NCBI GenBank assembly: GCA_024655905.1 | Contig: JANLFP010000003.1 | Span: 1-64,000 of the forward strand | Length of the DNA stretch: 64,000 bases | From: Tepidanaerobacteraceae bacterium | GTDB taxonomy: Bacteria > Bacillota > Thermosediminibacteria > Thermosediminibacterales > Tepidanaerobacteraceae | Direction: 5' to 3' | Part shown: positions 1 through 64,000 of the stretch, piece after piece | How positions within the stretch are numbered: position 1 is the first letter of the stretch | Layout of the letters: each line of letters starts with the position of its first letter | Program-made: the position numbers and the translations under genes | The notes under the pieces: generated by a model | Told to the model about the DNA's origin: nothing | The model's database searches: none | What the model saw: the letters and a program-made list of their open reading frames with translations, nothing else

Positions 1-7
1 AAGGTGA

Positions 8-3000
8 CTTTCAGTCCCCTTGCTTTCGGGTCTTTATTTGGAACCCTTTTCATCTTGCGGGAACACCGTGACGTTCTTGTCCCTTTCAGTCCCCTTGCTT
101 TCGGGTCTTTATTTGGAACTATCCCGACGGTAGTTTTAAACCCGATCAGCCCGTCACCACTTTCAGTCCCCTTGCTTTCGGGTCTTTATTTGGAACACCT
201 TGCGTAAATTTGCCTTATGACCTCCACCGACAGCTTTCAGTCCCCTTGCTTTCGGGTCTTTATTTGGAACAATATAATAATGCAACCTATACACGGAGGT
301 GTAATAGACTTTCAGTCCCCTTGCTTTCGGGTCTTTATTTGGAACCCAATTTTGCTCAATTTTACTTAATAATTGAGCAAAATCTTTCAGTCCCCTTGCT
401 TTCGGGTCTTTATTTGGAACATCCAATAAATAATAATTTTAATGAGGCTGCAGATTTCTTTCAGTCCCCTTGCTTTCGGGTCTTTATTTGGAACGATAAT
501 ATATTAGATTTTATAAAAACACTTCCAATAGAACTTTCAGTCCCCTTGCTTTCGGGTCTTTATTTGGAACACCTTGTAATGTTTGTAACCCTTAAAAACA
601 ACAAAACTTTCAGTCCCCTTGCTTTCGGGTCTTTATTTGGAACGATGAACTTTATCGCTTTTTAGCTGGTCGAGTTGACCTTTCAGTCCCCTTGCTTTCG
701 GGTCTTTATTTGGAACCTCCTTCTCAACACTTAAAATATCCTCATCATGAAATTACTTTCAGTCCCCTTGCTTTCGGGTCTTTATTTGGAACTAAATGGT
801 GTTGCAGTAACACAAAGTGCTCAGGGTGGCTTTCAGTCCCCTTGCTTTCGGGTCTTTATTTGGAACTTGAGATTCTCAACAAATACATAATCAGGAAATG
901 TCTTTCAGTCCCCTTGCTTTCGGGTCTTTATTTGGAACCAAGGATAATGTGTAGTTTGTACAATGTAAAATACGAACTTTCAGTCCCCTTGCTTTCGGGT
1001 CTTTATTTGGAACTATCTACATACGGGGTGTTTCCCCGTGGCTATGGGTACTTTCAGTCCCCTTGCTTTCGGGTCTTTATTTGGAACGAACACGTCCTGC
1101 TCGACACCCTGAGTAGCTCTGCGCCCTTTCAGTCCCCTTGCTTTCGGGTCTTTATTTGGAACAGCTTGAGCAGAAGGCGTATGCGACAACGATAATTGAC
1201 TTTCAGTCCCCTTGCTTTCGGGTCTTTATTTGGAACCCTGCGGATATTCACCGTCTCCACCCGCCCCATCGAGGCTTTCAGTCCCCTTGCTTTCGGGTCT
1301 TTATTTGGAACCCTACAAACCCCCAGTTATGATAACGCTGAGCAAGAATCTTTCAGTCCCCTTGCTTTCGGGTCTTTATTTGGAACCCACTCATCCACCG
1401 GCAGTGGCTGCCCGCTTTGGTAAGCTTTCAGTCCCCTTGCTTTCGGGTCTTTATTTGGAACTTATTTAATTCCTTAAATATCACCTCCGCTTTTTCTTTG
1501 TCTTTCAGTCCCCTTGCTTTCGGGTCTTTATTTGGAACTTCCTTCTTCCTCCGCTCTCTAAGCCTTGGTATTCTTCTTTCAGTCCCCTTGCTTTCGGGTC
1601 TTTATTTGGAACTTCGGTTTTTAGGACCGAATCTGAAACGAATCCAGGACTTTCAGTCCCCTTGCTTTCGGGTCTTTATTTGGAACTTAACAGAAAAAAT
1701 CCATATTATGAAGCACAGCCACAACTTTCAGTCCCCTTGCTTTCGGGTCTTTATTTGGAACAAAAGAGGGAGGTAGAGGAAGATGCCTAAAGCAATATCT
1801 TTCAGTCCCCTTGCTTTCGGGTCTTTATTTGGAACAGCCTCAAAAGCGGCATTTACAGCGGCGTTTTTGCAAACTTTCAGTCCCCTTGCTTTCGGGTCTT
1901 TATTTGGAACTTTGGCAGTAGGTTGTCCGATATGAGGCCACTAATTGACTTTCAGTCCCCTTGCTTTCGGGTCTTTATTTGGAACTCCTTTTTCCAGTTC
2001 GATTTTGGCTCAGTCCGTGAAATACTTTCAGTCCCCTTGCTTTCGGGTCTTTATTTGGAACCCAGGAATAGTAATACGAATCGGGGAAATTGAGGTATTT
2101 TACTTTCAGTCCCCTTGCTTTCGGGTCTTTATTTGGAACTCGATATACCCGGCGGAAAAATCGCCGAGCTCATGTCTTTCAGTCCCCTTGCTTTCGGGTC
2201 TTTATTTGGAACTGTATATGCAGCAAACCCGGTTAAAACTGGGGCTGTTGCTTTCAGTCCCCTTGCTTTCGGGTCTTTATTTGGAACCAAATCATACAAC
2301 AAGTGTTAGGAGGTGGTCAAAATCTTTCAGTCCCCTTGCTTTCGGGTCTTTATTTGGAACTCAATTTCTACGTCCTCCCCGCCATCAAACGGTTGAACTT
2401 TCAGTCCCCTTGCTTTCGGGTCTTTATTTGGAACCTCCTTATTCCAATCATCTTCTTCAAATTCTGCCCTCTTTCAGTCCCCTTGCTTTCGGGTCTTTAT
2501 TTGGAACGCAGGCAGGGCTACGAAGGCAGGACCTTTCCGCAAGACTTTCAGTCCCCTTGCTTTCGGGTCTTTATTTGGAACGCTGCTTGAGTAACATTGC
2601 CACATTTGGCATATGCTTGCCTTTCAGTCCCCTTGCTTTCGGGTCTTTATTTGGAACTGCATTGCATTGTCAAGGTTTATACCTTCTGCTGTCGACTTTC
2701 AGTCCCCTTGCTTTCGGGTCTTTATTTGGAACCTAATGTCCTTTCAGTTCGTAACTGGTTGAACATGTCACTTTCAGTCCCCTTGCTTTCGGGTCTTTAT
2801 TTGGAACTACTCCCGTCAGCATCCTGTTTATTTCTGCCAACGTTTCTTTCAGTCCCCTTGCTTTCGGGTCTTTATTTGGAACCCACATAATTATCCCTCC
2901 TTAAAATGGCGCTTCGTCCTTTCAGTCCCCTTGCTTTCGGGTCTTTATTTGGAACTCCCTACGAGGAATTGAAACAACGTCGAGGTCGTGTGGTCTTTCA

Positions 3001-3328
3001 GTCCCCTTGCTTTCGGGTCTTTATTTGGAACATATATGAGCAGGTTGATTCAGCAACCTAAAGCCTTAGCTTTCAGTCCCCTTGCTTTCGGGTCTTTATT
3101 TGGAACTGTGAAGCTCCCGTCCAGCGTTTCGGCCATGGACTTTACTTTCAGTCCCCTTGCTTTCGGGTCTTTATTTGGAACATAACTAAAAATGGAGATT
3201 TTAAAGCTATAGGCTTTACTTTCAGTCCCCTTGCTTTCGGGTCTTTATTTGGAACGCAAGAACATGCATAGGGTCTATATCCGCAGGGATGCTTTCAGTC
3301 CCCTTGCTTTCGGGTCTTTATTTGGAAC
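8..3328 (-). CRISPR. CRISPR array, 45 repeats and 44 spacers, continuing left of the window
   Basis: A 37-nt repeat occurs 45 times without a visible mismatch. On the plus strand it begins CTTTCAGTCCCC and ends TTATTTGGAAC. The first copy is 8-44, the last 3292-3328. Spacers are 35-41 nt, mostly 37-38. The reverse complement begins GTTCCAAATAAAG and ends GGGGACTGAAAG; a GAAAG/GAAAC end is typical of the 3' (crRNA 5' handle) end of type I repeats. I therefore infer that the array is read on the minus strand, with the leader on the right next to the cas genes and the youngest spacers near 3.3 kb. The 7 bases before the first repeat look like part of a spacer, so the array probably runs off the left edge. 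Peptides read from this region are translations of the repeat, not genes. Confidence 0.98.
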
Positions 3329-3647
3329 CGACCGGAAATGCTCGGGGGAATCCTTTATCATTCGGGCATTTCCTGGTTTTTGTTTTCAATGTTCAGGGCT
3401 AAAATATTCGTTTTAGATAGTTCTGTATAAAAACATGAGACATCTTCGAAAAAATTGCAGTGGATAAAAATTCTTTTGTATCAATATTTTTATCGAACCT
3501 ATAACTGCTTTCTGAATATTAAATATGGCAATATTTAGGTGACATAAGCAGCATCTTCGAAAATATTTTATTCCAATTTGATTATTATCTTCATTCTAGT
3601 AAAACTCAACACAAAAAGCAACTGTCTTTTAAGCTTAGTGCTTAAAC
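3329..3647 (-). promoter_or_regulatory. Probable CRISPR leader
   Basis: About 320 bp of AT-rich, gene-free DNA lie between the last repeat and the end of csa1. With the array read on the minus strand this is where a leader belongs. Two things stand out. An inverted repeat GGAAATGCTCG (3334-3344) and CGGGCATTTCC (3363-3373), 10 of 11 positions paired, sits five bases from the first repeat. A direct repeat CATCTTCGAAAA occurs at 3441-3452 and 3552-3563. I could not pick out a convincing -35/-10 pair. The leader role is inferred from position and composition. Confidence 0.7.
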
Positions 3648-4565
3648 TTAATGGCAATCGGCATAATATGGGCAGGTATCATAACATTCTTCAGCCAAGC
3701 CGGGATCAATACCTTCAAAAACCATATGCATCCTTTCATCCCTTTCCTCGATAAACCATTCTCGCAGTTCATCATCTATTATATGAAAATCTTTTTCGAT
3801 AATTAATCGGTTGTTTTTAAAATTACCATAAACTATACATCCCACATTTACGGGGAATTCGAATACGCTTTCCATCACCAGTGCATAGCCGGTGGTACAA
3901 AGCCTGTGAAAATCCTTCTTTTTCCCGAATTTCAAATCCACTACCATGGGCTCGGACATGGTGAAAGCATCTGCACTCAAATATTTGCTCAATCCAAGAA
4001 ATGAGCCATCCAATTTTTGTTCCACCACTACCGGCAAGGCCAGGGATATGAGGCTATCTTCATTTATATACGGCTGTCTTGACAATACATCCTGTATTCG
4101 GCTTATTACTTGGCCGTATTCATAATTCCAGATGAAATTAACTTTGTTCTTTGCATCTTCCATTTCTTCCGGCGAAATGAGGTCTTTTCTTCGATCTAAT
4201 GGCGAAAAGTCCACCTTTTTTAATTCCTCGAACACATCATTGCATTTTCCTATACCATTTATGTAGATTAGCCTTTTTGCCTTAATAATGAAATTTACCA
4301 GAGCCTCATGGAATATAACGCCAAGTATCATATCCAAATTTTGTTTGGCTTTAACATTTTCGACTTTCCTTAAATATACATCCCTGCAGGTAGAGCAATA
4401 TTTATTAGCTATTTCATATAGCGGAAGTTTAATATCATAAATTGGTGCCAGGGGCGGTTGATTCCAGTTCCAGCCTCTTAAATCTTCATCTATATGAATT
4501 TTGCGGGATTTGGGGAGATAACCTTTTAATAAGTGCTTTTTTTCTTCGGAATTTAAAAAATACAC
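3648..4565 (-). CDS. csa1: CRISPR-associated protein Csa1 (Cas4-like nuclease)
   Basis: A 305-aa protein of the Csa1 family, a Cas4 relative best known from type I-A loci, thought to help trim and orient prespacers during adaptation. Visible features are an N-terminal YCSTCRDVY block (C57, C60), a PD-(D/E)XK-like VVDLKFGKKKDF motif near residue 210 and a C-terminal cysteine cluster (C294, C298, C304). The last would hold an iron-sulfur cluster together with the N-terminal cysteines. The GTG start follows GAGGTGAT. It is the last gene of the cas operon, 4 bp after cas4 and next to the leader. Finding both Csa1 and Cas4 beside a type I-D effector is unusual. Confidence 0.85.
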   Translation of the reverse strand: MYFLNSEEKKHLLKGYLPKSRKIHIDEDLRGWNWNQPPLAPIYDIKLPLYEIANKYCSTCRDVYLRKVENVKAKQNLDMILGVIFHEALVNFIIKAKRLIYINGIGKCNDVFEELKKVDFSPLDRRKDLISPEEMEDAKNKVNFIWNYEYGQVISRIQDVLSRQPYINEDSLISLALPVVVEQKLDGSFLGLSKYLSADAFTMSEPMVVDLKFGKKKDFHRLCTTGYALVMESVFEFPVNVGCIVYGNFKNNRLIIEKDFHIIDDELREWFIEERDERMHMVFEGIDPGLAEECYDTCPYYADCH

Positions 4566-4569
4566 TTTA

Positions 4570-5181
4570 TCACCTCACGTCTTTGCAGTAATTTTTATAT
4601 TCGCAATCCCAGCAGCGCCTTACGGACCTTGCTTCGGGGAATTTTTCACGTTTTATCATATTATAAATAGCACTTATGACCTTCTTCACATAAATCCTCA
4701 TACTGTCGGTAATGGTTACCACTTGTATATCTTTGTTGGGAATAGTATATATAAATCCGCGTCGGACGGGTTTATTATAATGTTCTTCCAGTAGCATCGC
4801 ATAAGCTACCAGTTGGTACTTATGGTTTTGCTGGATTTGATGAACGGTATTTTTAAACTCCACCGGATAATACTCTTTCAAATTTCCTTTTTTAAACTCG
4901 ATGACCATGTCAATAAGGCCGCTTAATCCCAATCTTTCCGAATAGACCGGTAGATGGAATATCCTTTCCCCTTCTTCAAATCCGTATGAGACGAGCTTTC
5001 TTCTTTTTTCCAGCCTATCTATCTCCAAATGCCGATCTTTCCCATGTTCCATTTTAAATGTAGGTTTTTTATTGACCGGTAAAACATATGTATAATAGAT
5101 GATCCTGGGGCAGTAAACATATTGTTTTATATCAGTTACAGTTAAATTAAACCGATATTCGGAGCTGTTATCCTGGTTCAT
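4570..5181 (-). CDS. cas4: CRISPR-associated exonuclease Cas4
   Basis: A 203-aa Cas4, a RecB-type nuclease that trims prespacers and selects those with a correct PAM before Cas1-Cas2 integration. It has C24 in YCPRIIYY, the nuclease core GLIDMVIEF followed by EYYPVEFKN (acidic residues and the E-x-K lysine), and the C-terminal cluster C190-x2-C193-x5-C199 that completes a 4Fe-4S site. Length is normal. Its start overlaps the end of cas2 by 14 bp, so the two are probably translationally coupled. Family assignment is firm; the enzymatic details are known of the family and not tested here. Confidence 0.93.
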   Translation of the reverse strand: MNQDNSSEYRFNLTVTDIKQYVYCPRIIYYTYVLPVNKKPTFKMEHGKDRHLEIDRLEKRRKLVSYGFEEGERIFHLPVYSERLGLSGLIDMVIEFKKGNLKEYYPVEFKNTVHQIQQNHKYQLVAYAMLLEEHYNKPVRRGFIYTIPNKDIQVVTITDSMRIYVKKVISAIYNMIKREKFPEARSVRRCWDCEYKNYCKDVR

Positions 5182-5437
5182 TTACATGCTCCTCTTCATT
5201 GATGATTGTCTTTCGTAATTGAAAATCTCTATCGCATAAGGGGAATATTTGAATATTACCTGGTTTCATTCCCAGGATTTTTTTAAGCCTCAAACGCAGT
5301 TCTTCTCGGCGGTTATGGTTTATATCTCCCAAAAATGCGCTTTTTTGAATCCTTGTGAGGCCATAATCTTTGCAAGCTTCTCCAACTTTATTCCTTATTT
5401 TGTCGGAAGTTATGTCGAATATAACCAGTGTCTGCAT
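5168..5437 (-). CDS. cas2: CRISPR-associated endoribonuclease Cas2
   Basis: An 89-aa Cas2, the ferredoxin-fold dimer that bridges two Cas1 dimers in the spacer integrase. It opens with MQTLVIFDIT, carrying the conserved Asp at position 8, and contains RIQKSAFLGDI, the usual second strand and turn. Length is typical. It lies 9 bp after cas1 and overlaps cas4, which places it firmly in the adaptation part of the operon. Confidence 0.93.
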   Translation of the reverse strand: MQTLVIFDITSDKIRNKVGEACKDYGLTRIQKSAFLGDINHNRREELRLRLKKILGMKPGNIQIFPLCDRDFQLRKTIINEEEHVNEPG

Positions 5438-5446
5438 ATCATAACC

Positions 5447-6454
5447 CTACCATTTGCCTACAAAGGCCTTATATTTACTTTCACCCCGCAGGAATGTAGC
5501 TATATGTCGGGCCTGCTTCTGAATGATGGATTTTAAAGTAAACCTCTTACCATCAAAAGTTTCTACCGATTCCAGCCTTTCTTTAAATTTTTCAATCAAC
5601 GTTTTCCTGGTGGTATCGGTAAGCTTGCCATCTTTTATCTCGATTTCGGTTCCTTTTTGGATTATGGCGATTACTACCCTATCCACCACTTGCTGCCGGA
5701 ACTCTTCGGTTACATCAAGTACCAAAGAAGGCTTGCCTGGCCTGTCCACATGCATAAATCCGGCAAAGGGGTCAAGTCCTGCCAGGACCAATGCTCCCCA
5801 TACCTGGGAATAAAGCATGCCATAGCCGTAATTTAGTGCGGAATTTACCGGGTCCTGAGCTCCCCGGTGCTCTCTACCGTTAAAGTCCTGTTTATCCGCA
5901 AAAATGACTCCCACCATTTCCCAATATATATCGGCAGCCCTGCCTTCTATGGATAAAAACTGTGGCCTTATATCATCGATTTTGTCCGCATCTTGCTGGA
6001 AAAGCTCTTTTATATGATTTTCCATTTTTGAAATTCCATCATATATTTGTCTATAAACCTCCGGATGGGTTTCCTTTCTATGGCGAGCAAAATATTTTAA
6101 GACATTTTGCTGGTTTTTTATCTTGCCTTTTATTATTTCTCTAGTGAGCTCTACTCCCCGCTTGTCGTTATAAGCAGCAAGTTGTTCCCTGCGGGTCATT
6201 ACCGTCCCTGTCAGATTTGGCGAAGATATCTGGGCATAAGGCTGACCGTTGAATGTCAAAAAATTTATCTGGATGCCCCGCTCCATGCATTCCTGAATTA
6301 CATCGGTTGTGATAGAAACCCCTGAAGATGTTATAGTTATTTGTGATATATCAAAAAGCGGAGTTTCCTGCACCACCTCACCTTTTTTCCTTATTATAAG
6401 CCGCTCGCTTTTTTTGCCGAGAGAAACGCCGAAGTCGTCGATGATTATGTCCAT
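5447..6454 (-). CDS. cas1: CRISPR-associated integrase Cas1
   Basis: A 335-aa Cas1, the metal-dependent integrase that inserts new spacers at the leader end. Catalytic residues are visible: E170 in SIEGRAADIYW, H235 in GFMHVDRPGKPSLVLDVTEEFR, and D247/E250 in the same block. Length and the whole all-alpha C-terminal domain are normal. It is the first adaptation gene after the effector genes, from which it is separated by a 70-bp gap containing a 9-bp hairpin. The ATG start is supported by the good N-terminal match (MDIIIDDFGVSLGKKSERLIIR). Confidence 0.96.
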   Translation of the reverse strand: MDIIIDDFGVSLGKKSERLIIRKKGEVVQETPLFDISQITITSSGVSITTDVIQECMERGIQINFLTFNGQPYAQISSPNLTGTVMTRREQLAAYNDKRGVELTREIIKGKIKNQQNVLKYFARHRKETHPEVYRQIYDGISKMENHIKELFQQDADKIDDIRPQFLSIEGRAADIYWEMVGVIFADKQDFNGREHRGAQDPVNSALNYGYGMLYSQVWGALVLAGLDPFAGFMHVDRPGKPSLVLDVTEEFRQQVVDRVVIAIIQKGTEIEIKDGKLTDTTRKTLIEKFKERLESVETFDGKRFTLKSIIQKQARHIATFLRGESKYKAFVGKW

Positions 6455-6495
6455 AGGATCGCTCCATTTTTAAGAAATATAATAAAACAAGGGTA

Positions 6496-6518
6496 GCCCG
6501 ATTGAAAATCAATCGGGC
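6496..6518 (-). promoter_or_regulatory. Hairpin between effector and adaptation genes
   Basis: A perfect 9-bp stem (GCCCGATTG / CAATCGGGC) with a 5-nt loop lies in the only sizeable gap inside the operon, between csc1 and cas1. On the transcribed strand a looser T-rich stretch (TTGTTTTATT) follows only after a few bases, so it is at best a weak terminator. It may lower adaptation gene expression or stabilise the effector mRNA end. Confidence 0.6.
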
Positions 6519-6524
6519 AGGTGT

Positions 6525-7265
6525 TCACAGTAATATTTCTTTAGGAACATAGTCGATAGGATAAGAAAATTGTTTGTCTCCAAAATTGCAGTTAAATATC
6601 TCTTTGTTGTAATATCCGCTGATTAATAGATACCGCATTGTGATGGCATGAATATTATATTCTGAAAAATATATAATGTCATCCCGAGCCACTTGTGTTG
6701 GTACAATCTTGCCACTATTTAAAATTTCACAAAACATTACTTCTGAAAGATCCGTTATTTGAAACATGGTCCTTTTTTTGCCCATTAAATATATCGAACC
6801 CTTATTATAACTTTGAAGCAATCTTTTATCAGCAGAAACCCCATAGGTTACAATATAATTATTCGGCAAAATAGTCTCCATGGAACCATAGGTCGGCGAT
6901 GACTTGCGGTTTTTACCGCCACCTGTCCCCGGATAATCTTCATCCAGAACATTAAACATATTAACATCGATAGTCGTCTTATTTTTCGTCAAAAACTTAT
7001 CATGTATTTTATATACAAACATTCCGGGTGAAAACCATATTGGAAAATTTTTAATATCATAGGTCGAAATAAAATCGTATTCATCCGATTTTAAATCAAT
7101 GTATTTCGGTTCTCGCGTTATTTCTCTTGTCAATCCTGCATAAAGGGCTTCCGAAGTCAAAAAAAGATTTGTTTTATATTTCGACCCGAAATCTGAGCTT
7201 ATGGTTAAAAATCTCCCGCAGTTACGGAGCTCAAACCTTCTACAATAAATGTTCATTATACTCAC
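6525..7265 (-). CDS. csc1: Type I-D Cascade subunit Csc1 (Cas5-like)
   Basis: A 246-aa protein placed directly after csc2 with a 4-bp overlap, the normal position of Csc1. Csc1 is the Cas5-type RAMP subunit that caps the 5' handle of the crRNA in the type I-D complex. The sequence is diverged. I recognise the general Csc1 layout, with a conserved core near YLMGKKRTMFQITDLSE (about residues 155-172) and an N-terminal beta-rich region. The glycine-rich PGTGGGKNRKSSP loop near 112-124 could be a RAMP-type RNA-contacting loop (inference). Assignment rests on both sequence and position. Confidence 0.78.
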   Translation of the reverse strand: MSIMNIYCRRFELRNCGRFLTISSDFGSKYKTNLFLTSEALYAGLTREITREPKYIDLKSDEYDFISTYDIKNFPIWFSPGMFVYKIHDKFLTKNKTTIDVNMFNVLDEDYPGTGGGKNRKSSPTYGSMETILPNNYIVTYGVSADKRLLQSYNKGSIYLMGKKRTMFQITDLSEVMFCEILNSGKIVPTQVARDDIIYFSEYNIHAITMRYLLISGYYNKEIFNCNFGDKQFSYPIDYVPKEILL

Positions 7266-8239
7266 CCTTTTAGTATATCAAAATATTTTTTGAACTCCTG
7301 GATAAGATTTTCCGTCATTTGATCGATCTCCCCTCCGAAGACTGTGACAGGTTCCGAAGAATTACCTTCAAATTCGACTCCAGGAGAGGTTGCGTTAAAT
7401 TTGGTTCTGATTTTATCTATAGAATAATCCGGGCCGGCCCATTCAAGCATATCCAGAACAGAGAAACGGGGATAGCCGGTGGAAACAGCCAAAAATTCAG
7501 TATCAAATTTACCATGGTTGGCCGAATATTTGCCGTATCCATGCTGATCAGCTATTTTCACTGCCTTTATGTAACCTATGACGTCAAGAAATGTCGAGTT
7601 TTCAATTATGGTTATAAATGGGAAGTGTATCCCCGCTTTTACATATTCATATTGATGATAAGAGTCGGATCCTCTCTTCTTATTTAAGTCTTCAGATACC
7701 GTGTTACCTATAGCCATTCCCTCATCACTGCCCTCCATGGCTACCGCAAGTTCGGTTGGTTCTATAGAATAAGTATCGAAATATCTTATTCTGGAAAAGA
7801 CCGCACCCTTCCCTGCTTCTAAACCGCCAAAAAGTGAGCAGTTCCAGCATGTCAAGCATAATCCGTCAGGAATAATGCAGCCGCCTTCTTTCCCGAAATA
7901 TTTTTTAAAAGCTTCATCCCATGCCATGTCACTATTGGCCTCCAACAATTCCCTGAACATAGACATGTGGGCTCGTCTTTCTATGCCTTTAAGTTTTCGG
8001 CCAATAAACTCAGCTCTATTTGAATCTAATAAATCCACTTTATCGACAAATGTATCGGTGGAATAGCCCTCGTGGGATACAGGCAAAAACCGTGAAGCAG
8101 TCGTTTTTATACCGACTATAGTTGCTACTTTTTTTACCATGGAGGCTTTCACGACTTTTTTCCCTTTTTCAAGAGAAATAGGTTCAAGGACATCTTTGAT
8201 ATCGGATAACTGGCTTTTAAACATTTCAAAATTATTCAT
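7262..8239 (-). CDS. csc2: Type I-D Cascade backbone subunit Csc2 (Cas7-like)
   Basis: A 325-aa Csc2, the Cas7-type protein that polymerises along the crRNA to form the I-D backbone. Family landmarks are TTASRFLPVSHEGYSTDTF near the N-terminus (about 47-65), the cysteine motif DGLCLTCWNCSLFGG near residue 130, and SRIRYFDTYSIEP further on. Length is typical. It overlaps the upstream small gene by 8 bp and csc1 by 4 bp, so all three are probably coupled. This is the clearest marker that the locus is type I-D. Confidence 0.92.
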   Translation of the reverse strand: MNNFEMFKSQLSDIKDVLEPISLEKGKKVVKASMVKKVATIVGIKTTASRFLPVSHEGYSTDTFVDKVDLLDSNRAEFIGRKLKGIERRAHMSMFRELLEANSDMAWDEAFKKYFGKEGGCIIPDGLCLTCWNCSLFGGLEAGKGAVFSRIRYFDTYSIEPTELAVAMEGSDEGMAIGNTVSEDLNKKRGSDSYHQYEYVKAGIHFPFITIIENSTFLDVIGYIKAVKIADQHGYGKYSANHGKFDTEFLAVSTGYPRFSVLDMLEWAGPDYSIDKIRTKFNATSPGVEFEGNSSEPVTVFGGEIDQMTENLIQEFKKYFDILKG

Positions 8240-8876
8240 TATTATTGACCTCCTCTACATTTTCAGTAGGTTTTTCATCTAAAACATTTTCATAATACTT
8301 TTTGGTATCGATAAATTTACGTTTTGCGTCTTTAACAATGTTTTCCCATTCACCATTAGAAAATTTGATTTGTAAATCTTTAACCCTTTCATCTCCTTCA
8401 ATAATATTTTCAAAGTTTTCAATGCCATAATTTATATCTTTTCCTTTATCTTTCAGTAAATCTACTACAATCATGGATAATTCTCTTCTAGGATATAGAT
8501 AACCGAAAATCCTGGCATAGAGGCTTCCTCGTAAATGCTGAATTAGTATCTTTTTGCTTTTCCCCTGAAAAAATTCCGGGTTTTTATCTATCCATTTTTC
8601 CAAACTTTTTAATACCGGAAAGTATTTTTCCTTTTTATAATTGGATTCATCGCCGGGAGTATCCCTTAAAAGTTTGCTTTCCCATTCACTGAATGCAATT
8701 TTGGGATCCTCATACCTTTGAAGATAACCGAAAAATAATCTAGGATATTTTTCTAATTTGGTAGGAGTTGATTCTTTTGACCTCAAAGATATGGGTAGAT
8801 GGCCTAAAGTATCTATGGTTTGAAAAATCAAATTACAAAACTCATTTACTTTAATTTCATCCAACATCACACTCAT
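8232..8876 (-). CDS. Probable separate type I-D small subunit (Cas11d-like)
   Basis: A 214-aa, highly charged, mostly helical-looking protein without a motif I can name. It sits 4 bp after cas10d and overlaps csc2 by 8 bp. In described type I-D systems the small subunit Cas11d is made by internal translation of the 3' part of cas10d. Here cas10d is short (711 aa) and this extra gene follows it, so the simplest reading is that the C-terminal Cas11 domain has become its own gene. This is inferred from order, size and character, not from recognised homology. The C-terminus is acidic and low-complexity (ENVEEVNNNE). Confidence 0.55.
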   Translation of the reverse strand: MSVMLDEIKVNEFCNLIFQTIDTLGHLPISLRSKESTPTKLEKYPRLFFGYLQRYEDPKIAFSEWESKLLRDTPGDESNYKKEKYFPVLKSLEKWIDKNPEFFQGKSKKILIQHLRGSLYARIFGYLYPRRELSMIVVDLLKDKGKDINYGIENFENIIEGDERVKDLQIKFSNGEWENIVKDAKRKFIDTKKYYENVLDEKPTENVEEVNNNE

Positions 8877-8880
8877 AATC

Positions 8881-11016
8881 TTACCTCCCTTGGTTTATTT
8901 TTTGATATTCCTTACATTTTAAGAAAAGATTAAAATACTCCATTAAATTTGGTTGCCTATTGATACCGTCAAAAATCACATTATATTTATCTTCGCTCTC
9001 TGAGGATAATACTTTGGAATGCCTCATCACCTCCGATAATGTTATCATTGGTTCATCTACCATCCTTTCTGACAGCATCATCTTTTTAATGAATCTTTTG
9101 TCTTCATTCCATCTTACCACCTTTTGGCTGAAACCTGCAAAAGCTTCATAATAATTGATAACTTCATCAGCGCTGTATTTCTCATCTCTGACATAGAAAG
9201 TATCGGTTGAAAAGTTAGCCTGATCAAGTGATGGTAAAGTCAAATAATAATAGGGGCCATCACAGCCACAGAGCTTTCGCAGAAATGCCAGCAGTGTCAA
9301 TACAGTAATCCTGCTATTGTTAAAACGTTCCTGAATGTAATTATGGGATTTTTTATTTACTGTATTTTTAAACTCCGGCAAAATAAAAAGCATCAGCCTG
9401 TAATCTCCTAAACCAATACTGAAAACATAATTTTCGGCGACATCTATATCTATATCCGACTCAGACAATATATCGATTGCCGGATCTAAAACGGGATCAA
9501 TCCTATTATTTAGCAACTTTCTTAAATTGTTTGTAATAATTTCACTAAGTCTTGTTTTTTCTTCAGCCAGTCCTTCAAGTTCTGTTTTTTGCATTTGTAA
9601 TTCATGGCGCTTTTTCTCTGATACACTCTCAAGCTTTTTTAACAAGTCCTTCATATCACTATTTATTTTAGCCAGAGAAAATCTTGCTTCTTTTTGTTGC
9701 TTTATTAAACTCAGGGACTTTTTTAACGAATCGGCGATAGTCTTTACTTCATTATCATCATGGCGCCCGTAATGAAAGATCATACTGCCTTGTTGGGGAA
9801 CAAAGGCCAAACTGCCTGCAGTATTACCTACTAGTTTCGTAATGAGATATGATTGAATACAACATTTAATGCAGATTTTTATTTCATTTTTGACATCTTT
9901 ATTAACTATCTGATTATGGAACTTACCTACATCTTCGCCCATGATTATGTGATTTTCAGTCAATCTTGCTCCGTTAGCCCCACAGCAGCGGCAAAAAGTT
10001 TTGCAATCCGATTCCCTTTTATCATTAAATATAATCAAACCCATTTGAGTCTGGTTTAATAGTTCTCTTACCGTTTCCTGTGGATTTAATGATAATGCTT
10101 TCTCTTTTGCGTATTTCATATTCCATTCATCGGGATCGGTGGAAGCTAATTTTTCGTATGCATCAAGGGTTTTAATGAAAAATCTTTTTAATTTATCCGG
10201 CGAATATTTTTCTTTGCTCATACTGTCTTTTATATCTTCTGCAAAAGTTTTTAATCCCTTTTTATTGGAAGTATCATAAACACTATCCAGATTTAATGCT
10301 TGTTTTAGTTCCTTCTCATCAAGACCTGTTTCATTTTTATAAGAACTCACTGCCCGTGCCATCAAAAAGTAAGGGCCTTGAAATTCACTACCATCTTTGG
10401 ATAAAAAGAATGACATGTTTGCAGTTATCTTAGTTGGATTAGATTGAAAGTCGAATTCCTCTATCCTTTTACGCAAATGCTGGCGAGCAATAGTACCTAA
10501 TTTATTAACATATATTCTGGGAATGGCAAATATGGGAAAAGCCTCTATATTATTTTTATGGAATTCGAGTAGCTTTTTAAATTCACCATATATCCCCTTT
10601 TCTTCATTTCTATCGCTGAAATAAAGATCTTCCAAATTATCTTCCAGAGTGCGCAAATAGGCTTCTTTCAGTTCCTCAATAGTTTTATCGGTAAACCAGA
10701 GATAATAAAAATTTTCAATGTCGTTTGCTACCATTGAAATGGGACCCAAATCATTTTCTTTGCCGGCAAGAAGGATATTCTTGCTTAAAAAAGAATTTAA
10801 CAATACACTGCCCATAAAAACTTCTTCCCTCATAGTTACAGGAGAATAAAACCTGAGTAAAATCAGTTTTTTATCTTCAATAGGAAATTCATAATATATT
10901 GAACCTTCCAATATGTGATTTAAAATTTCTTCATCGGATATATTGCCGGTGATACTATTATTTTTTAGGAAATTTCTAATCTCATTTTGAACAACCGCTT
11001 GAAAAGAATATGCCAT
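8881..11016 (-). CDS. cas10d: Type I-D large subunit Cas10d (Csc3) without HD domain
   Basis: A 711-aa Cas10d/Csc3, the large subunit that recognises the PAM and anchors the I-D complex. A zinc-binding region is seen near 340-347 (CKTFCRCCG) and 380-385 (ICIKCC). A strongly charged coiled-coil stretch covers about 430-500. The C-terminal part includes a CGCDGPYYYLTLPS core. No GGDD motif is present (IGLGDYRLML in the equivalent area), so cyclic oligoadenylate synthesis is not expected. The N-terminus has no HD nuclease, which family members normally carry; that domain is encoded by the preceding gene. The ATG overlaps the HD gene stop as TGATG, indicating tight coupling. Confidence 0.85.
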   Translation of the reverse strand: MAYSFQAVVQNEIRNFLKNNSITGNISDEEILNHILEGSIYYEFPIEDKKLILLRFYSPVTMREEVFMGSVLLNSFLSKNILLAGKENDLGPISMVANDIENFYYLWFTDKTIEELKEAYLRTLEDNLEDLYFSDRNEEKGIYGEFKKLLEFHKNNIEAFPIFAIPRIYVNKLGTIARQHLRKRIEEFDFQSNPTKITANMSFFLSKDGSEFQGPYFLMARAVSSYKNETGLDEKELKQALNLDSVYDTSNKKGLKTFAEDIKDSMSKEKYSPDKLKRFFIKTLDAYEKLASTDPDEWNMKYAKEKALSLNPQETVRELLNQTQMGLIIFNDKRESDCKTFCRCCGANGARLTENHIIMGEDVGKFHNQIVNKDVKNEIKICIKCCIQSYLITKLVGNTAGSLAFVPQQGSMIFHYGRHDDNEVKTIADSLKKSLSLIKQQKEARFSLAKINSDMKDLLKKLESVSEKKRHELQMQKTELEGLAEEKTRLSEIITNNLRKLLNNRIDPVLDPAIDILSESDIDIDVAENYVFSIGLGDYRLMLFILPEFKNTVNKKSHNYIQERFNNSRITVLTLLAFLRKLCGCDGPYYYLTLPSLDQANFSTDTFYVRDEKYSADEVINYYEAFAGFSQKVVRWNEDKRFIKKMMLSERMVDEPMITLSEVMRHSKVLSSESEDKYNVIFDGINRQPNLMEYFNLFLKCKEYQKINQGR

Positions 11017-11768
11017 CAATCCACACCTCCCATCAATAACTCCAGAAGTTCTTTTATTCCCCTGTTACTTCTTGGGTCGTCTTTATTCAATGCCATTTCT
11101 AAATTATCTGCCTCCTCTATTAATTTATCCAGCAACTGACCATATGAAGCCGTTTCAGAAATGAGATTCCTATAATCTATACCCTTTTCATGACAAAAGG
11201 AATGAATTAGATCCGATACCATTACAAGACCCCCAAATGGGTGAAATAATAACAATAAATCAACCAAAGTTATACGCTTAACCTCATTAATGGTTCTAGT
11301 AGTCCACTCTCTTCGTATGAGCCATTTGTCTCCATAATTCTTGGTGGATTCATATGACATGTAAAAAAGCCCGTGATGACTGACTGCAAAGGCTAATACC
11401 ATGTCTAAATCGATAGGATCGGTTATTTTATAGGAGAATGCCGAAAATAATTCTTTTATTATTTCATCCTGACCGTCCCTTAAAACATCGATATATTCCA
11501 GGGTGCTGGCTTCATGTTTTACCCGTTTCGACGGCAATGGATCACCTTTGATAACAGCTTGTAGCATTGCTTGAAAATCCGAGTTTAGCTTACCCAGGTC
11601 ATGAGCAAATGTAGAAAATATTAAAGTATCCCTTTTTTCTTTGGGATAAGTTTTCCCGAATCGGTCCAATATATAAAGAGCTATTTCCGTGGCACCTGCG
11701 ACATGATCATATAATTTCAATTTTCTTGTAGATTTGCCATAACATTGTTTAAACAGTTCGATTATCAT
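11016..11768 (-). CDS. cas3'': Stand-alone HD nuclease (Cas3''-type)
   Basis: A 250-aa HD-family protein, predicted to be the metal-dependent DNA nuclease of the complex. Candidate metal ligands are H22, H56-D57 (FAHDLGKLN), H85 (KHEAST) and H131-H132 (SHHG). It is encoded between the helicase cas3' (14 bp gap) and cas10d (stop/start overlap). In usual type I-D systems this HD domain forms the N-terminus of Cas10d, so the gene looks like a fission product, or an ancestral unfused form. Cas3'' from other subtypes is an alternative origin, but the position before cas10d favours the former. Confidence 0.85.
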   Translation of the reverse strand: MIIELFKQCYGKSTRKLKLYDHVAGATEIALYILDRFGKTYPKEKRDTLIFSTFAHDLGKLNSDFQAMLQAVIKGDPLPSKRVKHEASTLEYIDVLRDGQDEIIKELFSAFSYKITDPIDLDMVLAFAVSHHGLFYMSYESTKNYGDKWLIRREWTTRTINEVKRITLVDLLLLFHPFGGLVMVSDLIHSFCHEKGIDYRNLISETASYGQLLDKLIEEADNLEMALNKDDPRSNRGIKELLELLMGGVD

Positions 11769-11782
11769 TTAAGCCACCTCTA

Positions 11783-14590
11783 TTATTTAGAGCTTAAAAG
11801 TTTCTTATATAGGGCAAGGCAGGCGCCCTGAATATTATCTAATAAAACCATGTCGTGGCCATTTGGGCTTCTACCTTTATAATCTAGATCATAATATATC
11901 TCTTCAAAGTCCGATAACTTTAGACTTTCCAAGCCCTTAATATCAGGAGTTTCAGGGAAAATAAGGCAAAATTGGTCCGGCAGGATTATCGGTTCTCCGT
12001 ATTTATCGCATACTTCTTCGAGAGTACCCTCTTCATCACCCAGAATTTTTCGCTTTAAATAAATATCTCCAAATATCAAGACGGGATAGATTAGATTTGG
12101 AATTGATCTATAAAATTGTTTTATTTGTTTATATGCCGTTAAGCAGCATTCTTTACCTACAATAATATCAAAATTATCTTTATTTAATATAATGACTGCC
12201 TTACCTTCCTCAAGGGTTTTTTCTACATCTACAAAAACCTGATACTTTCTTTTTTCATAAATCAAACTTGTAAAATAAGTATCGGCTTTTGCCATCTCAA
12301 ACCCTGAATCGACTACTTCCAGTTCTTGAGCAGGTAAGAATTGTAATAATTGAAAAACATTTTTAGTAACCCCTTCATCTTTTAAACCGATGGAAGGCAT
12401 AGTACCCCTTAACCCATAGAGCAGATTTATCTGAGCCTGCTCTATTTTATCCGCAAAATTTATGGCAGCCTGTAAAATATGACTTTCTTTATTTAAGACG
12501 TCCCCGATTAACCCCAATTGCCGATTTATAAGCACAAAGCTTGATTCAGAAAGCATTGAATTAGCCAAACTAATGCGATTCTTGAATATTTTGGTAATAA
12601 TTTTCGAAAAATCTTCCCGCAATAAAGCTTCTTTTAAACCTATCTCATCTTTTAAATCTGAAAACAATCCGCCATCTACTAAAACCCAGCAACAAGCATA
12701 TTCCGAGGATCTGCCCACCCGGCCGAACCTTTGAAGAAATGAACTTGCCTCACATTTTTCCGTTATCAATAAATCCGCTGAAAAGTCAATCCCCACTTCT
12801 ACTGCTGAAGTTGAAATAAGAACAGCTTTTTTAAGATCATCAAAAAGGTTTATCAATCCATCTCTTGATGGTTTTGACATGCTTCCGGAATAAACAATAA
12901 CCGGATATTCAGTATTTTCTATAAAACCTATATGATTCATATCAATTTGTCTGCAAAAATCCATGTCGTTTTTTACTACACCTTTTAATGCGGAATATAT
13001 TGTTTCGTATTCTTCCTTAAAATAGGACTTGAGCCACTTTAAATATACATATTGATTATTCTTTTTAGGAAAACTCCCTTTATAATTAATAATCGAATCC
13101 CTATTAAAACTGAACTTTTCCAAAAAACGTTTTTTAATATCCTCAACTATTTCAGGATCCATATAGCCTATGATCTCATCAATTATTTTTAAAGAAGGAT
13201 AATGTATATGAACTATTTTAGAAGAATCAATATCGTTTTCCAATTTATCGAGCAGGATATTAAAAACATCCTGAAAGATTTCTTTCCACTCAAAATAATC
13301 CTTTTCTAAATTAATATCGTAATTTTCTTTCGGTAAAATAAATGTTATTAATTTTTTTAGTAGTATACTTCTTCTCTCAATATTTTTTAAGATTATTTTT
13401 AGGGATACTGGACTGCTAAAATCTTTATTTTCTTCGAGATTTTTCTTAAAGGTAAAATATAATACCTGGATTACTTTTCCCTTATATTTCATTAAAATAT
13501 CTCGAATGACATTGAAAACTTCCTGTGGATCGGTTTGCACCTCTACTTCTTTGAATTCTTCTAATTTATATCTTATTTCATCCATATCTGCGCTATATAA
13601 TTTTTCAAGTGTCCTATCAGATACGCCGAATTTCCTTAAAGCGTTTTCTAATATAGATTTTTTTACTCTGCCAAACTGTAAATATTGTTCGGGTGTAAAA
13701 ACATTTTCAGATTCAGATATTTTACCGGCAATATCAAAAAATAACCTGTGAGCCATGGCGGCACTATTGCATATTACCAGAACCTTTTTATATTCACTTA
13801 TTATTGCTTTTTTAATCAGGTTTTTATATTCGATATTTTTTTCTTTCGGGGATGAATTAAAAAAAGAAACATCTACACTTCGACATTTCGATCGGCCATT
13901 TATGATCTTTCCATGATTAATTGAAAAGATTTCTTCTCTCGGGGTAGCCGTAAGAATATGTATGTGAAAAGCTTTAGACATAAATTTCTTTTGTAATATT
14001 TCGATCCGTTCAAAAAACAACTTCAAATTCTGTACGGTCAACCCACTGAATATATGAGCTTCATCGATTACAAATTCATCAACCTGACACAAACCGTAAA
14101 TTAAAACAGAGTTGTACTTTATGTTTTTTCTAAAAAACCAATAAATAGCATCAGGAGTGGCAACAATAATCTTTTTTGATAAGTTGGATATAAGTTGACT
14201 CCTTGTCATACCGCCACGGATATAACCAATCTTATCTTCCATACCTGTTAATTTCCCTAATTCCAATAAAACGCTCTGCTGATCTTCCAACAATGCGATT
14301 GTTGGGTATAAAAACATTACTTTATTGATTTCCTTACGTAATAACTTTGTGAAAATCGGTATGGCGACCGCCAGTGTCTTTCCTGCTGCAGTACCTGCCA
14401 CCATTATAACGTTATGCCCTTCTTTGATATATTTAAATGCTTGGGCCTGGTGTTCATATGGATATAAATCAGGTATATTGGTTTTTGTATATATGTAATT
14501 TTGAAAGAGAATAAGTTCATCTTTTGGGACACTTTTTGCAATATCCGGTGGCTTGTTATTAACTTTAATGTTAAAATACTGCTCTAACAT
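11783..14590 (-). CDS. cas3': CRISPR-associated helicase Cas3' (type I-D)
   Basis: A superfamily 2 helicase of about 935 aa without an HD domain, predicted to unwind target DNA after Cascade binding. Motifs: Q-motif region YEHQAQAFKYI, Walker A GTAAGKT near residue 70, DEAH (FVIDEAHIFSG) near 177, TATPRE, and motif VI QRFGRVGRS. Two starts are possible: TTG at 14599 or ATG at 14590, and I prefer the ATG. The middle (roughly 270-520) is a long lysine-rich insertion between the two RecA domains. Base composition is AT-rich like the rest of the operon. Confidence 0.9.
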   Translation of the reverse strand: MLEQYFNIKVNNKPPDIAKSVPKDELILFQNYIYTKTNIPDLYPYEHQAQAFKYIKEGHNVIMVAGTAAGKTLAVAIPIFTKLLRKEINKVMFLYPTIALLEDQQSVLLELGKLTGMEDKIGYIRGGMTRSQLISNLSKKIIVATPDAIYWFFRKNIKYNSVLIYGLCQVDEFVIDEAHIFSGLTVQNLKLFFERIEILQKKFMSKAFHIHILTATPREEIFSINHGKIINGRSKCRSVDVSFFNSSPKEKNIEYKNLIKKAIISEYKKVLVICNSAAMAHRLFFDIAGKISESENVFTPEQYLQFGRVKKSILENALRKFGVSDRTLEKLYSADMDEIRYKLEEFKEVEVQTDPQEVFNVIRDILMKYKGKVIQVLYFTFKKNLEENKDFSSPVSLKIILKNIERRSILLKKLITFILPKENYDINLEKDYFEWKEIFQDVFNILLDKLENDIDSSKIVHIHYPSLKIIDEIIGYMDPEIVEDIKKRFLEKFSFNRDSIINYKGSFPKKNNQYVYLKWLKSYFKEEYETIYSALKGVVKNDMDFCRQIDMNHIGFIENTEYPVIVYSGSMSKPSRDGLINLFDDLKKAVLISTSAVEVGIDFSADLLITEKCEASSFLQRFGRVGRSSEYACCWVLVDGGLFSDLKDEIGLKEALLREDFSKIITKIFKNRISLANSMLSESSFVLINRQLGLIGDVLNKESHILQAAINFADKIEQAQINLLYGLRGTMPSIGLKDEGVTKNVFQLLQFLPAQELEVVDSGFEMAKADTYFTSLIYEKRKYQVFVDVEKTLEEGKAVIILNKDNFDIIVGKECCLTAYKQIKQFYRSIPNLIYPVLIFGDIYLKRKILGDEEGTLEEVCDKYGEPIILPDQFCLIFPETPDIKGLESLKLSDFEEIYYDLDYKGRSPNGHDMVLLDNIQGACLALYKKLLSSK

Positions 14591-14682
14591 ATTTATCAAC
14601 CCGATTTCACTCTATTTTTCAGATATCCTTATAATATTTTACTGCCAATCCTACCCATCCTATGGGTATTATAAAAATTTCA

Positions 14683-15675
14683 TCAAGATTTTTTCATCAC
14701 ATATTTCCCCAACCCAAAAGTAATATTTTTCCCGACATGTATGTATTCGCCCAGGATAATAAGGGGAAGATATGGTACAAGGTTGCCTTCATATGTGATG
14801 TTTCCGACTAGGCCGCCCATTTTCATTCTATTTTGCTGGCGGCTGGAATATCTTTCCCAGTCTTCCCAGACTGTAAAATCGTTTTTTATAATCACTTTAG
14901 CAGCGGTTTCGACAAATGTTTTATAATCGATACTTATCTTCGTATCATTATGAAAATAAGACAGATTTGAAAACCGCCGAAGAAGATTACCGATAAGGAT
15001 ATGAAATTCTAATTTTGTTGCAAAATGGTTATCATATTTTATCCTGGTGGGAGTCTGAAAAGATAAGGTTATTTGGTCCGGTGAGTGGGCCCCGTTATCC
15101 GCTTGGTTTAATATGTCTTCCCCGGTTATTGTTATGTCACAATTGCGGACTTTTTTATCTTCATCAGAGTATATGAGATGCTCAACTTTTTTGAAGGGAT
15201 TTTGGCCTAATACCCGCCGAAGGACATAGGGCTTCCTTCCACGGCCTATTCCCATGTTGCCCAATTCGACAAAGGTGACCAGAAAATACGGCAGATATTC
15301 TATGGCTTTTCCGATAAGGATCAGTTCAAAGCGTATTTTTTCACCGGGCTTATAAAATGTCTTTTTTTCCGGCGGAGGCTCAATGACATAAGGCCTTGGA
15401 ACTTCCTCAAAATTGTTCAGCACTTCCGACCTGTGTCCGGGAGACGTTTCGAAAATATAGCTGTAAGGGCATTGTTCTTTCAGGAGGCAATTGGTGCAGT
15501 CGGTCTTTTTCATTGTGCAGACCATACTCCTGAAAGCATGTCCAAAACCTCCCCTGAAAGTAGAGCCTTTATATGTGGGAAGGTCCAGACCATCCTTTCC
15601 AGATTCTATTTCAAGCATATATTTTGCCAGGCGGAAATTTTTCATGAAATCCCTACAAGAATCTATCTTTGACAA
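14683..15675 (-). CDS. cas6: CRISPR pre-crRNA endoribonuclease Cas6
   Basis: A 330-aa Cas6-type RAMP, which cuts the repeats of the precursor to give mature crRNAs. It shows an N-terminal Cys cluster (C53, C60, C63, C69, ending KEQCPYSYIFET) seen in the larger Cas6 branch. There is also an internal glycine-rich GNMGIGRGRKPY and the C-terminal glycine-rich signature GKNITFGLGKY. The start is TTG preceded by GGAG at 8 bases. It is the first gene of the operon and is followed by cas3' after 83-92 bp. Its own 5' region holds the repeats described under the control region. Confidence 0.88.
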   Translation of the reverse strand: MSKIDSCRDFMKNFRLAKYMLEIESGKDGLDLPTYKGSTFRGGFGHAFRSMVCTMKKTDCTNCLLKEQCPYSYIFETSPGHRSEVLNNFEEVPRPYVIEPPPEKKTFYKPGEKIRFELILIGKAIEYLPYFLVTFVELGNMGIGRGRKPYVLRRVLGQNPFKKVEHLIYSDEDKKVRNCDITITGEDILNQADNGAHSPDQITLSFQTPTRIKYDNHFATKLEFHILIGNLLRRFSNLSYFHNDTKISIDYKTFVETAAKVIIKNDFTVWEDWERYSSRQQNRMKMGGLVGNITYEGNLVPYLPLIILGEYIHVGKNITFGLGKYVMKKS

Positions 15676-15695
15676 TTCACATTCTCCTTTGATTT

Positions 15696-15825
15696 GCTAT
15701 CATAAGATGATCTTTTTTCGATTTTTATCATAAAATGATAAAATAAGTCTTTCGTTGTATAATTCTTTATAAATTAGGAAAATCCTGCTATAATTTCTAA
15801 CTGTGGTATCATAACTGTGGTATCA
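15696..15825 (-). promoter_or_regulatory. Control region upstream of the cas operon
   Basis: Two related palindromes precede cas6: ATCAT-AAG-ATGAT at 15699-15711 and TTTATCAT-AAA-ATGATAAA at 15724-15742, their common cores 28 bp apart. Further upstream TAACTGTGGTATCA is repeated perfectly head-to-tail at 15798-15811 and 15812-15825. Paired palindromes and an iteron-like tandem repeat in front of an operon suggest binding sites for a regulator, which is not identified. No clear -35/-10 could be fixed, although A+T-rich TATAAA/TTATAC stretches occur between the two repeat sets. Confidence 0.6.
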
Positions 15826-15873
15826 AAATTCATAGTAACTAATTAACGGCATTGAATCTTAAATCTATTTTCC

Positions 15874-15921
15874 ATTATAAAACAAGACATACCCATATCA
15901 CGGGTATGTTGAAAAATATAT
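15874..15921. repeat. Hairpin repeat, copy 1
   Basis: A roughly 48-bp element with the stem CATACCC...GGGTATG followed by TTGAAAAAT. A near-identical copy in the same orientation lies at 19322-19369 (about 43 of 47 positions agree). The two flank the helicase gene and the nuclease remnant. They could be ends or leaders of a lost insertion element. Confidence 0.75.
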
Positions 15922-16253
15922 GATACTTTTATATTTAAGGAGATTCTTATTACTACCCTCATCTTCAAGTTCATATCGGGCCATTTTGCGTCCCTATCTT
16001 CGAGGATTATGTATATGGGCCTATTACAGGTTATTAAAATATTTAGCGGGCGCATGCCTCTCTACTGAAGGATATCTTTTAATCCGATACTTGCCCTGGG
16101 CCATGTAGTATCATCCACAAAAATGGATATTACGGCATGGTTAAATATATCTAAAGTGTCCGGGATACTGTCGGGAAAATATACCCTGGTTCCACATATC
16201 TTGCACGAGCTTCATCACATCAGGACATAAGTCAATATTTCTCTGCCCATGGC
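15922..16253. other. Gene-poor stretch after the helicase, possible remnant
   Basis: No intact gene is seen. On the minus strand an open stretch ending with a stop near 16061 reads ...CGTRVYFPDSIPDTL and VDDTTWPRASIGLKDILQ, which looks protein-like but has no start and no family I recognise. It may be the tail of a lost gene. Confidence 0.3.
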
Positions 16254-18899
16254 CTACCCCACTTCCTCCAGCTCTCCGGTGTCTATATTGTAGTATCCGT
16301 AGCATGTCTCGCCAGGGATGCCGACAACATCATTGATGGAAAGGATCACTTTGATGCCGTCGTCGGTATTATTTAAGTATCGGCCGCGGTATGCCGGGCC
16401 GCCTATGGAGGGATGGTAGTAGACTGCTTCCACCAGGTATTCCATGTTGGCATTTTTAACGGCAAGTCCTTTAGAGCCTGGGAGTATTACTTTTGCCACG
16501 TTTTCTCCCGAGGCCGGTGCCTGTTCTTCTTCGTCATCGGAGAACTTCAGTGGTTCAAGTTTTTGGCGGAGTGAACGGGCTATCTCTCTTATGGCTTTCA
16601 TGGTCTCATCATTTATGCGGTCTTCGTCCTGAAATCCCGAAAGTTCCACCATTTTGTCGGCGGTATTTACCAGGATATTTTTTTCCAGGATTCTGCCGGT
16701 AAGTCTCAGACTACCGTAAGTCTGGTCGTACAGGGCTATGAACCTTGCGTTCTGTTTTATCATGGCTTTGTCCGCCCTGTGCCGGTCCACGGCTATGTTT
16801 ATGTCCCGCCGCTCATAGGGGAGTATCATCAAAAAGGCATCAAAGAAAAGGCTGGCGATGATATCACACTTCACGTTCAACCAATTTAATGCAGGATGGG
16901 TTATAACCACACCGCTGGTGAAAAAGTTTCGAGTAAACTTATCTTTATCAAAGTAAATGCCCGATGTCGCAGACGATAGAGAGTCTAGTGGGTAGTTGAA
17001 GGTAGTTTCATTGGGTCCCCGGCGCTCCTTATAACCTGTAATAGTCTCCCTGATCTGCAGGCCGCATTCTACCAGGGAACATTCCCCGGCCCTGTAGGAA
17101 CTGTAGATGCTTTCCGGCGACAGGTTGGGGAATACCATGGTGGGGTAAGCCACAGGCCTTGTAGTGTAGCGTTTTTCATTTCTGACATAGACTATCTTGG
17201 AGCGGGGAAGTACTTTGTAGACCCTGTGAGGGATAGTGGTATAGTAATATACTGCCCCGGGATAAGCCTCCCGCATGAGCTGACTGTATGAAACGGTGCC
17301 CAGGTCCCTTAGTTCCGGGCCCTGTTTTAGTTCCACCCTGAACTGACTTTCCACATCTCGCAGAGGATACACATGGTTGGGATCGTCCCCTGCTTCGGCT
17401 TTCATGCTTTGAAGTTCAACAGGGATCTCACCGGAGCGCTCCTTTTTACAAAGCTCTACGAAACCTTCGGGCCAATCTATGAAACTTGCACCCAGGATAT
17501 CCGCATTTATGGAATTTTCCTCAACTCCGGAAAAGCCGCATGCCTGATCATGCTCTCCCCCTGGCCTTGCCAGGCACATAGCGTGTATATACTGCATCCT
17601 CCGGTTTTCAAGATACAGCGCTCCTTCCGCCGGCGGCCTGGAAAATAGTTCGCCAGGGTTTCTGAAGACAGCTTCATCATATACGCTGCCGGTATTAATG
17701 ATAATAACCCGTCCCGGAGCATGCCTTCCGATACGGCCAATCCTCTGCATAAAAGCCGTCTGGGAGGACGGCACCCCCACCAGCACCCCCAGATTCAAAT
17801 AAGGTATATCCATCCCCAGCTCCAGGGCACTGGTGCTAACTACACCTTTGAGGCTGCCAGTAGCAAGCCTTTCCTGGATGGCCTTTCTATCTTCCATTTC
17901 ATAGCCTGACCTGAAGGGCAGCACGTCTAGTTTTTTTAGAAGACCGGTATCTATGTTAAAATCTTTATCCTCGTCCTTATCCTTTGCCCTGGACATGATA
18001 GATGTGATGTATTCGGTCTGTTTGCGGCTGTCCACAAAGGCAATAAAGCGCACCCCTTCTTGCCGGGCGAAAGCATTGAAAAGGTTTGTGAGTTCTGTGA
18101 GCAGGTCTGTGCTGCCTGGAGGATTGGCAAGATTCACCTCCAGTTCAAACCGTGGGGATGTGTCCATGTCTTCAGATATTAAATGGAAATCCCTGCCGAA
18201 TAATTTTTTTAAATGATCTTTCGGTTTTGAAATGGTGGCTGATGCACATATGTAGGAATATTTTGCCCCCAGCTTGCCGGTGCAATATTCCAGCCTTCGG
18301 AACAAAAAGGCGGAGTTGGAGCCAAAGACGCCACTGTAGCTGTGGACTTCATCCACCACAACCAGGGAGAGGTTTCCAAGAAACTGTCGGACATACCTTT
18401 GTGATATGGAGGGCAGCAGCCAGGCATGAAGGATATCCGGCGTAGAAACCAGTATGTTGCTTTCCTTCAGTATGGTATCCCGGGCATTTACAGGGATTTG
18501 GCCGTCTATCCTGCCTACCTTGAAGGGCATCCTGGCAAGCTTTAAGGCCTCTTTCCACCGCTCTTCCTGCTCGGAGGCCAGGGCACGAAGCGGATATATG
18601 GCAAGAATCCTGGCGGAAGGGTTCTTCACCAGTGTCTCTATTGCCGAGGTATAAAAGGCCATGCTCTTGCCTGATGCCGTGCCGGTGGTCATGCATACAT
18701 CTTTACCTTCAAGGAAGGTCTTTACAGCTTCTTTCTGGTGCAAAAAGAGGCCTTTGGGAAACTTCTCCCTAAGATATATTCCGGTAAAATTGGACAACTT
18801 GAGGTCTTCTATCGGAAAAAGCCCAGCTTTTCTGCCGGGCAAAATCCTGCTATGGACAATGCCCCAGCCCTTTTCCTTCATACTTTCCAAAATACCCAT
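16254..18899 (-). CDS. DEAD/DEVH-box helicase, YprA/MrfA/Lhr-like
   Basis: An 881-aa superfamily 2 helicase. Visible motifs: a Q-motif-like FLHQKEAVKTF, Walker A TGTASGKS, DEVH instead of DEAH (LVVVDEVHSYSG), SATIS (motif III) and QRIGRIGRHAPG (motif VI). The long C-terminal half resembles the DUF1998-type region of MrfA/Hrq1-like helicases but lacks their four-cysteine cluster. Such proteins act in DNA repair or in phage-defence islands; the exact role is unknown. It stands alone on its strand, with a decayed helicase-nuclease remnant just upstream and the cas operon downstream. It is not a Cas3: the cas operon already has one, and the domain layout differs. Confidence 0.75.
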   Translation of the reverse strand: MGILESMKEKGWGIVHSRILPGRKAGLFPIEDLKLSNFTGIYLREKFPKGLFLHQKEAVKTFLEGKDVCMTTGTASGKSMAFYTSAIETLVKNPSARILAIYPLRALASEQEERWKEALKLARMPFKVGRIDGQIPVNARDTILKESNILVSTPDILHAWLLPSISQRYVRQFLGNLSLVVVDEVHSYSGVFGSNSAFLFRRLEYCTGKLGAKYSYICASATISKPKDHLKKLFGRDFHLISEDMDTSPRFELEVNLANPPGSTDLLTELTNLFNAFARQEGVRFIAFVDSRKQTEYITSIMSRAKDKDEDKDFNIDTGLLKKLDVLPFRSGYEMEDRKAIQERLATGSLKGVVSTSALELGMDIPYLNLGVLVGVPSSQTAFMQRIGRIGRHAPGRVIIINTGSVYDEAVFRNPGELFSRPPAEGALYLENRRMQYIHAMCLARPGGEHDQACGFSGVEENSINADILGASFIDWPEGFVELCKKERSGEIPVELQSMKAEAGDDPNHVYPLRDVESQFRVELKQGPELRDLGTVSYSQLMREAYPGAVYYYTTIPHRVYKVLPRSKIVYVRNEKRYTTRPVAYPTMVFPNLSPESIYSSYRAGECSLVECGLQIRETITGYKERRGPNETTFNYPLDSLSSATSGIYFDKDKFTRNFFTSGVVITHPALNWLNVKCDIIASLFFDAFLMILPYERRDINIAVDRHRADKAMIKQNARFIALYDQTYGSLRLTGRILEKNILVNTADKMVELSGFQDEDRINDETMKAIREIARSLRQKLEPLKFSDDEEEQAPASGENVAKVILPGSKGLAVKNANMEYLVEAVYYHPSIGGPAYRGRYLNNTDDGIKVILSINDVVGIPGETCYGYYNIDTGELEEVG

Positions 18900-18914
18900 T
18901 TCAAAGCCCCCCGG

Positions 18915-19090
18915 TTAGAAAATCGGTTTAATCCCCATATCAGTCAATACTTCGACCAGCTGTTTTATTGTCCGTTGCTTATCTCTGAAATATTGGCTGC
19001 CACGGATCCTGAAGAATTTCCATCCCAGCCTCTCCAGAAGAAGTTTTAAGCACATGGGTAATCTTAGGCTTATTCCGATCTCTGTTAAAA
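18915..19090 (-). pseudogene. 3' remnant of a large helicase with a Vsr-like nuclease tail
   Basis: From ATG at 19055 a 46-codon reading frame ends ERLGWKFFRIRGSQYFRDKQ followed by TIKQLVEVLTDMGIKPIF. The pattern 'LERLGW-F-RIRGS-YFRD-----L...L..LGI-P' is the typical C-terminal end of the MTES_1575/Vsr-like endonuclease domain of large Upf1-type helicases. Just upstream the preceding part (NRDRNKPKIT) is in another frame, so the remnant also carries a frameshift. Everything N-terminal to it is missing. It lies directly before the intact helicase, suggesting a former two-gene defence unit. Confidence 0.55.
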
Positions 19091-19321
19091 TAGTTTCTAT
19101 TCACTTCTATATACTCCTTTCAGAAACACCCATAGAATAGATCAAAAACAAACAAGCGATTAAGATATTTCTATAAACTTTTCAAGTATCCTTCCGGCAG
19201 GTTAATATATTTATTTTTTTATTGTTAAATAAAACTGTTCGGGTTTGATCGGCTTTTCTTAGCTTGATAGCTTTGTCATTCATTTGAAGTGCCAATTATT
19301 ATTTATAGAGTCCACTATAAT

Positions 19322-19369
19322 ATTATAAGACAAAACATACCCAAATCCCGGGTATGTTGAAAAATTTTA
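19322..19369. repeat. Hairpin repeat, copy 2
   Basis: Same element as at 15874-15921, same orientation, with stem CATACCC/GGGTATG and the trailing TTGAAAAAT. The surrounding 19091-19428 holds no gene that I can recognise. Confidence 0.75.
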
Positions 19370-19428
19370 TAGTTTTTTTCAGCATTAATTTTGTTTTAAT
19401 GAACCCTTCTCTTACAGCTCTCCAGTCT

Positions 19429-20565
19429 TTATATCATAGTCGTCGTTTTTTTATATACGACGCCTCTTGCCTCCAATTCTTCCAAAAGTCTCCGGAATAC
19501 CTCGGGGTCCTGCCCCACGTATTCCGGCGGGCAGATCCCGGGGTGCCTGAACTGGCCCCTTGCCACCATTTTTGCCATAACGGCGCAGGTGAAACCGGTG
19601 CATCGGGCCATGGAAGTGGTGCCGGTTTCTTCATCGAAATAATCTATCAGGTCATAGGAAAGGCAGGTGTCCCGGCCGTCCTTTTTGCCCTTGATTTCCA
19701 CTCTCATGACGGTAAAATCCTTTTCTCCTTCTTTCAACTTCCACATAGGAAATAGCAGTTTTGCGGTCAAGTCGATTGGACGCACGCTCGCACCTTTTAT
19801 CTCCACCGGTTCCTGACTGAAGAAGCCCGTTTCCCTGAGCATCCGCATTTTTTCGGCATGGCCGGGGAATCTCAGAGTCCTTTCCCTCATGTTGGGTATC
19901 TTCATGGTATGTATGAGGCTCCTGAGGCCGTCGGTGTTGAAGGCTTCCAGGGTGCCTATGCCGGGAAAATCGATGAGTTCCAAGTCTGACAGGGCGGGTT
20001 TTTCCACAACCCTGCCGTTTTCCACCAGCCGCACAGGCCGGGTGTATTCCTCTATGACGTCTATGGCGGAAAAAACTATCCTATATTCATAAGGCCAGTA
20101 TCGAATCTGAGGAAGCCCTCCCACCAGTATTTCCGCACTTTTCGCTTCATCGAGCTGTCCTGCCAGGTAGCCCACCAGGATGTTGCTCATACCCGGGGCC
20201 ACTCCGCAGTCCACCAGGGCCGTGACTCCTTTTTCCCGAGCCAGCCCGTCTAAAACAGTATAATCTTCAGGGGCAAAGGATATGTCCACCAGGTTTTTGC
20301 CGGCTTCTATCACCTGCCTTGCCATGGAAAGCCCAAGGAATCCCGGAACGGCCCCCACCACCATGTCATAGTCCGAAACCAATTCCTTTATAAGCCCCGG
20401 TTTGGAAAGGTCAGCCCGGCGCGCTTTCACTGGTGCCTGTTTTTGTAGATTTTGCAGGGTTTCGCCGTTAATGTCGGCCACGGTGACCTCAAGGTCGCCG
20501 TCTTTTGCAAGGTCCTTTGCAATGACACCGCCCACCAGCCCTCCGCCGAGAACGATTATTTTCAT
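19429..20565 (-). CDS. Saccharopine dehydrogenase-family oxidoreductase
   Basis: A 378-aa protein with an N-terminal Rossmann fold (MKIIVLGGGLVGGVIAKDLA, glycine motif at 8-13) and the family's ADLSKPGLIKELVSDYDMVVGAVPG and VDCGVAPGMSN segments. The length fits bacterial LYS9-like enzymes that reduce or oxidise an imine between an amino acid and a keto acid; the true substrate is unknown. It is divergent from the DAO-family oxidoreductase, separated by 296 bp. A shared role in amino acid breakdown is possible but only inferred from neighbourhood. The C-terminus is rich in Thr (KKTTTMI). Confidence 0.85.
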   Translation of the reverse strand: MKIIVLGGGLVGGVIAKDLAKDGDLEVTVADINGETLQNLQKQAPVKARRADLSKPGLIKELVSDYDMVVGAVPGFLGLSMARQVIEAGKNLVDISFAPEDYTVLDGLAREKGVTALVDCGVAPGMSNILVGYLAGQLDEAKSAEILVGGLPQIRYWPYEYRIVFSAIDVIEEYTRPVRLVENGRVVEKPALSDLELIDFPGIGTLEAFNTDGLRSLIHTMKIPNMRERTLRFPGHAEKMRMLRETGFFSQEPVEIKGASVRPIDLTAKLLFPMWKLKEGEKDFTVMRVEIKGKKDGRDTCLSYDLIDYFDEETGTTSMARCTGFTCAVMAKMVARGQFRHPGICPPEYVGQDPEVFRRLLEELEARGVVYKKTTTMI

Positions 20566-20781
20566 GTAAAAATCCCCCCTTGATATTTATAAAAAATAGA
20601 GTTATTTCAAGCGAACTTTGAATATTTATTCTATATGGTTCGGGTTTATTCCTTCATAAATAAAAAAAATTTTCAATCACCTGCGCCAACTCGGCCGCCA
20701 GTGTACCTGTTTGCAGGTTATTGTATCGATTACTATCTTTCAAAATTTCATGTTTTTTTATTCAATAGTTAACAATTTCAA

Positions 20782-20841
20782 TTTACTCTCTATTGCAAAT
20801 GTTGTATAATCTAAATAATGACTAATGTACATTACAACATT
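20782..20841 (+). promoter_or_regulatory. Promoter and inverted repeat before the DAO-family gene
   Basis: TTTACT (20782-20787) and TATAAT (20805-20810) are 17 bp apart, a good vegetative promoter. An inverted repeat AATGTTGT (20798-20805) / ACAACATT (20834-20841) overlaps the -10 and could be a repressor site. GGGAGG precedes the ATG at 20862. A second palindrome ACCTG-TTTG-CAGGT lies at 20705-20718 in the same divergent region. Confidence 0.65.
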
Positions 20842-20861
20842 ATTTCAGGGAGGCGCAATCT

Positions 20862-22013
20862 ATGAAAAATACGGCTCAGGCTGTGATCATCGGAGGAGGG
20901 GTTCACGGGTGTTCCGTGGCCTACAACCTTGCCAGAAAGGGCATGAGGGATGTGGTGCTTCTGGAGAAAGACTATATCGCCAGCGGAGCCACAGGCAGGT
21001 GCGCCGCCGGCATAAGGCACCAGTTCGGCACAAAGATTAACTGCCTGCTCATGAAAGAAGGTATGGAGATACTGGAAAATCTGGACGAGGAGCTGGGATG
21101 GGACAGGAGCCTGGAGATAACCCATGGGGGCTACATATGGCTCGCCTACAGCGAATCCCAGGCAGAGCAGCTGAAGCAAAACATAAAGCTGCAGAACAGC
21201 CTGGGCATAGCAGATTCGCGCTTTTTAAGCCCCGAGGAAATAAAGGAGATCGTGCCGAAGCTGAACACTGAAGGTGTTGTGGGGGGGTCGTACAATCCCC
21301 ACGACGGACATGCCAATCCCTTCCAGGTGACGTACGCCTATGCGGCCGCAGCAAGGAGGCTGGGAGTGGAAATAAATACATATACCGAAGTCATCGGAAT
21401 CGAGATTCTGTCTCCCGGAAAATTCAGGGTCCGCACTGCTGCGGGCGACATAGATACTCCGATTATTGTGAATTGCGCCGGGGCGTACGGCAAGTGGCTT
21501 TCCGCCATGGTGGGGCTGGATGTGCCGGTGTATCCCGAGCGGCACCAGATTTTTGTGACGGAGCCTGTGGAATATTTCCTGCCCTGCATGGTGCTATCGT
21601 CCCAGCACGGCACCTATTTTAAGCAAAACCCCAACGGCACCATTCTCATGGGGGTGGGGGACCCCGAACATGAGCCCAAAGAGTTCAATAATGACGCCAG
21701 CTGGCGTTTTCTGGAGGATGCGGTGAAAAAATTTGTTTTTCACCTGCCTGCCATAAAGAATGTGCGCATTGTGAGGCACTGGGCGGGTTTATACGACATG
21801 ACCCCCGACTCCCAGGCCATCATAGGTAAGACGCCGGTGGAAGGTTTTTATCTGGACCTGGGCTGGAGCGGCCACGGCTTCCAGATGGGCCCCATAATAG
21901 GTTTGCTGCTGGCGGAACTTATAACCGAGGGGAACTGCCATCTGCCCATTGAAATATTGAATCTTCGCAGGTATGAGACGGGAGAACTGGTGTATGAACC
22001 GGCCTGCGTGTGA
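20862..22013 (+). CDS. FAD-dependent oxidoreductase, DAO family
   Basis: A 383-aa flavoenzyme of the D-amino-acid oxidase/sarcosine oxidase beta-like family. It opens with the dinucleotide-binding AVIIGGGVHGCSVAYNLA (residues 7-24), has SGATGRCAAGIRHQFG, and ends with the family's LGWSGHGFQMGP signature. Such enzymes oxidise N-methyl or cyclic amino acids (sarcosine, proline, glycine betaine derivatives). The substrate cannot be read from the sequence, and no partner subunit gene is next to it. It is transcribed alone to the right, divergent from the saccharopine dehydrogenase-like gene. The ATG is chosen because of the GGGAGG ribosome site. Confidence 0.85.
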   Translation: MKNTAQAVIIGGGVHGCSVAYNLARKGMRDVVLLEKDYIASGATGRCAAGIRHQFGTKINCLLMKEGMEILENLDEELGWDRSLEITHGGYIWLAYSESQAEQLKQNIKLQNSLGIADSRFLSPEEIKEIVPKLNTEGVVGGSYNPHDGHANPFQVTYAYAAAARRLGVEINTYTEVIGIEILSPGKFRVRTAAGDIDTPIIVNCAGAYGKWLSAMVGLDVPVYPERHQIFVTEPVEYFLPCMVLSSQHGTYFKQNPNGTILMGVGDPEHEPKEFNNDASWRFLEDAVKKFVFHLPAIKNVRIVRHWAGLYDMTPDSQAIIGKTPVEGFYLDLGWSGHGFQMGPIIGLLLAELITEGNCHLPIEILNLRRYETGELVYEPACV

Positions 22014-22100
22014 GATTTAGGAGAGGCGGCTCTTTTTTCAGAACCACCCCGAGCAGAAGTCGCAACACTCTATAAGGACAGGTGAGAAATTGACCCCTTA

Positions 22101-23093
22101 TTATAAAATTCTTTCAAGATTTTTTAGGGCTTCTCTTGCAGCTTCTTCGCCTGCCTCTATGCATTCCCTGGCTTTATAGAACTGAAACCATTTTATATGG
22201 CTGACCTTTGGCTTTATAGAAACGATCGGGCTCATATCCACTGATGCGCCCGGGTACTGCTCTGAGATTTCGACATTATCCATATTTTTTGTGCAAAATT
22301 CAAGCGTCCTTGCCACATAGCATACGCTTTCGGGCAGTATCGGTTCAACGAATCTTATAATTGTGCCTCCGGAAAGAGCGAGATATGAGACCTTTCTGGA
22401 GTTTTTCTTGTTATTCCACCACCTTTTTATGCGCAAGAGCTTCTCAGTGGCGTCCACGTCGCTCCTGACATCTGAGGCTATTATCACATCCCCGCCCATA
22501 CCGCGGGCAGCCTGTATTGGAAGCGATGCAGATATTGAGCCGTCCACCAGCCGCCGTCCATTCATGTCTACAGGGTTGAAAATACCCGGCACTGCCGTAC
22601 TTGCTCTGAGCGCCCTTGACACTTTGCCGGAGCTTAGCCTTACTTCCTCGCCGGTATCTATGTCCGTAGCCACAAAGGTAGATGGTATGTCAAGCTCATC
22701 GAAGTTCTTGCCGAAGGTGACATCTTCACAGTTTTTCTCCACCCGGTCTCCGGCAACCAATCCCCGCCGGGGCCATATGAAGTCCGCCCAGGAAAGCATC
22801 TTTTTTATACCGACCTTCAGGGCTATTTGCTCCATCTCCTCGACGGGAAAGCCTGCAGCAAAAGCGCCTCCTATGACCGCTCCCATGCTGGCACCGGTTA
22901 CAAAATCCACTGGGATACTCGCAGAACAGAGCACCTTCAGCACTCCTATGTGGGCCAGGCCCCTGGCGCCTCCCCCGCCCAGGACGAGGGCAATGCGGGG
23001 TCTTGCTCTGTCGGGGCGCTGGAAAGGTTTTGCATCACTTACCGTAGCCATCGATGCAGGAATGTTGGTATCATATGCTTTTGCTCGCTCCAT
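22101..23093 (-). CDS. Patatin-like phospholipase (RssA/YlbK type)
   Basis: A bacterial patatin-family lipid acyl hydrolase of about 330 aa. The oxyanion loop LVLGGGGARGLAHIGVLKVL, nucleophile elbow GASMG (catalytic Ser) and VDGS (catalytic Asp, normally DGG/DGA) are all present. The start is taken at the ATG after GGGAGGATTTTTG (23093) and not further upstream. It overlaps the plsC-like gene by 23 bp, so a joint role in membrane lipid remodelling is likely. The substrate is unknown. Confidence 0.87.
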   Translation of the reverse strand: MERAKAYDTNIPASMATVSDAKPFQRPDRARPRIALVLGGGGARGLAHIGVLKVLCSASIPVDFVTGASMGAVIGGAFAAGFPVEEMEQIALKVGIKKMLSWADFIWPRRGLVAGDRVEKNCEDVTFGKNFDELDIPSTFVATDIDTGEEVRLSSGKVSRALRASTAVPGIFNPVDMNGRRLVDGSISASLPIQAARGMGGDVIIASDVRSDVDATEKLLRIKRWWNNKKNSRKVSYLALSGGTIIRFVEPILPESVCYVARTLEFCTKNMDNVEISEQYPGASVDMSPIVSIKPKVSHIKWFQFYKARECIEAGEEAAREALKNLERIL

Positions 23094-23715
23094 CAAAAAT
23101 CCTCCCGTTAAATTGAGCAATGATTAGCAGCCTGAACTCTTTCTCCAGCCTCTCATTCATCAGTGATATCTCCTCCCGGCTTACTTTTCCCTGTCCGGAA
23201 AAGGTCATCACCTCTCCTAGATTTAAAGTGATCCTGCCCCGCCGGAGGATGAAACTTCCCACCGGCAGCACGTTGCGGCTCCCCCAGATGGTCACGGGCA
23301 AAACTCTTGCACCGGATTTTGCTGCAAGATAAGCCCACCCCGGCATGAGGGGCCGCAGGTTCCCGTCAGGACTTACCCCTCCTTCGGGGAAAATCCCAAC
23401 GACACCTCCCCGACCGAGTATTTCCAGAGCCTTCTTAAAGCTGCCAAAATCTCCCTTTTCTCTGTGGATCGGGATGGCCCCTCCACAGGTCAGGACCTGT
23501 CTTACCACAGGGATCTTAAAAAGGTAAGACGCCGCAAAGAAAACTATCCTCATCGGGATGCAGGTCACCAGCACAAAGGGGTCTATCAGGCTCTGGTGGT
23601 TTGACACAATAATCAGGGGCCCTTTTTTGGGCAGCCGTTCGGCACCATATATCTCGATGCCTCCGGTCAATTTAAAGATTAAAAAAGATAGGGCTTTCGC
23701 TATTGAGTAAAACAT
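23071..23715 (-). CDS. plsC: 1-acyl-sn-glycerol-3-phosphate acyltransferase (PlsC family)
   Basis: A 214-aa membrane-associated acyltransferase that adds the second acyl chain in phosphatidic acid synthesis. It has the catalytic HX4D box NHQSLID (H40, D45) and the acceptor-binding FPEGGVSPDG motif near residue 110, with a hydrophobic N-terminal segment. Length is typical for bacterial PlsC. The 3' end overlaps the patatin-like gene. Specificity for lysophosphatidic acid is assumed from the family. Confidence 0.88.
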   Translation of the reverse strand: MFYSIAKALSFLIFKLTGGIEIYGAERLPKKGPLIIVSNHQSLIDPFVLVTCIPMRIVFFAASYLFKIPVVRQVLTCGGAIPIHREKGDFGSFKKALEILGRGGVVGIFPEGGVSPDGNLRPLMPGWAYLAAKSGARVLPVTIWGSRNVLPVGSFILRRGRITLNLGEVMTFSGQGKVSREEISLMNERLEKEFRLLIIAQFNGRIFDGASKSI

Positions 23716-23785
23716 TTGACAGCCCCTCCGTCAAAAATCCCATTTTTTAGGATGTTCCTTCCTGAAAAAAATTATTCTTGAAAAA

Positions 23786-24547
23786 TCATGAAATATACCT
23801 GTGTACCCTGACATAGATTCTTCCCTTCTTGCTCTGGCCGCCTACTTCCACCACCTTTGCCCTGCCCAGGCGGGATGCGGAGATGACATCGCCCTCCTTT
23901 ACCGGGGTGGAAGGGTCTTTGACAACTTTGAAGTTCAGCCTGATATTCTCTCCTTTTATAAATGGGGCCATCTTGGAGCGGGATATGCCGAAGGCCAGGC
24001 TGGCGATGGCGTCAAGGCGCAGGGATGCCACGGTGCTTTTCATTTCCTTGTAAGACCTCTCGGGCTTGAATAGTTCCTTGAGAGATATTTCTTCCACCGA
24101 TACCGGAGTATTCCCCACCTTCAGGAGATTTAGCCCGATGTATTCCGTTATCTCCTGTTTTACGATGACATCGGCTCCGGTTTTTGTGACCAGTATGTCT
24201 CCAACCTTCTCCCTGGAGATGCCAAGCCCCAGCACGGCTCCCAGAAAATCCCGGTGGCCCGGGTGTTCGTCGGGGTCTTTGGGGGTCATCCTGAGGGCGC
24301 CCAGGGGCGCATGGAAGGGTTCATCCTTCAAATAATCCGGGAAAGCCACCATAACCTTCCTCTCGGCCTCTTCCCAGCCTCCATCAAAGTAAAAGGCCAT
24401 GCCAGCAAAGCTGCGGGCCACTTTTTCCGCCATTTTCTGCTGCCCGGGGTCAAGAAAGTTGGAGACACGGTGTTCTCGGGTCTTCCCCGCTATGGTCAAT
24501 ATGTCGCTTATCCTGGCTTCCAGCATCTTTTCATCCGTGTTTTCCAT
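23786..24547 (-). CDS. ylmH: S4-domain RNA-binding protein YlmH (RqcP2-like)
   Basis: A 253-aa protein of the YlmH family. The N-terminal half has FLDPGQQKMAEKV and the family block DFLGAVLGLGISREKVGDILV. A C-terminal S4 domain begins near 180 (RLDAIASLAFGISRSKMAPFIKGENIRLN). YlmH proteins are linked to cell division gene clusters and, in Bacillus, to ribosome-associated quality control. Here it stands without the ylmEFG/divIVA neighbours, close to lipid genes. Length is normal. Confidence 0.88.
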   Translation of the reverse strand: MENTDEKMLEARISDILTIAGKTREHRVSNFLDPGQQKMAEKVARSFAGMAFYFDGGWEEAERKVMVAFPDYLKDEPFHAPLGALRMTPKDPDEHPGHRDFLGAVLGLGISREKVGDILVTKTGADVIVKQEITEYIGLNLLKVGNTPVSVEEISLKELFKPERSYKEMKSTVASLRLDAIASLAFGISRSKMAPFIKGENIRLNFKVVKDPSTPVKEGDVISASRLGRAKVVEVGGQSKKGRIYVRVHRYIS

Positions 24548-24815
24548 AATTCACCTGTCCTTTACTGTAGTTTGCATACGGGCTATCCCGTTAATGGCCT
24601 GTTTTTAATAATGGCCAGTACGATGGACGAACCCCCTAACGATCCTCTTCATTTTCCCCATTATATCATACCGGAACTTATGGCTTCAATGAAGAAATAG
24701 CCGTGAAGCACGGCACGCTTTCAGTAAACTTTTTCACAAATTGGTTTTATTATAAATATAGGTAATCGGCAGGTGTGGTTGCCGCCTCATTCCCCAACGG
24801 AAGGGGGTGGTTGCT

Positions 24816-24890
24816 ATGACTACATGCGAAGCATTGTCTCGATGAGTGCTTTTTCATGCCAAAATTTTGATTTGAAGGAAAACGCGTGTT
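24816..24890 (+). pseudogene. Remnant of a small holin-like toxin (type I toxin-antitoxin)
   Basis: GAAGGGGGTGGTTGCTATG is followed by MTTCEALSR and a stop at 24843-24845. One base shift later the text continues MSAFS. 'MTTYEALSLM' preceded by a GGTGGT-type site is the standard start of the small Firmicute holin-like toxins, usually controlled by an antisense RNA. The membrane segment is lost, so this copy is dead. The rest of 24548-24938 holds no gene. Confidence 0.5.
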
Positions 24891-24938
24891 GGTATAAAAT
24901 AGGAGGTGATATTTTTAAAAATTGAGCAGGAGGATTTT

Positions 24939-27056
24939 ATGGACAAAATTGCGAGCAGGCTGTCAAAAGAGCTTAATATAAAAGAAAGCCAGATAGAAGC
25001 GGCTGTAAATCTGCTGGACGAGGGCAACACCGTGCCCTTCATTGCCCGTTACCGAAAGGAGGCCACCGGGGGCCTGACCGACGAACAGCTCCGGAACCTT
25101 TCCGAAAGGCTCTCATATCTGCGAAGCCTGGAGGAGCGCAAGGCGGAGGTATCAAGACTCCTGGAAGAAATGGGCAAACTCACTCCAGAGATCCGGGAAA
25201 GCCTTTCCCGGGCGGATACCCTGCAGGAAGTGGAAGATATATACAGGCCCTTCAGGCCCAAGCGGCGGACCCGGGCCACCATAGCTAGGGAAAAGGGCCT
25301 GGAGCCCCTGGCGCAAAGGGTGATGGCCCAGGATACTCCCATCGGCGCGGAAGAAGCCGCAGCCTTTATCGATGCTGAAAAGGGCGTGGAGAGCGCCGAG
25401 GAGGCCCTGGCGGGAGCGCTGGATATCATAGCGGAGGAGATATCCGACGATGCGGAGCTTCGCAAGATTATAAGGGATATGACCTGGCAAAAAGGGGTGG
25501 TGCGGTCCTCGGGGCTGAAAGAGGAAGCGTCCACTTATTCCATGTATTACGATTTCCGGGAACCCGTGGCAAAAATCGTATCCCACCGCATACTGGCTAT
25601 AAATCGAGGCGAGAGAGAAGAATTTTTGCAGGTGAAAATCGAACCTCCGGAAGAGGAAATATTGATGGCCATAAAATCAAGGTACATAAAGAAAGATTCC
25701 CGCACCACCGCGCTCATGGAAAAGGCGGCGGAAGACGCCTACAGGCGGCTGATCGAACCTTCCATAGAGAGGGAGATACGGAACCTGCTCACCGAGAAGG
25801 CCGAGGAAAAGGCGCTTAGCATATTCGCCAAAAACCTCAAAAATCTTCTTTTGCAGCCGCCCGTGAAAAACAAAATCATCATGGGCTTTGACCCGGCATA
25901 CCGCACTGGGTGCAAGGTGGTTGTTATAGATTCATCCGGGAAGCTGCTGGCCCACGCGGTGTGCTACCCCACTCCACCGCAAAACAGGATTGAAGAAGCC
26001 GCGGAATTGCTAAAAGCCCTGATCGAAAAATTCCAGGTGGACGTGATATCTCTGGGCAACGGCACAGCATCCAGGGAAAGCGAGAAATTCTTAAGCGATC
26101 TCATAAAACGAATAAAAAGGCCCGTGTCCTATGTGGTGGTGAGCGAGGCCGGAGCATCGGTGTATTCAGCCTCGGAGCTGGCCACAAAGGAATTCCCTGA
26201 TCTGGACGTGTCGTACAGGGGCGCCGTATCCATAGCCCGCCGCCTGCTGGATCCCCTGGCGGAACTGGTTAAGATTGATCCTAAGGCCCTGGGCGTGGGG
26301 CAGTATCAGCACGATGTGAACCAAAAAAAGCTGTCAGAAAAGCTCTCCGGCGTTGTGGAAGACTGCGTAAACAGTGTCGGCGTGGATGTGAATACCGCAT
26401 CGCCCTCGCTTTTGAAATATGTGAGCGGCATAAATTCCTCCATCGCGGAAAACATAGTGAAATACCGGGAGGAAAACGGCATTTTCAGGTCCCGCAGAGA
26501 GCTCATGAAAGTCCCCAAACTGGGGCCAAAGGCCTTCGAACAGTGCGCGGGCTTTCTCCGGATACCCGAAAGCGACAACATCCTGGACAACACTGCCGTC
26601 CACCCGGAAAGCTATGAAATTGCCGAAAAGATAATGGAGAAATATCCGCTCAAGGAGCTCAGAACAAGAAATTTCAATGAAGAAGAGATAAAAAAGATGG
26701 CTGAAGCCTTCGGAGCAGGGGTGCCCACCTTGAGAGACATCCTCTCGGAGCTCAAAAAGCCGGGCAGGGACCCCAGGGAGGAGCTTCCCCCGCCCATATT
26801 CCGCACCGACGTGCTGGAGCTCAAAGATTTGAAACCGGGCATGGTGCTCTACGGCACCGTGCGCAACATCACGGATTTCGGGGTGTTCATAGACATAGGA
26901 GTCCATCAGGACGGCCTCTGCCACATATCCGAGCTTTCGGAAAGCTTCGTGCGCTCGCCCTTCGATGTGGTGGGCATCGGAGACACGGTGAAGGTCAAGG
27001 TGCTCTCCGTCGAGCCGGCAAGAAGCAGGATAAGCCTGTCGATGAAGGGAGTTTAG
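24939..27056 (+). CDS. tex: Tex-family RNA-binding protein
   Basis: A 705-aa Tex/YqgF/S1 protein, a conserved nucleic acid-binding factor tied to transcription. Domain order: helical N-terminal Tex region (TVPFIARYRKEATGGLTDEQL, residues 31-50), YqgF/RNase H-like core (IMGFDPAYRTGCKVVVID, near 320), helix-hairpin-helix repeats (LLKYVSGINSSIAENIVKYRE and KVPKLGPKAFEQCAGFLRI, near 490-540) and a C-terminal S1 domain (GMVLYGTVRNITDFGVFIDIG). The ATG at 24939 is preceded by AGGAGG at 24928-24933; an upstream in-frame start at 24906 lacks such a site. A rho-independent terminator follows. Confidence 0.95.
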   Translation: MDKIASRLSKELNIKESQIEAAVNLLDEGNTVPFIARYRKEATGGLTDEQLRNLSERLSYLRSLEERKAEVSRLLEEMGKLTPEIRESLSRADTLQEVEDIYRPFRPKRRTRATIAREKGLEPLAQRVMAQDTPIGAEEAAAFIDAEKGVESAEEALAGALDIIAEEISDDAELRKIIRDMTWQKGVVRSSGLKEEASTYSMYYDFREPVAKIVSHRILAINRGEREEFLQVKIEPPEEEILMAIKSRYIKKDSRTTALMEKAAEDAYRRLIEPSIEREIRNLLTEKAEEKALSIFAKNLKNLLLQPPVKNKIIMGFDPAYRTGCKVVVIDSSGKLLAHAVCYPTPPQNRIEEAAELLKALIEKFQVDVISLGNGTASRESEKFLSDLIKRIKRPVSYVVVSEAGASVYSASELATKEFPDLDVSYRGAVSIARRLLDPLAELVKIDPKALGVGQYQHDVNQKKLSEKLSGVVEDCVNSVGVDVNTASPSLLKYVSGINSSIAENIVKYREENGIFRSRRELMKVPKLGPKAFEQCAGFLRIPESDNILDNTAVHPESYEIAEKIMEKYPLKELRTRNFNEEEIKKMAEAFGAGVPTLRDILSELKKPGRDPREELPPPIFRTDVLELKDLKPGMVLYGTVRNITDFGVFIDIGVHQDGLCHISELSESFVRSPFDVVGIGDTVKVKVLSVEPARSRISLSMKGV

Positions 27057-27107
27057 CACTAAGGGATTTTCGATGGAGGGCTTTAACAATATAATGATAT
27101 AATGATA

Positions 27108-27130
27108 GGGCTGGCAATCTCCAGCCCTTT
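27108..27130 (+). terminator. Terminator after tex
   Basis: Stem GGGCTGG (27108-27114) / CCAGCCC (27121-27127) followed by TTTGGCTTT, 52 bp after the tex stop. Confidence 0.75.
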
Positions 27131-27221
27131 GGCTTTGATCAAAACCCGCCCGCCTATGCACCATCAAGCCATTTGCGGCACCATTGGCCGCCGCTTTTCA
27201 ACAGCCATTGCGAAAAACATT

Positions 27222-28244
27222 TTACTCAAATTTTACCAACACCTTCATTTTTGATTTATTCAAATTTTTAAGGCATTCAAAAGCCTCGGCAGCGTCCCTC
27301 AGCTCAAAAACATCGCTCACCAGGCTGTTTATATCCACCCTTGTTATAGAAACAAGATCAATAAGCGGCTCAAAATCCTTCAAACTGTTCCTTGAGCCAA
27401 AGACGTTGAGTTCCTTCTTTACTAAAACCGTATGATTGAAGGTGGATTCCGTTTTGCCGTTGCCTACAAGTATGACTTTTCCCCCGAAGGCAACATTTTC
27501 TATGCAGTCAAGAAACGTCTCAGAAATTCCAACTGCTTCGATGCACACGTCCATGCCGTGTGAATCGGTAATCTTCATGACTTCCTCTTTCAAATCATGC
27601 TTCCCGGAGTCAATAACTCCATCAACGCCCAGTTTTTTTGCATAATTCAATCTTTCCTCATTTATGTCAGCCACATATACTTTTGCCCCTTTTAGCTTCG
27701 CCGACAGCATGGCAAAGAGTCCAATCGAACCGGAGCCGATTATCAGGACATTTTCCCCCGCCTGTATATTTCCCCTGTTTACTGCATGATAGCCGATGGA
27801 AAATGGCTCTATCAAGGCCAGTGTGTCTGCCGGAAGACCCTTTCCGTCATATATCCTTTCTATCGGCATTGTGATGTATTCGGCGAACGCCCCATCCCTC
27901 TGGACTCCCATGGTCTCATTTTTTTCGCAGCAGTTTACCAGTCCCCTCCGGCATGAATAACACTGTCCACAGTTAAAATAGGGGTTGGCCGTTACCACCA
28001 TCCCGGGTTTTAATCCCAGATTGTTTTCTTCTATCTCCACTATTTCCGCAGAAAACTCATGCCCCGGTATTCTCGGATATGTTGCAAAGGGCTGGTTGCC
28101 CGTATATGTTGCAATATCTGAACCGCAGATTCCACAGTATTTTATTTTAAGAAGCGCTTCACCTTTTTTTGGAACCGGTATTTCTTGCTCTATTATTTCA
28201 ATCTTCCCTGGTTCTTTGATAAAAACGGCTTTCATTTTTCCCAT
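27222..28244 (-). CDS. Zinc-dependent alcohol (polyol) dehydrogenase
   Basis: A 340-aa medium-chain dehydrogenase. The catalytic zinc ligand Cys is in KYCGICGSD (near 36-44), with GHEFSAEIVEIEENN downstream. The structural zinc loop CGQCYSCRRGLVNCC is near 92-106, and the NAD-binding GSGSIGLFAML near 170. It resembles sorbitol, threonine or L-gulonate-type dehydrogenases. It is the last gene of the transporter operon, after the amidohydrolase, so it probably oxidises the imported polyol or sugar acid. The exact substrate is unknown. Confidence 0.87.
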   Translation of the reverse strand: MGKMKAVFIKEPGKIEIIEQEIPVPKKGEALLKIKYCGICGSDIATYTGNQPFATYPRIPGHEFSAEIVEIEENNLGLKPGMVVTANPYFNCGQCYSCRRGLVNCCEKNETMGVQRDGAFAEYITMPIERIYDGKGLPADTLALIEPFSIGYHAVNRGNIQAGENVLIIGSGSIGLFAMLSAKLKGAKVYVADINEERLNYAKKLGVDGVIDSGKHDLKEEVMKITDSHGMDVCIEAVGISETFLDCIENVAFGGKVILVGNGKTESTFNHTVLVKKELNVFGSRNSLKDFEPLIDLVSITRVDINSLVSDVFELRDAAEAFECLKNLNKSKMKVLVKFE

Positions 28245-28278
28245 ATGATTTCGTCCTCTCCGCTTTATAATTTTTTAC

Positions 28279-29187
28279 TTATTCAAAATATACCGTCATA
28301 GCATTGTCATAGAATACTTTTTCCAATTCTGCATCTGAAAAGATATCGGCACTTGTAATATATTCGATAAGATTAGCATACTTTTCCCTGGTAAGCACCG
28401 ATGGCACATCCGTGCCCCAGATCAGTTTTTCCGCGCCTACAATATCCCTTGCCATTTTTATATACTTTCTGCCAGTATGGTACGGATACGTTTCGGGAGC
28501 TAAATTCCATGGAACTGCAGCCAAATCAAACCAGACATTTTCCAGTTTTAATGTTTCCAGGCCGTTTATCAGCTCAAGAGTATCATTTAAAGTCGGTGCC
28601 AGCAGATGGCATATGACAATCTTCATTTCCGGATACTTCTTTGCAATGTTATAAACGGCTTTTATTTGAAAGCTGGCCATGCCGGGGCTTCCGATATCCA
28701 ACACCAATGTACCCCCTTTTTTTGCCACCATAGAGAATATATCGTCAAATATTTCCCCGTCTATAGCAAAGTCTTCGTGATATCCCATAAAGCCGCCGCC
28801 GGAGCTTGCTTCGAACTTGATTATTTTCAGCTTCATAACATTCAGCAGTCTTTCCAATAAACTGTCTTTTTCTTTGCAGAATGGGTCTAATGTGCCTGCA
28901 GCAATAAATCGCTCCGGATATTTTTCAGCCATTTCATAGGTATATTCATTCTGAAAACCGTAGAAACTTCCCTGCAGTAAAACGGCTTTTTCAACGCCGT
29001 ATCTTTCCATTATGGAAAGCAATGTCTCGCCGGTGAATTCCCGGTCGCCTAATTCCGCCGGAATCAGTTGAATTTCATCCCCGTTGGCCCAGCGCGCCCG
29101 ACCATTGCCGATAGCACGAAGTTCCCCTTTGCGGCCAAACCCGGCAATTCTCTCTATTACATGAGCATGAGCATCTATCAGCTTCAT
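28279..29187 (-). CDS. Amidohydrolase-2 family metal hydrolase
   Basis: A 302-aa TIM-barrel hydrolase/decarboxylase of the amidohydrolase-related (ACMSD-like) family. The N-terminal metal motif is LIDAHAHVIE (3-12), a later His is in KIVICHLLAP (near 195), and the C-terminal Asp in WGTDVPSVL (near 262). Such enzymes hydrolyse lactones or decarboxylate sugar-derived acids. The gene starts after GGAGGTTGCAAT, 11 bp downstream of the permease, and is therefore part of the sugar ABC operon. A lactonase-like role is possible but not proven. Confidence 0.8.
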   Translation of the reverse strand: MKLIDAHAHVIERIAGFGRKGELRAIGNGRARWANGDEIQLIPAELGDREFTGETLLSIMERYGVEKAVLLQGSFYGFQNEYTYEMAEKYPERFIAAGTLDPFCKEKDSLLERLLNVMKLKIIKFEASSGGGFMGYHEDFAIDGEIFDDIFSMVAKKGGTLVLDIGSPGMASFQIKAVYNIAKKYPEMKIVICHLLAPTLNDTLELINGLETLKLENVWFDLAAVPWNLAPETYPYHTGRKYIKMARDIVGAEKLIWGTDVPSVLTREKYANLIEYITSADIFSDAELEKVFYDNAMTVYFE

Positions 29188-29198
29188 ATTGCAACCTC

Positions 29199-30197
29199 CT
29201 AGGCTTTGCCAATTCTTGCGGCAGATTTTTTGAATTTAACAAGCCCGCTGTTTTTATTTCTTGAATATATATCAAAAGCTACGGCAGCGATAATTATGGC
29301 ACCCTTTATCACCGTATGGTATATTGAAGGAACTCCCATTAATCTCAAGCCGTTATTTAATAATCCCACCAGGAGTGCGCCAAATACAGAGCCCTGGATG
29401 GACCCTTCGCCGCCCATCAGGCTGGTTCCACCCACCACAATGGCTGTCAATACATCGTTCTCATAACCCTGCGCCGCTTTGGCTATGGCCTGCTGGTTCA
29501 TGGAAGCCAGTATTATTCCCGCCAGGGCTGCAGTAAATCCTGAAAAAATGTAGGAAGCAACGGTAATCTTTTTCGAGGAAATACCGGACAAAACCGACGC
29601 TACAGGATTCCCACCCACACAGTATACGCTCCGGCCGAATATTGTTTTGTTCAATATCAGATAACTGACCAATGCCATGGATAAAAATATATATATGGGA
29701 AACGGAATTCCTAGCAGCCTGCCCCCGCCGATGAATGTAAAACTTTTGGGCTTCAGACAGCTAATAACCAGGTTGTTGGTGAGCAGCTGGGTAATCCCAT
29801 AAACTATATTCATGGATGCAAGTGTTATGAGAAAAGGCGGTACCCTGAAATTTGTTATGATAATTCCATGGGCAAGCCCTACCATGACACCGGCGCACAA
29901 CCCGATGGTCACCCCCTCAATCACCGATGCGTTTGAATAACCGCCGTTTACTATCGTCAATACTGTACATGCTCCGCTCAAAGCAGCCACTGCTCCGACG
30001 GAAAGGTCGATGCCTCCCAGGAGAACCGGGTATATCGCGCCGCAAATCATTACACCATATATCGATATGGCAAGAAGTATACTCTTAAAGTTGCTTGCCG
30101 TTGGGAATATCCTCGGCTGAAGGATTGTCAGAATCAGCATCAAAATCAGCAGGATTAACGGCCTTTGAAATCTCTTTATAATCTGTCTATTGTTCAA
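29199..30197 (-). CDS. Sugar-type ABC transporter permease (RbsC-like), second
   Basis: A 332-aa polytopic membrane protein of the BPD_transp_2 (RbsC/XylH/LsrC) family. It contains GGIDLSVGAVAALSGACTVL (near 60-80) and ENDVLTAIVVGGTSLMGGEGS (near 240), both family signatures. It overlaps the ATPase gene by 11 bp. Two different permease genes in one operon suggest a heterodimeric channel, as in the autoinducer-2 (Lsr) transporter. Confidence 0.92.
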   Translation of the reverse strand: MNNRQIIKRFQRPLILLILMLILTILQPRIFPTASNFKSILLAISIYGVMICGAIYPVLLGGIDLSVGAVAALSGACTVLTIVNGGYSNASVIEGVTIGLCAGVMVGLAHGIIITNFRVPPFLITLASMNIVYGITQLLTNNLVISCLKPKSFTFIGGGRLLGIPFPIYIFLSMALVSYLILNKTIFGRSVYCVGGNPVASVLSGISSKKITVASYIFSGFTAALAGIILASMNQQAIAKAAQGYENDVLTAIVVGGTSLMGGEGSIQGSVFGALLVGLLNNGLRLMGVPSIYHTVIKGAIIIAAVAFDIYSRNKNSGLVKFKKSAARIGKA

Positions 30198-31710
30198 ATT
30201 GCTCAGCCTCCTCTCTGGTAATTCCCGAAGCAGCCTTCAAAACATCTTCCTGGGAAACAAAACCGTCATTAAATTCTTTAATTATCCTTCCATTCCTTAA
30301 TACGATAATCCTGTGAGATACCCGGAGCAATTCCTTCAGATCTGATGAAACGACTATAACTGCAACACCTTTTGATGCAAGGTCTTCAATTATGTTGTAG
30401 ATTTCTTCCTTTACTCCTATATCAATCCCTGCTGTGGGCTCATCCACAAGCAAAAGCTTTAAATTACGCATTAACCATTTACCCACCACTACCTTTTGCT
30501 GATTTCCGCCCGATAGGTTCATAACCTGGATTTCCGGGTTGTTCGGGCGGATATCGAGCTGCAATATTGCCTCCTTGCAAAAAGCCAGCTCCTCCTTGGC
30601 TTTTACCCATATATTTCTCCCACTCAATCTGTCGTAGTTTGGAGCCGCAATATTCCGAGTAATATCCAGCAGAGGAATTAATCCCTGATTCCTCCTATCT
30701 TCAGGTATCATAGCAATTCCGGCGCGTATATTCTTAATTATTGATGAAGGTAAAGGCTTTCCATTAAATAATATTTCACCCGAATCATATTTTTTTGCTC
30801 CATAAATGCTGTGCAGAACTTCTGTCCTGCCCGAGCCCACCAGGCCTCCTATACCCAGGACCTCGCCTTCATGGACTTCAAAACTTATATCGGCAAAAAC
30901 ACCCTTGCATGACAATTTATTAACTTTCAGGACAACATTTTTGTCATTTCTGCGCATCCTGCCCAGTCCACTTGTATCAGCAAGTTCTTTTCCAATCATA
31001 AAGCGTATTACATCCGTAGGATTTGTCTGTCCCTTTTCGAGTACAGCAATATTTTTACCATCTCTTAGGATGGTGATCCTATCCGCTAATCTGTATATCT
31101 CTTCTAATCTATGCGATATATATAAAATACTGACATTTTTTTGTTTTAAATTATTTATTATATTAAACAAACTTTCGGCCTCTTTTGAGCTGAGGGACGC
31201 CGTAGGTTCATCCATAATTATTAAAGAAGATTCAAAGGTCAATGCCTTCAATATCTCAACTATCTGTCTTTGCGCAATGCTGAGGGTCTCTACAATGGCA
31301 TCAGGGTCCACGGAAAGCCCGTAGTAATCCATGATTTCAATCACTTTTTTTCTCATAGACTTTTTATTCAAGATGCCCGCCGTATCTTTTTCCCTGCCGA
31401 GAAATATGTTTTGAGTGACAGTGAGTGTTGGAATAAGGCTCAATTCCTGGTATATTACTGAAATCCCCAGTTTTATTGCATCGTGCCTTGAGTTTAGTTC
31501 TACCTCTGTGTCATTATAACGAATGATACCCGCATCCTTCTGATAAGCGCCCGTAAGAATTTTCACAAGAGTAGATTTTCCAGCACCGTTTTCCCCTATC
31601 AAAGCATGGACCTCGCCGCGCCGTATTTCTAAATTTACTTTTTTTAAAACCTTTACACCCGAGAAACTCTTTTCAATATCCCGAGCGCTTAAAAGTATAT
31701 CATTATTCAT
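30187..31710 (-). CDS. Sugar-type ABC transporter ATPase (RbsA-like, double ATPase)
   Basis: A 507-aa protein with two fused ABC ATPase domains. Domain 1 has Walker A GENGAGKST (near 38-46), the signature LSIAQRQ and Walker B LIIMDEPTASL. Domain 2 has the degenerate Walker A GLVGSGRTE, signature LSGGNQQK and LLLVDEPTAGID. This degenerate second site is normal for RbsA-like ATPases. It lies between the two permease genes with overlaps on both sides. Confidence 0.95.
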   Translation of the reverse strand: MNNDILLSARDIEKSFSGVKVLKKVNLEIRRGEVHALIGENGAGKSTLVKILTGAYQKDAGIIRYNDTEVELNSRHDAIKLGISVIYQELSLIPTLTVTQNIFLGREKDTAGILNKKSMRKKVIEIMDYYGLSVDPDAIVETLSIAQRQIVEILKALTFESSLIIMDEPTASLSSKEAESLFNIINNLKQKNVSILYISHRLEEIYRLADRITILRDGKNIAVLEKGQTNPTDVIRFMIGKELADTSGLGRMRRNDKNVVLKVNKLSCKGVFADISFEVHEGEVLGIGGLVGSGRTEVLHSIYGAKKYDSGEILFNGKPLPSSIIKNIRAGIAMIPEDRRNQGLIPLLDITRNIAAPNYDRLSGRNIWVKAKEELAFCKEAILQLDIRPNNPEIQVMNLSGGNQQKVVVGKWLMRNLKLLLVDEPTAGIDIGVKEEIYNIIEDLASKGVAVIVVSSDLKELLRVSHRIIVLRNGRIIKEFNDGFVSQEDVLKAASGITREEAEQFEQ

Positions 31711-32732
31711 TATTGTGCCACCCCCGTTTCAGGCCCATTGCCTTGAGCATACATGTCCTCCAGTTTTTTTGCTTTTGTCGTCCTGGCTTCCATGAATTTC
31801 TGGTACATGGAATCGAATATAACCATCACAACAATTACAAGGCCTTTTATAATTATCTGGTATGCTGCGGGGAAATTATATTTATATAAGCCATTGGTCA
31901 GGACAGCCATGAACAGAGTGCCTATTACACTGCCGAAAACATCTCCGCGGCCGCCGCTGAAGGAACAGCCGCCCACCACCACTGCTGCGATAACATCAAA
32001 TTCCAAGCCGATACCCATTTCCGGGGTTGCGCTCTGCATCTTCGCCGCCAGAAAAAAAGCACCTATTGCACAGCATAAGCCGGATATGGTATATACCATT
32101 ATTTTCACTCTGTCAGAATTAATACCGGAAAGATTAGCAGACTTTAAATTTGCACCGACAGCATATGTGTATATCCCAAATCGGGTTTCTCTGAGTATGA
32201 ACTGGCCGATTACCGCTATAATAATAAACGCTATAGTTGCAAGATATAGGCCGTTTATATGCCCGCCCAGAATGATAAATGCTGGATTCTGTATTACTTT
32301 ATTGCTTATTACGCCATGTTCCCTTATGGCAAAGACGAGGGTCAAACCCCTAAAAATGCCCTGGGTCGATAGGGTTGCTATAAAATCCGGCAGTTTTAGT
32401 TTCGCCACGAGAAAACCGTTCAGGCTGCCCGCCAGAATTCCAATAATTGCTCCTATAAGTAGGATAACCGGCACAGACAATGTTGTAGAATATAACAATC
32501 TGGCGCAGATCATTGCAATCAGTGCCACAAGCGCCCCGGTGGAAAGGTCAATTCCGGCAGTGATTATGACAAATGTAACGCCTACTGCTAAAATGCCGGT
32601 TACCGCGGCTTCGCGCAATAAAGTAAATATGTTGTTCGGCGTCAAAAAATATTTGCTTGTTGTGCCGAATATAATTATTAGCGTAAAGAGCAGTGCCAGT
32701 GAAAACAACCGCCGTATAGTCTCCTGTCTCAC
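31710..32732 (-). CDS. Sugar-type ABC transporter permease (RbsC-like), first
   Basis: A membrane permease of about 340 aa with ITAGIDLSTGALVALIAMI and EFDVIAAVVVGGCSFSGGRGD signatures. The start is placed at GTG 32732 because GGGAGGAG precedes it by six bases; an earlier GTG at 32762 lacks a ribosome site. It overlaps the ATPase gene by one base. A terminator-like hairpin separates it from the binding protein gene, which would let the binding protein be made in excess. Confidence 0.92.
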   Translation of the reverse strand: MRQETIRRLFSLALLFTLIIIFGTTSKYFLTPNNIFTLLREAAVTGILAVGVTFVIITAGIDLSTGALVALIAMICARLLYSTTLSVPVILLIGAIIGILAGSLNGFLVAKLKLPDFIATLSTQGIFRGLTLVFAIREHGVISNKVIQNPAFIILGGHINGLYLATIAFIIIAVIGQFILRETRFGIYTYAVGANLKSANLSGINSDRVKIMVYTISGLCCAIGAFFLAAKMQSATPEMGIGLEFDVIAAVVVGGCSFSGGRGDVFGSVIGTLFMAVLTNGLYKYNFPAAYQIIIKGLVIVVMVIFDSMYQKFMEARTTKAKKLEDMYAQGNGPETGVAQ

Positions 32733-32784
32733 ATCAAACTCCTCCCTGTAAAACTTGTTCACTGCGGTTTTTAATAAATATTTT

Positions 32785-32816
32785 TGAAAAAATGGAGGTA
32801 ACTTTAGGTTACCTCC
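32785..32816 (-). terminator. Attenuating hairpin after the binding protein gene
   Basis: Stem GGAGGTAAC/GTTACCTCC (32794-32816) followed on the minus strand by ATTTTTTC. Its place between binding protein and permease suits partial read-through. Confidence 0.75.
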
Positions 32817-32869
32817 GCTATTTTTGTCAGCATTAAGAACTATTTTCCCATAAATTAATTACCGGTAAT

Positions 32870-33922
32870 TTACCATCGCATATCGGCGGATATAGAACCA
32901 ACGGTTTCCTTAGTTACAACAATTGGAGCCATTTTTATTATCGGTGTCTTTGTGAACCTGGAAGAATCGATTTGCCCTAAAGCCCCAATGAAATAGAGGC
33001 CCATGCGTGCTGCTGTGGCACCCTGATCATAGCAGTTGGTGTATATTGTGCCCGTAAGTTTTCCCTGTTCTATATACTCCAGCGCCTTTTTCTCTCCGTC
33101 CGCTCCCCAAATCACCATATCTTTCAAGCGGCCAGCTGCTTCGGCAGCCTGAGATGCTCCTTCTGCCATGGCGTCATTAATCGCGAAAACGGCATCAATT
33201 TTCGGGTATTTTGTGAGGAAATCCCTCATTACTTCATTGCCTTTTTCAGTGAGCCATTCTCCGTTCTGAGCGTCAAGAATCTTTAGATTGGGATGTTTGG
33301 CTATCCCATCCCTGAAGCCTTTCTCCACATTGATACCCCGCGAGGCTCCCGGAGGCGCCTGAATAATAACTATGTTGCCGTCTTTGTCGCCGATGGATTT
33401 TGCAATCTGCTCAGCCACAAGATTGCCTGCTTCGTAGTCCACCATTGCTACCAAGGCTGCGTGCGGAGTGTCAACATCAAGGTTCAATGTAATCACAGGA
33501 ATGCCCGCAGCCTCGGCTTCCTTGACTGTACCGGCAAGGGCTGCAGAATCGTTTGCCTGTAGGATAATACAGTCATACTTCTGATTTATTAAATCCTTCA
33601 TTATCTGAGATTGCGTTTCGGCTGAAGCTTTGCCGTCAAAGGCCTGCAGTGTAATATTCGTATAGTATTTTAGCTCTCTTTTTATCCCTTCACCCCACGC
33701 GGCTGCCACAGAATCACCGATGACATTGGGTACAAAGCCAATTTTAATAGCATCTTGATAAGGATTTTTTGCAGCTACAGTGCTTGTTGAATTGTCTGAC
33801 GAGGCTGCCGGTGTATTGGACGGATTGGATGTGGATACGCTGCAGCCCGTCAACAACAGCGACACTACCAATGTAAGAATTCCCACAATAGTAATACATT
33901 TTTTGGAAAACCGCTTTTTCAT
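32870..33922 (-). CDS. Sugar-type ABC substrate-binding lipoprotein (RbsB-like)
   Basis: A 350-aa periplasmic-binding-protein family lipoprotein. It has a signal peptide with lipobox LLLTGC (Cys near 27) and then a Ser/Thr/Asn-rich linker. The fold is a two-lobed type 1 binding protein (IKIGFVPNVIGDSVAAAWGEGIKRE..., CIILQANDSAALAGTVKEAEAAGIPVITLN, VFAINDAMAEGA). It is the first gene of the operon and is probably the one directly driven by the sigma-54 promoter at 34021-34035. Ligand unknown; a sugar, polyol or related compound is expected. Confidence 0.9.
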   Translation of the reverse strand: MKKRFSKKCITIVGILTLVVSLLLTGCSVSTSNPSNTPAASSDNSTSTVAAKNPYQDAIKIGFVPNVIGDSVAAAWGEGIKRELKYYTNITLQAFDGKASAETQSQIMKDLINQKYDCIILQANDSAALAGTVKEAEAAGIPVITLNLDVDTPHAALVAMVDYEAGNLVAEQIAKSIGDKDGNIVIIQAPPGASRGINVEKGFRDGIAKHPNLKILDAQNGEWLTEKGNEVMRDFLTKYPKIDAVFAINDAMAEGASQAAEAAGRLKDMVIWGADGEKKALEYIEQGKLTGTIYTNCYDQGATAARMGLYFIGALGQIDSSRFTKTPIIKMAPIVVTKETVGSISADMRW

Positions 33923-34020
33923 CTTTATATGCCCTCCCTGATAAATATTTTTTTAATCATGCAATAGCATGACAAACATGATAAAGAAGATATTTAGATG
34001 TTTTGCATTTATTTAAATAA

Positions 34021-34035
34021 GCAATTTCCATGCCA
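34021..34035 (-). promoter_or_regulatory. Sigma-54 (-24/-12) promoter
   Basis: On the minus strand TGGCATGGAAATTGC matches the TGGCAC-N5-TTGC consensus with GG and GC exactly 10 bases apart. It is about 100 bp before the binding protein gene and directly after the sigma-54 activator gene. A hairpin TCATGC-AATA-GCATGA lies in the leader at about 33957-33972. Confidence 0.8.
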
Positions 34036-34063
34036 CATTTTAAATGGTTATTTTTCATATAAA

Positions 34064-34085
34064 AAACATGCTCTTTTTCATGTTT
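34064..34085. promoter_or_regulatory. Candidate enhancer site for the sigma-54 activator
   Basis: An inverted repeat AAACATG (34064-34070) / CATGTTT (34079-34085) lies about 30-50 bp upstream of the -24 element and overlaps the activator's stop codon. The distance is short for an enhancer, so other sites may exist. Confidence 0.4.
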
Positions 34086-35949
34086 GAATTTCATTTGTTT
34101 CATTTTTGAAACCTCTATTCAGCTTCCTCCATAAAGTCACCCTGCTTATATTCAATTTCCTGCAAACTTCGTCGGGTTCATAACGTTTTAGCATCTGTTT
34201 CAGTATCTCAAACTCCATATCTTTCAAGCTGCCGCCTTCACAAACCTTTATAAAATTTTCATTTTTGTCATTCTGCACTTCTTCACTCAACAAAGACGAT
34301 ATGAGCGCAGGGCCCAAAATGCTTTCGCCATCGTTCAAAGCCACTAATTTTTCTGCCAGGTTCCTGAGTTCCCTTATGTTGCCCGGCCAGCTATATTCAA
34401 GCAAAACCCTTACTGCACCATCGCTCAATTTAATATTTTTATTGCATTGTTTATTAAACTTATTCAAATAAAAGTCTAAAATTTTAATAATGTCCCATCC
34501 TCTTTCCCTTAGAGGCGGAATCACGAGTTTTAATACGTTTATTCGATAATACAGATCTTCCCTGAATGTTTTTTCGCGCACCATGTTCAAAAGGTCTTTA
34601 TTGGTAGCGCATATTATCCTCACGTCCACAGGTATTATTCTGTCATCGCCTATCCTCATTATTTCTTTTTCCTGGAGGACCCTGAGAAGCCTGCCCTGAA
34701 TATCCGGCGGCATCTCGCCGATCTCGTCGAGGAAGAGAGTCCCGCCGTGGGCCAGTTCGATCAGCCCTATTTTTCCACCCTTTCTGGCGCCCGTAAAAGC
34801 GCCTTCCACATATCCGAACAGCTCGCTTTCTATTAAATTATGAGGCAGCGAAGCGCAGTTTATGGATACGAACGGACCGTTCTTTCTTTTGCTGTAATTG
34901 TGTATGCTCTGGGCGAAAATTTCTTTTCCCGTCCCGGTCTCTCCATAAATGAATATATTGGAATCCGTGTGGGCGTATTTTTTAGCTTTTTCGATCACAT
35001 TCTTGATTTTATCCGATTCTCCTATAATATCATTGAAGCTCTTTTTAGCATAAAATCCCTTTTCATACAAAGACAGCCTTATTTTGCGCTCGGAAGCCTG
35101 AATGTTTTTAACTTCCTGAAAAGCTATGACATAGCCTTTATGAACTTCATTAGAATAAAGCGGGATGATTCGAGTAAAAATTTTATTGTTATTTACATCC
35201 AGTATCTTTTCCTCGTTCTTATACTTCAAAAGGGAATAAACCTCATCAAAATTGATAACATTGTTTTTACCAGCAAACACTTTTTTTGCAATATTATTAT
35301 AAAAACTAATGCGACCGTCGCCGGTAACCGCCACAATGCCTTCTTCAATGTTGTCGATAATAGCATTCAATTGTGCAGCGCGCAATCTTTCCTGCTCTTT
35401 TGCCCGGATAATGTTTAATGCTTCTTTTATAGCCATTTCGATGGCTACCTCGCCTGAATCCAGCAGCTTTGTTTTCATATTATATTTCCGGGCAAATTCT
35501 ATGGCCATTTTATCCCCTACAACACCTTCTATACCCTGCGTACTCAGTTCCTCTAGGGCCTTTTTTATTTCTTCCACATCTTTGCAGGGGCGAAAGTATA
35601 TTTTTGATCCAAACAACTCATAATCTATTACATTTTCCTCCAAGATGCTTTTGCGGCTGATTACCGCTATTTTCTTTATGCTGGTTTTTGCGATCTCGGA
35701 TATCGCATTCATAAAATCATTAATCGATAATTTTATTTCTACAACGGAGATGTCTTTTAAAGTTTTTAAAAGTTCTGCCGTCCCTCCCCTGCTTATTACC
35801 ACATCGGTATCGGGATATCTTCCTAAAATTTCAAGCGCCGTTTCCATATTCCCGACTTCAATTATTAAGTTAATGTTCATTTGTTGTGACACTTTCAATG
35901 CCGTTTCGGCAATATTTTTGAAAGGTGCAATGAATAATATGGAACTCAT
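34078..35949 (-). CDS. Sigma-54-dependent activator with PrpR-N and PAS domains
   Basis: A 623-aa bacterial enhancer-binding protein. An N-terminal PrpR-type sensor covers about 1-170 (CSRGG-like VVISRGGTAELL). A PAS domain covers about 185-285, followed by a AAA+ sigma-54 interaction domain (Walker A GETGTGKE, the sigma-54-contacting GAFTGARKGG loop, Walker B GGTLFLDEIGE). The C-terminal Fis-type HTH is LNISRVTLWRKLNRG. The intact GAFTGA loop shows it should act on sigma-54 polymerase. It lies just upstream of the sugar transporter operon, which has a -24/-12 promoter, so it is the likely specific regulator. Confidence 0.93.
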   Translation of the reverse strand: MSSILFIAPFKNIAETALKVSQQMNINLIIEVGNMETALEILGRYPDTDVVISRGGTAELLKTLKDISVVEIKLSINDFMNAISEIAKTSIKKIAVISRKSILEENVIDYELFGSKIYFRPCKDVEEIKKALEELSTQGIEGVVGDKMAIEFARKYNMKTKLLDSGEVAIEMAIKEALNIIRAKEQERLRAAQLNAIIDNIEEGIVAVTGDGRISFYNNIAKKVFAGKNNVINFDEVYSLLKYKNEEKILDVNNNKIFTRIIPLYSNEVHKGYVIAFQEVKNIQASERKIRLSLYEKGFYAKKSFNDIIGESDKIKNVIEKAKKYAHTDSNIFIYGETGTGKEIFAQSIHNYSKRKNGPFVSINCASLPHNLIESELFGYVEGAFTGARKGGKIGLIELAHGGTLFLDEIGEMPPDIQGRLLRVLQEKEIMRIGDDRIIPVDVRIICATNKDLLNMVREKTFREDLYYRINVLKLVIPPLRERGWDIIKILDFYLNKFNKQCNKNIKLSDGAVRVLLEYSWPGNIRELRNLAEKLVALNDGESILGPALISSLLSEEVQNDKNENFIKVCEGGSLKDMEFEILKQMLKRYEPDEVCRKLNISRVTLWRKLNRGFKNETNEIQT

Positions 35950-36127
35950 CCGATCGCTTCCCTATAAAAAATTTTTATATTACTATTTCTTCTCCTAAAA
36001 AGCAAATTCCTTCTATTAATTATGGCATTATGCAGAAATTGAGTCAGCTTCCGGAAATGGGCGGTCTGTCATGCTGCAGGAAGCAACTTTTGCATCAAAA
36101 TCAATGATCGATTTCTATACATATAAA

Positions 36128-36156
36128 AAAGCCTGATGCTTTAAAGCAACAGGCTC
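36128..36156 (-). terminator. Terminator after trpP
   Basis: Stem AGCCTG..AGGCT with an inner TGCTTTAAAGCA palindrome, followed on the minus strand by TTTTTTATAT. Confidence 0.85.
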
Positions 36157-36169
36157 AATTTACATAGGT

Positions 36170-36679
36170 TTATGCTTTCTTCATCACCCTTCTTGCAGAG
36201 AATACAACATTGTAGCAGATGTATGTCACAAAGGTGTTGATTACAGCCGCGGGAATTACCACCGTTGCGAACAGCACCGGGAAGGCCACCGGCAGGCTGC
36301 CCACCACCAGCAGGGCGATGGTCAAAAATACCGTGCCGCTCTCCACGGTCCCAACAAAACCCACCAGAGGCACGGATATGTGGGGGGAAAGTTTTGCCGT
36401 GAGCCTTATGAGGAATGATACAACAAAAGCCGTGATGATTTCTTCAAAGAAGTTGGCCACCTGGCCTCCCGGAAAGCTTGTAGTGAGGGCGGCAAAAGTT
36501 CCACCGATGACGCCTGCCAGAAAAGCATTCTTTGGGCTATTGTTGATGTATAGTGCAACGAACAGCATGGCGAGCAGGAAGTTGGGCTTCATGCCGCCCA
36601 CTATGGGCGGTGTTATCTGATGAAGCACAAGGCCTATAGATAAAAGCAGCGCGGTTAAAACCATATCTTTCAATTTCAT
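36170..36679 (-). CDS. trpP: Tryptophan transporter TrpP
   Basis: A 169-aa small membrane protein of the TrpP/YhaG family, which imports tryptophan in Firmicutes. It has about five hydrophobic segments, and the characteristic stretches LHQITPPIVGGMKPNFLLAM and FPGGQVANFFEEIITAF are clear. It starts after AAGGAGGAATTTCC and lies 107 bp after trpB2. No terminator is seen in between, so both should be controlled by the upstream tryptophan T-box. Confidence 0.9.
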   Translation of the reverse strand: MKLKDMVLTALLLSIGLVLHQITPPIVGGMKPNFLLAMLFVALYINNSPKNAFLAGVIGGTFAALTTSFPGGQVANFFEEIITAFVVSFLIRLTAKLSPHISVPLVGFVGTVESGTVFLTIALLVVGSLPVAFPVLFATVVIPAAVINTFVTYICYNVVFSARRVMKKA

Positions 36680-36718
36680 GGAAATTCCTCCTTAAAAATT
36701 TATCTTTGTTGTCAGAGG

Positions 36719-36743
36719 TGTCAGAGGGACGTTTCCTTTGACA
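36719..36743 (+). repeat. REP-like 25-bp palindrome, copy A
   Basis: TGTCAGAGGGACG...TTTGACA, a semi-palindrome found again inverted at 36785-36809 and at 49670-49694. It lies between trpB2 and trpP. Confidence 0.75.
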
Positions 36744-36784
36744 TGATTTTTTGATTTTTTGATTTTTTATGACGTATGTTGGAA

Positions 36785-36809
36785 TGTCAAGAGAACCGTC
36801 CCCTTGACA
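36785..36809 (-). repeat. REP-like 25-bp palindrome, copy B, containing the trpB2 stop
   Basis: On the minus strand TGTCAAGGGGACGG...CTTGACA. It supplies the last codons of trpB2 (SRGRFS and the TGA stop), so the element appears to have landed on the gene end. Confidence 0.8.
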
Positions 36810-38142
36810 TAAGTTCGTTCAGCGTTTCTTCTGCAAGGCTTGAATCGGTCAGTTCCCCAGCCAGATACGCATCATAGGCGCTCATGTCGAAATGCCCGTG
36901 GCCGCTGAGGTTGAACAAAATGGTCCTGGCCTCTCCTGCTTCCCTGGCCGCCAGCGCTTCATCTATAGCTGCTCTTATAGCGTGGGCGGATTCGGGTGCA
37001 GGGATGATGCCCTCGCTTCTGGCAAACAGTACCGCGGCTTCAAAAACGGCCAGCTGTCCGTAAGCCTTCGCCTCTATGAGGCCGTCATGCAAAAGCTGGC
37101 TCTGGATGGGGGATGCCCCGTGATACCGGAGGCCTCCTGCGTGGATCCCCGGAGGCACGAAACCGCTGCCCAGAGTATACATCATCATCTTCGGAGTCAG
37201 GTGCGCGGTGTCGCCGTAATCATAGGTGAATTTGCCTCTTGTAAGGCTGGGGCAGGCGGTGGGTTCCACGGCCATGATGCGGGTTTTTCTGCCCTCTATT
37301 ATTTTGTCCTGCACGAATGGCATTGCCAGGCCGCTGAAATTGCTTCCTCCACCGGAGCAGCCTATAACCACATCGGGGTAGTATTCCGCCTTTTCCATCT
37401 GCTTTTTGGCTTCCTGGCCTATTACCGTCTGGTGGAGCACCACATGGTTTAAGACGCTTCCCAGGGCATAGTTGGTGTCATCGTGGGTTGCCGCATCTTC
37501 CACAGCCTCGCTGATGGCAATGCCCAGGCTTCCGGTGGAATCCGGGTCCTTTGCCAGGATTGCTCTGCCCGCTTCGGTCCTGTCGCTGGGGCTGGGGATG
37601 ACTTCTGCTCCAAAGACCTGCATCATGGATCTGCGGTAGGGTTTCTGCCGGAAGCTCACCTTTACCATGTATACGGTGCACTCCAGGCCGAAGAAATTGC
37701 ATGCCATGGAAAGGGCACTTCCCCATTGCCCGGCGCCTGTCTCTGTGGAAAGCCTCTTTATTCCTTCTTTTTTGTTGTAATACGCCTGCGGGATTGCGGT
37801 GTTGAGCTTATGGCTGCCCGCAGGGCTCACGCCTTCGTGCTTGAAGTAAATCCTGGCGGGAGTATCCAGCGCTTTTTCCAACCTCCGGGCGCGAAAGAGC
37901 GGCGATGGCCTCCACAAGCGGTAGATTTCCCGGACCTCGTCGGGTATCTCTACGAATCTTTCGCGAGACATCTCCTGCTCCAATAAGGCCTTCGGAAAGA
38001 TCACCGAAAGCTCCTCCGGAGCCATAATACCACCGGTCTTGGGGCTGAGGGGCGGCTGCAGGGGATTCGGCATGTCGGCCTGAATGTTGTACCAGTGCGT
38101 CGGCATTTCCTTTTCGGTCAAAAGTATCTTTATCTCATCCAT
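36787..38142 (-). CDS. trpB2: Tryptophan synthase beta chain, TrpB2 type
   Basis: A PLP enzyme of about 451 aa that makes tryptophan from indole and serine, belonging to the longer TrpB2 branch which often works without TrpA. The PLP lysine is in [14 protein letters not shown]. The phosphate-binding glycine loop is [10 protein letters not shown], and [15 protein letters not shown] is typical. The ATG at 38142 follows AAAGGAG. No trpA or other trp genes are near, which fits indole salvage coupled to import by trpP. The C-terminal residues SRGRFS come from a REP-like repeat. Control by the T-box leader upstream. Confidence 0.92.
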
Positions 38143-38274
38143 GAGAATCAACTCCTTTCAAGTTATATACAGTCATATGCATCTCCAGTTATATATTCCT
38201 TTGTCATCTTTGACATTATTCTTTTTATATTCCGGTTCCCCTTCAATTCAAAGGCATCACTCCTGTTTTCAAAA

Positions 38275-38635
38275 AAATCAAAAAGCATCCATCCCGTATA
38301 AAGGGACGGATGCTTTTCCGCGGTGCCACCCAAATTGGCTGTGCATACGGTGGCAGGCGGGTAGGCCGTTTTATAATCAAAAAGCACTTCATCCTTTAGG
38401 ATAAAGTGCCACGATGCCACCTAAATGCAAAACCCTCTTTCCGGATACGGCAAAAACTGCGATATCCTGTCCCGTGTTAACGGGGGACTATCCGTATGCA
38501 GCTACTAATTTCTTTCGCCGCATCTTCTCCAGGGCCCATTCGCCTTGACTTCCGGTACCGCACTCCCACCGCCGGCGGCTCTCTGCAACTTTCCGTCAGG
38601 GTTACTATTCCCCTTCATCGAGTTAAGTCATTAAT
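38275..38635 (-). promoter_or_regulatory. Tryptophan T-box leader with two antiterminator/terminator modules
   Basis: Upstream of trpB2 the minus strand shows a T-box stem I (GATGAAGGGGAATAGTAAC, AGAGAG, GGTGGGAGTGCGG). A specifier region GAATGGGCCC follows, with UGG (Trp) at 38538-38536. Then come two T-box modules. The first is a diverged AGGTGGCATCGTGG (38409-38422) with terminator stem GCACTTTATCC/GGATGAAGTGC (38384-38409) and TTTTT. The second is a consensus GGGTGGCACCGCGG (38318-38331) with terminator at 38281-38317 and TTTTT. Uncharged tRNA-Trp would have to disrupt both terminators for expression. Confidence 0.9.
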
Positions 38636-38712
38636 TTTTATTGTAAATATATTAGCACATTTTTTTAAAAAGTGCAATAGGCTTAAAAAATTTTTTGCCG
38701 GCATAAAAAATC

Positions 38713-39708
38713 CTAAAATTGAATTTTTATTCCGATGCCATGTTCCAGAGCTTTTGTGTAAATCTTATGAGCAGTTACCACGTCCTGCACCGCGATTCCT
38801 ACGGTTTTAAACAGGGTTATTTCTTTTTCGCTCTGCCTGCCGGGTATCTTGCCCGATATTACTTCCCCCAGTTCTCCGTTTATTCTGCCCGAGTCAATGG
38901 CGCCGTTTTTCATGGGTATAATGAAATCGCCCGCTTCCGAAAGAACGGCTTCCTTTGAATCCACATAAACTCTGTCGGCCCTCTTCACCAGGTATTCGTC
39001 GATTTCCTGCATGTCGGGGGTATATGCGCCGACACCGTTTACATGGGCGCCTTCTTTTACAAGCCTCCCATCAAAAACCGGCCTTTTTGATGTGGTCACG
39101 GCGGTTATCACGTCGGCCAGAGGCAGGACTTTTTCAACACCGGCATCCGCTATAATCTCCGCGCCGAAATCCGCCAGTTCATTTTGCATCCTTTCGGCAA
39201 ATTCATTCGCCCTCTGTTTATTTATATCGAAAACGTATACTCTTTCCAGATTTCTCACCGTCAGCATAGCCTCCAGCTGTGCTGCGGCCTGCCCCCCTGT
39301 GCCGAAAAGTGCCCCAACCTTTGAATCTTTTCTCGCCAGAATGTCAATGGCGGCTCCCTGGGCGGCTCCCGTGCGAAGCTGCGTAAGGCAAGTGCCGTCC
39401 ATGATCGAGCACACTTCCCCCGTCTCCTCGCTCACAAGCACCATGGCAGCCTGTACAGAGGTCATGCCTTTTTCTATATTGCCGGGAAAAACGGACACTA
39501 TCTTTACTCCGCCGCTGTCCAACTCATCCACATATGACGGCATGTAAAGGGTCTGGCCCTGATATTTGGGTACATTGATGTTTATCCTGAGCGGCACCAC
39601 GCTTTTGCCCTGGGAATAAATGCTGAAAGCCTGTTTCACTGCTTCAATGGCTTCTTTCATTGAAAACACTTTTTTTATGTCATCCTTCGATAAAATGAGC
39701 ATATTCAT
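38713..39708 (-). CDS. Ornithine cyclodeaminase/mu-crystallin family protein
   Basis: A protein of about 331 aa of the OCD family (ornithine cyclodeaminase, archaeal-type alanine dehydrogenase, imine reductases). Conserved parts are MPSYVDELDSGGVKIVSVFPGN, the CLTQLRTGAAQGAAIDILARKDS block and the NAD-binding GTGGQAAAQLEAML. The start is set at ATG 39708, after AAGGGGG; an upstream extension is unlikely. The substrate cannot be told from the sequence. It is a single-gene unit between the zinc operon and the T-box. Confidence 0.85.
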   Translation of the reverse strand: MNMLILSKDDIKKVFSMKEAIEAVKQAFSIYSQGKSVVPLRININVPKYQGQTLYMPSYVDELDSGGVKIVSVFPGNIEKGMTSVQAAMVLVSEETGEVCSIMDGTCLTQLRTGAAQGAAIDILARKDSKVGALFGTGGQAAAQLEAMLTVRNLERVYVFDINKQRANEFAERMQNELADFGAEIIADAGVEKVLPLADVITAVTTSKRPVFDGRLVKEGAHVNGVGAYTPDMQEIDEYLVKRADRVYVDSKEAVLSEAGDFIIPMKNGAIDSGRINGELGEVISGKIPGRQSEKEITLFKTVGIAVQDVVTAHKIYTKALEHGIGIKIQF

Positions 39709-39860
39709 ACCCCCTTGCGATAAAATGCTTTTTCCGGCGCGAAATGCTGCTTCACACCGAAGACTGCTTTGCCATCCACCGGCATAATTTACCTCTCGCA
39801 TCATAATTAATTATTTAATTATTCGTTAAAATCACCTTCCTTTAAAAACAATAAAATCCC

Positions 39861-40274
39861 TCAACTTTTCCTGCATTTATCGCAGTAGCCGTAGACTTCG
39901 AAACGGTGCTCCGTCGGGGTGAACCCCTGTTTTTGGAGTTCGCGGCCCAGCGCTTCCATTGGGCAAAAATCAAGTGTGTAGGAGGCTCCGCATGCTTTGC
40001 ATATCACGTGGTGGTGATGTCCTTCCTGCCGTCGGATTTCATAAAGATCACCGCCGTATTCTCTATGGATGCGGCATAAAATCCCCTTGGAAAGAAGAAT
40101 GTCCAGATTTCTATAAATAGTGGAAAAATTTGTGCCGGGCAAAAGCTCCAGCACCTCTCGGAAGAGATCCTGTGCGCTCAGGACCGTCTCTGACCTTTCC
40201 AGCACCGTTAGAATTGCCTTGCGCTGCGGCGTGACTTTTAACTGTTTTTGTTTCAGCATCTCGTCTATGCTCAT
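39861..40274 (-). CDS. zur: Fur-family zinc regulator (Zur)
   Basis: A Fur-family metalloregulator of about 137 aa. A winged-helix DNA-binding part (VTPQRKAILTVLE, FSTIYRNLDILLSKG) is followed by a metal-binding part with GHHHHVICKACGASY and a C-terminal YGYCDKCRKS. The two CxxC pairs form the structural zinc site. Being the last gene of the znuA-C-B operon makes Zur the natural call; PerR or Fur are less likely. The start at 40274 follows GGGAG. It probably represses its own operon via the inverted repeat before znuA. Confidence 0.85.
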   Translation of the reverse strand: MSIDEMLKQKQLKVTPQRKAILTVLERSETVLSAQDLFREVLELLPGTNFSTIYRNLDILLSKGILCRIHREYGGDLYEIRRQEGHHHHVICKACGASYTLDFCPMEALGRELQKQGFTPTEHRFEVYGYCDKCRKS

Positions 40275-40322
40275 CAAAATTGCTCCCATCCCGTTATACC
40301 CGCGGAATTTTTAATACGAAAC

Positions 40323-41129
40323 TTACACGTCATAATGCAATTTTTTTGCCGCAATAACGGCAAGAAGTATAGCGGCAGCTATGAGCACAATGGTACCGCC
40401 TGGAGCCAGGTCGAATACGAACGAGATATAAAGTCCGGATATTACGGAAAACACGGCCACCCCCACGGCGATGGCAAAAGTGGCTCTAAAGCTCCCGGCA
40501 GTCTGGAGGCTTACGGCAGCTGGAATCACCATGAGGGCTGAAACCAGCAAGGTCCCCACCACCCGTGCCGACAGGGCTACCGCCAGGGCGGTAAGCAGCG
40601 TGAAATATGTATTCACTGCATCCACCGGTATTCCGGAAATTCTGGCGGATTCCTCATCGAATGCAATTGCGAAAAGTTCGCGAAAAAGCGCCCCCAGTGA
40701 AATCACGATAAAAAAACCCACTCCTGATATTACCCATAAATCCGAGGGGCTAACCGCCACCAGGCTGCCGAATAGGTATGAGAACAGATCGGCATTAAAA
40801 GATTTTCCAAGGCTTATCAACACTACCGCCAGTCCCATCCCTCCAGACATCACCACAGCCAGAGCCACTTCGGCATATTTGTAGAAAGCCTTGCGTATAA
40901 ATTCTATGGCAATTGCTGCCAGGGCCGAAAATGCAAGGGCCCCGTAAAACGGATAAAATCCGAAAAGCATCCCGGCAGCTACTCCTGCAAGGGCTGCGTG
41001 GGAAAGGCTGTCGCCCACAAGGGACATGCGCCTCAGCATCACAAAAATCCCTATAGAAGAAGCCAGCACGGCGGTGATTATGCCCGCCATGAATGCTCTT
41101 TGCATGAAATCAAAAGCGAATATATGCAT
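40323..41129 (-). CDS. znuB: Zinc ABC transporter permease ZnuB
   Basis: A 268-aa metal ABC permease (ABC-3 family) with about eight membrane segments. Characteristic parts are FMLRRMSLVGDSLSHAALAGVAAG near 30-55 and RVVGTLLVSALMVIPAAVSL near 190-210. It starts after GGGGAGGAAACTT, 42 bp downstream of znuC, and is followed by zur. Manganese transport is possible in the family; the zur partner and the His-poor binding protein leave zinc as the best guess. Confidence 0.88.
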   Translation of the reverse strand: MHIFAFDFMQRAFMAGIITAVLASSIGIFVMLRRMSLVGDSLSHAALAGVAAGMLFGFYPFYGALAFSALAAIAIEFIRKAFYKYAEVALAVVMSGGMGLAVVLISLGKSFNADLFSYLFGSLVAVSPSDLWVISGVGFFIVISLGALFRELFAIAFDEESARISGIPVDAVNTYFTLLTALAVALSARVVGTLLVSALMVIPAAVSLQTAGSFRATFAIAVGVAVFSVISGLYISFVFDLAPGGTIVLIAAAILLAVIAAKKLHYDV

Positions 41130-41171
41130 AAGTTTCCTCCCCGAATCATATATCGTATGAGGTATATCTTA

Positions 41172-42056
41172 TCAAGTGGGAATTTGCGGCCGGCAGCTTT
41201 GTTGCATTCCCGTTTCCGGCTCCCGATTTTTCGAAAAAACAGCCGAGAGCTCCGGTATTCTGAAGCCCAGGACTTCCGCAATATGCTCCTGGGTTACTTC
41301 ATTTATATTATCATGGATGTAAACCTTTCCGCCATGCACACACCCGATCTTTTTCGCCCGGTCAAAGGCCGCCCCGATGTCATGTGTAACAACGACCACG
41401 GTTATTCCTTCACGCAGGTTCAATTCCTTGAGCAGCGCGTAAAATTCCCTGCTGGATGCCGCATCTATTCCGGTAGTTGGTTCATCCAGGAACAGTGCTT
41501 CGGGTTTTTTCACCAGGGCCTTTGCAAGAAAAACTTTCTGCAGCTGCCCGCCGGAAAGCTCGCCCACCAGGCGCCGGGAAAGGGCCTGTATTCCGGTCAG
41601 ATCCAGAGCCCGCTTCACCGCCTCCCTCTTCCGGGCGGAATCAAAGAGCTTCCCGAAGCCGCTGTAAAACCCCGATGCTACTACTTCCTCCACCGTGGCA
41701 GGGAATCCGGTATTCACCCGCACAGCGTTTTGGGAAACATAGCCGATTCTGTTCCATTCATAAAAATGCCTCACGTCCATTCCAAAAAGCCTCACCTCGC
41801 CGATTCTGGGCCAAAGAAGCCCCACCATCAGCTTCATGAGGGTGGATTTGGCGCCACCATTGGGCCCTATGAGGGCGAGAAAATCTCCTGCCTTCACCGA
41901 AAGGCTGATGTCTTCCAGCACCGGAGCACCGTTGTAGCCGAAGGTGACACCGTCAAGTCTTACCACCTCATCGGTATGAAAATTTTTTTGCTGTGTTTTA
42001 TCGCTGTTTAAATTGTTGTTTTTTTGATTGGCGCCGATATTTTCTATAGCGGCCAT
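41172..42056 (-). CDS. znuC: Zinc ABC transporter ATPase ZnuC
   Basis: A 294-aa ABC ATPase. Walker A is unusual, GPNGGAKST (normally GPNGAGKST), with Gly-Ala swapped. The signature LSGGQLQK, Walker B ALFLDEPTTGID and switch His in VVVTHD are normal. The N-terminus carries a 25-aa extension rich in Asn/Gln/Lys (NQKNNNLNSDKTQQKN). The gene lies 145 bp after znuA. Whether the swapped Walker A affects activity is unknown. Confidence 0.9.
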   Translation of the reverse strand: MAAIENIGANQKNNNLNSDKTQQKNFHTDEVVRLDGVTFGYNGAPVLEDISLSVKAGDFLALIGPNGGAKSTLMKLMVGLLWPRIGEVRLFGMDVRHFYEWNRIGYVSQNAVRVNTGFPATVEEVVASGFYSGFGKLFDSARKREAVKRALDLTGIQALSRRLVGELSGGQLQKVFLAKALVKKPEALFLDEPTTGIDAASSREFYALLKELNLREGITVVVVTHDIGAAFDRAKKIGCVHGGKVYIHDNINEVTQEHIAEVLGFRIPELSAVFSKNREPETGMQQSCRPQIPT

Positions 42057-42201
42057 TAAAAATCCCTTCTTTTTTCAATGCCATGAAACTGTGTCAATGA
42101 GTTATTCCCGGAAAGAAACTGCAGCATCGCTCCGCTTTTTGCAATGCCATGCCATCACGGAGCCAGGCGTGCAATTACTCCATGCAAAAGTCAAGTATAT
42201 A

Positions 42202-43113
42202 CTATTGCAGAGCTTCTTTGAGGTTTTCCAGATTCTTTTCCATAATCGAAAAATAATCTTCTCCAGCCTTAATCTCTTCTTCGGTCAAGCCCTCCACGGG
42301 ATTGAACACCAACGTCTGCGCCCCGACTTCCCGCGCCAGGGTTTCCGAAAGTTTCGGGCTCGCGAGAGTCTCAAAAAATATATACTTTATTCCCTTTTCA
42401 CGGCATATTTGAGCAAGCTCCGCCATCTTGCGCGGCGAAGGCTCCTCCTGGGGCGAAAGCCCTGTGATGGAAATCTGGTTCAAGCCGTAGCGCTTTGAAA
42501 GATAACCCAGGGTCGAGTGGGATGTGACGATGTCCTTCCGGGAGACGGCGGACAAGCCTTCCTTATATCTTTCGTCCAGCTCATCAAACTTTTTACCCAG
42601 CAGCAACATATTTTTTTCATAATAAGATTTATTTTTTGCGTCCACATCCTCCACCGCTTTGCATATGCGGCGGGACATCTCTTTGGCCATTACCGGATCT
42701 AGCCAGACATGGGGGTCATTGTCCCGGATGAGCCCCTTCCCTGCTTCAACCACCCTCACACCCTTAGCCGCCAGTTGAGATTCCGCCTTTTTTGCCCATG
42801 TATCCATGGGTTCCCCCAGGAAAATAAAAACTTTGGCGCTGTAGAGGGCCGCCATTTGTCTGGGAGAAGGCTCGAAGTCGTGCGGTTCCACACCGGCAGG
42901 AATCATGTTCTCCACATCGGCCATATCCCCCACAATCTTTTTTGTAAAATCATAAAGGGGGTAAAAAGTTGTATATATCTTTAATTGGTAAGATGCATTT
43001 TCTTCCGGTGCGGCGTTTTTTGCTCCACAGGCCGATGCGGCAAGGGCCAGGCTCGCCATTATAATTATTGCAGACAATATCCCTTTTGCTTTTTTACCGT
43101 TCAAATCCACCAC
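42202..43113 (-). CDS. znuA: Zinc ABC transporter substrate-binding lipoprotein ZnuA
   Basis: A metal-binding lipoprotein of about 300 aa. The signal peptide ends in the lipobox LAASAC. Metal-ligand histidines appear in AGVEPHDFEPSPRQ, DNDPHVWLDP and VTSHSTLGY. Unlike many ZnuA proteins it has no His-rich loop. The start is uncertain: GTG at 43113 or 43110, or TTG at 43104, which has the best spacing from GGAG. First gene of the znuA-znuC-znuB-zur unit. Confidence 0.9.
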   Translation of the reverse strand: MVDLNGKKAKGILSAIIIMASLALAASACGAKNAAPEENASYQLKIYTTFYPLYDFTKKIVGDMADVENMIPAGVEPHDFEPSPRQMAALYSAKVFIFLGEPMDTWAKKAESQLAAKGVRVVEAGKGLIRDNDPHVWLDPVMAKEMSRRICKAVEDVDAKNKSYYEKNMLLLGKKFDELDERYKEGLSAVSRKDIVTSHSTLGYLSKRYGLNQISITGLSPQEEPSPRKMAELAQICREKGIKYIFFETLASPKLSETLAREVGAQTLVFNPVEGLTEEEIKAGEDYFSIMEKNLENLKEALQ

Positions 43114-43119
43114 TCCAGT

Positions 43120-43134
43120 TGCAACTCATTTGCA
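43120..43134. promoter_or_regulatory. Candidate Zur operator
   Basis: Inverted repeat TGCAA-N5-TTGCA just before znuA, overlapping the ribosome site region. Similar AT-rich TGCAA repeats serve Fur-family regulators, so a Zur site is likely; not proven. Confidence 0.5.
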
Positions 43135-43318
43135 TTTATATTATATATTTTATCCTCCACAGTGTCAATTCATTCCAAAAAAAATGCAGCAAAATAAATA
43201 CCGCCTCATGAACGGCGGAATTATATTTTATATAATCCAATTTTAATCTGCTTCGCGGCTTTCAAAAGGAATTTCAACAGCAAGCAAATTTCCACTTTTC
43301 CGATATCGCAGTGCAAAT

Positions 43319-43341
43319 AAAACCCCGCCGGAGGGCGGGGT
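43319..43341 (-). terminator. Terminator after trxA
   Basis: Stem CCCCGCC/GGCGGGG followed on the minus strand by TTTTATTTG, 20 bp after the trxA stop. A second GC-rich hairpin (CCGCC/GGCGG) lies at 43201-43218. Confidence 0.8.
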
Positions 43342-43361
43342 CTTTGATTGATGGATGTTTT

Positions 43362-43676
43362 TTAAATGCCTATTTCGGCAATGATATCCCGCTTGGGCCT
43401 GAAGCCTATCAGTTTGTTAACCACCTGGCCGTTTTCAAAGACCAGCAAAGTGGGTATGCTCATTACACCGTATCTGGCAGCGGTATCAGGGTTTTCATCC
43501 ACATCCAGCTTGCACACCTTGAGCCTGCCCTCATATTCATCGGCAATCTCATCCACAACGGGAGCCAGCATACGGCATGGTCCGCACCAGGCCGCCCACA
43601 TGTCCACCAGGACCTTGCCATCGGCTTGAAGGACTTCCTGCTCAAAGTTTTCGTCGGTAACGGTTATTGGTTTCAT
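43362..43676 (-). CDS. trxA: Thioredoxin
   Basis: A 104-aa thioredoxin with the active site WCGPC (C31, C34) and the usual D at [20 protein letters not shown]. The cis-proline loop MSIPTLLVF and the C-terminal [12 protein letters not shown] are intact. It reduces protein disulfides in the cytoplasm. The gene is monocistronic, with AAGGAGG before its ATG and a terminator behind. A reductase gene is not nearby. Confidence 0.96.
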
Positions 43677-43810
43677 CTTAAAATCCTCCTTATATTCAAT
43701 ATATTTTTATTTTGTTGACCAAACTATTAATATATACTATAATTTGATTATAGTATATATAATATTTATAGAACTGAATCATAGATATTATTTTCGAAAG
43801 GGGCATATTC

Positions 43811-44596
43811 GTGATAGACGGCAGATTGATACGCAGTTTCCGCAAGAAGCGGAGCATGTCGCTCCAGGAGCTGGCCCGGCGGGCGGAACTTTCGGTCTCT
43901 TACCTGAGCGAGATCGAACGGGGGAAAAAGGAGCCAACTCTCGAAACTATAGAAAAACTGGCAGCAGCTTTAAACGTGTCGAAAGAGGGTTTCTTCCCCG
44001 AAGCGGACACCATAACCGCGACCCCCACGGTCCTGGGTGAAAAAATAGCCTCGCTCCGCCAGAAAAAAGGTGTTTCTCAGTCACAACTGGCCGAAAAAGC
44101 CGGCATTTCCGCAGCGTATTTGTGTCACATTGAAAATGGCAAGGTGCTTCCGGCAGTGTCCACTTTGAGGGCCATAGCCCGGGGTCTGGGTGTGTGCACT
44201 GATGATATTATTTCATCCGCCAACCATGTAGGATATAAGATTAAGAAAATACGCCGCGAACGCAAGCTGACGCAGGCTGAGCTTGCAGCAAGAGCCGGTG
44301 TTTCTACCGGTCTCATAGGCCAGATCGAAAGCGGGAGGGTGGAACCTTCCATAAAGACCCTGGAAAAGATCGCCTCGGCTCTTTCGCTTTCGCCGTGCTA
44401 TTTCGTAGCGGACGACGACGAGATATCGTCGCTGTTCAAACCCATGAACCCCGCATTAAAAGAGCTTCTGCTGGACCCCAGGGTGCGGTCGGTGCTGGAG
44501 ATGGTGGCGGACTGCACCGAGGAAGAATTCAGCTTCATTCTCAAGTTCATACAACTTTACAAGGAGCATTGCAAAAGCGCTTACGACAGGGATTAA
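43811..44596 (+). CDS. Transcriptional regulator with three tandem XRE-type HTH domains
   Basis: A 261-aa protein with three HTH_3/XRE domains in a row: residues about 6-60 (IRSFRKKRSMSLQELARRAELSVSYLSEIERG), 75-130 (IASLRQKKGVSQSQLAEKAGISAAYLCHIENG) and 140-196 (IKKIRRERKLTQAELAARAGVSTGLIGQIESG). A short C-terminal helical region follows (CTEEEFSFILKFIQLYKEH). Each copy has an intact recognition helix. Usually such proteins have one HTH and act as dimers; three in one chain suggests binding of an extended or repeated operator. GTG start after AAAGGGG. Its targets are unknown. Confidence 0.9.
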   Translation: MIDGRLIRSFRKKRSMSLQELARRAELSVSYLSEIERGKKEPTLETIEKLAAALNVSKEGFFPEADTITATPTVLGEKIASLRQKKGVSQSQLAEKAGISAAYLCHIENGKVLPAVSTLRAIARGLGVCTDDIISSANHVGYKIKKIRRERKLTQAELAARAGVSTGLIGQIESGRVEPSIKTLEKIASALSLSPCYFVADDDEISSLFKPMNPALKELLLDPRVRSVLEMVADCTEEEFSFILKFIQLYKEHCKSAYDRD

Positions 44597-44649
44597 ATTT
44601 TTTCGCTGTCTGTCATAGCTCCCCGTCTTACATTTGAAGGGCTTTGACT

Positions 44650-44926
44650 TTCAATAGTTGAGCGGTGCCACCGCCAGACCTTTGAATAACCAGAGAGATA
44701 TATCCTTAGACCTTTTTCCGCATCCACGAAGGGCTTATATAGATTTTTTTGCCGTCTACATTTTTTGGCGTGAATCGTTCGGCTCAGCCGGTGTGCCTGC
44801 ATACACGGCAGGCATATACTTGCATCCGACTCACCCGCCGCAGCACTCCAATTTTATGGTGATGGCGTTGTTTTTCCTGTCCTGAATATATTTTTTTGCC
44901 TTTTCATCGATTTCGATATTTGCTAT
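44650..44926 (-). pseudogene. Decayed HesB-like (CC/Se motif) selenoprotein gene
   Basis: The minus strand reads IANIEIDEKAKKYIQDRKNN then AITIKLECCGG, then a TGA (44833-44831), then VGCKYMPAVYAGTPAEPN. After one frameshift comes NVDGKKIYIS and after another EKGLRIYLSGYSKV. The order fits the HesB/IscA-like CC/Se-motif selenoprotein family, where the TGA after CCGG would be Sec. A SECIS-like hairpin follows 16 nt behind the TGA. The start codon is ATA behind GGGGGTG, and at least two frameshifts interrupt the end, so the gene looks dead (or the assembly has errors). The plain-stop alternative is less likely, because family text continues beyond the TGA. Confidence 0.55.
44794..44814 (-). promoter_or_regulatory. 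SECIS-like hairpin in the selenoprotein remnant
   Basis: A 7-bp perfect stem TGCCTGC/GCAGGCA with loop CGTGTAT starts 16 nt after the TGA, the range used by bacterial SECIS elements. Identification is by position and shape only. Confidence 0.4.
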
Positions 44927-45022
44927 ATTTTCACCCCCATCTCTTTATTAAATTATACTATTATAATTTTTCGCTGTCAATAAGTATAAATATTTTTTGT
45001 AAAACATTTTCCTGCAGCAAAT

Positions 45023-45060
45023 AAAAAATCCCCGTATTTATTCTTCGTCGGGGATTTTTT
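45023..45060. terminator. Bidirectional terminator
   Basis: AAAAAATCCCCG / CGGGGATTTTTT, with A/T runs on both sides; between the selenoprotein remnant and the mtlD remnant. Confidence 0.8.
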
Positions 45061-45075
45061 AAAATTCAAGGGATT

Positions 45076-45255
45076 TTATTCCACAAAGCGGTGCTTCAGC
45101 ATGTCTTTTACGAGCATATTTAACGGACTTTCCCGGGGTATGCCGCAGATTTTGTCCAGCACCCCGTCTATGCCTTCGTTTTTTATCATGTTCTGCAGCG
45201 CCAGGGCTTCGCCGTCTTTTTCATAATCAAATTTTAGCGCAGCCGCAATTCCGAA
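45076..45255 (-). pseudogene. 3' remnant of a mannitol-1-phosphate dehydrogenase-like gene
   Basis: The frame reads FGIAAALKFDYEKDGEALAL, then QNMIKNEGIDGVLDKICGIP and ...MLVKDMLKHRFVE with stop. The C-terminal end of MtlD-type polyol dehydrogenases has exactly this layout (AAALKY...D..A..LQ..I...G....L..I.GI). About 60 codons remain; the rest of the gene is absent and an in-frame stop precedes them. Confidence 0.55.
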
Positions 45256-45262
45256 TTACCCA

Positions 45263-45625
45263 TCACCCTTCTCTCCCGAGACTAATTTTCTGTCTTATTT
45301 CATTTATTTCGGCCTGAAGCCTGGATATCATGTTTTTGAGCTCTTTTATCTCATCGAGGGCTTCAACTTCTTCCTGCTGCATCCTCTGCAGCCTCTCTGC
45401 ACCGCCATCGGTTTTTGCAGCATTCTGGGCATTAGTTTCTTTTCCCCTCCGGCGGTCTTTGAATCCTTCCACTGCTTCTCTGCCTTTTTCCGCAAGACCC
45501 ATGACTCCACATATTCCCTTAACAATTGCGGGCCTGGCCATTTTTTTAAACTTAGGCACCATTATAAAAGCCAGTGCCGCAGCTCCAAGACCCCAAAAAA
45601 ATGATTTTTTCCTCGGCAAAAACAT
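45263..45625 (-). CDS. Small membrane-anchored coiled-coil protein, function unknown
   Basis: A 120-aa protein I do not recognise. A short basic N-terminus (MFLPRKKS) precedes one membrane segment (FFWGLGAAALAFIMV), then a basic amphipathic stretch and a C-terminal coiled coil (about 75-115, QEEVEALDEIKELKNMISRLQAEINEIRQK). GGGAGGG precedes the ATG. The layout is common for small proteins of Clostridia that associate with the membrane or with gas-vesicle/magnetosome-like modules, but no such genes are near. Confidence 0.65.
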   Translation of the reverse strand: MFLPRKKSFFWGLGAAALAFIMVPKFKKMARPAIVKGICGVMGLAEKGREAVEGFKDRRRGKETNAQNAAKTDGGAERLQRMQQEEVEALDEIKELKNMISRLQAEINEIRQKISLGREG

Positions 45626-45763
45626 CCCTCCCCTTTCCTGCGGGATTAGATTTGTATTCTCACATGTTTAATCTGTCCCTCTAAAAATTTTATATGCTGA
45701 AAAATATTGTAAATACGATTTTGGGATGCATTGCCAATGATTTACCGTTAAAGGATACAAAGC

Positions 45764-46030
45764 CTATTCTGCATATTTGTTATATATTCCGCAAAGCAAT
45801 ACTGCCGCCTCTGCCCTTGTGGCATTGCTTTTGGGATTTATCTTGTTTGCGCTGCCTGCAATCAGCCCTTCTTTAACCAGAGTTGCTATGCCTTCTACTG
45901 CATATGAAGCAATAAGGGATTTATCGGTAAACTTATAGAGGTCCAAGGCGGTGCATTGCATCTTGAGTTAAAGTCCCAGGGCCCTTGCAAGAAAGCAAAC
46001 GAATTCTGTCCTTGCAATGCTGGCATAAGC
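45764..46030 (-). pseudogene. Fragment of an S-layer homology (SLH) protein
   Basis: One frame gives YASIARTEFVCFLARALGL and a stop; a shifted frame continues KFTDKSLIASYAVEGIATLV, then KEGLIAGSANKINPKSNATR and AEAAVLLCGIYNKYAE. These are the end of one SLH repeat and a complete next one. The domain binds cell wall polymer in S-layer proteins. The stop/frameshift and missing 5' part mark it as a remnant. Confidence 0.7.
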
Positions 46031-46109
46031 GCATGTTCACTTCCTGATAGGGTGTTTTTTTCAAAAATAAAAATGTCAACATTATCTTTTTTGTAGAAGA
46101 TTCCTGCAT

Positions 46110-46421
46110 TCAATGAAGAAGGCATCCGGTGATGTAAACCGCCAATATGGCTCCAATAGCCACTTTCATGAGGCCCTGTTCGAAATACGCCAGAATCAGT
46201 GCGGCGCCCATTCCGGCAGCTGAAGCAAACACATTGCCTGTAGAGTATAAAATAGCGGGAAATGTCATGGCTCCCAGCACCGCATACGGGACATAAAACA
46301 GGAAGGAGCGCAGAAACCTTGATTTTAGCTTGTTTTTAAAAACCGCTATGGGAAGGGCCCTGGGTATGTATGTGACCAGAGCCATTAAAAATACAGCAGT
46401 CAATGTTTTACTCAAGTTCAT
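46110..46421 (-). CDS. azlD: Branched-chain amino acid exporter small subunit AzlD
   Basis: A 103-aa membrane protein with four hydrophobic segments of the AzlD family, the small partner of AzlC. The conserved TYIPRALPIAVFKNKLKSRFL is near residues 18-38. It overlaps azlC by 14 bp and is therefore coupled to it. Together they export branched-chain amino acids or analogues. Confidence 0.88.
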   Translation of the reverse strand: MNLSKTLTAVFLMALVTYIPRALPIAVFKNKLKSRFLRSFLFYVPYAVLGAMTFPAILYSTGNVFASAAGMGAALILAYFEQGLMKVAIGAILAVYITGCLLH

Positions 46422-47151
46422 CCTCCTCTTTCGGATATATCACCGCGCCGGCAAAAGAGGCAATGATGGTTGCAATAATTATGCTCCAGCCGCTAGAGAT
46501 ATGGTTCGCATAGGGACCCCAGCGGAAAAACGAACTGATGCCGATTGCAGCGGCGGCCACGAAAAAGGCGGCTCTTGACCTTTTGGCCGCGGGTACCACG
46601 AGCGCAATAAACATGGCATATAGCGCAATACCCATGCAGCTCTGCACCGCCTTCGGCAGCACCGAAGACGTCAGCGCCCCCATTGCGGTGCCCAGAGCCC
46701 ACCCCCAGTAAGGGCACGTGACAAGCCCTATGAAGTAATTAAATGTAATTTCGCCCTTTTCCATGGAAGCCACTGCAAAGGTTTCGTCGGTTATTCCGAA
46801 AGCCATGATGCAGCGCTTTAAAAGAGCCATCCCTGGGGTGATTTTTTGCGAAAGCGAAAGCGACATCAGCATATAGCGAATGTTTATAACAAAGGTGGTA
46901 AGACCAATCTCCAGAAGCGGGGCGTTTGCTATGATAAGATTGGTGCCTGCAAACTGCCCGGCGGATGTAAGATTGGACATTGATATAAGTATCGCAGTCC
47001 ATACCGGTATTCCGCCGCCCACCGCCATGAGTCCGAATGTAAAGGATACCGGGATGTATCCCAGGGCAATCGGGATCCCCTGCCTGAGGCCGTGGCAGAA
47101 TTCCGTAAACCCCTGTTTTTTTCCGGCGATGATTTGCATTTGCGTTGCCAA
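46408..47151 (-). CDS. azlC: Branched-chain amino acid exporter large subunit AzlC
   Basis: A 247-aa membrane protein of the AzlC family. The N-terminal FCHGLRQGIPIALGYIPVSFTFGLMAV and the later ITDETFAVASMEKGE are family signatures. The TTG start at 47151 follows GGGAGGG. A good promoter lies about 35 bp upstream (47185-47213). No Lrp-type regulator is beside it. Confidence 0.9.
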   Translation of the reverse strand: MATQMQIIAGKKQGFTEFCHGLRQGIPIALGYIPVSFTFGLMAVGGGIPVWTAILISMSNLTSAGQFAGTNLIIANAPLLEIGLTTFVINIRYMLMSLSLSQKITPGMALLKRCIMAFGITDETFAVASMEKGEITFNYFIGLVTCPYWGWALGTAMGALTSSVLPKAVQSCMGIALYAMFIALVVPAAKRSRAAFFVAAAAIGISSFFRWGPYANHISSGWSIIIATIIASFAGAVIYPKEEDELE

Positions 47152-47184
47152 AACAAAACCCTCCCGTTGCAGTATAATAACATT

Positions 47185-47213
47185 ATTATATCATGGGAGG
47201 CCGACCGTTACAA
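47185..47213 (-). promoter_or_regulatory. Promoter of azlCD
   Basis: On the minus strand TTGTAA and TATAAT are 17 bp apart. The region downstream contains a small palindrome ATAATAATGTTATTAT. Confidence 0.75.
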
Positions 47214-47271
47214 ACCGGTTGCTGTGATGGTATGAATATTCTACCTGCAAAGCCTGCGAAAGCAACAGCTA

Positions 47272-47321
47272 TTGACCCTGCCGTATTTCAGGTGATATAA
47301 TAAATTAGCTAAAATATTAGC
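47272..47321 (+). promoter_or_regulatory. Promoter and operator of the Phd-Uma2 gene
   Basis: TTGACC (47272-47277) and TATAAT (47296-47301), 18 bp apart, followed by the perfect inverted repeat GCTAA-AATA-TTAGC (47308-47321), 15 bp before the ATG. The operator position suits autorepression by the gene's own antitoxin-like domain. Confidence 0.65.
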
Positions 47322-47336
47322 CATGGAAGTGGGAAA

Positions 47337-48056
47337 ATGATTATTAAAGCCACCGATATAAAAAATAACTTTGGGAAATATATCAAGCTGCTTGACAAGG
47401 AAGATATCATTGTTACAAAAAATGGAATGCCTGTGGCAAAGATAACCAGACACAGGAGTTGGGGAAATTCGGACAAAATTTGTGAACAAGCCACTTCATA
47501 TGGATGCCATGGTAAAAAAATGAGCTATGAAGAATTTATGGAGATGTATGAAAAGGCCGACAAAAGATACGAGTATATTGATGGGGAAGTGTTTTTGCTT
47601 GCTTCGCCGGGAGTAACCCATCAGCGCATTGTAGGAAATTTATATGCACTCCTACGTTTATGGTTTAAAGGAAAGAAATGTATACCTTTTCTGTCTCCTT
47701 TAGATGTTACGTTGAAAAAGGGTGAGGACAGTATAAACGTGGTGCAGCCGGATCTACTGGTCATATGTGATCCAGAAAATAAAAATGAAAATGACAGGTA
47801 TACGGGTATACCTACCCTTGTCATCGAAGTATTATCCGATACATCATCCCGAATGGATCTTATCAAAAAACTCGACCTTTATATGCAAGCCGGAATCCAG
47901 GAATACTGGGTCGTTAACTATTTCAACCGCCAAGTGATAATATATGGATTCAAAAACAACGACATTGCGGATATGAAGCTTTTTGTAAAGGATGACACTG
48001 TACAGTCCATGATTTTTGACGGACTTTTAGCAGAGCTTAAAGATATCTTCACATAA
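47337..48056 (+). CDS. Fusion of a Phd/YefM-like antitoxin domain and a Uma2-family nuclease
   Basis: A 239-aa protein. Residues 1-40 (MIIKATDIKNNFGKYIKLLD, then EDIIVTKNGMPVAKI) are the Phd/YefM DNA-binding antitoxin fold. From about 62 on it is a Uma2 (DUF820) PD-(D/E)XK nuclease: YEYIDGEVFLLASPGVTHQRIV, VQPDLLVIC, then PTLVIEVLSDTSSRMDLIKK and the helix YMQAGIQEYWVVN. The active-site D and E-x-L residues are intact. Phd domains usually neutralise a separate toxin; here the partner is fused. The operator before the gene supports self-regulation. Confidence 0.85.
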   Translation: MIIKATDIKNNFGKYIKLLDKEDIIVTKNGMPVAKITRHRSWGNSDKICEQATSYGCHGKKMSYEEFMEMYEKADKRYEYIDGEVFLLASPGVTHQRIVGNLYALLRLWFKGKKCIPFLSPLDVTLKKGEDSINVVQPDLLVICDPENKNENDRYTGIPTLVIEVLSDTSSRMDLIKKLDLYMQAGIQEYWVVNYFNRQVIIYGFKNNDIADMKLFVKDDTVQSMIFDGLLAELKDIFT

Positions 48057-48156
48057 AAAGAAATTAAAGGTTCAACTAAATGTAAAACATACCATATGCA
48101 GTATTTTTAAAATATCAACGGACAGGCATATGGACAAAAAGGCCGTATTGCATTAC

Positions 48157-49554
48157 TTAGGCTCCATCCCTGTATTTGGCGCAGTGTTCGACAAAGCTTG
48201 CCGCAAGGCCCGGGTTCGACCAGAAGTGGATATGCTGGTATGTTGCCAAAAGGTTTCTTATTTTGATTCCATCGCAATAAGTTTTTTGCATGTCGCCCCC
48301 AGCCGGTTTTTGTATTTCACAGCAATAGTCGACAGCGTATCCCTTATCGATTTTAAGCGCTGAATAGTGAAATTCATGGGCGCGAGTGAAGGTTCCGGCG
48401 CTCCCGAGGACGCTGTCTTTTACAAAGCGCACTTGGGAATACCCAAATCGTTGCAGCGACCGGGTCATTTCAGTTTCTGCAGGTATCACGCCTGCCATTT
48501 CAAACAGATTGCCGCTTTTATCCCTTACCGCCCGGCATAGGTACATCAGGCCGCCGCATTCCGCATAGGCTGGAAGGCCGTTTAAGATTTTTTCCCGCAC
48601 ATCATTCCGCATTGAAATGTTGGCGCTCAACTCTTTGGCAAACATCTCGGGATACCCTCCGCCCAAGTAAACGCCGTGCACACCGCACGGAATCCTGCTG
48701 TCCTCCATTGGTGAAAAATAAACCAGCTTTGCCCCCATCATCTCCAGCAAATCAAGGTTATCCCGGTAGTAAAAGTTAAAGGCTTTGTCATACGCCACCG
48801 CGATTCTGACTTTTTTCCCTCGACCCATAGCGGGATGAATTTCGTTTGAATCCTCAAGTTCCGGCGCCCGTTTCGCAAGGCTTACAAGCATGTTAAGATC
48901 CACGGTTTTTTCCACCGCACATGCAAGTCTCCCGATCCTTTCCTTCAAATCCGGCAGTTCAGCCCCCGGCACAAGCCCCAGGTGTCTTTCAGGCAGCTCG
49001 TATTCCTCTGAATGGGGCACATATCCAATCACGCTTATTCCGGTATTCCCCTCGATGATGTCTTTCAGGTAGGCATACAGCCTGAAGCTGTCTATCCTGT
49101 TTAAGATTGCGCCGCGGATATCGGTCCCGCCCTTGAAATCCTTAAAGCCCTGCAAAAGAGCCGCCGCGCTCAGAGCCATTCCATCCGCATTCATTACAAT
49201 TACCACTGGGGATTTCAATATGCGCGACACATGTGCAGTGCTGCCTTCGATGGTTCTGCCGCCGAAACCGTCGTAAAGGCCCATTACCCCTTCAATGAAA
49301 GCCATATCACAGCCATAAGCATTCTTTTGGAACAGATGCATCACGCTCGTTTCATCCAGCAGCCAGCTGTCCAGGTTTCTTGAATACCTTTCCGTTACAA
49401 AAGTGTGAAACATCGGGTCTATGTAATCGGGCCCCACCTTGAACGGTTGAATTGTGATTCCCCGTTTCACCAGCGCTGCCATTATACCGGCGGAAAGTGT
49501 GGTTTTTCCGCATCCGCTGTTTGTTCCCGCAAGAATGATCCTCGGTATTTTCAA
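48157..49554 (-). CDS. cbiA: Cobyrinate a,c-diamide synthase
   Basis: A CbiA/CobB-type amidotransferase of about 465 aa that amidates cobyrinic acid in cobalamin synthesis, using glutamine and ATP. The N-terminal ATPase has the P-loop-like GTNSGCGKTT (near 10) and KVGPDYIDPMFH. The glutaminase half has YLGGGYPE and the catalytic Cys in YAECGGLMYL. The TTG at 49554 is preceded by AAAGGGAGAG and chosen as the start. No other cobalamin genes are near, so it is an orphan copy; a role in a related amidation is possible. Confidence 0.9.
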   Translation of the reverse strand: MKIPRIILAGTNSGCGKTTLSAGIMAALVKRGITIQPFKVGPDYIDPMFHTFVTERYSRNLDSWLLDETSVMHLFQKNAYGCDMAFIEGVMGLYDGFGGRTIEGSTAHVSRILKSPVVIVMNADGMALSAAALLQGFKDFKGGTDIRGAILNRIDSFRLYAYLKDIIEGNTGISVIGYVPHSEEYELPERHLGLVPGAELPDLKERIGRLACAVEKTVDLNMLVSLAKRAPELEDSNEIHPAMGRGKKVRIAVAYDKAFNFYYRDNLDLLEMMGAKLVYFSPMEDSRIPCGVHGVYLGGGYPEMFAKELSANISMRNDVREKILNGLPAYAECGGLMYLCRAVRDKSGNLFEMAGVIPAETEMTRSLQRFGYSQVRFVKDSVLGSAGTFTRAHEFHYSALKIDKGYAVDYCCEIQKPAGGDMQKTYCDGIKIRNLLATYQHIHFWSNPGLAASFVEHCAKYRDGA

Positions 49555-49669
49555 TGCTCTCTCCCTTTCCAAATAATGCTTGATCCAAAAATATTCAGGG
49601 CCTTATTATTATAAAGTAAAAGCGATGCAAGTTTCCCGACCCCATGCGGATACCCTGAGCCCTCGATAA

Positions 49670-49694
49670 TGTCAACATCTCCGTCCCCGTGACA
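49670..49694 (+). repeat. REP-like 25-bp palindrome, copy C
   Basis: TGTCAACATCTCCGTCCCC...TGACA, related to the two copies around trpB2. It lies 9 bp beyond the pth stop. Confidence 0.65.
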
Positions 49695-49702
49695 TAAAAA
49701 CG

Positions 49703-50284
49703 CTATGCTTCAAAGGAGTTGAATTTATTCATAGCTTCGTGGACTCCTCTGGAGATGATGAGCAGTGCCGCCTGGGCCGCCGCTTCCATGGCGGCTTTTA
49801 TTTTCAGGGCCTCCTCTCCGCAAAGTCTTCCCAGCACGTGGCCTGCAGCGTCCCTTTCGCCTTCTGGTCTTCCTATTCCAACCCTTATGCGGCAGAATTT
49901 ATCCGTTGAAAGCTGGTATATGATGGACTCCATGCCCCTGTGGCCGCCGGAGCTGCCTTCGGGGCGGATGCGCAGCCTTCCAGCTGCGAGGTCCATGTCG
50001 TCGTATATTATAATAATGCGGTCCTGCGGAATCTTATAAAAGCTTACGGCATCAGAAACGCTCTCTCCGGAAAGGTTCATGTAGGTCTGCGGTTTTAAAA
50101 GCAGAAGTTTTTCCCCTTCATAAACCGCTTCTCCTATCAATCCCTTGAATTTTATCCTGTTTATTTTTGCATCAAGCCTTTCTGCCAAAAGGTCGAGCAC
50201 CATAAAACCCACATTGTGGCGCGTATGTTCATATTCCCTGCCCGGATTTCCCAAACCGGCGATGAGATACAATCGCTCCACCAT
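49703..50284 (-). CDS. pth: Peptidyl-tRNA hydrolase
   Basis: A 193-aa Pth, which frees tRNA from peptidyl-tRNA that drops off ribosomes. The catalytic His is in EYEHTRHNVGFMVLD (near 22). LLKPQTYMNLSGESV and IIIYDDMDLAAGRLRIR with GSSGGHRGMESI are intact. Length is usual. It follows rplY, as in many Firmicutes. Confidence 0.96.
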   Translation of the reverse strand: MVERLYLIAGLGNPGREYEHTRHNVGFMVLDLLAERLDAKINRIKFKGLIGEAVYEGEKLLLLKPQTYMNLSGESVSDAVSFYKIPQDRIIIIYDDMDLAAGRLRIRPEGSSGGHRGMESIIYQLSTDKFCRIRVGIGRPEGERDAAGHVLGRLCGEEALKIKAAMEAAAQAALLIISRGVHEAMNKFNSFEA

Positions 50285-50298
50285 CCTTTATATTAAAA

Positions 50299-50323
50299 GA
50301 CGCAACTTGGTTGCGCCTTTTTT
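50299..50323. terminator. Hairpin between rplY and pth
   Basis: GCAAC/GTTGC stem with a T-run on the plus strand and a shorter T-rich stretch (GTCTTTTAAT) on the minus strand; read-through into pth is likely. Confidence 0.5.
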
Positions 50324-50348
50324 TGTTTGAAATATTGCACGCAAGATG

Positions 50349-50987
50349 TTATTCTTCCTCTTTCTTTTCCTTGCCCTTGGCCACCACTTCGGGCTCCGCT
50401 GCCTGCTGGCCGGTGGGAACTCCGGTATCTTCGGCAAGTTTGGGCGCCAGGATGCTGATAACCACTTCTTCGGGGTCGTCCAGCACGGTGAGTTTTTCGT
50501 CAACTTTCAGATCCCCCACTGTGAGAGTATCGCCTATTTTGAGATCGGAAATGTCGACTTCCAGATGCTCAGGCAAATCTTTCGGCAGGGCTTTTACCGA
50601 AATCTCCCGCTTTTGATGCTGCAGGATGCCACCCATTTTTACCCCTTCTGCATCGCCTTTAAGTATTATGGGCAAATCGAATTCTATCTTTTCCGTCATG
50701 GATATTCCGTAAAAATCCACATGCACTATTGCATCCTTGAAGGTATCCCTCTGGATCTCCTTCATGAGCACCGGATGCGTCCGGCCTTCCAGCTCAAGGT
50801 TGATAAGGGCGCTTTCGCCGTGATTTTTCAGGATTTTCATAAGCTCTTTAGCATCCACGGTCACCGGGCTGCTGTCGATATTTTTTCCATAAAGCACTCC
50901 CGGCAGTTTGCCATTCCTGCGGAGCCCATTAATGCCGCCTTTTGATGAAATATTCCGTTTTTCGGCCTTTAAAGCAATTTGCTCCAT
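50349..50987 (-). CDS. rplY: Ribosomal protein L25 / general stress protein Ctc
   Basis: A 5S rRNA-binding protein of about 212 aa with an N-terminal L25 domain (MEQIALKAEKRN, GINGLRRNGKLPGVLYGKN) and the longer TL5/Ctc C-terminal domain (residues about 95-180). The tail is Lys/Glu-rich (EVVAKGKEKKEEE). The start is the ATG at 50987 after GAGGAGGAAGTTATA; the frame extends upstream but without a better site. It follows prs by about 240 bp. Confidence 0.93.
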   Translation of the reverse strand: MEQIALKAEKRNISSKGGINGLRRNGKLPGVLYGKNIDSSPVTVDAKELMKILKNHGESALINLELEGRTHPVLMKEIQRDTFKDAIVHVDFYGISMTEKIEFDLPIILKGDAEGVKMGGILQHQKREISVKALPKDLPEHLEVDISDLKIGDTLTVGDLKVDEKLTVLDDPEEVVISILAPKLAEDTGVPTGQQAAEPEVVAKGKEKKEEE

Positions 50988-51225
50988 TATAACTTCCTCC
51001 TCAATTTGCTGCACTATGCCAATAATATTTAGTATTAATTATAACCAATATCGCAGACTTAATCAAGCTGCCGCATCGCAATTTTGCCGCAATGGCATTA
51101 ATACAGCATTAATCGCTAAATTAGCATACATATTTTGTGAATTTTGTCCTTAACTTTTGTCTTATATCCGTTTGCCGACTTCTGACCACTGCATTATGCC
51201 CGCTTTCCAATCTTTGCCCGCTGTT

Positions 51226-52164
51226 CTAATCAAACAGAGTGCTTACCGACATGTTTTCATGTATTCTTGAAATGGCTGCAGCAAAAAGCGGCGCCACAGA
51301 AAGCACAGTTATTTTTTCACTTTTTTTGTCGTCTTTCAGTTTTATGGTATTGGTCACCACGACTTCTTTCAGGGGAGATTGTTGAAGCCTTTCCACGGCT
51401 GAACCCGACAGCACGGGATGTGTGCAGCATGCGTACACTTCCTTTGCTCCACGCTCGAGAAGGGCTTCCGCTCCCAGTATAATGGTCCCTGCGGTGTCTA
51501 TCATGTCGTCAATCATTATGACGGTCTTTCCTTCCACCTTGCCTATAATATTCATGACTTCGGCCACGTTTGGCTCCGGGCGGCGCTTGTCTATTATGGC
51601 TATTGACGCGCCTATGCGGTTTGCCAGTTCCCTGGCTCGGGTTACCCCGCCAAGATCGGGAGATACTACCACAACATCCGACAGCTGTTTTTTCCTGAAA
51701 TAATCGGCCAAAATAGGCACCGCCAGGAGATGGTCCACCGGAAAATTGAAATACCCCTGAATCTGGCCCGCATGCAAATCCATGGTGAGAACTCTGTGGG
51801 TGCCGGCTGCTGAAATTATATCCGCCACCAGTTTTGCCGTAATGGGATCCCTGGGCTTCACTTTCCTATCCTGCCGCGCATAGCCGTAGTAAGGGATTAC
51901 CGCGGTTATGCGCCATGCGGACGCTCTCTTGAAAGCATCTATCATTATCAATAGCTCCATAATATGGTCGTTCACCGGGCTAGAAAAGGGCTGCACCACA
52001 AAAACATCGGCGCCGCGCACGCTTTCATTTATTTTTACCTGAATCTCTCCGTCGCTGAAGGTGTTTACCACCGAATCGCCCAGGCTGATCCCCAACTTGT
52101 CCGCAATCTCTTTTGCCAGCTCGGGGTTTGCATTGCCGGTGAAAATCTCCAGTCTGTTATCCAT
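51226..52164 (-). CDS. prs: Ribose-phosphate pyrophosphokinase
   Basis: A 312-aa PRPP synthase, which makes the activated ribose for nucleotide, His and Trp synthesis. [42 protein letters not shown] and the PRPP loop [13 protein letters not shown] are all intact. It overlaps the glmU end by 8 bp. Cytoplasmic. Confidence 0.97.
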
Positions 52165-53551
52165 TGTTATTATTTCCTCCCTCTATTTTTTTTCTTCTTT
52201 TTTCCGCCCATCCTATTTTATTTTCCTGCCTTGCACGGGCCACTGCCAGAGAATTCTCCGGCACTTCGCGGGTAATGGTGGAACCTGCCGCCACATAGGA
52301 GCCGGACTTTACGGCGACCGGCGCTATGAGGTTGGAATTGCAGCCGATGAAGGCCCCGTCTTCCACCACGGTTTGATGTTTTTTGTATCCATCATAGTTC
52401 ACAAAAATGGTGCCCGCGCCTATGTTGACTTTTTTGCCGATGACGGCATCGCCCACATAGGAAAGGTGCGGCACTTTCGACCCCGGCCCCACGCTGGCGT
52501 TTTTCATCTCAACAAAATCGCCGATTTTCACTTCCTGACCGATTCGGCATCCAGGCCGGAGGTTTGAAAATGGGCCTATCTTGACTTTATCCTCCACTGT
52601 GCTTTCCAGTATCTGGCTCATAATTATTTCCGCATTATTGCCGATTCGGCTGTCTTTAATGCGGCTGGGCCCAACAATCAAACACCCCTCGCCGATATGC
52701 GTTTCTCCTTCCAGCAGCACTCCGGGGTAAATTATGGTGTCTTTCCCGATGGTTACATTCACATCTACCACGCACGAATCGGGATTTATGAAAGTCACGC
52801 CCTCATTCATCCATCGCCCGATTATTCTCTTTTGCATGACGCTCTGCGCAAATGCCAGCTGGCAGCGGTCGTTTATGCCCGAAAGCTCCAGCGGATCGGC
52901 TATCTCGAAGGCCAGCACATCCCTGCCATCGCCGTTGAAAATCTCAACCACGTCGGTGAGATAAAACTCTCCCTGGCGGTTGTCGTTTTTGACTTTTGAC
53001 AGGGCTTCAAACACAAGGGATGCATCGAAGCAGTAAAATCCGGAATTTATCTCTGTTATCGCTCTCTCTTCTGCAGAGGCATCCTTTTCTTCCCTTATGG
53101 CCAAAACCCGTTGCCCTTCTCTTATTATCCTGCCGTATCCTGTAGGATTCTGCACCCTGGCCGTCATCACAGTGGCGGCGGGCTTGCGTTCGCTGTGAAA
53201 TTTCACCATGGCGGCAATGCTTTCCGCAGTCACCAGAGGCATGTCCCCGTAAAGCACCATCAGGATGCCAGTCCCTTCGGCCTCTTTTCGGGCCTGCATA
53301 AGGGCATGGCCCGTGCCTTTCTGCTCCGCCTGCATCACGAAATTTATTTCCTGGCTTTCGAATGCCTTCTGCACTTCTTGTGCGCCTTTGCCAACCACTG
53401 CCACCACCTTGCCGGCGCCGGCCTTTTTCGCGGCGTTTATCACATGGCCAAGCATTGGAATCCCGCAAACCCTATGAAGCATTTTGGGAATATTGGATTT
53501 CATGCGGGTTCCCTCACCGGCGGCCAGAATCACCGCCGTAAATCCTGTCAT
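52157..53551 (-). CDS. glmU: Bifunctional GlmU (UDP-GlcNAc pyrophosphorylase/acetyltransferase)
   Basis: A 464-aa GlmU that acetylates glucosamine-1-phosphate and then forms UDP-N-acetylglucosamine for cell wall synthesis. N-terminal nucleotidyltransferase: [18 protein letters not shown] and MLYGDMPL ([10 protein letters not shown]). C-terminal left-handed beta helix hexapeptides start near 255, with [21 protein letters not shown] and the acetyl-CoA site [19 protein letters not shown]. The ATG at 53551 follows GGAGGGATATTG. Confidence 0.96.
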
Positions 53552-53640
53552 CAATATCCCTCCTAGAATACACCCACGGTTTATCAGGCTGTATTGTAAT
53601 ATGCAAAAATGACGTTATTTACAGTAAATATGAAAAATTT

Positions 53641-53663
53641 AGGACATCTTTTATAGATGTCCT
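53641..53663 (-). terminator. Terminator after spoVG
   Basis: Perfect stem AGGACATC/GATGTCCT followed on the minus strand by AAATTTTTC; the last base touches the spoVG stop. Confidence 0.8.
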
Positions 53664-53929
53664 CATGCCGTTTCCTTGTTATAGTGCTGCAGGATGGTCT
53701 CCTGTATCCTGGCTCTAGTCTGAGAGTTGATAGGGTGGGCGATATCCTTGAACTGCCCATCGGGCGTCCGGCGGCTCGGCATGGCTACGAAAAGCCCGTT
53801 TTGACCCTCAATGATGCGAATATCGTGAACAACAAATTCATCATCAAAAGTCACGGATACCACTGCCTTCATCTTGCCTTCCTCTGTCACTCTGCGGATT
53901 CGGACATCTGTAATTTCCAAGATTTGCAC
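53663..53929 (-). CDS. spoVG: Septation/sporulation regulator SpoVG
   Basis: An 88-aa SpoVG, a small conserved nucleic acid-binding protein that affects sporulation septation and gene expression in Firmicutes. The family text is plain: [62 protein letters not shown]. Its place between purR and glmU matches the Bacillus order. Confidence 0.97.
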
Positions 53930-54001
53930 CTCCCAGCCGAGATTTTCGCATGTACAATTTCTATATAAATCTTAAAATTCCTGCATGGGAAGTTAAATTT
54001 T

Positions 54002-54814
54002 TCATGAAATTGTGATTTTATCCGGCCTCATTTTTATTATTCCTTTTTCCATATCTATTTCATCCAGCACAAGAAGGGAAAAATAGTCCCTTACAAGCTT
54101 TTGCTGCGGAACCCCGGTAGCCACCAGCACCGCCACGCCCACCACCGCAGCCTTGAATTCCGCTGAAAGCTCCATCATGCCCCGCGCCGTGCCGCCGCCT
54201 TTCATAAAGTCATCCACTATGAGCACCCGGGCGTTTTCCGAGAGAGCTCTTTTTGGCAGGGACATGTTTTGAATCTTCTGGCCGGTCCCCGAAACATAGC
54301 TTATATTTACGGAGGGACCTTCGGTTACTCTGCTGTCGCGCCGGGCCACTACCAGCGGCACATCCAGAGCCCGGGCTGTCATGAGCGCAATCGGTATGCC
54401 TTTGGTCTCCACCGTGAGTACGCAGGTGGGGTCCTTTTCCATGAATATCTGAGCAAAGATCTGCCCAATTTTTTCGCTGTATTCAGGTGAAAATATCACA
54501 TCGGTCATGTATATGTACCCGCCGGGTATGATGCGCTTTTGATCCGTCAGATTCGTGCACAGCGCCTCCACAAATGATTTTATTTCGGCGTCGGTTTTTT
54601 TAATGCGGTACCGGACGCCTCCTCCTGCCCCGGCAATGGTGGAAAGTTCTCCTTCGCCGGAAATTGCAAAGGCGTTCTTGATTATGTTCAAATCCTCGCT
54701 GATGGACGACTTTGCAGCATCCAGCCGCTCACTGAAAAAGTTCAACGAAATTATTCTGTTGGGGTTCTCGCACAGCATTTTCGACAGCAGGGCGAGTCTC
54801 TCTCCTCGCCTCAT
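54002..54814 (-). CDS. purR: Purine operon repressor PurR
   Basis: A 270-aa Gram-positive PurR. The N-terminal winged helix covers residues 1-70 (RRGERLALLSKMLCENPN). A phosphoribosyltransferase-like domain carries the PRPP loop RVLIVDDFMKGGGTARGMMEL. It senses PRPP and represses purine genes. It is one base from the NTP-transferase gene and upstream of spoVG. Confidence 0.95.
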   Translation of the reverse strand: MRRGERLALLSKMLCENPNRIISLNFFSERLDAAKSSISEDLNIIKNAFAISGEGELSTIAGAGGGVRYRIKKTDAEIKSFVEALCTNLTDQKRIIPGGYIYMTDVIFSPEYSEKIGQIFAQIFMEKDPTCVLTVETKGIPIALMTARALDVPLVVARRDSRVTEGPSVNISYVSGTGQKIQNMSLPKRALSENARVLIVDDFMKGGGTARGMMELSAEFKAAVVGVAVLVATGVPQQKLVRDYFSLLVLDEIDMEKGIIKMRPDKITIS

Positions 54815-55561
54815 TCAAATCCCTCCCGCCAGAACTTTTTGTGCAAGCTCCAGGTCGCTTTTCTTGTCCACATCTGTGCCTATCTCGGGATAAGCGCTAA
54901 TGACTGCCTTCGCTTTTATGCCGAAAAGATCCGATACCCTGTTCTCCAGCTCCTTAATGGTCAGCATGCCCAGCAATAATTTTACCACAAAAGAGACACC
55001 AAGAATCTTCGCCAGCATCCAGGGCTTTTTGCGGTAAGCAAGGAAATATTTCGCCCTTTCCATGGCTTTTTTTACGATCCCGGCCCGGACAAGCACAATA
55101 TTCCCGCCCGTAAAGGTGCCATCCCTTATTCTCACATATGTTCGGTGGACTCCGGGGTACCTCGTGTCATTATCTTCCCTGCGCACTATGGGGTAATTGA
55201 AATCCGCCCCCGTTGCCCTGGCTTTCTGCACAAAATCCTTTATGGCTTCGGGCGTGATCATGGGTATATCGCACGTGAGCACCAGCAGTTCCTCGTCTTC
55301 GGGAAATTCTTGCGCCCCCTTGACTATATTTTCAGCCATGGAATATTCCTGTTCCACTATAACGTCCACTTTATTTTTAAGAAACGCCAGGTCCTTGGCA
55401 TCGCCCACCACTGCTATCCTGTCAATATATTCCACTGCCTTCAGGGCTTCCAGCACATACAATATCATCTCTTTGCCGTTGATTTTAATCATCGCTTTGC
55501 TGACGCCCAAATCTCTCAATGGGCCGTCGGCCTGTTTTCCGGCCAGTATCAGGGCGTTCAT
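54815..55561 (-). CDS. MobA-like NTP transferase family protein
   Basis: A 248-aa protein with the nucleotidyltransferase core: MNALILAGKQADGPLRDLGVSKAMI, VVGDAKDLAF, LVLTCDIPMITPEAI (metal-binding Asp) and a late DVDKKSDLELAQ. The canonical GGxSxRMG loop is changed, so the donor nucleotide is unclear. It often lies beside purR in this kind of genome (recollection, unverified). The ATG overlaps the GntR gene by 4 bp. Confidence 0.8.
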   Translation of the reverse strand: MNALILAGKQADGPLRDLGVSKAMIKINGKEMILYVLEALKAVEYIDRIAVVGDAKDLAFLKNKVDVIVEQEYSMAENIVKGAQEFPEDEELLVLTCDIPMITPEAIKDFVQKARATGADFNYPIVRREDNDTRYPGVHRTYVRIRDGTFTGGNIVLVRAGIVKKAMERAKYFLAYRKKPWMLAKILGVSFVVKLLLGMLTIKELENRVSDLFGIKAKAVISAYPEIGTDVDKKSDLELAQKVLAGGI

Positions 55562-56256
55562 GAAGGTTCCTCCCCCGCATCCATTTGTTTCCTGAGGATA
55601 TCCATGACATTGTTTTCCACTTTTTCGATGTGCTCCCGAGTCAGCTTTTCAGCCATATCCGCGTTCCGGTCTTTAATCGCGTTGACTATTCCGCGGTGCT
55701 CCTGGAGGATGTTCTTTATTCTGGCGGGGTTTGTGAAAGATTGCACCCTGAATCTGTCAATCTGCTCTTTAAGGTTGTTTATGATCTGCGCCAAGCGGTC
55801 GTTTCTGGTGGCGGCAAACAGTATCTGATGAAATTCCGCATCTTTTTTTATTATTGTATCCACATCTCCTTCTTCCACTGCTTTTTGTATGCTCGACAGA
55901 ATCTTCTCCATGGTCTCGAGCTCCTCATCGGTGATGCGCTCCGCCGCCAGAGCCGCCGCCAGCCCCTCCAGACTCTCCCGGATCTCAAAAACATCAGCTG
56001 CTTCTTTCAGCGATAGCCCGGCCACATAAGCCCCCTTGCGGGGTATCATAACTACCAGGCCTTCCAGCTCAAGCTTTCTTATGGCTTCCCTCACAGGGGT
56101 CCTCGAAACCCCCATTTCTTCCGCCAACTGGACCTCCATCAGCCTTTCCCCGGGTTTCAGCTCCCCGGCAATTATAGCTTCCCGGATGGCTCCAAATACC
56201 ACATCTCTCAGCGGTTTGTAATTATCCAGCTTTACAGACGACAATTTATGAACCAA
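55558..56256 (-). CDS. GntR-family regulator, FadR/FCD type
   Basis: A regulator of about 232 aa with an N-terminal GntR winged helix (LAEEMGVSRTPVREAIRKLELEGLV, near residues 40-64) and a C-terminal all-helical FCD ligand-binding domain (ADVFEIRESLEGLAA, FHQILFAATRNDRLAQIINNL, EHRGIVNAIKDRNADMAEKLTREHIE), whose histidines probably bind a metal. The TTG start at 56256 follows GGAGGAG. Its ligand and targets are unknown. Confidence 0.9.
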   Translation of the reverse strand: MVHKLSSVKLDNYKPLRDVVFGAIREAIIAGELKPGERLMEVQLAEEMGVSRTPVREAIRKLELEGLVVMIPRKGAYVAGLSLKEAADVFEIRESLEGLAAALAAERITDEELETMEKILSSIQKAVEEGDVDTIIKKDAEFHQILFAATRNDRLAQIINNLKEQIDRFRVQSFTNPARIKNILQEHRGIVNAIKDRNADMAEKLTREHIEKVENNVMDILRKQMDAGEEPS

Positions 56257-56278
56257 ATTTCTCCTCCCTCCCCTTTGT

Positions 56279-56387
56279 GAGGTGTGATGTGTGAAGTATG
56301 AGGCGGGATTAAGGCACGACACTCGGATTGCTTACTATTCCCGCATCCAACTTCTATTCACACATCCAACTTCCCGCCTCACACCTC
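56279..56387. repeat. GA-phased heptamer repeat arms, inverted
   Basis: Left arm 56279-56308 reads GAGGTGT GATGTGT then GAAGTAT GAGGCGG. The right arm, 56358-56387, on the other strand reads GAGGTGT GAGGCGG then GAAGTTG GATGTGT. Both are 7-nt units starting with GA. The arms could fold into a long imperfect hairpin between ispE and the GntR gene. Confidence 0.65.
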
Positions 56388-56417
56388 TAAAACGTCCGTT
56401 TGTGATGTATAACAACT

Positions 56418-57272
56418 TTATTTCGTTTCTGTAACGATAAAAGTACTGTTGCCGCGGATCATTTTCGCGGCAGCTTTTTTTGCATCCCCGGGAGTTTCAA
56501 AAACGCCGTATACAGTGGGGCCGCTGCCGGACATAAGGCTTCCCATGGCACCGTTTTCTACAAGTTCGCGTTTAATCCGGGCCAGTTCGGGATAGAGCTT
56601 AAACGTCACTTCTTCCAGCACGTTGCACAATCCTTTCGCCATGGCGCCCATATCTTCTCTCAAGATTTTCTGAATCATGGCGGGTGTATCCGGTCTAGTT
56701 TTTATGTTTTTTACATCCAGTCTACTGTATACCTGTTTCGTGGAAACCGCATACGGAGGCTTTATCAAAAGCAATCCCAAGCCTTTAACGGGTTTCAAGG
56801 GGGTTATCATTTCCCCTATGCCCCGTGCCAGAGCGGTACCCCCATGGATGCAAAAAGGCACGTCCGCTCCAATGGTTTTTCCAAGCATCATGAGCTTTTC
56901 GGTCGATATTTTCAAATCAAAAAGCTCATTCATCCCCAATATCACGGCTGCCGCATCGGCGCTGCCTCCAGCCAGGCCCCCCGCAAGGGGTATGTTTTTT
57001 TCCAGTGCAACCTTTACGCCCGCGTCCAGGTTATACTCTTCTATCATGAGTTTTGCTGCTTTATAGGCCAGATTGCTTTCGTCGCACAAAAGCTCTGAAT
57101 TGTTGCAGCACACTTCTATAGAACCGGGAGGCATCAATTCGATAGTGAGACGGTCTTTCAGGGCTATGGACTGCATTATCATCTCGACCTCATGATAGCC
57201 ATCCGGCCTCCTGTACAGCACATCCAGCGTGAGATTAATCTTGGCCCTGGCATCCATATCTAGCTTGAACAA
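56418..57272 (-). CDS. ispE: 4-diphosphocytidyl-2-C-methyl-D-erythritol kinase
   Basis: A GHMP-family kinase of about 284 aa of the non-mevalonate isoprenoid pathway. ARAKINLTLDVLYRRPDGYHEVEMIMQSI is the IspE N-terminus, PLAGGLAGGSADAAAVI the ATP loop and GSLMSGSGPTVYGVF the third GHMP motif. The start is set at TTG 57272, because GGGAGGGGAG precedes it by five bases; the next ATG (57257) is 20 bases away from that site. Confidence 0.93.
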   Translation of the reverse strand: MFKLDMDARAKINLTLDVLYRRPDGYHEVEMIMQSIALKDRLTIELMPPGSIEVCCNNSELLCDESNLAYKAAKLMIEEYNLDAGVKVALEKNIPLAGGLAGGSADAAAVILGMNELFDLKISTEKLMMLGKTIGADVPFCIHGGTALARGIGEMITPLKPVKGLGLLLIKPPYAVSTKQVYSRLDVKNIKTRPDTPAMIQKILREDMGAMAKGLCNVLEEVTFKLYPELARIKRELVENGAMGSLMSGSGPTVYGVFETPGDAKKAAAKMIRGNSTFIVTETK

Positions 57273-57345
57273 TAATTCTCCCCTCCCAATAGTATATAAT
57301 ATTTCACACAAAACTTCAAAATCCTGCTTGTTTAAAAAAAATAAC

Positions 57346-59973
57346 TCAGATTATCCCAGCAGCTCCGGCGGTTTTTGCTATTTTTTCTCGGCACTTTCTT
57401 ATGGCTTCCAGAGCGTTTTCATAATGCTCGTAAAAGACTATTATCAAGTCTCCTTCCAGTGCATTTTCAAAACTTGCCGCTATGGCCTCTTCTTCGTTCA
57501 GAATCACTTCTATCCTGTCCCTTTTCATACCCGCAGAAAGGGCTCCTTCACAAAGCAGCGATGCCGTTTCTCCGGGCTTTCTTCCCCGCAAATCGGCATC
57601 TTCCTTTATTATGATGCGATTAAACCCCTTGCCGGCCACTCGCCCCAGCGCGATGATATCCTGGTCTCTACGGTCCCCCGGGCTGGCTATCACTCCCACC
57701 AGCCTGGCCGGCTTTAACGATTTTGCGGTATTGATGACTGCTTCAAATCCGGAAGGATTGTGCCCGTAATCCAGCATTACTGTAAATCCGGGCATCTCGA
57801 AAATATTCATGCGCCCGGGGTTTGTATCCTGGCTTGAATCAAAATCTCTCAGGGCACGTGATATGATACGGGAGGGTATGTTCAATGCCCATGCTGCTGC
57901 AGCTGCCGCCAGGGCATTCTGCACATTGTGCCTTGCCTTGCCCTTCAGTGTGGCAGGAATGTCTTTCACCTTCATAAGAAAAATCTCATCATCGCTGTTT
58001 TTAAAATAAACTCCGCCATCCCTAACGAATACTCCACTGCCGCCGGAGGCGAGGTGTTTCCTGAGTACCAGATTGTCCTCCTCAGTGCTGAAAAAAATGA
58101 TATCGCCTTTCGCCCGGTCCTTTATTTCCACACTCATTCTGTCATCGGCATTTAAAACCGCGAAACCTCCACTTTTAACTTGTTCTACTACCAATGATTT
58201 GACAAAGGCCAGGTCCTCAATTGTCTCCACACCGTCCATGCCCAGGTGGTCGCCTGCAATGTTTGTTATCACGCCAACATCGGCCTCCTCATAGGCCAGA
58301 CCGGCTCTAATGAGGCCGCCCCGGGCCACTTCCAGCACCGCTGCTTCCACCCGCGGATCAAAGAGCACCATTTTGGCGCTTTCTGGCCCGCTGCAGTCGC
58401 CTTCTTTTATTTGCCTGCGCCCGATATACACGCCGTCAGTGCAGGTCATTCCGCATGTCAACCCCCAGGCAGAAATTATATGACTTATCATCCTTACGGT
58501 GGTAGTCTTTCCATTTGTACCGGTTACCGCCACCAGGGGGAAAGATGGAACATTTTCGGGGCACAGCATATCCGCTATGGCTTTCGCCACCGGCCTGGGC
58601 CTGCCCTGTGACGGAAACAGGTGCATCCTTATGCCCGGTGCGGCATTTACCTCGATTACAGCGCCGCCGCTTTTTTCTGCGGGAACTGCTATATCTTCCG
58701 TGGTGATGTCTATCCCCGCCACGTCAAGGCCTACCATGGATGCCGCTCTTTCTGCGAGCTCCCGGTTTTCCGTGCAGACAGCATCGGTTACATCCACAGC
58801 AATGCCGCCGGTGCTGAGATTCCCGTTTTCCCGGAGGAAAACCCTTTCGCCTTTCTGAGGGATAGTTTCAAGGTCCATCCCCCGGCGTGCCAGCACCATA
58901 TTGATCACCGGATCTATTTTTATTTTTGTTAGGGGTTTTTCATGATTTTCGCCCCGAAGGGGATCGCTGTTGGTGATATCCACCAACTCCCTTATGGTAT
59001 GGATTCCGTCGCCGATAACATGTGCGGGTATCCTTTCGGACGCGCAGACAAAGCGGCCATCAACCACCAGTATCCGGTAATGCCGCCCCATTATCTGTCT
59101 TTCCACAATGATTCTCGAGGAATATTCCGAAGCGAGGCGGAAGGCTTCCCGCACCATTGCCGGGTTTTGCAGGTTCAGGCTCACTCCCTTGCCCTGGTTG
59201 CCATCGCAGGGTTTCACCACCACGGGAAAGCCCAATTTTTCCGCTGCTTTCACGGCTTCCTCTTCTGTGCAAACCACCATGCCCACCGGAACCGGTATGC
59301 CGGCCATGGAAAGCAATTCCTTGGTCACCGTCTTGTCACAGGCTGCATCCACCGCAAGACAGCTTGTGTTCTGGGTGATGGTGGCTTCGATGCGTTTTTG
59401 ACGGGCTCCGTATCCAAGAATCAGCATGCTGCCTTCTCCAATGCGTGTTACGGGTATTCCCCTTTTTTTGATTTCCGAAACTATGGCGGCGGTGCTGGGT
59501 CCCAATCCTTTTTCCACGGTTTCCCGGGCAAGTTCCCGAATCATTTCATCCAGTTCAATTTTTTGAGAGCGGAGTATGGATTCCACCAATCGAACGGAAA
59601 ATTCCGCGGCTTTTATAGCCGGAGACTTCACCCTGTAACCGAAAACGACATCGTAAAGGCTGCCTTTAATTCTTCTTGCCTTGCCGAACTTCACATCCTG
59701 CCCTGCGAGATTCAGCATTTCTAATGCTATGTGTTCTATGACATGCGGAAAATATGTGCCTTCTTTCAGGCGCATCAAAAAGCCTCCGGGGCTTTTAAAA
59801 CAGCAGTGGTGCTGTGCCAAGCCCGGAAGCAAGCGAAGCAGGGTTTCATTAAATCCAGAAATGTCCCGGGTAGGTGTATCGTCCATATCCCCTGCATCCA
59901 GAATCATTTTGACAACGGGTTTGGGGCTGTAGATATTAGGGCCTTCAATGGCCCTTATGTCTACAATATCCAT
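57346..59973 (-). CDS. cphA: Cyanophycin synthetase
   Basis: A CphA of about 875 aa that builds the aspartate-arginine polymer cyanophycin, a nitrogen store. N-terminal domain: residues 1-160. ATP-grasp ligase (adds Asp): near 220-470, with VVVKPCDGNQGKGVSLN and EVNAAPGIRMHL. Mur-ligase-like domain (adds Arg): from 480, with VTGTNGKTTTVRM, DHLGMDG and LDYGHNPSGFEA. All key loops are intact. The ATG follows AAGGAGGAAT. The cyanophycinase gene lies upstream, 209 bp away, on the same strand. Confidence 0.95.
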   Translation of the reverse strand: MDIVDIRAIEGPNIYSPKPVVKMILDAGDMDDTPTRDISGFNETLLRLLPGLAQHHCCFKSPGGFLMRLKEGTYFPHVIEHIALEMLNLAGQDVKFGKARRIKGSLYDVVFGYRVKSPAIKAAEFSVRLVESILRSQKIELDEMIRELARETVEKGLGPSTAAIVSEIKKRGIPVTRIGEGSMLILGYGARQKRIEATITQNTSCLAVDAACDKTVTKELLSMAGIPVPVGMVVCTEEEAVKAAEKLGFPVVVKPCDGNQGKGVSLNLQNPAMVREAFRLASEYSSRIIVERQIMGRHYRILVVDGRFVCASERIPAHVIGDGIHTIRELVDITNSDPLRGENHEKPLTKIKIDPVINMVLARRGMDLETIPQKGERVFLRENGNLSTGGIAVDVTDAVCTENRELAERAASMVGLDVAGIDITTEDIAVPAEKSGGAVIEVNAAPGIRMHLFPSQGRPRPVAKAIADMLCPENVPSFPLVAVTGTNGKTTTVRMISHIISAWGLTCGMTCTDGVYIGRRQIKEGDCSGPESAKMVLFDPRVEAAVLEVARGGLIRAGLAYEEADVGVITNIAGDHLGMDGVETIEDLAFVKSLVVEQVKSGGFAVLNADDRMSVEIKDRAKGDIIFFSTEEDNLVLRKHLASGGSGVFVRDGGVYFKNSDDEIFLMKVKDIPATLKGKARHNVQNALAAAAAAWALNIPSRIISRALRDFDSSQDTNPGRMNIFEMPGFTVMLDYGHNPSGFEAVINTAKSLKPARLVGVIASPGDRRDQDIIALGRVAGKGFNRIIIKEDADLRGRKPGETASLLCEGALSAGMKRDRIEVILNEEEAIAASFENALEGDLIIVFYEHYENALEAIRKCREKIAKTAGAAGII

Positions 59974-60165
59974 CATATTCCTCCTTGTATAGTGCCTTGC
60001 TTATTCTTTCTTTAATATGCTAACCATTTGCACTTCGGCTATGCATGAAATTTGCAGGCAATACCAACATCGCTTTTTGTTGTCAATCTCTATAGTTTTC
60101 TTCAGAGCTGCCCGCATCTTTGAGAAGCCGCTGGTTTTACTCCCCCGGTCAAACCCCGGGCTTCA

Positions 60166-60202
60166 GTTTCGAACTTCGAGCCTCAAACCTCGAACTTTGA
60201 AA
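60166..60202. repeat. GA-phased heptamer repeat overlapping the cphB stop
   Basis: On the minus strand GAGGTTT GAGGCTC then GAAGTTC GAAAC, the same 7-nt pattern as at 56279-56387. It provides the last codons (FEV) and stop of cphB. Confidence 0.6.
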
Positions 60203-60998
60203 AAGGTTTGCGCGTTTTTAGGTTGAAGCGCGCGCCGGATGAAAGCACGTGAATCCTGGCGCCGAACAGGTTTAAGGGTTCGCCCGGGGACAGTTCCGAT
60301 ACATTGGTGTATTCCGCGTCCATGCCGTCCACCACCGTAACCGTCTGGGACCCCACCACGGCGAAAGTGGCATCGGGGTTGAGCAGCACGGCGGTATCCT
60401 CGTCGATCCCCACCCCCAAAACATATGGATTCTGAGCCACCGCCAAAAGCAACCTTCCTATGCGGCCCCGCTGCGCGAAATGCTGGTCTATGACCACTTC
60501 TTCCAGGAGTCCTATCCCCGGCGCCATGCTGATGGCATTTTTCTTTGGGGCCTGATCGCCATCACCTCCGACAAGCATTATATCGCTCATGGCGGATGCC
60601 CCGGCACTGGTGCCCGCGATGAGCACCCCGTTGTCATAGGCCGCATGCAGCGCATGGTATACGAGGCTTCCCCCCAGAAGACTGGTTATGCGAAGCTGAT
60701 CCCCTCCCGTGAAAAAAATACCGGTAGAATCGGCAATGCTGTCGATGATTTCCCCCCGAAAGGCGTCCTTTCGCGTTTCTATGTTAACGATATCTATATC
60801 GCCTGCCCCAAGCTTTTTAAATACAGCCCCATAGCTTTCACCCACTCTCCGGGCATCTTTCGCGGCTGCCGTTATCACGGCGATGCGAGCCTTTGCCCCG
60901 CCCGAAAGTTCCACCACTTTTTTGAGAATGATGCATTCGCCGTCTTTATCCTCGGCACCTCCAATTATCATAAGATGCCCTCTAACCTTTTCACCCAA
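60183..60998 (-). CDS. cphB: Cyanophycinase
   Basis: A peptidase of about 271 aa of the S51 family that degrades cyanophycin to beta-Asp-Arg. GHLMIIGGAEDKDGECIIL, FTGGDQLRITSLLGGS, the catalytic Ser in AGTSAGASAMSDIML and IDQHFAQRGRIGRLLLA are all present. The start is TTG 60998, after GAGGTGATATT; the frame runs further up without a site. Paired with cphA. Confidence 0.93.
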   Translation of the reverse strand: MGEKVRGHLMIIGGAEDKDGECIILKKVVELSGGAKARIAVITAAAKDARRVGESYGAVFKKLGAGDIDIVNIETRKDAFRGEIIDSIADSTGIFFTGGDQLRITSLLGGSLVYHALHAAYDNGVLIAGTSAGASAMSDIMLVGGDGDQAPKKNAISMAPGIGLLEEVVIDQHFAQRGRIGRLLLAVAQNPYVLGVGIDEDTAVLLNPDATFAVVGSQTVTVVDGMDAEYTNVSELSPGEPLNLFGARIHVLSSGARFNLKTRKPFSKFEV

Positions 60999-61044
60999 AA
61001 ATATCACCTCGGATAGTATTATTGCCATTTTCGCGCAAAGAAAA

Positions 61045-61070
61045 ACAAAAATCCCGCTGTCAGGCGGGAT
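61045..61070 (-). terminator. Terminator after the SPOCS-LysM gene
   Basis: Stem ATCCCGC/GCGGGAT followed on the minus strand by TTTTTG, 18 bp after the stop. Confidence 0.85.
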
Positions 61071-61087
61071 TCTATTGCTTTCGCCCC

Positions 61088-62797
61088 TCAATACATGCGC
61101 CTCGGTATCACAAGCTGCTGACCGGGCATTATGCTGTCGGGGTTTGTTATGTTGTTGGCTTTTACTATGGAATCTACGGTGACATTGTACCTCTTGGCTA
61201 TGTTCCAGAGAGTATCCCCTCTTTGAACGATGTATATGGTCATGGAGGGCTTTTCCTCTTCCTTTTTTTCCTTTTCCTTTTTCTTTTCTTCTTTCTCTTC
61301 TTTCTCTTCTTCCTCTTCTTCCTCTTCTTCTTCCTCGGGCTCTATTACGTTCTCCACCACCTCAAGCTGTACCATCTTGGTAACCTTGGCATTCAGGCCG
61401 ATTACGATTCTTACTTCAAATTTCCTGTTGTCGTTTGGGTCCGCTTTGGATGAAACATGTTCCACATCAATATCAAAATCTACGGTCATGTCTTCCCTGG
61501 CCCCGGGTATTTCCACAAAAGTGGTGAAGGGAATTTCATGCTCCATGAAATGCAGCGGCTGCAGCGGCGCACCGGGAGTGCCCGTCACATCTGCCACATA
61601 AAGGGTTTCCAGGGTCAGGCTGCCTTCCACGATTATCTTGTCATCTATAATATCATACTCGGTAACTTCATCTTTGGCCCTGGTCTTGAAGATCTGTTCG
61701 ATCGGGGGCTTTTCAGGGGGAACGCTCAATGTTTCCTTGACAACAATCTCATTTTCTGCTTCGCCGATGACTTCATCTACCTTTATGAGGGTTTTTTCAA
61801 CTTCCAGTTTTTCCGAAGGGCTGAATACATCCACCACAACGTTGAGTATTTTTGTCTCGAAAACTTTCGCCCTCATCTTTAAAATTGCTTCCACCGTAAC
61901 GGTCCTGGCATCCTTCCTGCGGCCTTTTATGTGTTCCACTCTTATCTTTACATATTTGGACATGTCCTCCGCGGCGCCGGGAACCTCCACAAACTGGGTA
62001 AAGGGTATTGAAGCCTCCATAAAATGCACCGGCTGCTGCGGTTCGCCCTGGGGAACGGAAGCCACGTAAAGAACTCCTACATCAAGGGTGCCCTCGATGA
62101 TGACCTTATCGCGAATCACTTTTGTATCGGTATCCTCAACTTTGCCTTCGACTCTCACGATTTCAAGAATATCCGGCTTTGCCTCTGGCACAGACACATC
62201 GCTTTTTACTATGGCCTGGTCCCGGCCTTCACCTACCACATCATCGATGCTCAGAGACTTCTTTAATACCTGCAGATCCTCGGGGCCGGTGGCATCAACC
62301 ACTATTTCGATCTTCTCCCTTTTGGTAACCTTTACAAAAAATTCCACTATGATTCTTACCTTTATCTCTCTCGGCCTGTTGGGATCAAAGCTGACCATTA
62401 CGAAACGATCGTGATGGTCGTGATGATCATGATGGTCGTGATGGTCATGCTCGATTTTGGCCTTTACTCTGACATCCATGTCCTTCCTTGCTCCGGGAAT
62501 CTTTACGAAAAAGCTGAAATCCACGCTGCTTTCCACGAAGTGGACCGGTTGCGTGCCTTCCGGCACCGCTCCAACATACATGACATTTACATCAAGTTTT
62601 CCTTCTACTATGACCTTGTTTTCTATTATGTCGGTTTCGAGGCTCTCGGTGTCCAAAGTGGCATGAGCAGAAATGACCTGTTCTATATCCGGCTTACCAT
62701 TCGGCAGTGTAATAGTTCCTTCAACAATGGTCTGAGTCTTGTCTTCTCCAATTACCTGGTCGACTCTCACCAGCTCTTTTGTGAGTTGTACGCCCAT
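61088..62797 (-). CDS. Triple SPOCS (DUF3794) protein with LysM domain
   Basis: A 569-aa protein with three repeats of the SPOCS/DUF3794 domain (roughly 1-175, 185-335 and 340-485). Each opens like VDQVIGEDKTQTIVEGTITLP and contains VIVEG.LDV..LYV and VHF.E.SI.F. A Glu/Lys-rich linker (about 486-518) and a C-terminal LysM (YIVQRGDTLWNIAKRYNVTVDSI) follow. Related proteins (SipL, spore coat assembly) work in engulfment and coat morphogenesis of sporulating Clostridia. A His-Asp repeat (HDHHDHHDHHDHHD, about 116-129) is inserted in the first domain and may bind metal. No signal peptide is visible. Confidence 0.88.
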   Translation of the reverse strand: MGVQLTKELVRVDQVIGEDKTQTIVEGTITLPNGKPDIEQVISAHATLDTESLETDIIENKVIVEGKLDVNVMYVGAVPEGTQPVHFVESSVDFSFFVKIPGARKDMDVRVKAKIEHDHHDHHDHHDHHDRFVMVSFDPNRPREIKVRIIVEFFVKVTKREKIEIVVDATGPEDLQVLKKSLSIDDVVGEGRDQAIVKSDVSVPEAKPDILEIVRVEGKVEDTDTKVIRDKVIIEGTLDVGVLYVASVPQGEPQQPVHFMEASIPFTQFVEVPGAAEDMSKYVKIRVEHIKGRRKDARTVTVEAILKMRAKVFETKILNVVVDVFSPSEKLEVEKTLIKVDEVIGEAENEIVVKETLSVPPEKPPIEQIFKTRAKDEVTEYDIIDDKIIVEGSLTLETLYVADVTGTPGAPLQPLHFMEHEIPFTTFVEIPGAREDMTVDFDIDVEHVSSKADPNDNRKFEVRIVIGLNAKVTKMVQLEVVENVIEPEEEEEEEEEEEKEEKEEKKKEKEKKEEEKPSMTIYIVQRGDTLWNIAKRYNVTVDSIVKANNITNPDSIMPGQQLVIPRRMY

Positions 62798-62880
62798 TTA
62801 CATCCTCCTTTCTCAGAAAAGTGCATATTCATGCTTATATCCTTACTCTTATATAATATATGTGAAGCTTGCCAAATATG

Positions 62881-63210
62881 TTACATTTTTATTTCTTGGG
62901 ATTGCTCAGGCGACTGTTTTTCTTTTTCATCGACATCCCTTGCAGCATCATCTTTCTCATCTTTCTCATCTTTTTCTTTCGTATATTCTTCAGACTTTTC
63001 AACGGGTTCTGGCTGATCAGGCTGCACGTTCCCGGGATCCTGGGGCCCTTCTTCCGGAGGCGATTTTTCAGCCTCATCATGTTGTTTTTCTTCAAAGTGC
63101 GATTTTTCTCCAGGAAATATTAACCGGTCTTCATTGAAAAGTTTCCTTAAAAAAAGATAGAAGACTATCAGGGCTATTCCTGCAATCACTATAAAACTCA
63201 AAATCTGCAT
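62881..63210 (-). CDS. Small membrane protein with acidic/charged tail, unknown
   Basis: About 109 aa, unknown family. The start is set at ATG 63210 after AAAGGAGGGG. An N-terminal membrane anchor (MQILSFIVIAGIALIVFYLFLRKLF) is followed by a Glu/Lys/Pro-rich tail without globular character (KEKDEKDEKDD). It sits upstream of the SPOCS-LysM gene on the same strand (84 bp gap), so a joint role is possible but not evident. Confidence 0.6.
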   Translation of the reverse strand: MQILSFIVIAGIALIVFYLFLRKLFNEDRLIFPGEKSHFEEKQHDEAEKSPPEEGPQDPGNVQPDQPEPVEKSEEYTKEKDEKDEKDDAARDVDEKEKQSPEQSQEIKM

Positions 63211-63327
63211 GATACCCCTCCTTTCCCTCAATGTCTAGATGGATCGTTCCCCCTCAAGCATAAACATTGCAACCAGTCTCAATATTATAATATGAATTGA
63301 TCGCTCGGGAAGTTCGGAATAAAATAA

Positions 63328-63350
63328 AAAAAAAGAGGCTTATAGCCTCT
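63328..63350 (-). terminator. Terminator after the CAP-domain gene
   Basis: GAGGCT/AGCCTC hairpin followed on the minus strand by a run of eight or more T. Confidence 0.88.
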
Positions 63351-63414
63351 CGACTTATCCACATTATGAACATGTTATCAACAGGAAATTCACAAACCAT
63401 GCCGCTGAAGAAGA

Positions 63415-64000
63415 CTATTTTATTCCTATGAATGTCTGGGTGAACATCTTGCCGTAAGGTCCTCCGTCAATTATGCCGATGCCCACATAATTATAATTCG
63501 GATTCAATATATTGGCCCTGTGCCCCGGACTCGCCATTAATGCCTTGTGGGCTTCTTCCACGGTGGCGGCGCCCGCCAGATTCTCCCCCGCATATCTGTA
63601 GCTTATGCCGTTCGCTTTCAGGGCATCAAACGGGGTGCCGTATGTAGGCGATGTATGACTGAAATAATTTTTATCTATCATATCTTGGCTCTTCTTTCGT
63701 GAAATTTCTACCAGCCTCATGTCGATTTTCAGCGGTTCGACGCCGGCTTTTTTCCTCTCGGCATTTACCAGGTCCAGCATTTTCTGCTCGTCAGCGGTAA
63801 GTCCTTGTACGGATATCTGGTCCGCAGTTCTGCCTGCATTGTCTGCAAGAGCCGACGTCCCCTTTGCAGAATCATTATCAGAAGGGGCTGCATTGCTATT
63901 GTATTGGCCGCCCTGGAAAGTCAAGACCCACTTGCCGTCTTTATAAGTGTAAACATACCTGTAAGTCTTCGCGGAATCCGGGGTGGCGTTATTGCTTGCG
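63415..64000 (-). CDS. CAP-domain (SCP/YkwD-like) protein, 5' end cut by the window
   Basis: A protein whose C-terminal about 120 aa form a CAP/SCP domain: MLDLVNAERKKAGVEPLKID, SQDMIDKNYFSHTSPTYGTPFDAL, YAGENLAGA, LMASPGHRANILNPNYNYVGIGI. The His and Glu of the CAP cavity are intact. Before it is a Ser/Asn/Ala-rich linker and a motif RYVYTYKDGKWVLTFQGGQY. The frame stays open to the right edge, so the true start and any signal peptide are outside. YkwD-like proteins of spore formers are secreted or spore-associated. Confidence 0.88.
   Translation of the reverse strand, partial: ASNNATPDSAKTYRYVYTYKDGKWVLTFQGGQYNSNAAPSDNDSAKGTSALADNAGRTADQISVQGLTADEQKMLDLVNAERKKAGVEPLKIDMRLVEISRKKSQDMIDKNYFSHTSPTYGTPFDALKANGISYRYAGENLAGAATVEEAHKALMASPGHRANILNPNYNYVGIGIIDGGPYGKMFTQTFIGIK

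Follow-up and report, generated by a model that had tools for sequence, protein, structure and literature searches.

The window, meaning the whole stretch of 64,000 nt that was analysed, starts inside a CRISPR array of type I-D, and the fifth spacer from the leader end of this array contains the end of a second, type I-B repeat. The features are as follows.

8 to 3328, minus strand: the portion of the I-D array nearest the leader, with 44 spacers between 45 identical 37-nt repeats
2919 to 2955, minus strand: I-D repeat flanking the spacer
2956 to 2994, minus strand: spacer 5 counted from the I-D leader, guide ACCACACGACCTCGACGTT-GTTTCAATTCCTCGTAGGGA
2956 to 2975, plus strand: 20 nt that reproduce the 3' end of the type I-B repeat resident in this genome and form the distal half of the I-D guide
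2976 to 2994, plus strand: 19 nt that form the 5' half of the I-D guide and are expected to open an I-B spacer; not elsewhere in the assembly
2995 to 3031, minus strand: I-D repeat flanking the spacer
about 3329 to 3647, minus strand: presumed I-D leader between the array and the cas genes, placed by position only; the far array end, on contig C17, has a degenerate last repeat
3648 to 4565, minus strand: Cas4/Csa1-type adaptation nuclease
4570 to 5181, minus strand: Cas4
5168 to 5437, minus strand: Cas2
5447 to 6454, minus strand: Cas1
6525 to 7265, minus strand: Cas5d
7262 to 8239, minus strand: Cas7d/Csc2
8232 to 8876, minus strand: Cas11d
8881 to 11019, minus strand: Cas10d, the type I-D large subunit
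11016 to 11768, minus strand: Cas3'' HD nuclease, a separate gene
11783 to 14599, minus strand: Cas3' helicase
14683 to 15675, minus strand: Cas6

The locus was assigned to type I-D on the grounds that the Cas10d large subunit, Cas7d, Cas5d, and Cas3' are all encoded, and it has adaptation genes of its own (cas1, cas2, and cas4, with two Cas4-type proteins). The HD nuclease is encoded apart from the 712-aa Cas10d (window 8881-11768), in contrast to the I-D Cas10d described in PMC9123187 and PMC7694759, in which the HD domain is fused. The array goes on at C17:1-3805 with 51 repeats, the last of them degenerate (2 mismatches). Since the last 7 bases of the window's contig, C31, read on the minus strand (TCACCTT; C31:1), are also the first 7 of C17 and their overlap yields a normal 38-nt spacer, the join between the two contigs looks complete, and the I-D system appears to adjoin the I-B system that C17 carries. 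The run of the array into C17 and its degenerate far end also place the I-D leader at about 3329-3647 and make the spacer in question the fifth.

Past the I-D trailer, C17 encodes the type I-B Cas6, Cas8b, Cas7, Cas5, Cas3, Cas4, and Cas1b, followed by a leader and the first repeats of an array; the assignment to type I-B was confirmed by the presence of Cas8b/Csh1, Csh2, Cas5h, Cas3, and Cas1b together with a repeat ending in ...GAATTGAAAC. The whole 30-nt repeat, GTTTTTAGCCTCCCTACGAGGAATTGAAAC, has 216 copies in the genome at no more than 3 mismatches (68 forward and 148 reverse), distributed over array segments on C5 (105), C6 (43), C17 (4), and C24 (64), and no solitary whole repeat lies outside these segments in the host assembly (216/216 inside). 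The I-B leaders precede GTTTTTAG..., and the I-B spacers are mostly 35 to 38 nt long. The arrays are incompletely assembled: contig ends interrupt them, the join of C6 with C5 is open, and C24 begins and ends within spacers and contains a run of Ns.

The 39-nt spacer at 2956-2994 fits exactly between two intact 37-nt repeats and reads, on the window strand, TCCCTACGAGGAATTGAAAC followed by AACGTCGAGGTCGTGTGGT. Its first 20 nt reproduce the 3' end of the I-B repeat without a mismatch (20/20), and the repeat-spacer junction that it carries is GAATTGAAACAACGTCGAGGTCGTGTGG. The earlier note, made from the window alone, had proposed that the spacer carries the end of a different CRISPR repeat, of a kind seen in type I-B/III systems, that it probably came from another array, possibly of the same genome, and that 19 nt of the source spacer are attached. 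The sequence observations held: the second repeat is of type I-B, the I-B cas genes are in the same genome, whose own arrays hold the 216 whole copies, and the count of 19 nt is right. The window contains the 19-mer CCCTACGAGGAATTGAAAC a single time (0.01 expected), and the genome has 219 matches to it at no more than 3 mismatches; 218 of them were placed, among them the spacer and a half copy next to the Ns of C24, while the remaining one, on the forward strand, was not located and does not belong to a whole repeat.

We then compared 304 spacers (94 I-D and 210 I-B) with both repeats, leaving aside spacers truncated at contig ends and, on C24, two intervals that were too long. The spacer at 2956-2994, with its 20 nt, was the only one to have more than 10 nt in common with either repeat; the runner-up had 10 nt, and in 20 shuffled spacer sets the longest such stretch reached 9 to 11 nt. 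None of the 210 I-B spacers contained a stretch of the I-D repeat longer than 10 nt. With four newer spacers ahead of it, the spacer appears to be a fairly recent entry. As the I-B spacers are mostly 35 to 38 nt long, almost any 39-nt piece cut from an I-B array includes some repeat, and the I-B array therefore gave about one in 94 of the complete I-D spacers compared. We conclude that the spacer is real and far beyond chance, and that its main part is explained by acquisition across arrays.

The search for the donor unit that the earlier note had called for succeeded in one half only: a repeat ending in the 20-mer was found, and the adjoining 19 nt were not. Allowing up to 3 mismatches, the 19-nt half (2976-2994) has no other occurrence in the assembly; with at most 1 mismatch allowed, it was not found in 21 further genomes of the order either. 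The 28-nt junction was found neither in genome_contigs nor in viral_contigs, collections that may omit records very near this genome. For the I-B repeat 20-mer, genome_contigs gave one match, in Verrucomicrobiales, which was rejected as a donor since it is a single copy outside any array, and viral_contigs gave none. Among the 13 genomes of the family, this one included, the 20-mer is confined to this genome and G001, which has 151 exact copies of the same I-B repeat and lacks the 19 nt. The same-genus genome G008 was dismissed as a donor because its I-B-like repeat differs (...AAGAGGGATTGAAAC); in 20 kb of it the 19-nt half was absent, the best match having 6 mismatches. The longest match of the spacer to any assembled I-B unit turned out to be 25/39 nt, at the guide 3' end, and the assembled array segments thus hold no full protospacer.

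An ordinary phage or plasmid gene containing the 39 nt, which the earlier note had named as the finding that would overturn its reading, was looked for in phage and plasmid records and not found; no record covered 80% of the 39 nt. A 21-nt match within a gene of a Gordonia phage (E 0.04) and an IMG/VR match to the 19-mer half, inside an 804-aa open frame (L032), were taken as chance, neither including any repeat part. The donor junction matched no virus or plasmid record, in collections that may cover few elements of this family. Because the I-B arrays are incompletely assembled, three states are left for the donor, namely that it was lost, that it lies in an assembly gap, or that it was foreign; the breaks at contig ends and the Ns make the first two indistinguishable. 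None of the I-D spacers matched another place in this genome over its full length (23 of the 28 first-look candidates were scored in one search), so that self-sampling by the I-D system is not otherwise visible. Protospacers with natural flanks were not found for the I-D array in two viral scans with other I-D spacers or in its comparison with phages and plasmids.

The explanation that we consider probable is a normal I-D acquisition in which the prespacer was an I-B repeat-spacer junction from an array of the own cell or of a close relative; the donor unit may since have been lost. Judged by its sequence, the donor is a piece that carried an I-B repeat-spacer junction with this genome's own I-B repeat. 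The I-D adaptation machinery would have taken up DNA from the I-B array of the same cell or, less likely, from incoming DNA of a close relative; the same cell is favored by the adjoining position of the two loci and by the fact that active CRISPR loci are known acquisition hotspots. PMC7521656 cites such hotspots for Pyrococcus (at active CRISPR loci) and for Haloferax mating (near the two CRISPR loci), and acquisition upstream of CRISPR-1 in E. coli is reported in PMC10011333; the self-targeting experiments described in PMC7521656 itself gave no hotspot at CRISPR loci, which counts against self-sampling. An origin across arrays is supported by the ordinary placement of the spacer between intact repeats, its recent position, the I-D cas1, cas2, and cas4 genes, and the location of the I-B cas genes beside the I-D trailer.

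Since the I-D leader lies to the right of its array and the I-B leaders precede GTTTTTAG..., the I-D guide should be antisense to the I-B pre-crRNA, in agreement with the complementarity to the transcript of the other array that had been predicted. In the I-D orientation the guide would read ACCACACGACCTCGACGTT, the source-spacer half on the PAM side, and then GTTTCAATTCCTCGTAGGGA, the repeat half. Pairing would start in the 5' half, that is, in the 19-nt I-B spacer part, which has no match in the assembly, and interference would therefore have been limited to the single donor I-B unit. Recombination between repeats may then have deleted this unit, removing the target at the price of one memory and ending the autoimmunity; such a one-unit deletion would explain why the source spacer is absent today. 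The present I-B arrays should escape DNA cutting, as only the PAM-distal part (20 to 25 nt) matches and not the seed half, and their cutting by this guide is judged unlikely from the sequence. The proposal that the guide could cut the I-B locus was accordingly not borne out as a present activity: with the 19 nt absent from the assembly, at most 25/39 nt matched at the guide 3' end, and no match in the seed, cutting was at most past or conditional, and the assembly lends no support to CRISPR-on-CRISPR attack as an ongoing process. The I-D PAM side of the spacer falls within the missing source spacer; given the published I-D PAM, GTN or GTH (PMC10212523), the missing I-B unit is predicted to read AACGTCGAGGTCGTGTGGT and then NAC if a GTN PAM was used.

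A donor of a different kind, a plasmid or virus with a short I-B array or with a solitary repeat mimicking the host I-B repeat (a mini-array or RNA anti-CRISPR), seems unlikely to us, though it is the strongest of the competitors. The mini-arrays and RNA anti-CRISPRs described in PMC6858448, PMC10651486, and PMC11656645 use host-like repeats, Geobacillus plasmid pGt35 carries six copies of a related I-B repeat, Paenibacillus phage Scottie carries two degenerate I-B-like repeat copies, and the 19 nt are missing from the assembled host arrays. These points have to be set against viral contigs holding neither the 20-mer nor the 28-nt junction, phage and plasmid records that all fell short of 80% of the 39 nt, and a host assembly whose whole repeats all sit in array segments. 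Virus-borne mini-arrays, solitary repeat units, and RNA anti-CRISPRs resemble what is needed here in being foreign DNA with a host-like repeat and a spacer, and differ in that no element with this I-B repeat was found; a plasmid- or virus-borne I-B mini-array as the donor is possible but unsupported. Slightly less probable again is the further step that the spacer is an I-D memory against an element with such a mini-array or RNA anti-CRISPR. One CRISPR system would then protect the other from repeat mimicry, its guide seed lying in the element's spacer so that the host arrays are spared. If the donor truly was the repeat mimic of a mobile element, the spacer would represent a natural memory against RNA anti-CRISPRs.

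We give little credence to a role on RNA, in which the I-D guide, antisense to the I-B repeat, would trim or bind the I-B pre-crRNA and be kept as a cross-system regulator. Its 20-bp duplex with the 3' end of the I-B repeat has a computed energy of -34.1 kcal/mol, versus -6.5 for the repeat's own fold, and the type I-D Cascade needs no flanking motif to bind matching ssRNA according to PMC9123187, where, in the portion consulted, binding to partial matches by this complex is not described. Resident transcripts, however, pair with the guide 3' half only, the spacer is a single recent one with no sign of conservation, and it provides one guide in about 95 against more than 200 repeats; half a guide facing that many repeats makes the regulatory role unlikely. 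Chance likeness, or an assembly chimera of two arrays, is very improbable, and both are nearly excluded. Arrays are hard to assemble, and C17 ends in a sequence common to spacer 30 of the C6 array, but an exact 20-nt match is far above the 9 to 11 nt of the shuffled sets, and the inserted piece is exactly spacer-sized, lies inside a contig between two perfect I-D repeats, and brings with it neither the start of an I-B repeat nor a second junction.

Natural spacers directed at CRISPR-Cas components have been described for the E. coli CRISPR3/4 arrays, where they target cas genes (Touchon and Rocha 2010, PMC2886076; Almendros 2016, cited in PMC8616872). The cas genes targeted there are of the spacers' own cognate subtype, which the genome then lacks, whereas the spacer at 2956-2994 matches an array junction, not a cas gene, and the junction belongs to a different subtype whose cas genes are present. 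The acquisition at hotspots (E. coli naive adaptation, Pyrococcus, Haloferax mating) is similar in that DNA at or near CRISPR loci is sampled; those cases are experiments mapping newly acquired spacers, while here a single spacer in an assembled array crosses subtypes and its donor unit is missing. A limited word-match literature search gave, in the text that it reached, no precedent for a natural spacer made of the repeat plus spacer of another resident system. The spacer looks like the fossil of an event in which one CRISPR system sampled another in the same genome and survived, and it offers a concrete model of a cheap escape from autoimmunity, the loss of one repeat-spacer unit.

Several further observations concern the arrays of this and other genomes. 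The six-repeat I-B-like array of pGt35 (Geobacillus sp. LC300, CP008904.1 about 12618-12990; L067:1359-1732) has the repeat GTTTTTATCTTACCTATGAGGAATTGAAAC, and no cas gene is annotated beside it in the 3-kb stretch viewed. In phage Scottie (MH460825.1 about 18630-18692; L068:1459-1521) the degenerate repeat-like ends ACCTAATAAGGAATTGAAAC and ACCTATGAGGAATTGAAAC are intergenic, after an amidase gene, and phage SV21 has part of the same stretch; we regard it as a candidate solitary repeat or RNA anti-CRISPR. Two partial I-D spacer matches in G008 turned out to be array spacers themselves: I-D spacers 21 and 23 of C17 overlap spacers at C64:1099-1133 and 1844-1871 of that genome with 96 to 97% identity, in an array with an I-B-like repeat, and the two arrays seem to have recorded the same element. 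In genome G002, two isolated copies of the I-D repeat, at C55:3879 (5 mismatches) and C55:5625 (2 mismatches), lie downstream of an array whose repeat is I-B-like; they may be the remains of an I-D array.

Within the genome under study, the end of C17 (12909-12933) equals the beginning of C6 I-B spacer 30 in 25/25 nt. The same spacer thus seems to occur in both I-B arrays, which may have caused the contig break at this point. In the C5 array, 28 of the 105 repeats end in GAAAG instead of GAAAC, a repeat variant, and through a segment duplication spacers 84-85 are present again as 91-92. After the I-B cas1 on C17 there is only a decayed cas2-like stretch (12268-12678), while an intact I-B cas2 is found at C6:3070-3333, upstream of a second leader and array; it is 96.6% identical over 87 aa to the cas2 of G001, which sits directly after cas1. 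We interpret the C6 region as a duplicated cas2-leader-array cassette. The split of cas1 and cas2 had been considered as a scar of self-targeting, an idea that was dropped: the decayed stretch remains on C17 before the leader, and duplication and decay therefore explain the split.

What the first reader, a model, noticed from the sequence alone, without database searches (positions are those of the whole stretch)
6525..15675. Type I-D CRISPR effector split into extra genes: HD nuclease, Cas10d core and a separate small protein
Seen: Csc1 and Csc2 identify type I-D, but cas10d is only about 711 aa and lacks an HD domain. A complete HD gene (H22, H56-D57, H85, H131-H132) lies directly before it with stop/start overlap, and a 214-aa gene lies directly after it. 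Known: in described type I-D systems the HD nuclease is the N-terminus of Cas10d, and the small subunit Cas11d comes from internal translation of the cas10d 3' end. Inference: here one polypeptide has become three cotranscribed genes, or this is an unfused ancestral form. That could allow separate control of DNA cutting and of small-subunit supply.
Basis: partly seen in the sequence, partly recalled or inferred. Interest (0 to 1): 0.82.

Follow-up and report, generated by a model that had tools for sequence, protein, structure and literature searches.

The report
Type I-D CRISPR with unfused subunits
This is a type I-D CRISPR-Cas immune operon in which the DNA-cutting HD nuclease and the small subunit, which published type I-D systems keep inside one large protein, are separate genes; the same unfused layout recurs across several bacterial phyla and in archaea, so it is a real, old and little-described variant rather than an accident of this genome.

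Summary
The operon runs cas6, cas3', HD, cas10d, small gene, csc2, csc1, cas1, cas2, cas4, csa1, then a CRISPR array. The 214-aa protein matches a PADLOC small-subunit profile over its full length (PDLC01499 'Cas11d, CAS-I-D', E 2.5e-42). Its AlphaFold model's best PDB match is the thumb/Cas11 end of Sulfolobus Cas10d (6thh, Z 6.5; moderate). In two relatives (Rubrobacter, Poribacteria) the same protein is fused to the C-terminus of Cas10d, keeping an internal start and Shine-Dalgarno site. About 20 loci from six bacterial and archaeal groups share the layout. Wherever both genes could be read, HD directly follows cas3'; in three loci it lies away from cas10d. So HD is best read as a Cas3'' paired with Cas3', as in type I-A, while Cas10d plus free Cas11 resembles type III. 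Csc2 places the group on a deep branch apart from classic I-D. Whether unfused is ancestral or derived stays open. The component profiles already exist in PADLOC-DB; the held papers describe only HD-fused Cas10d and internally translated Cas11d for I-D. Verdict: new variant of a known kind, likely a working DNA-targeting system.

The parts
14683..15675 (-). cas6, crRNA-processing RNase (330 aa)
   Evidence: PADLOC Cas6 1.8e-103; Pfam CRISPR_Cas6 2.9e-20
11783..14599 (-). cas3' helicase without an HD domain (938 aa)
   Evidence: PADLOC PDLC01533 3e-198; TIGR03158 type I-D Cas3' 70.8 bits, over its cut-off of 69.1
11016..11768 (-). stand-alone HD nuclease, cas3'' (250 aa)
   Evidence: TIGR01596 Cas3'' 5.7e-10 (39.5 bits, just under its cut-off of 43.45), PF18019 Cas3_HD 5.4e-07, over cut-off; H22, H56-D57, K60, H85, H131-H132, D186 invariant in 10 rows; profile match to the N-terminus of fused Cas10d
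8881..11019 (-). cas10d large subunit without HD and without a recognisable C-terminal Cas11 domain (711-712 aa)
   Evidence: PADLOC PDLC01506 Cas10_Id 3.1e-128; AlphaFold model pLDDT 83.5; three best PDB matches are Cmr2/Cas10, weak E 0.02-0.06
8232..8876 (-). separate small-subunit gene, Cas11d (214 aa)
   Evidence: PADLOC PDLC01499 Cas11d 2.5e-42; AlphaFold pLDDT 89.8; best PDB match 6thh Cas10d 672-844, Z 6.5; fused to Cas10d in L019 and L020
7262..8239 (-). csc2 / cas7d backbone subunit (325 aa)
   Evidence: TIGR03157 39.2 bits, cut-off 38; PADLOC Cas7d 3.3e-12
6525..7265 (-). csc1 / cas5d (246 aa)
   Evidence: PADLOC PDLC01497 Cas5d CAS-I-D 3e-61
5447..6454 (-). cas1 (335 aa)
   Evidence: TIGR00287 8.2e-86
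5168..5437 (-). cas2 (89 aa)
   Evidence: position and size; homologous gene at the same place in relatives; not itself scanned against a library
4570..5181 (-). cas4 (203 aa)
   Evidence: TIGR00372 1.7e-35
3648..4565 (-). second cas4, Csa1 type (305 aa)
   Evidence: TIGR01896 8.6e-64, PF06023 1.1e-79
8..3328 (.). CRISPR array: 45 exact 37-nt repeats, spacers 35-41 nt (mean 37.6)

Best explanation
[quoted passage not shown] Csc2 (backbone), Csc1 (foot), Cas10d (large subunit, PAM reading, dead polymerase fold) and several copies of the 214-aa Cas11d on the belly assemble on a crRNA made by Cas6. On target DNA the R-loop forms, with Cas11d expected to steady the displaced strand. The separate HD nuclease acts with the Cas3' helicase as a split Cas3 (Cas3'/Cas3''), as in type I-A: it nicks and then shreds the target. 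Shown here: gene content and order, intact HD motif, small-subunit identity by profile and by natural fusion with moderate support from fold, strong separate ribosome sites, conservation across phyla. Inferred: complex assembly, PAM reading, pairing of HD with Cas3', DNA cleavage. Separate genes mean that Cas11d and HD amounts are set by their own ribosome sites rather than by internal starts or a fixed 1:1 fusion.
For: Family profiles for the subunits. Small subunit: full-length PDLC01499 match; model pLDDT 89.8 whose top PDB hit is Cas10d 672-844, Z 6.5 against 4.7 for the next row; in L019 and L020 the same protein is the C-terminus of Cas10d with SD and ATG kept at the homologous start. 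HD: catalytic residues invariant, unpermuted order; separate gene directly after cas3' in all 14 loci measured, while cas10d is 8-11 kb away in L029 and L013. Cas10d: Cmr2-like fold, Zn-finger cysteines C343, C346, C383, C386 invariant, no GGDD at the palm hairpin. One clade in the Csc2 tree, 100/100.
Against: No wet-lab data. The small subunit has no significant sequence match to the C-terminus of fused Cas10d, Foldseek alone finds nothing, and Z 6.5 is modest for a helical protein. Physical pairing of HD with Cas3' is read only from gene order. No spacer target was found in the phage collection, so DNA targeting and PAM are untested.
Confidence: 0.72

Rival explanations
1. Derived fission: the ancestor had the classic HD-Cas10d-Cas11 protein, which broke into three genes in this lineage.
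For: HD shows significant profile similarity to the N-terminus of fused Cas10d (94-96% probability). Stop and start codons of neighbours overlap. HD-fused forms with a separate small gene exist (L011, L046, L047).
Against: HD is next to cas3', not tied to cas10d, in L013, L029 and L018. HD's PADLOC matches are all Cas3 families, none to Cas10d. Separate small genes occur on both sides of the Csc2 tree, which favours an old separate state if they are homologous, which is not shown.
Confidence: 0.25
2. The HD protein is a standing subunit of the Cas10d complex, taking the place of the fused domain, rather than a partner recruited together with Cas3'.
For: cas10d starts on the HD stop codon in the window and often elsewhere; in type I-A Cas3'' is described as part of the assembly in an inhibited state (PMC11127173).
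Against: HD follows cas3' even where cas10d is far away.
Confidence: 0.3
3. The 214-aa protein is an accessory or regulatory protein unrelated to Cas11.
For: No sequence similarity to fused Cas10d C-termini or to the other stand-alone I-D small subunit; Foldseek blank.
Against: Fused to the Cas10d C-terminus in two relatives; curated profile calls it the I-D small subunit; best structural match is the thumb/Cas11 end of Cas10d; found, separate or fused, in every locus of the clade where that region is covered, except the cut-off fragment L030.
Confidence: 0.06
4. Artefact: frameshifts or assembly errors split an ordinary cas10d.
For: L021 does show a broken HD frame.
Against: Same separate genes in independent assemblies from many phyla, each with its own SD site.
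Confidence: 0.01

Closest known systems
Classic type I-D (Synechocystis pSYSA, Sulfolobus islandicus)
   Same: csc1, csc2, cas10d, HD-less cas3', cas6, Cas1-Cas2-Cas4; unpermuted HD; similar spacer length
   Different: There HD is the N-terminus of Cas10d and Cas11d is translated from inside cas10d (PMC10212523, PMC7689449); here both are separate genes, and the large subunit shows no match to TIGR03174
I-D variant with HD-fused Cas10d and separate small gene (PADLOC PDLC01192 with PDLC01194; L011, L046, L047)
   Same: stand-alone small gene between cas10d and csc2; Cas1-Cas2-Cas4-Csa1 module in L046
   Different: HD still fused to Cas10d; small subunits of the two variants share no detectable sequence similarity
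Type I-A
   Same: cas3' and cas3'' as separate genes; Csa1-type second Cas4
   Different: Large subunit is Cas10d-like, not Cas8a; backbone is Csc2/Csc1
Type III-B (Cmr)
   Same: Cas10-like large subunit with a separate small subunit; weak fold match to Cmr2
   Different: No GGDD palm motif, unpermuted separate HD, has a Cas3' helicase

Membership tests
Type I-D, by signature genes | Csc2 (Cas7d) | tested here: met
   TIGR03157 39.2 bits over cut-off 38
Type I-D, by signature genes | Csc1 (Cas5d) | tested here: met
   PDLC01497 3e-61
Type I-D, by signature genes | Cas10d large subunit | tested here: met
   PDLC01506 3.1e-128; but no match to TIGR03174 Csc3
Type I-D, by signature genes | Cas3' helicase without HD | tested here: met
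   TIGR03158 over cut-off; no HD in P0010
Canonical fused I-D architecture | HD nuclease fused to the N-terminus of Cas10d | tested here: not met
   HD is a separate gene in the window and in every relative of the clade where it could be read
Canonical fused I-D architecture | Cas11d encoded inside cas10d with an internal start | tested here: not met
   Separate gene 8232-8876 with its own SD; internal-start form only in L019 and L020
Cas11 small subunit | Helical fold like the Cas10d Cas11 domain | tested here: inconclusive
   Best PDB match 6thh 672-844, Z 6.5, 117 residues; Foldseek finds none
Cas11 small subunit | Placement in the belly filament of the complex | not testable with these tools
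   needs purified complex
Type III | Active GGDD palm and permuted HD in Cas10 | tested here: not met
   no GGDD at the palm hairpin; HD separate, H22 before H56-D57
Type I-A | Separate cas3' and cas3'' | tested here: met
Type I-A | Cas8a large subunit | tested here: not met
   large subunit matches Cas10_Id, no Cas8a match

The most novel reading that the evidence does not exclude
[quoted passage not shown] the fused Cas10d and internally translated Cas11d of textbook I-D would then be later fusions, repeated at least once within this clade.
Probability: 0.33. Interest if true: 0.72.

Novelty: new variant of a known kind. Interest (0 to 1): 0.48.

Why it matters
Published reviews treat fused HD and internally translated Cas11d as general traits of type I-D. 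[quoted passage not shown] Separate Cas11 genes may also ease use in eukaryotes, where internal translation of Cas11 is a concern (PMC10212523).

Tried and rejected
Sequence search of the PDB with small-subunit, Cas10d and HD profiles: no relevant hit. Foldseek with the small-subunit model: nothing significant. VIA-align with the whole Cas10d model: list filled by a coiled-coil insert at 421-507, uninformative. Profile comparison of the small subunit with fused Cas10d C-termini and with the other stand-alone small subunit: no match. First thought that L018 and L029 lack HD and carry a transposon: wrong; the upstream genes are type III modules, and HD lies just before them. Spacer match to phages: none. 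Viral contigs hold no relative of Csc2 or Cas10d found by these scans. Held papers describe no such split I-D layout; the 2015 and 2020 classification papers and McBride 2020 are not held, so prior description there cannot be excluded.

Full report
Observation. The eleven genes lie on the minus strand in the order cas6, cas3', HD, cas10d, small gene, csc2, csc1, cas1, cas2, cas4, csa1, followed by an array of 45 exact 37-nt repeats. HD residues H22, H56, D57, K60, H85, H131, H132 and D186 are invariant in ten aligned rows.

Identity of the small gene. NCBIfam has no model for it and Pfam gave only one insignificant match, but PADLOC-DB matches it full length to PDLC01499, 'Cas11d, CAS-I-D; effector_SS' (2.5e-42), and matches cas10d to an HD-less 670-position profile, PDLC01506 (3.1e-128). 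So the pieces were already catalogued as I-D parts. The AlphaFold model (pLDDT 89.8) is all helical. Among the chains Foldseek ranks highest in the PDB, its best VIA match is S. islandicus Cas10d residues 672-844, Z 6.5 over 117 residues, ahead of chorismate mutase at 4.7. That stretch is the thumb and Cas11 end of Cas10d (thumb 624-719, Cas11 720-847; PMC7689449). Z 6.5 is modest for helices, so the natural fusions carry more weight: in Rubrobacter taiwanensis (L019) and a Poribacteria bin (L020) the small protein is joined to the end of Cas10d, and the Shine-Dalgarno site and ATG remain at the homologous point (AGGAGGTG, spacing 6; AGGAGG, spacing 8). Near relative L021 has the same motif with a stop codon between the genes. 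A separate gene and an internal-start gene are thus only a small step apart in this clade. On the Csc2 and Cas10d trees the two fused loci sit among unfused ones; one or two fusion events are both possible (AU p 0.066).

Large subunit. The model (pLDDT 83.5) gives Cmr2, the type III-B Cas10, as its three best Foldseek matches, though weakly (E 0.02-0.06). Four Zn-finger cysteines are invariant and the palm hairpin lacks GGDD. About 95 residues with four helices follow the palm, the length of the Sulfolobus thumb alone, consistent with the Cas11 domain being the separate gene (inference). A coiled-coil insert at 421-507 is missing in L024 and L027.

HD nuclease. Its closest profiles are Cas3 HD families, and it shows profile similarity to the N-terminus of fused Cas10d (94-96% probability). 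In 14 of 14 loci measured it follows cas3' directly, usually overlapping it. In L013 the cas3'-HD pair sits at the far end of the operon from cas10d; in L029 (III-B) and L018 (III-C-like) a type III module lies between HD and cas10d. Hence HD is best described as Cas3'' of a split Cas3, as in type I-A, where the two are separate genes (PMC11127173).

Spread. A Csc2 profile scan of GTDB contigs found 18 related loci from Bacillota, Chloroflexota, Thermodesulfobacteriota, Actinomycetota, Poribacteria and methanogens. In a sample of 299 genomes of the window's phylum, the small-subunit profile rings in five: the window's own, three with the full unfused operon, and one with only a decayed remnant. 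In the same sample, the HD-fused variant with a separate small gene (G028, G131, G086) and the classic form (G178, G237, G285) were each read in three genomes. The Csc2 tree separates the unfused clade (19 rows, 100/100) from HD-fused and classic I-D by a very long branch. The root is unknown, so ancestry is open.

Published view. [quoted passage not shown] a 2024 review says the same of the fusion (PMC11127173). The main text of the 2025 classification does not describe the unfused form in the passages found (PMC12669027). Earlier classification papers are not held, so description there is possible.

How it likely works. Cas6 makes crRNA; Csc2, Csc1, Cas10d and free Cas11d build the complex; the R-loop forms on dsDNA; HD and Cas3' then nick and degrade. 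Conserved basic residues in the small subunit (K43, R46, R71, K109, R122 in 16 of 16) fit strand or backbone contact. All of these functional steps are inference from homologous systems; none was tested here.

Noticed in passing
window 1-3328 and L069 (G000 contig C17): The array runs to the contig end; contig C17 begins with 49 more exact copies of the same repeat in opposite orientation, and the two contig ends share AAGGTGA, so this is probably one array of about 95 repeats. Beyond it lies a type I-B locus (Cas8b, Cas7b, Cas5b, Cas3, Cas4, Cas1), so I-D and I-B appear to flank one array.
   Followed up: partly
L011, L046, L047: Another Bacillota I-D variant: HD fused to Cas10d (914-952 aa) but small subunit a separate gene (PADLOC PDLC01194), with no detectable similarity to the window's small subunit.
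   Followed up: partly
L011 about 10070-10290 (G028:C15:21069-21285): Decayed remnant of the unfused-type small-subunit gene with a stop, between cas6 and an HD-fused I-D operon: looks like one I-D variant replaced another.
   Followed up: partly
L018 1321-6303; L029 389-6751: Type III-C-like (Methanosaeta) and III-B (Chloroflexi) modules sit inside the I-D operon, between HD and cas10d.
   Followed up: partly
window 9500-9760 (Cas10d residues about 421-507): Coiled-coil insert between palm strands of Cas10d, of varying length in relatives and absent in L024 and L027; role unknown.
   Followed up: no
window 14636-14679, 15874-15917, 19322-19365: A 44-nt sequence with an inner inverted repeat recurs three times near the operon; the copies at 15874 and 19322 are 91% alike, the one at 14636 is 64%.
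   Followed up: no
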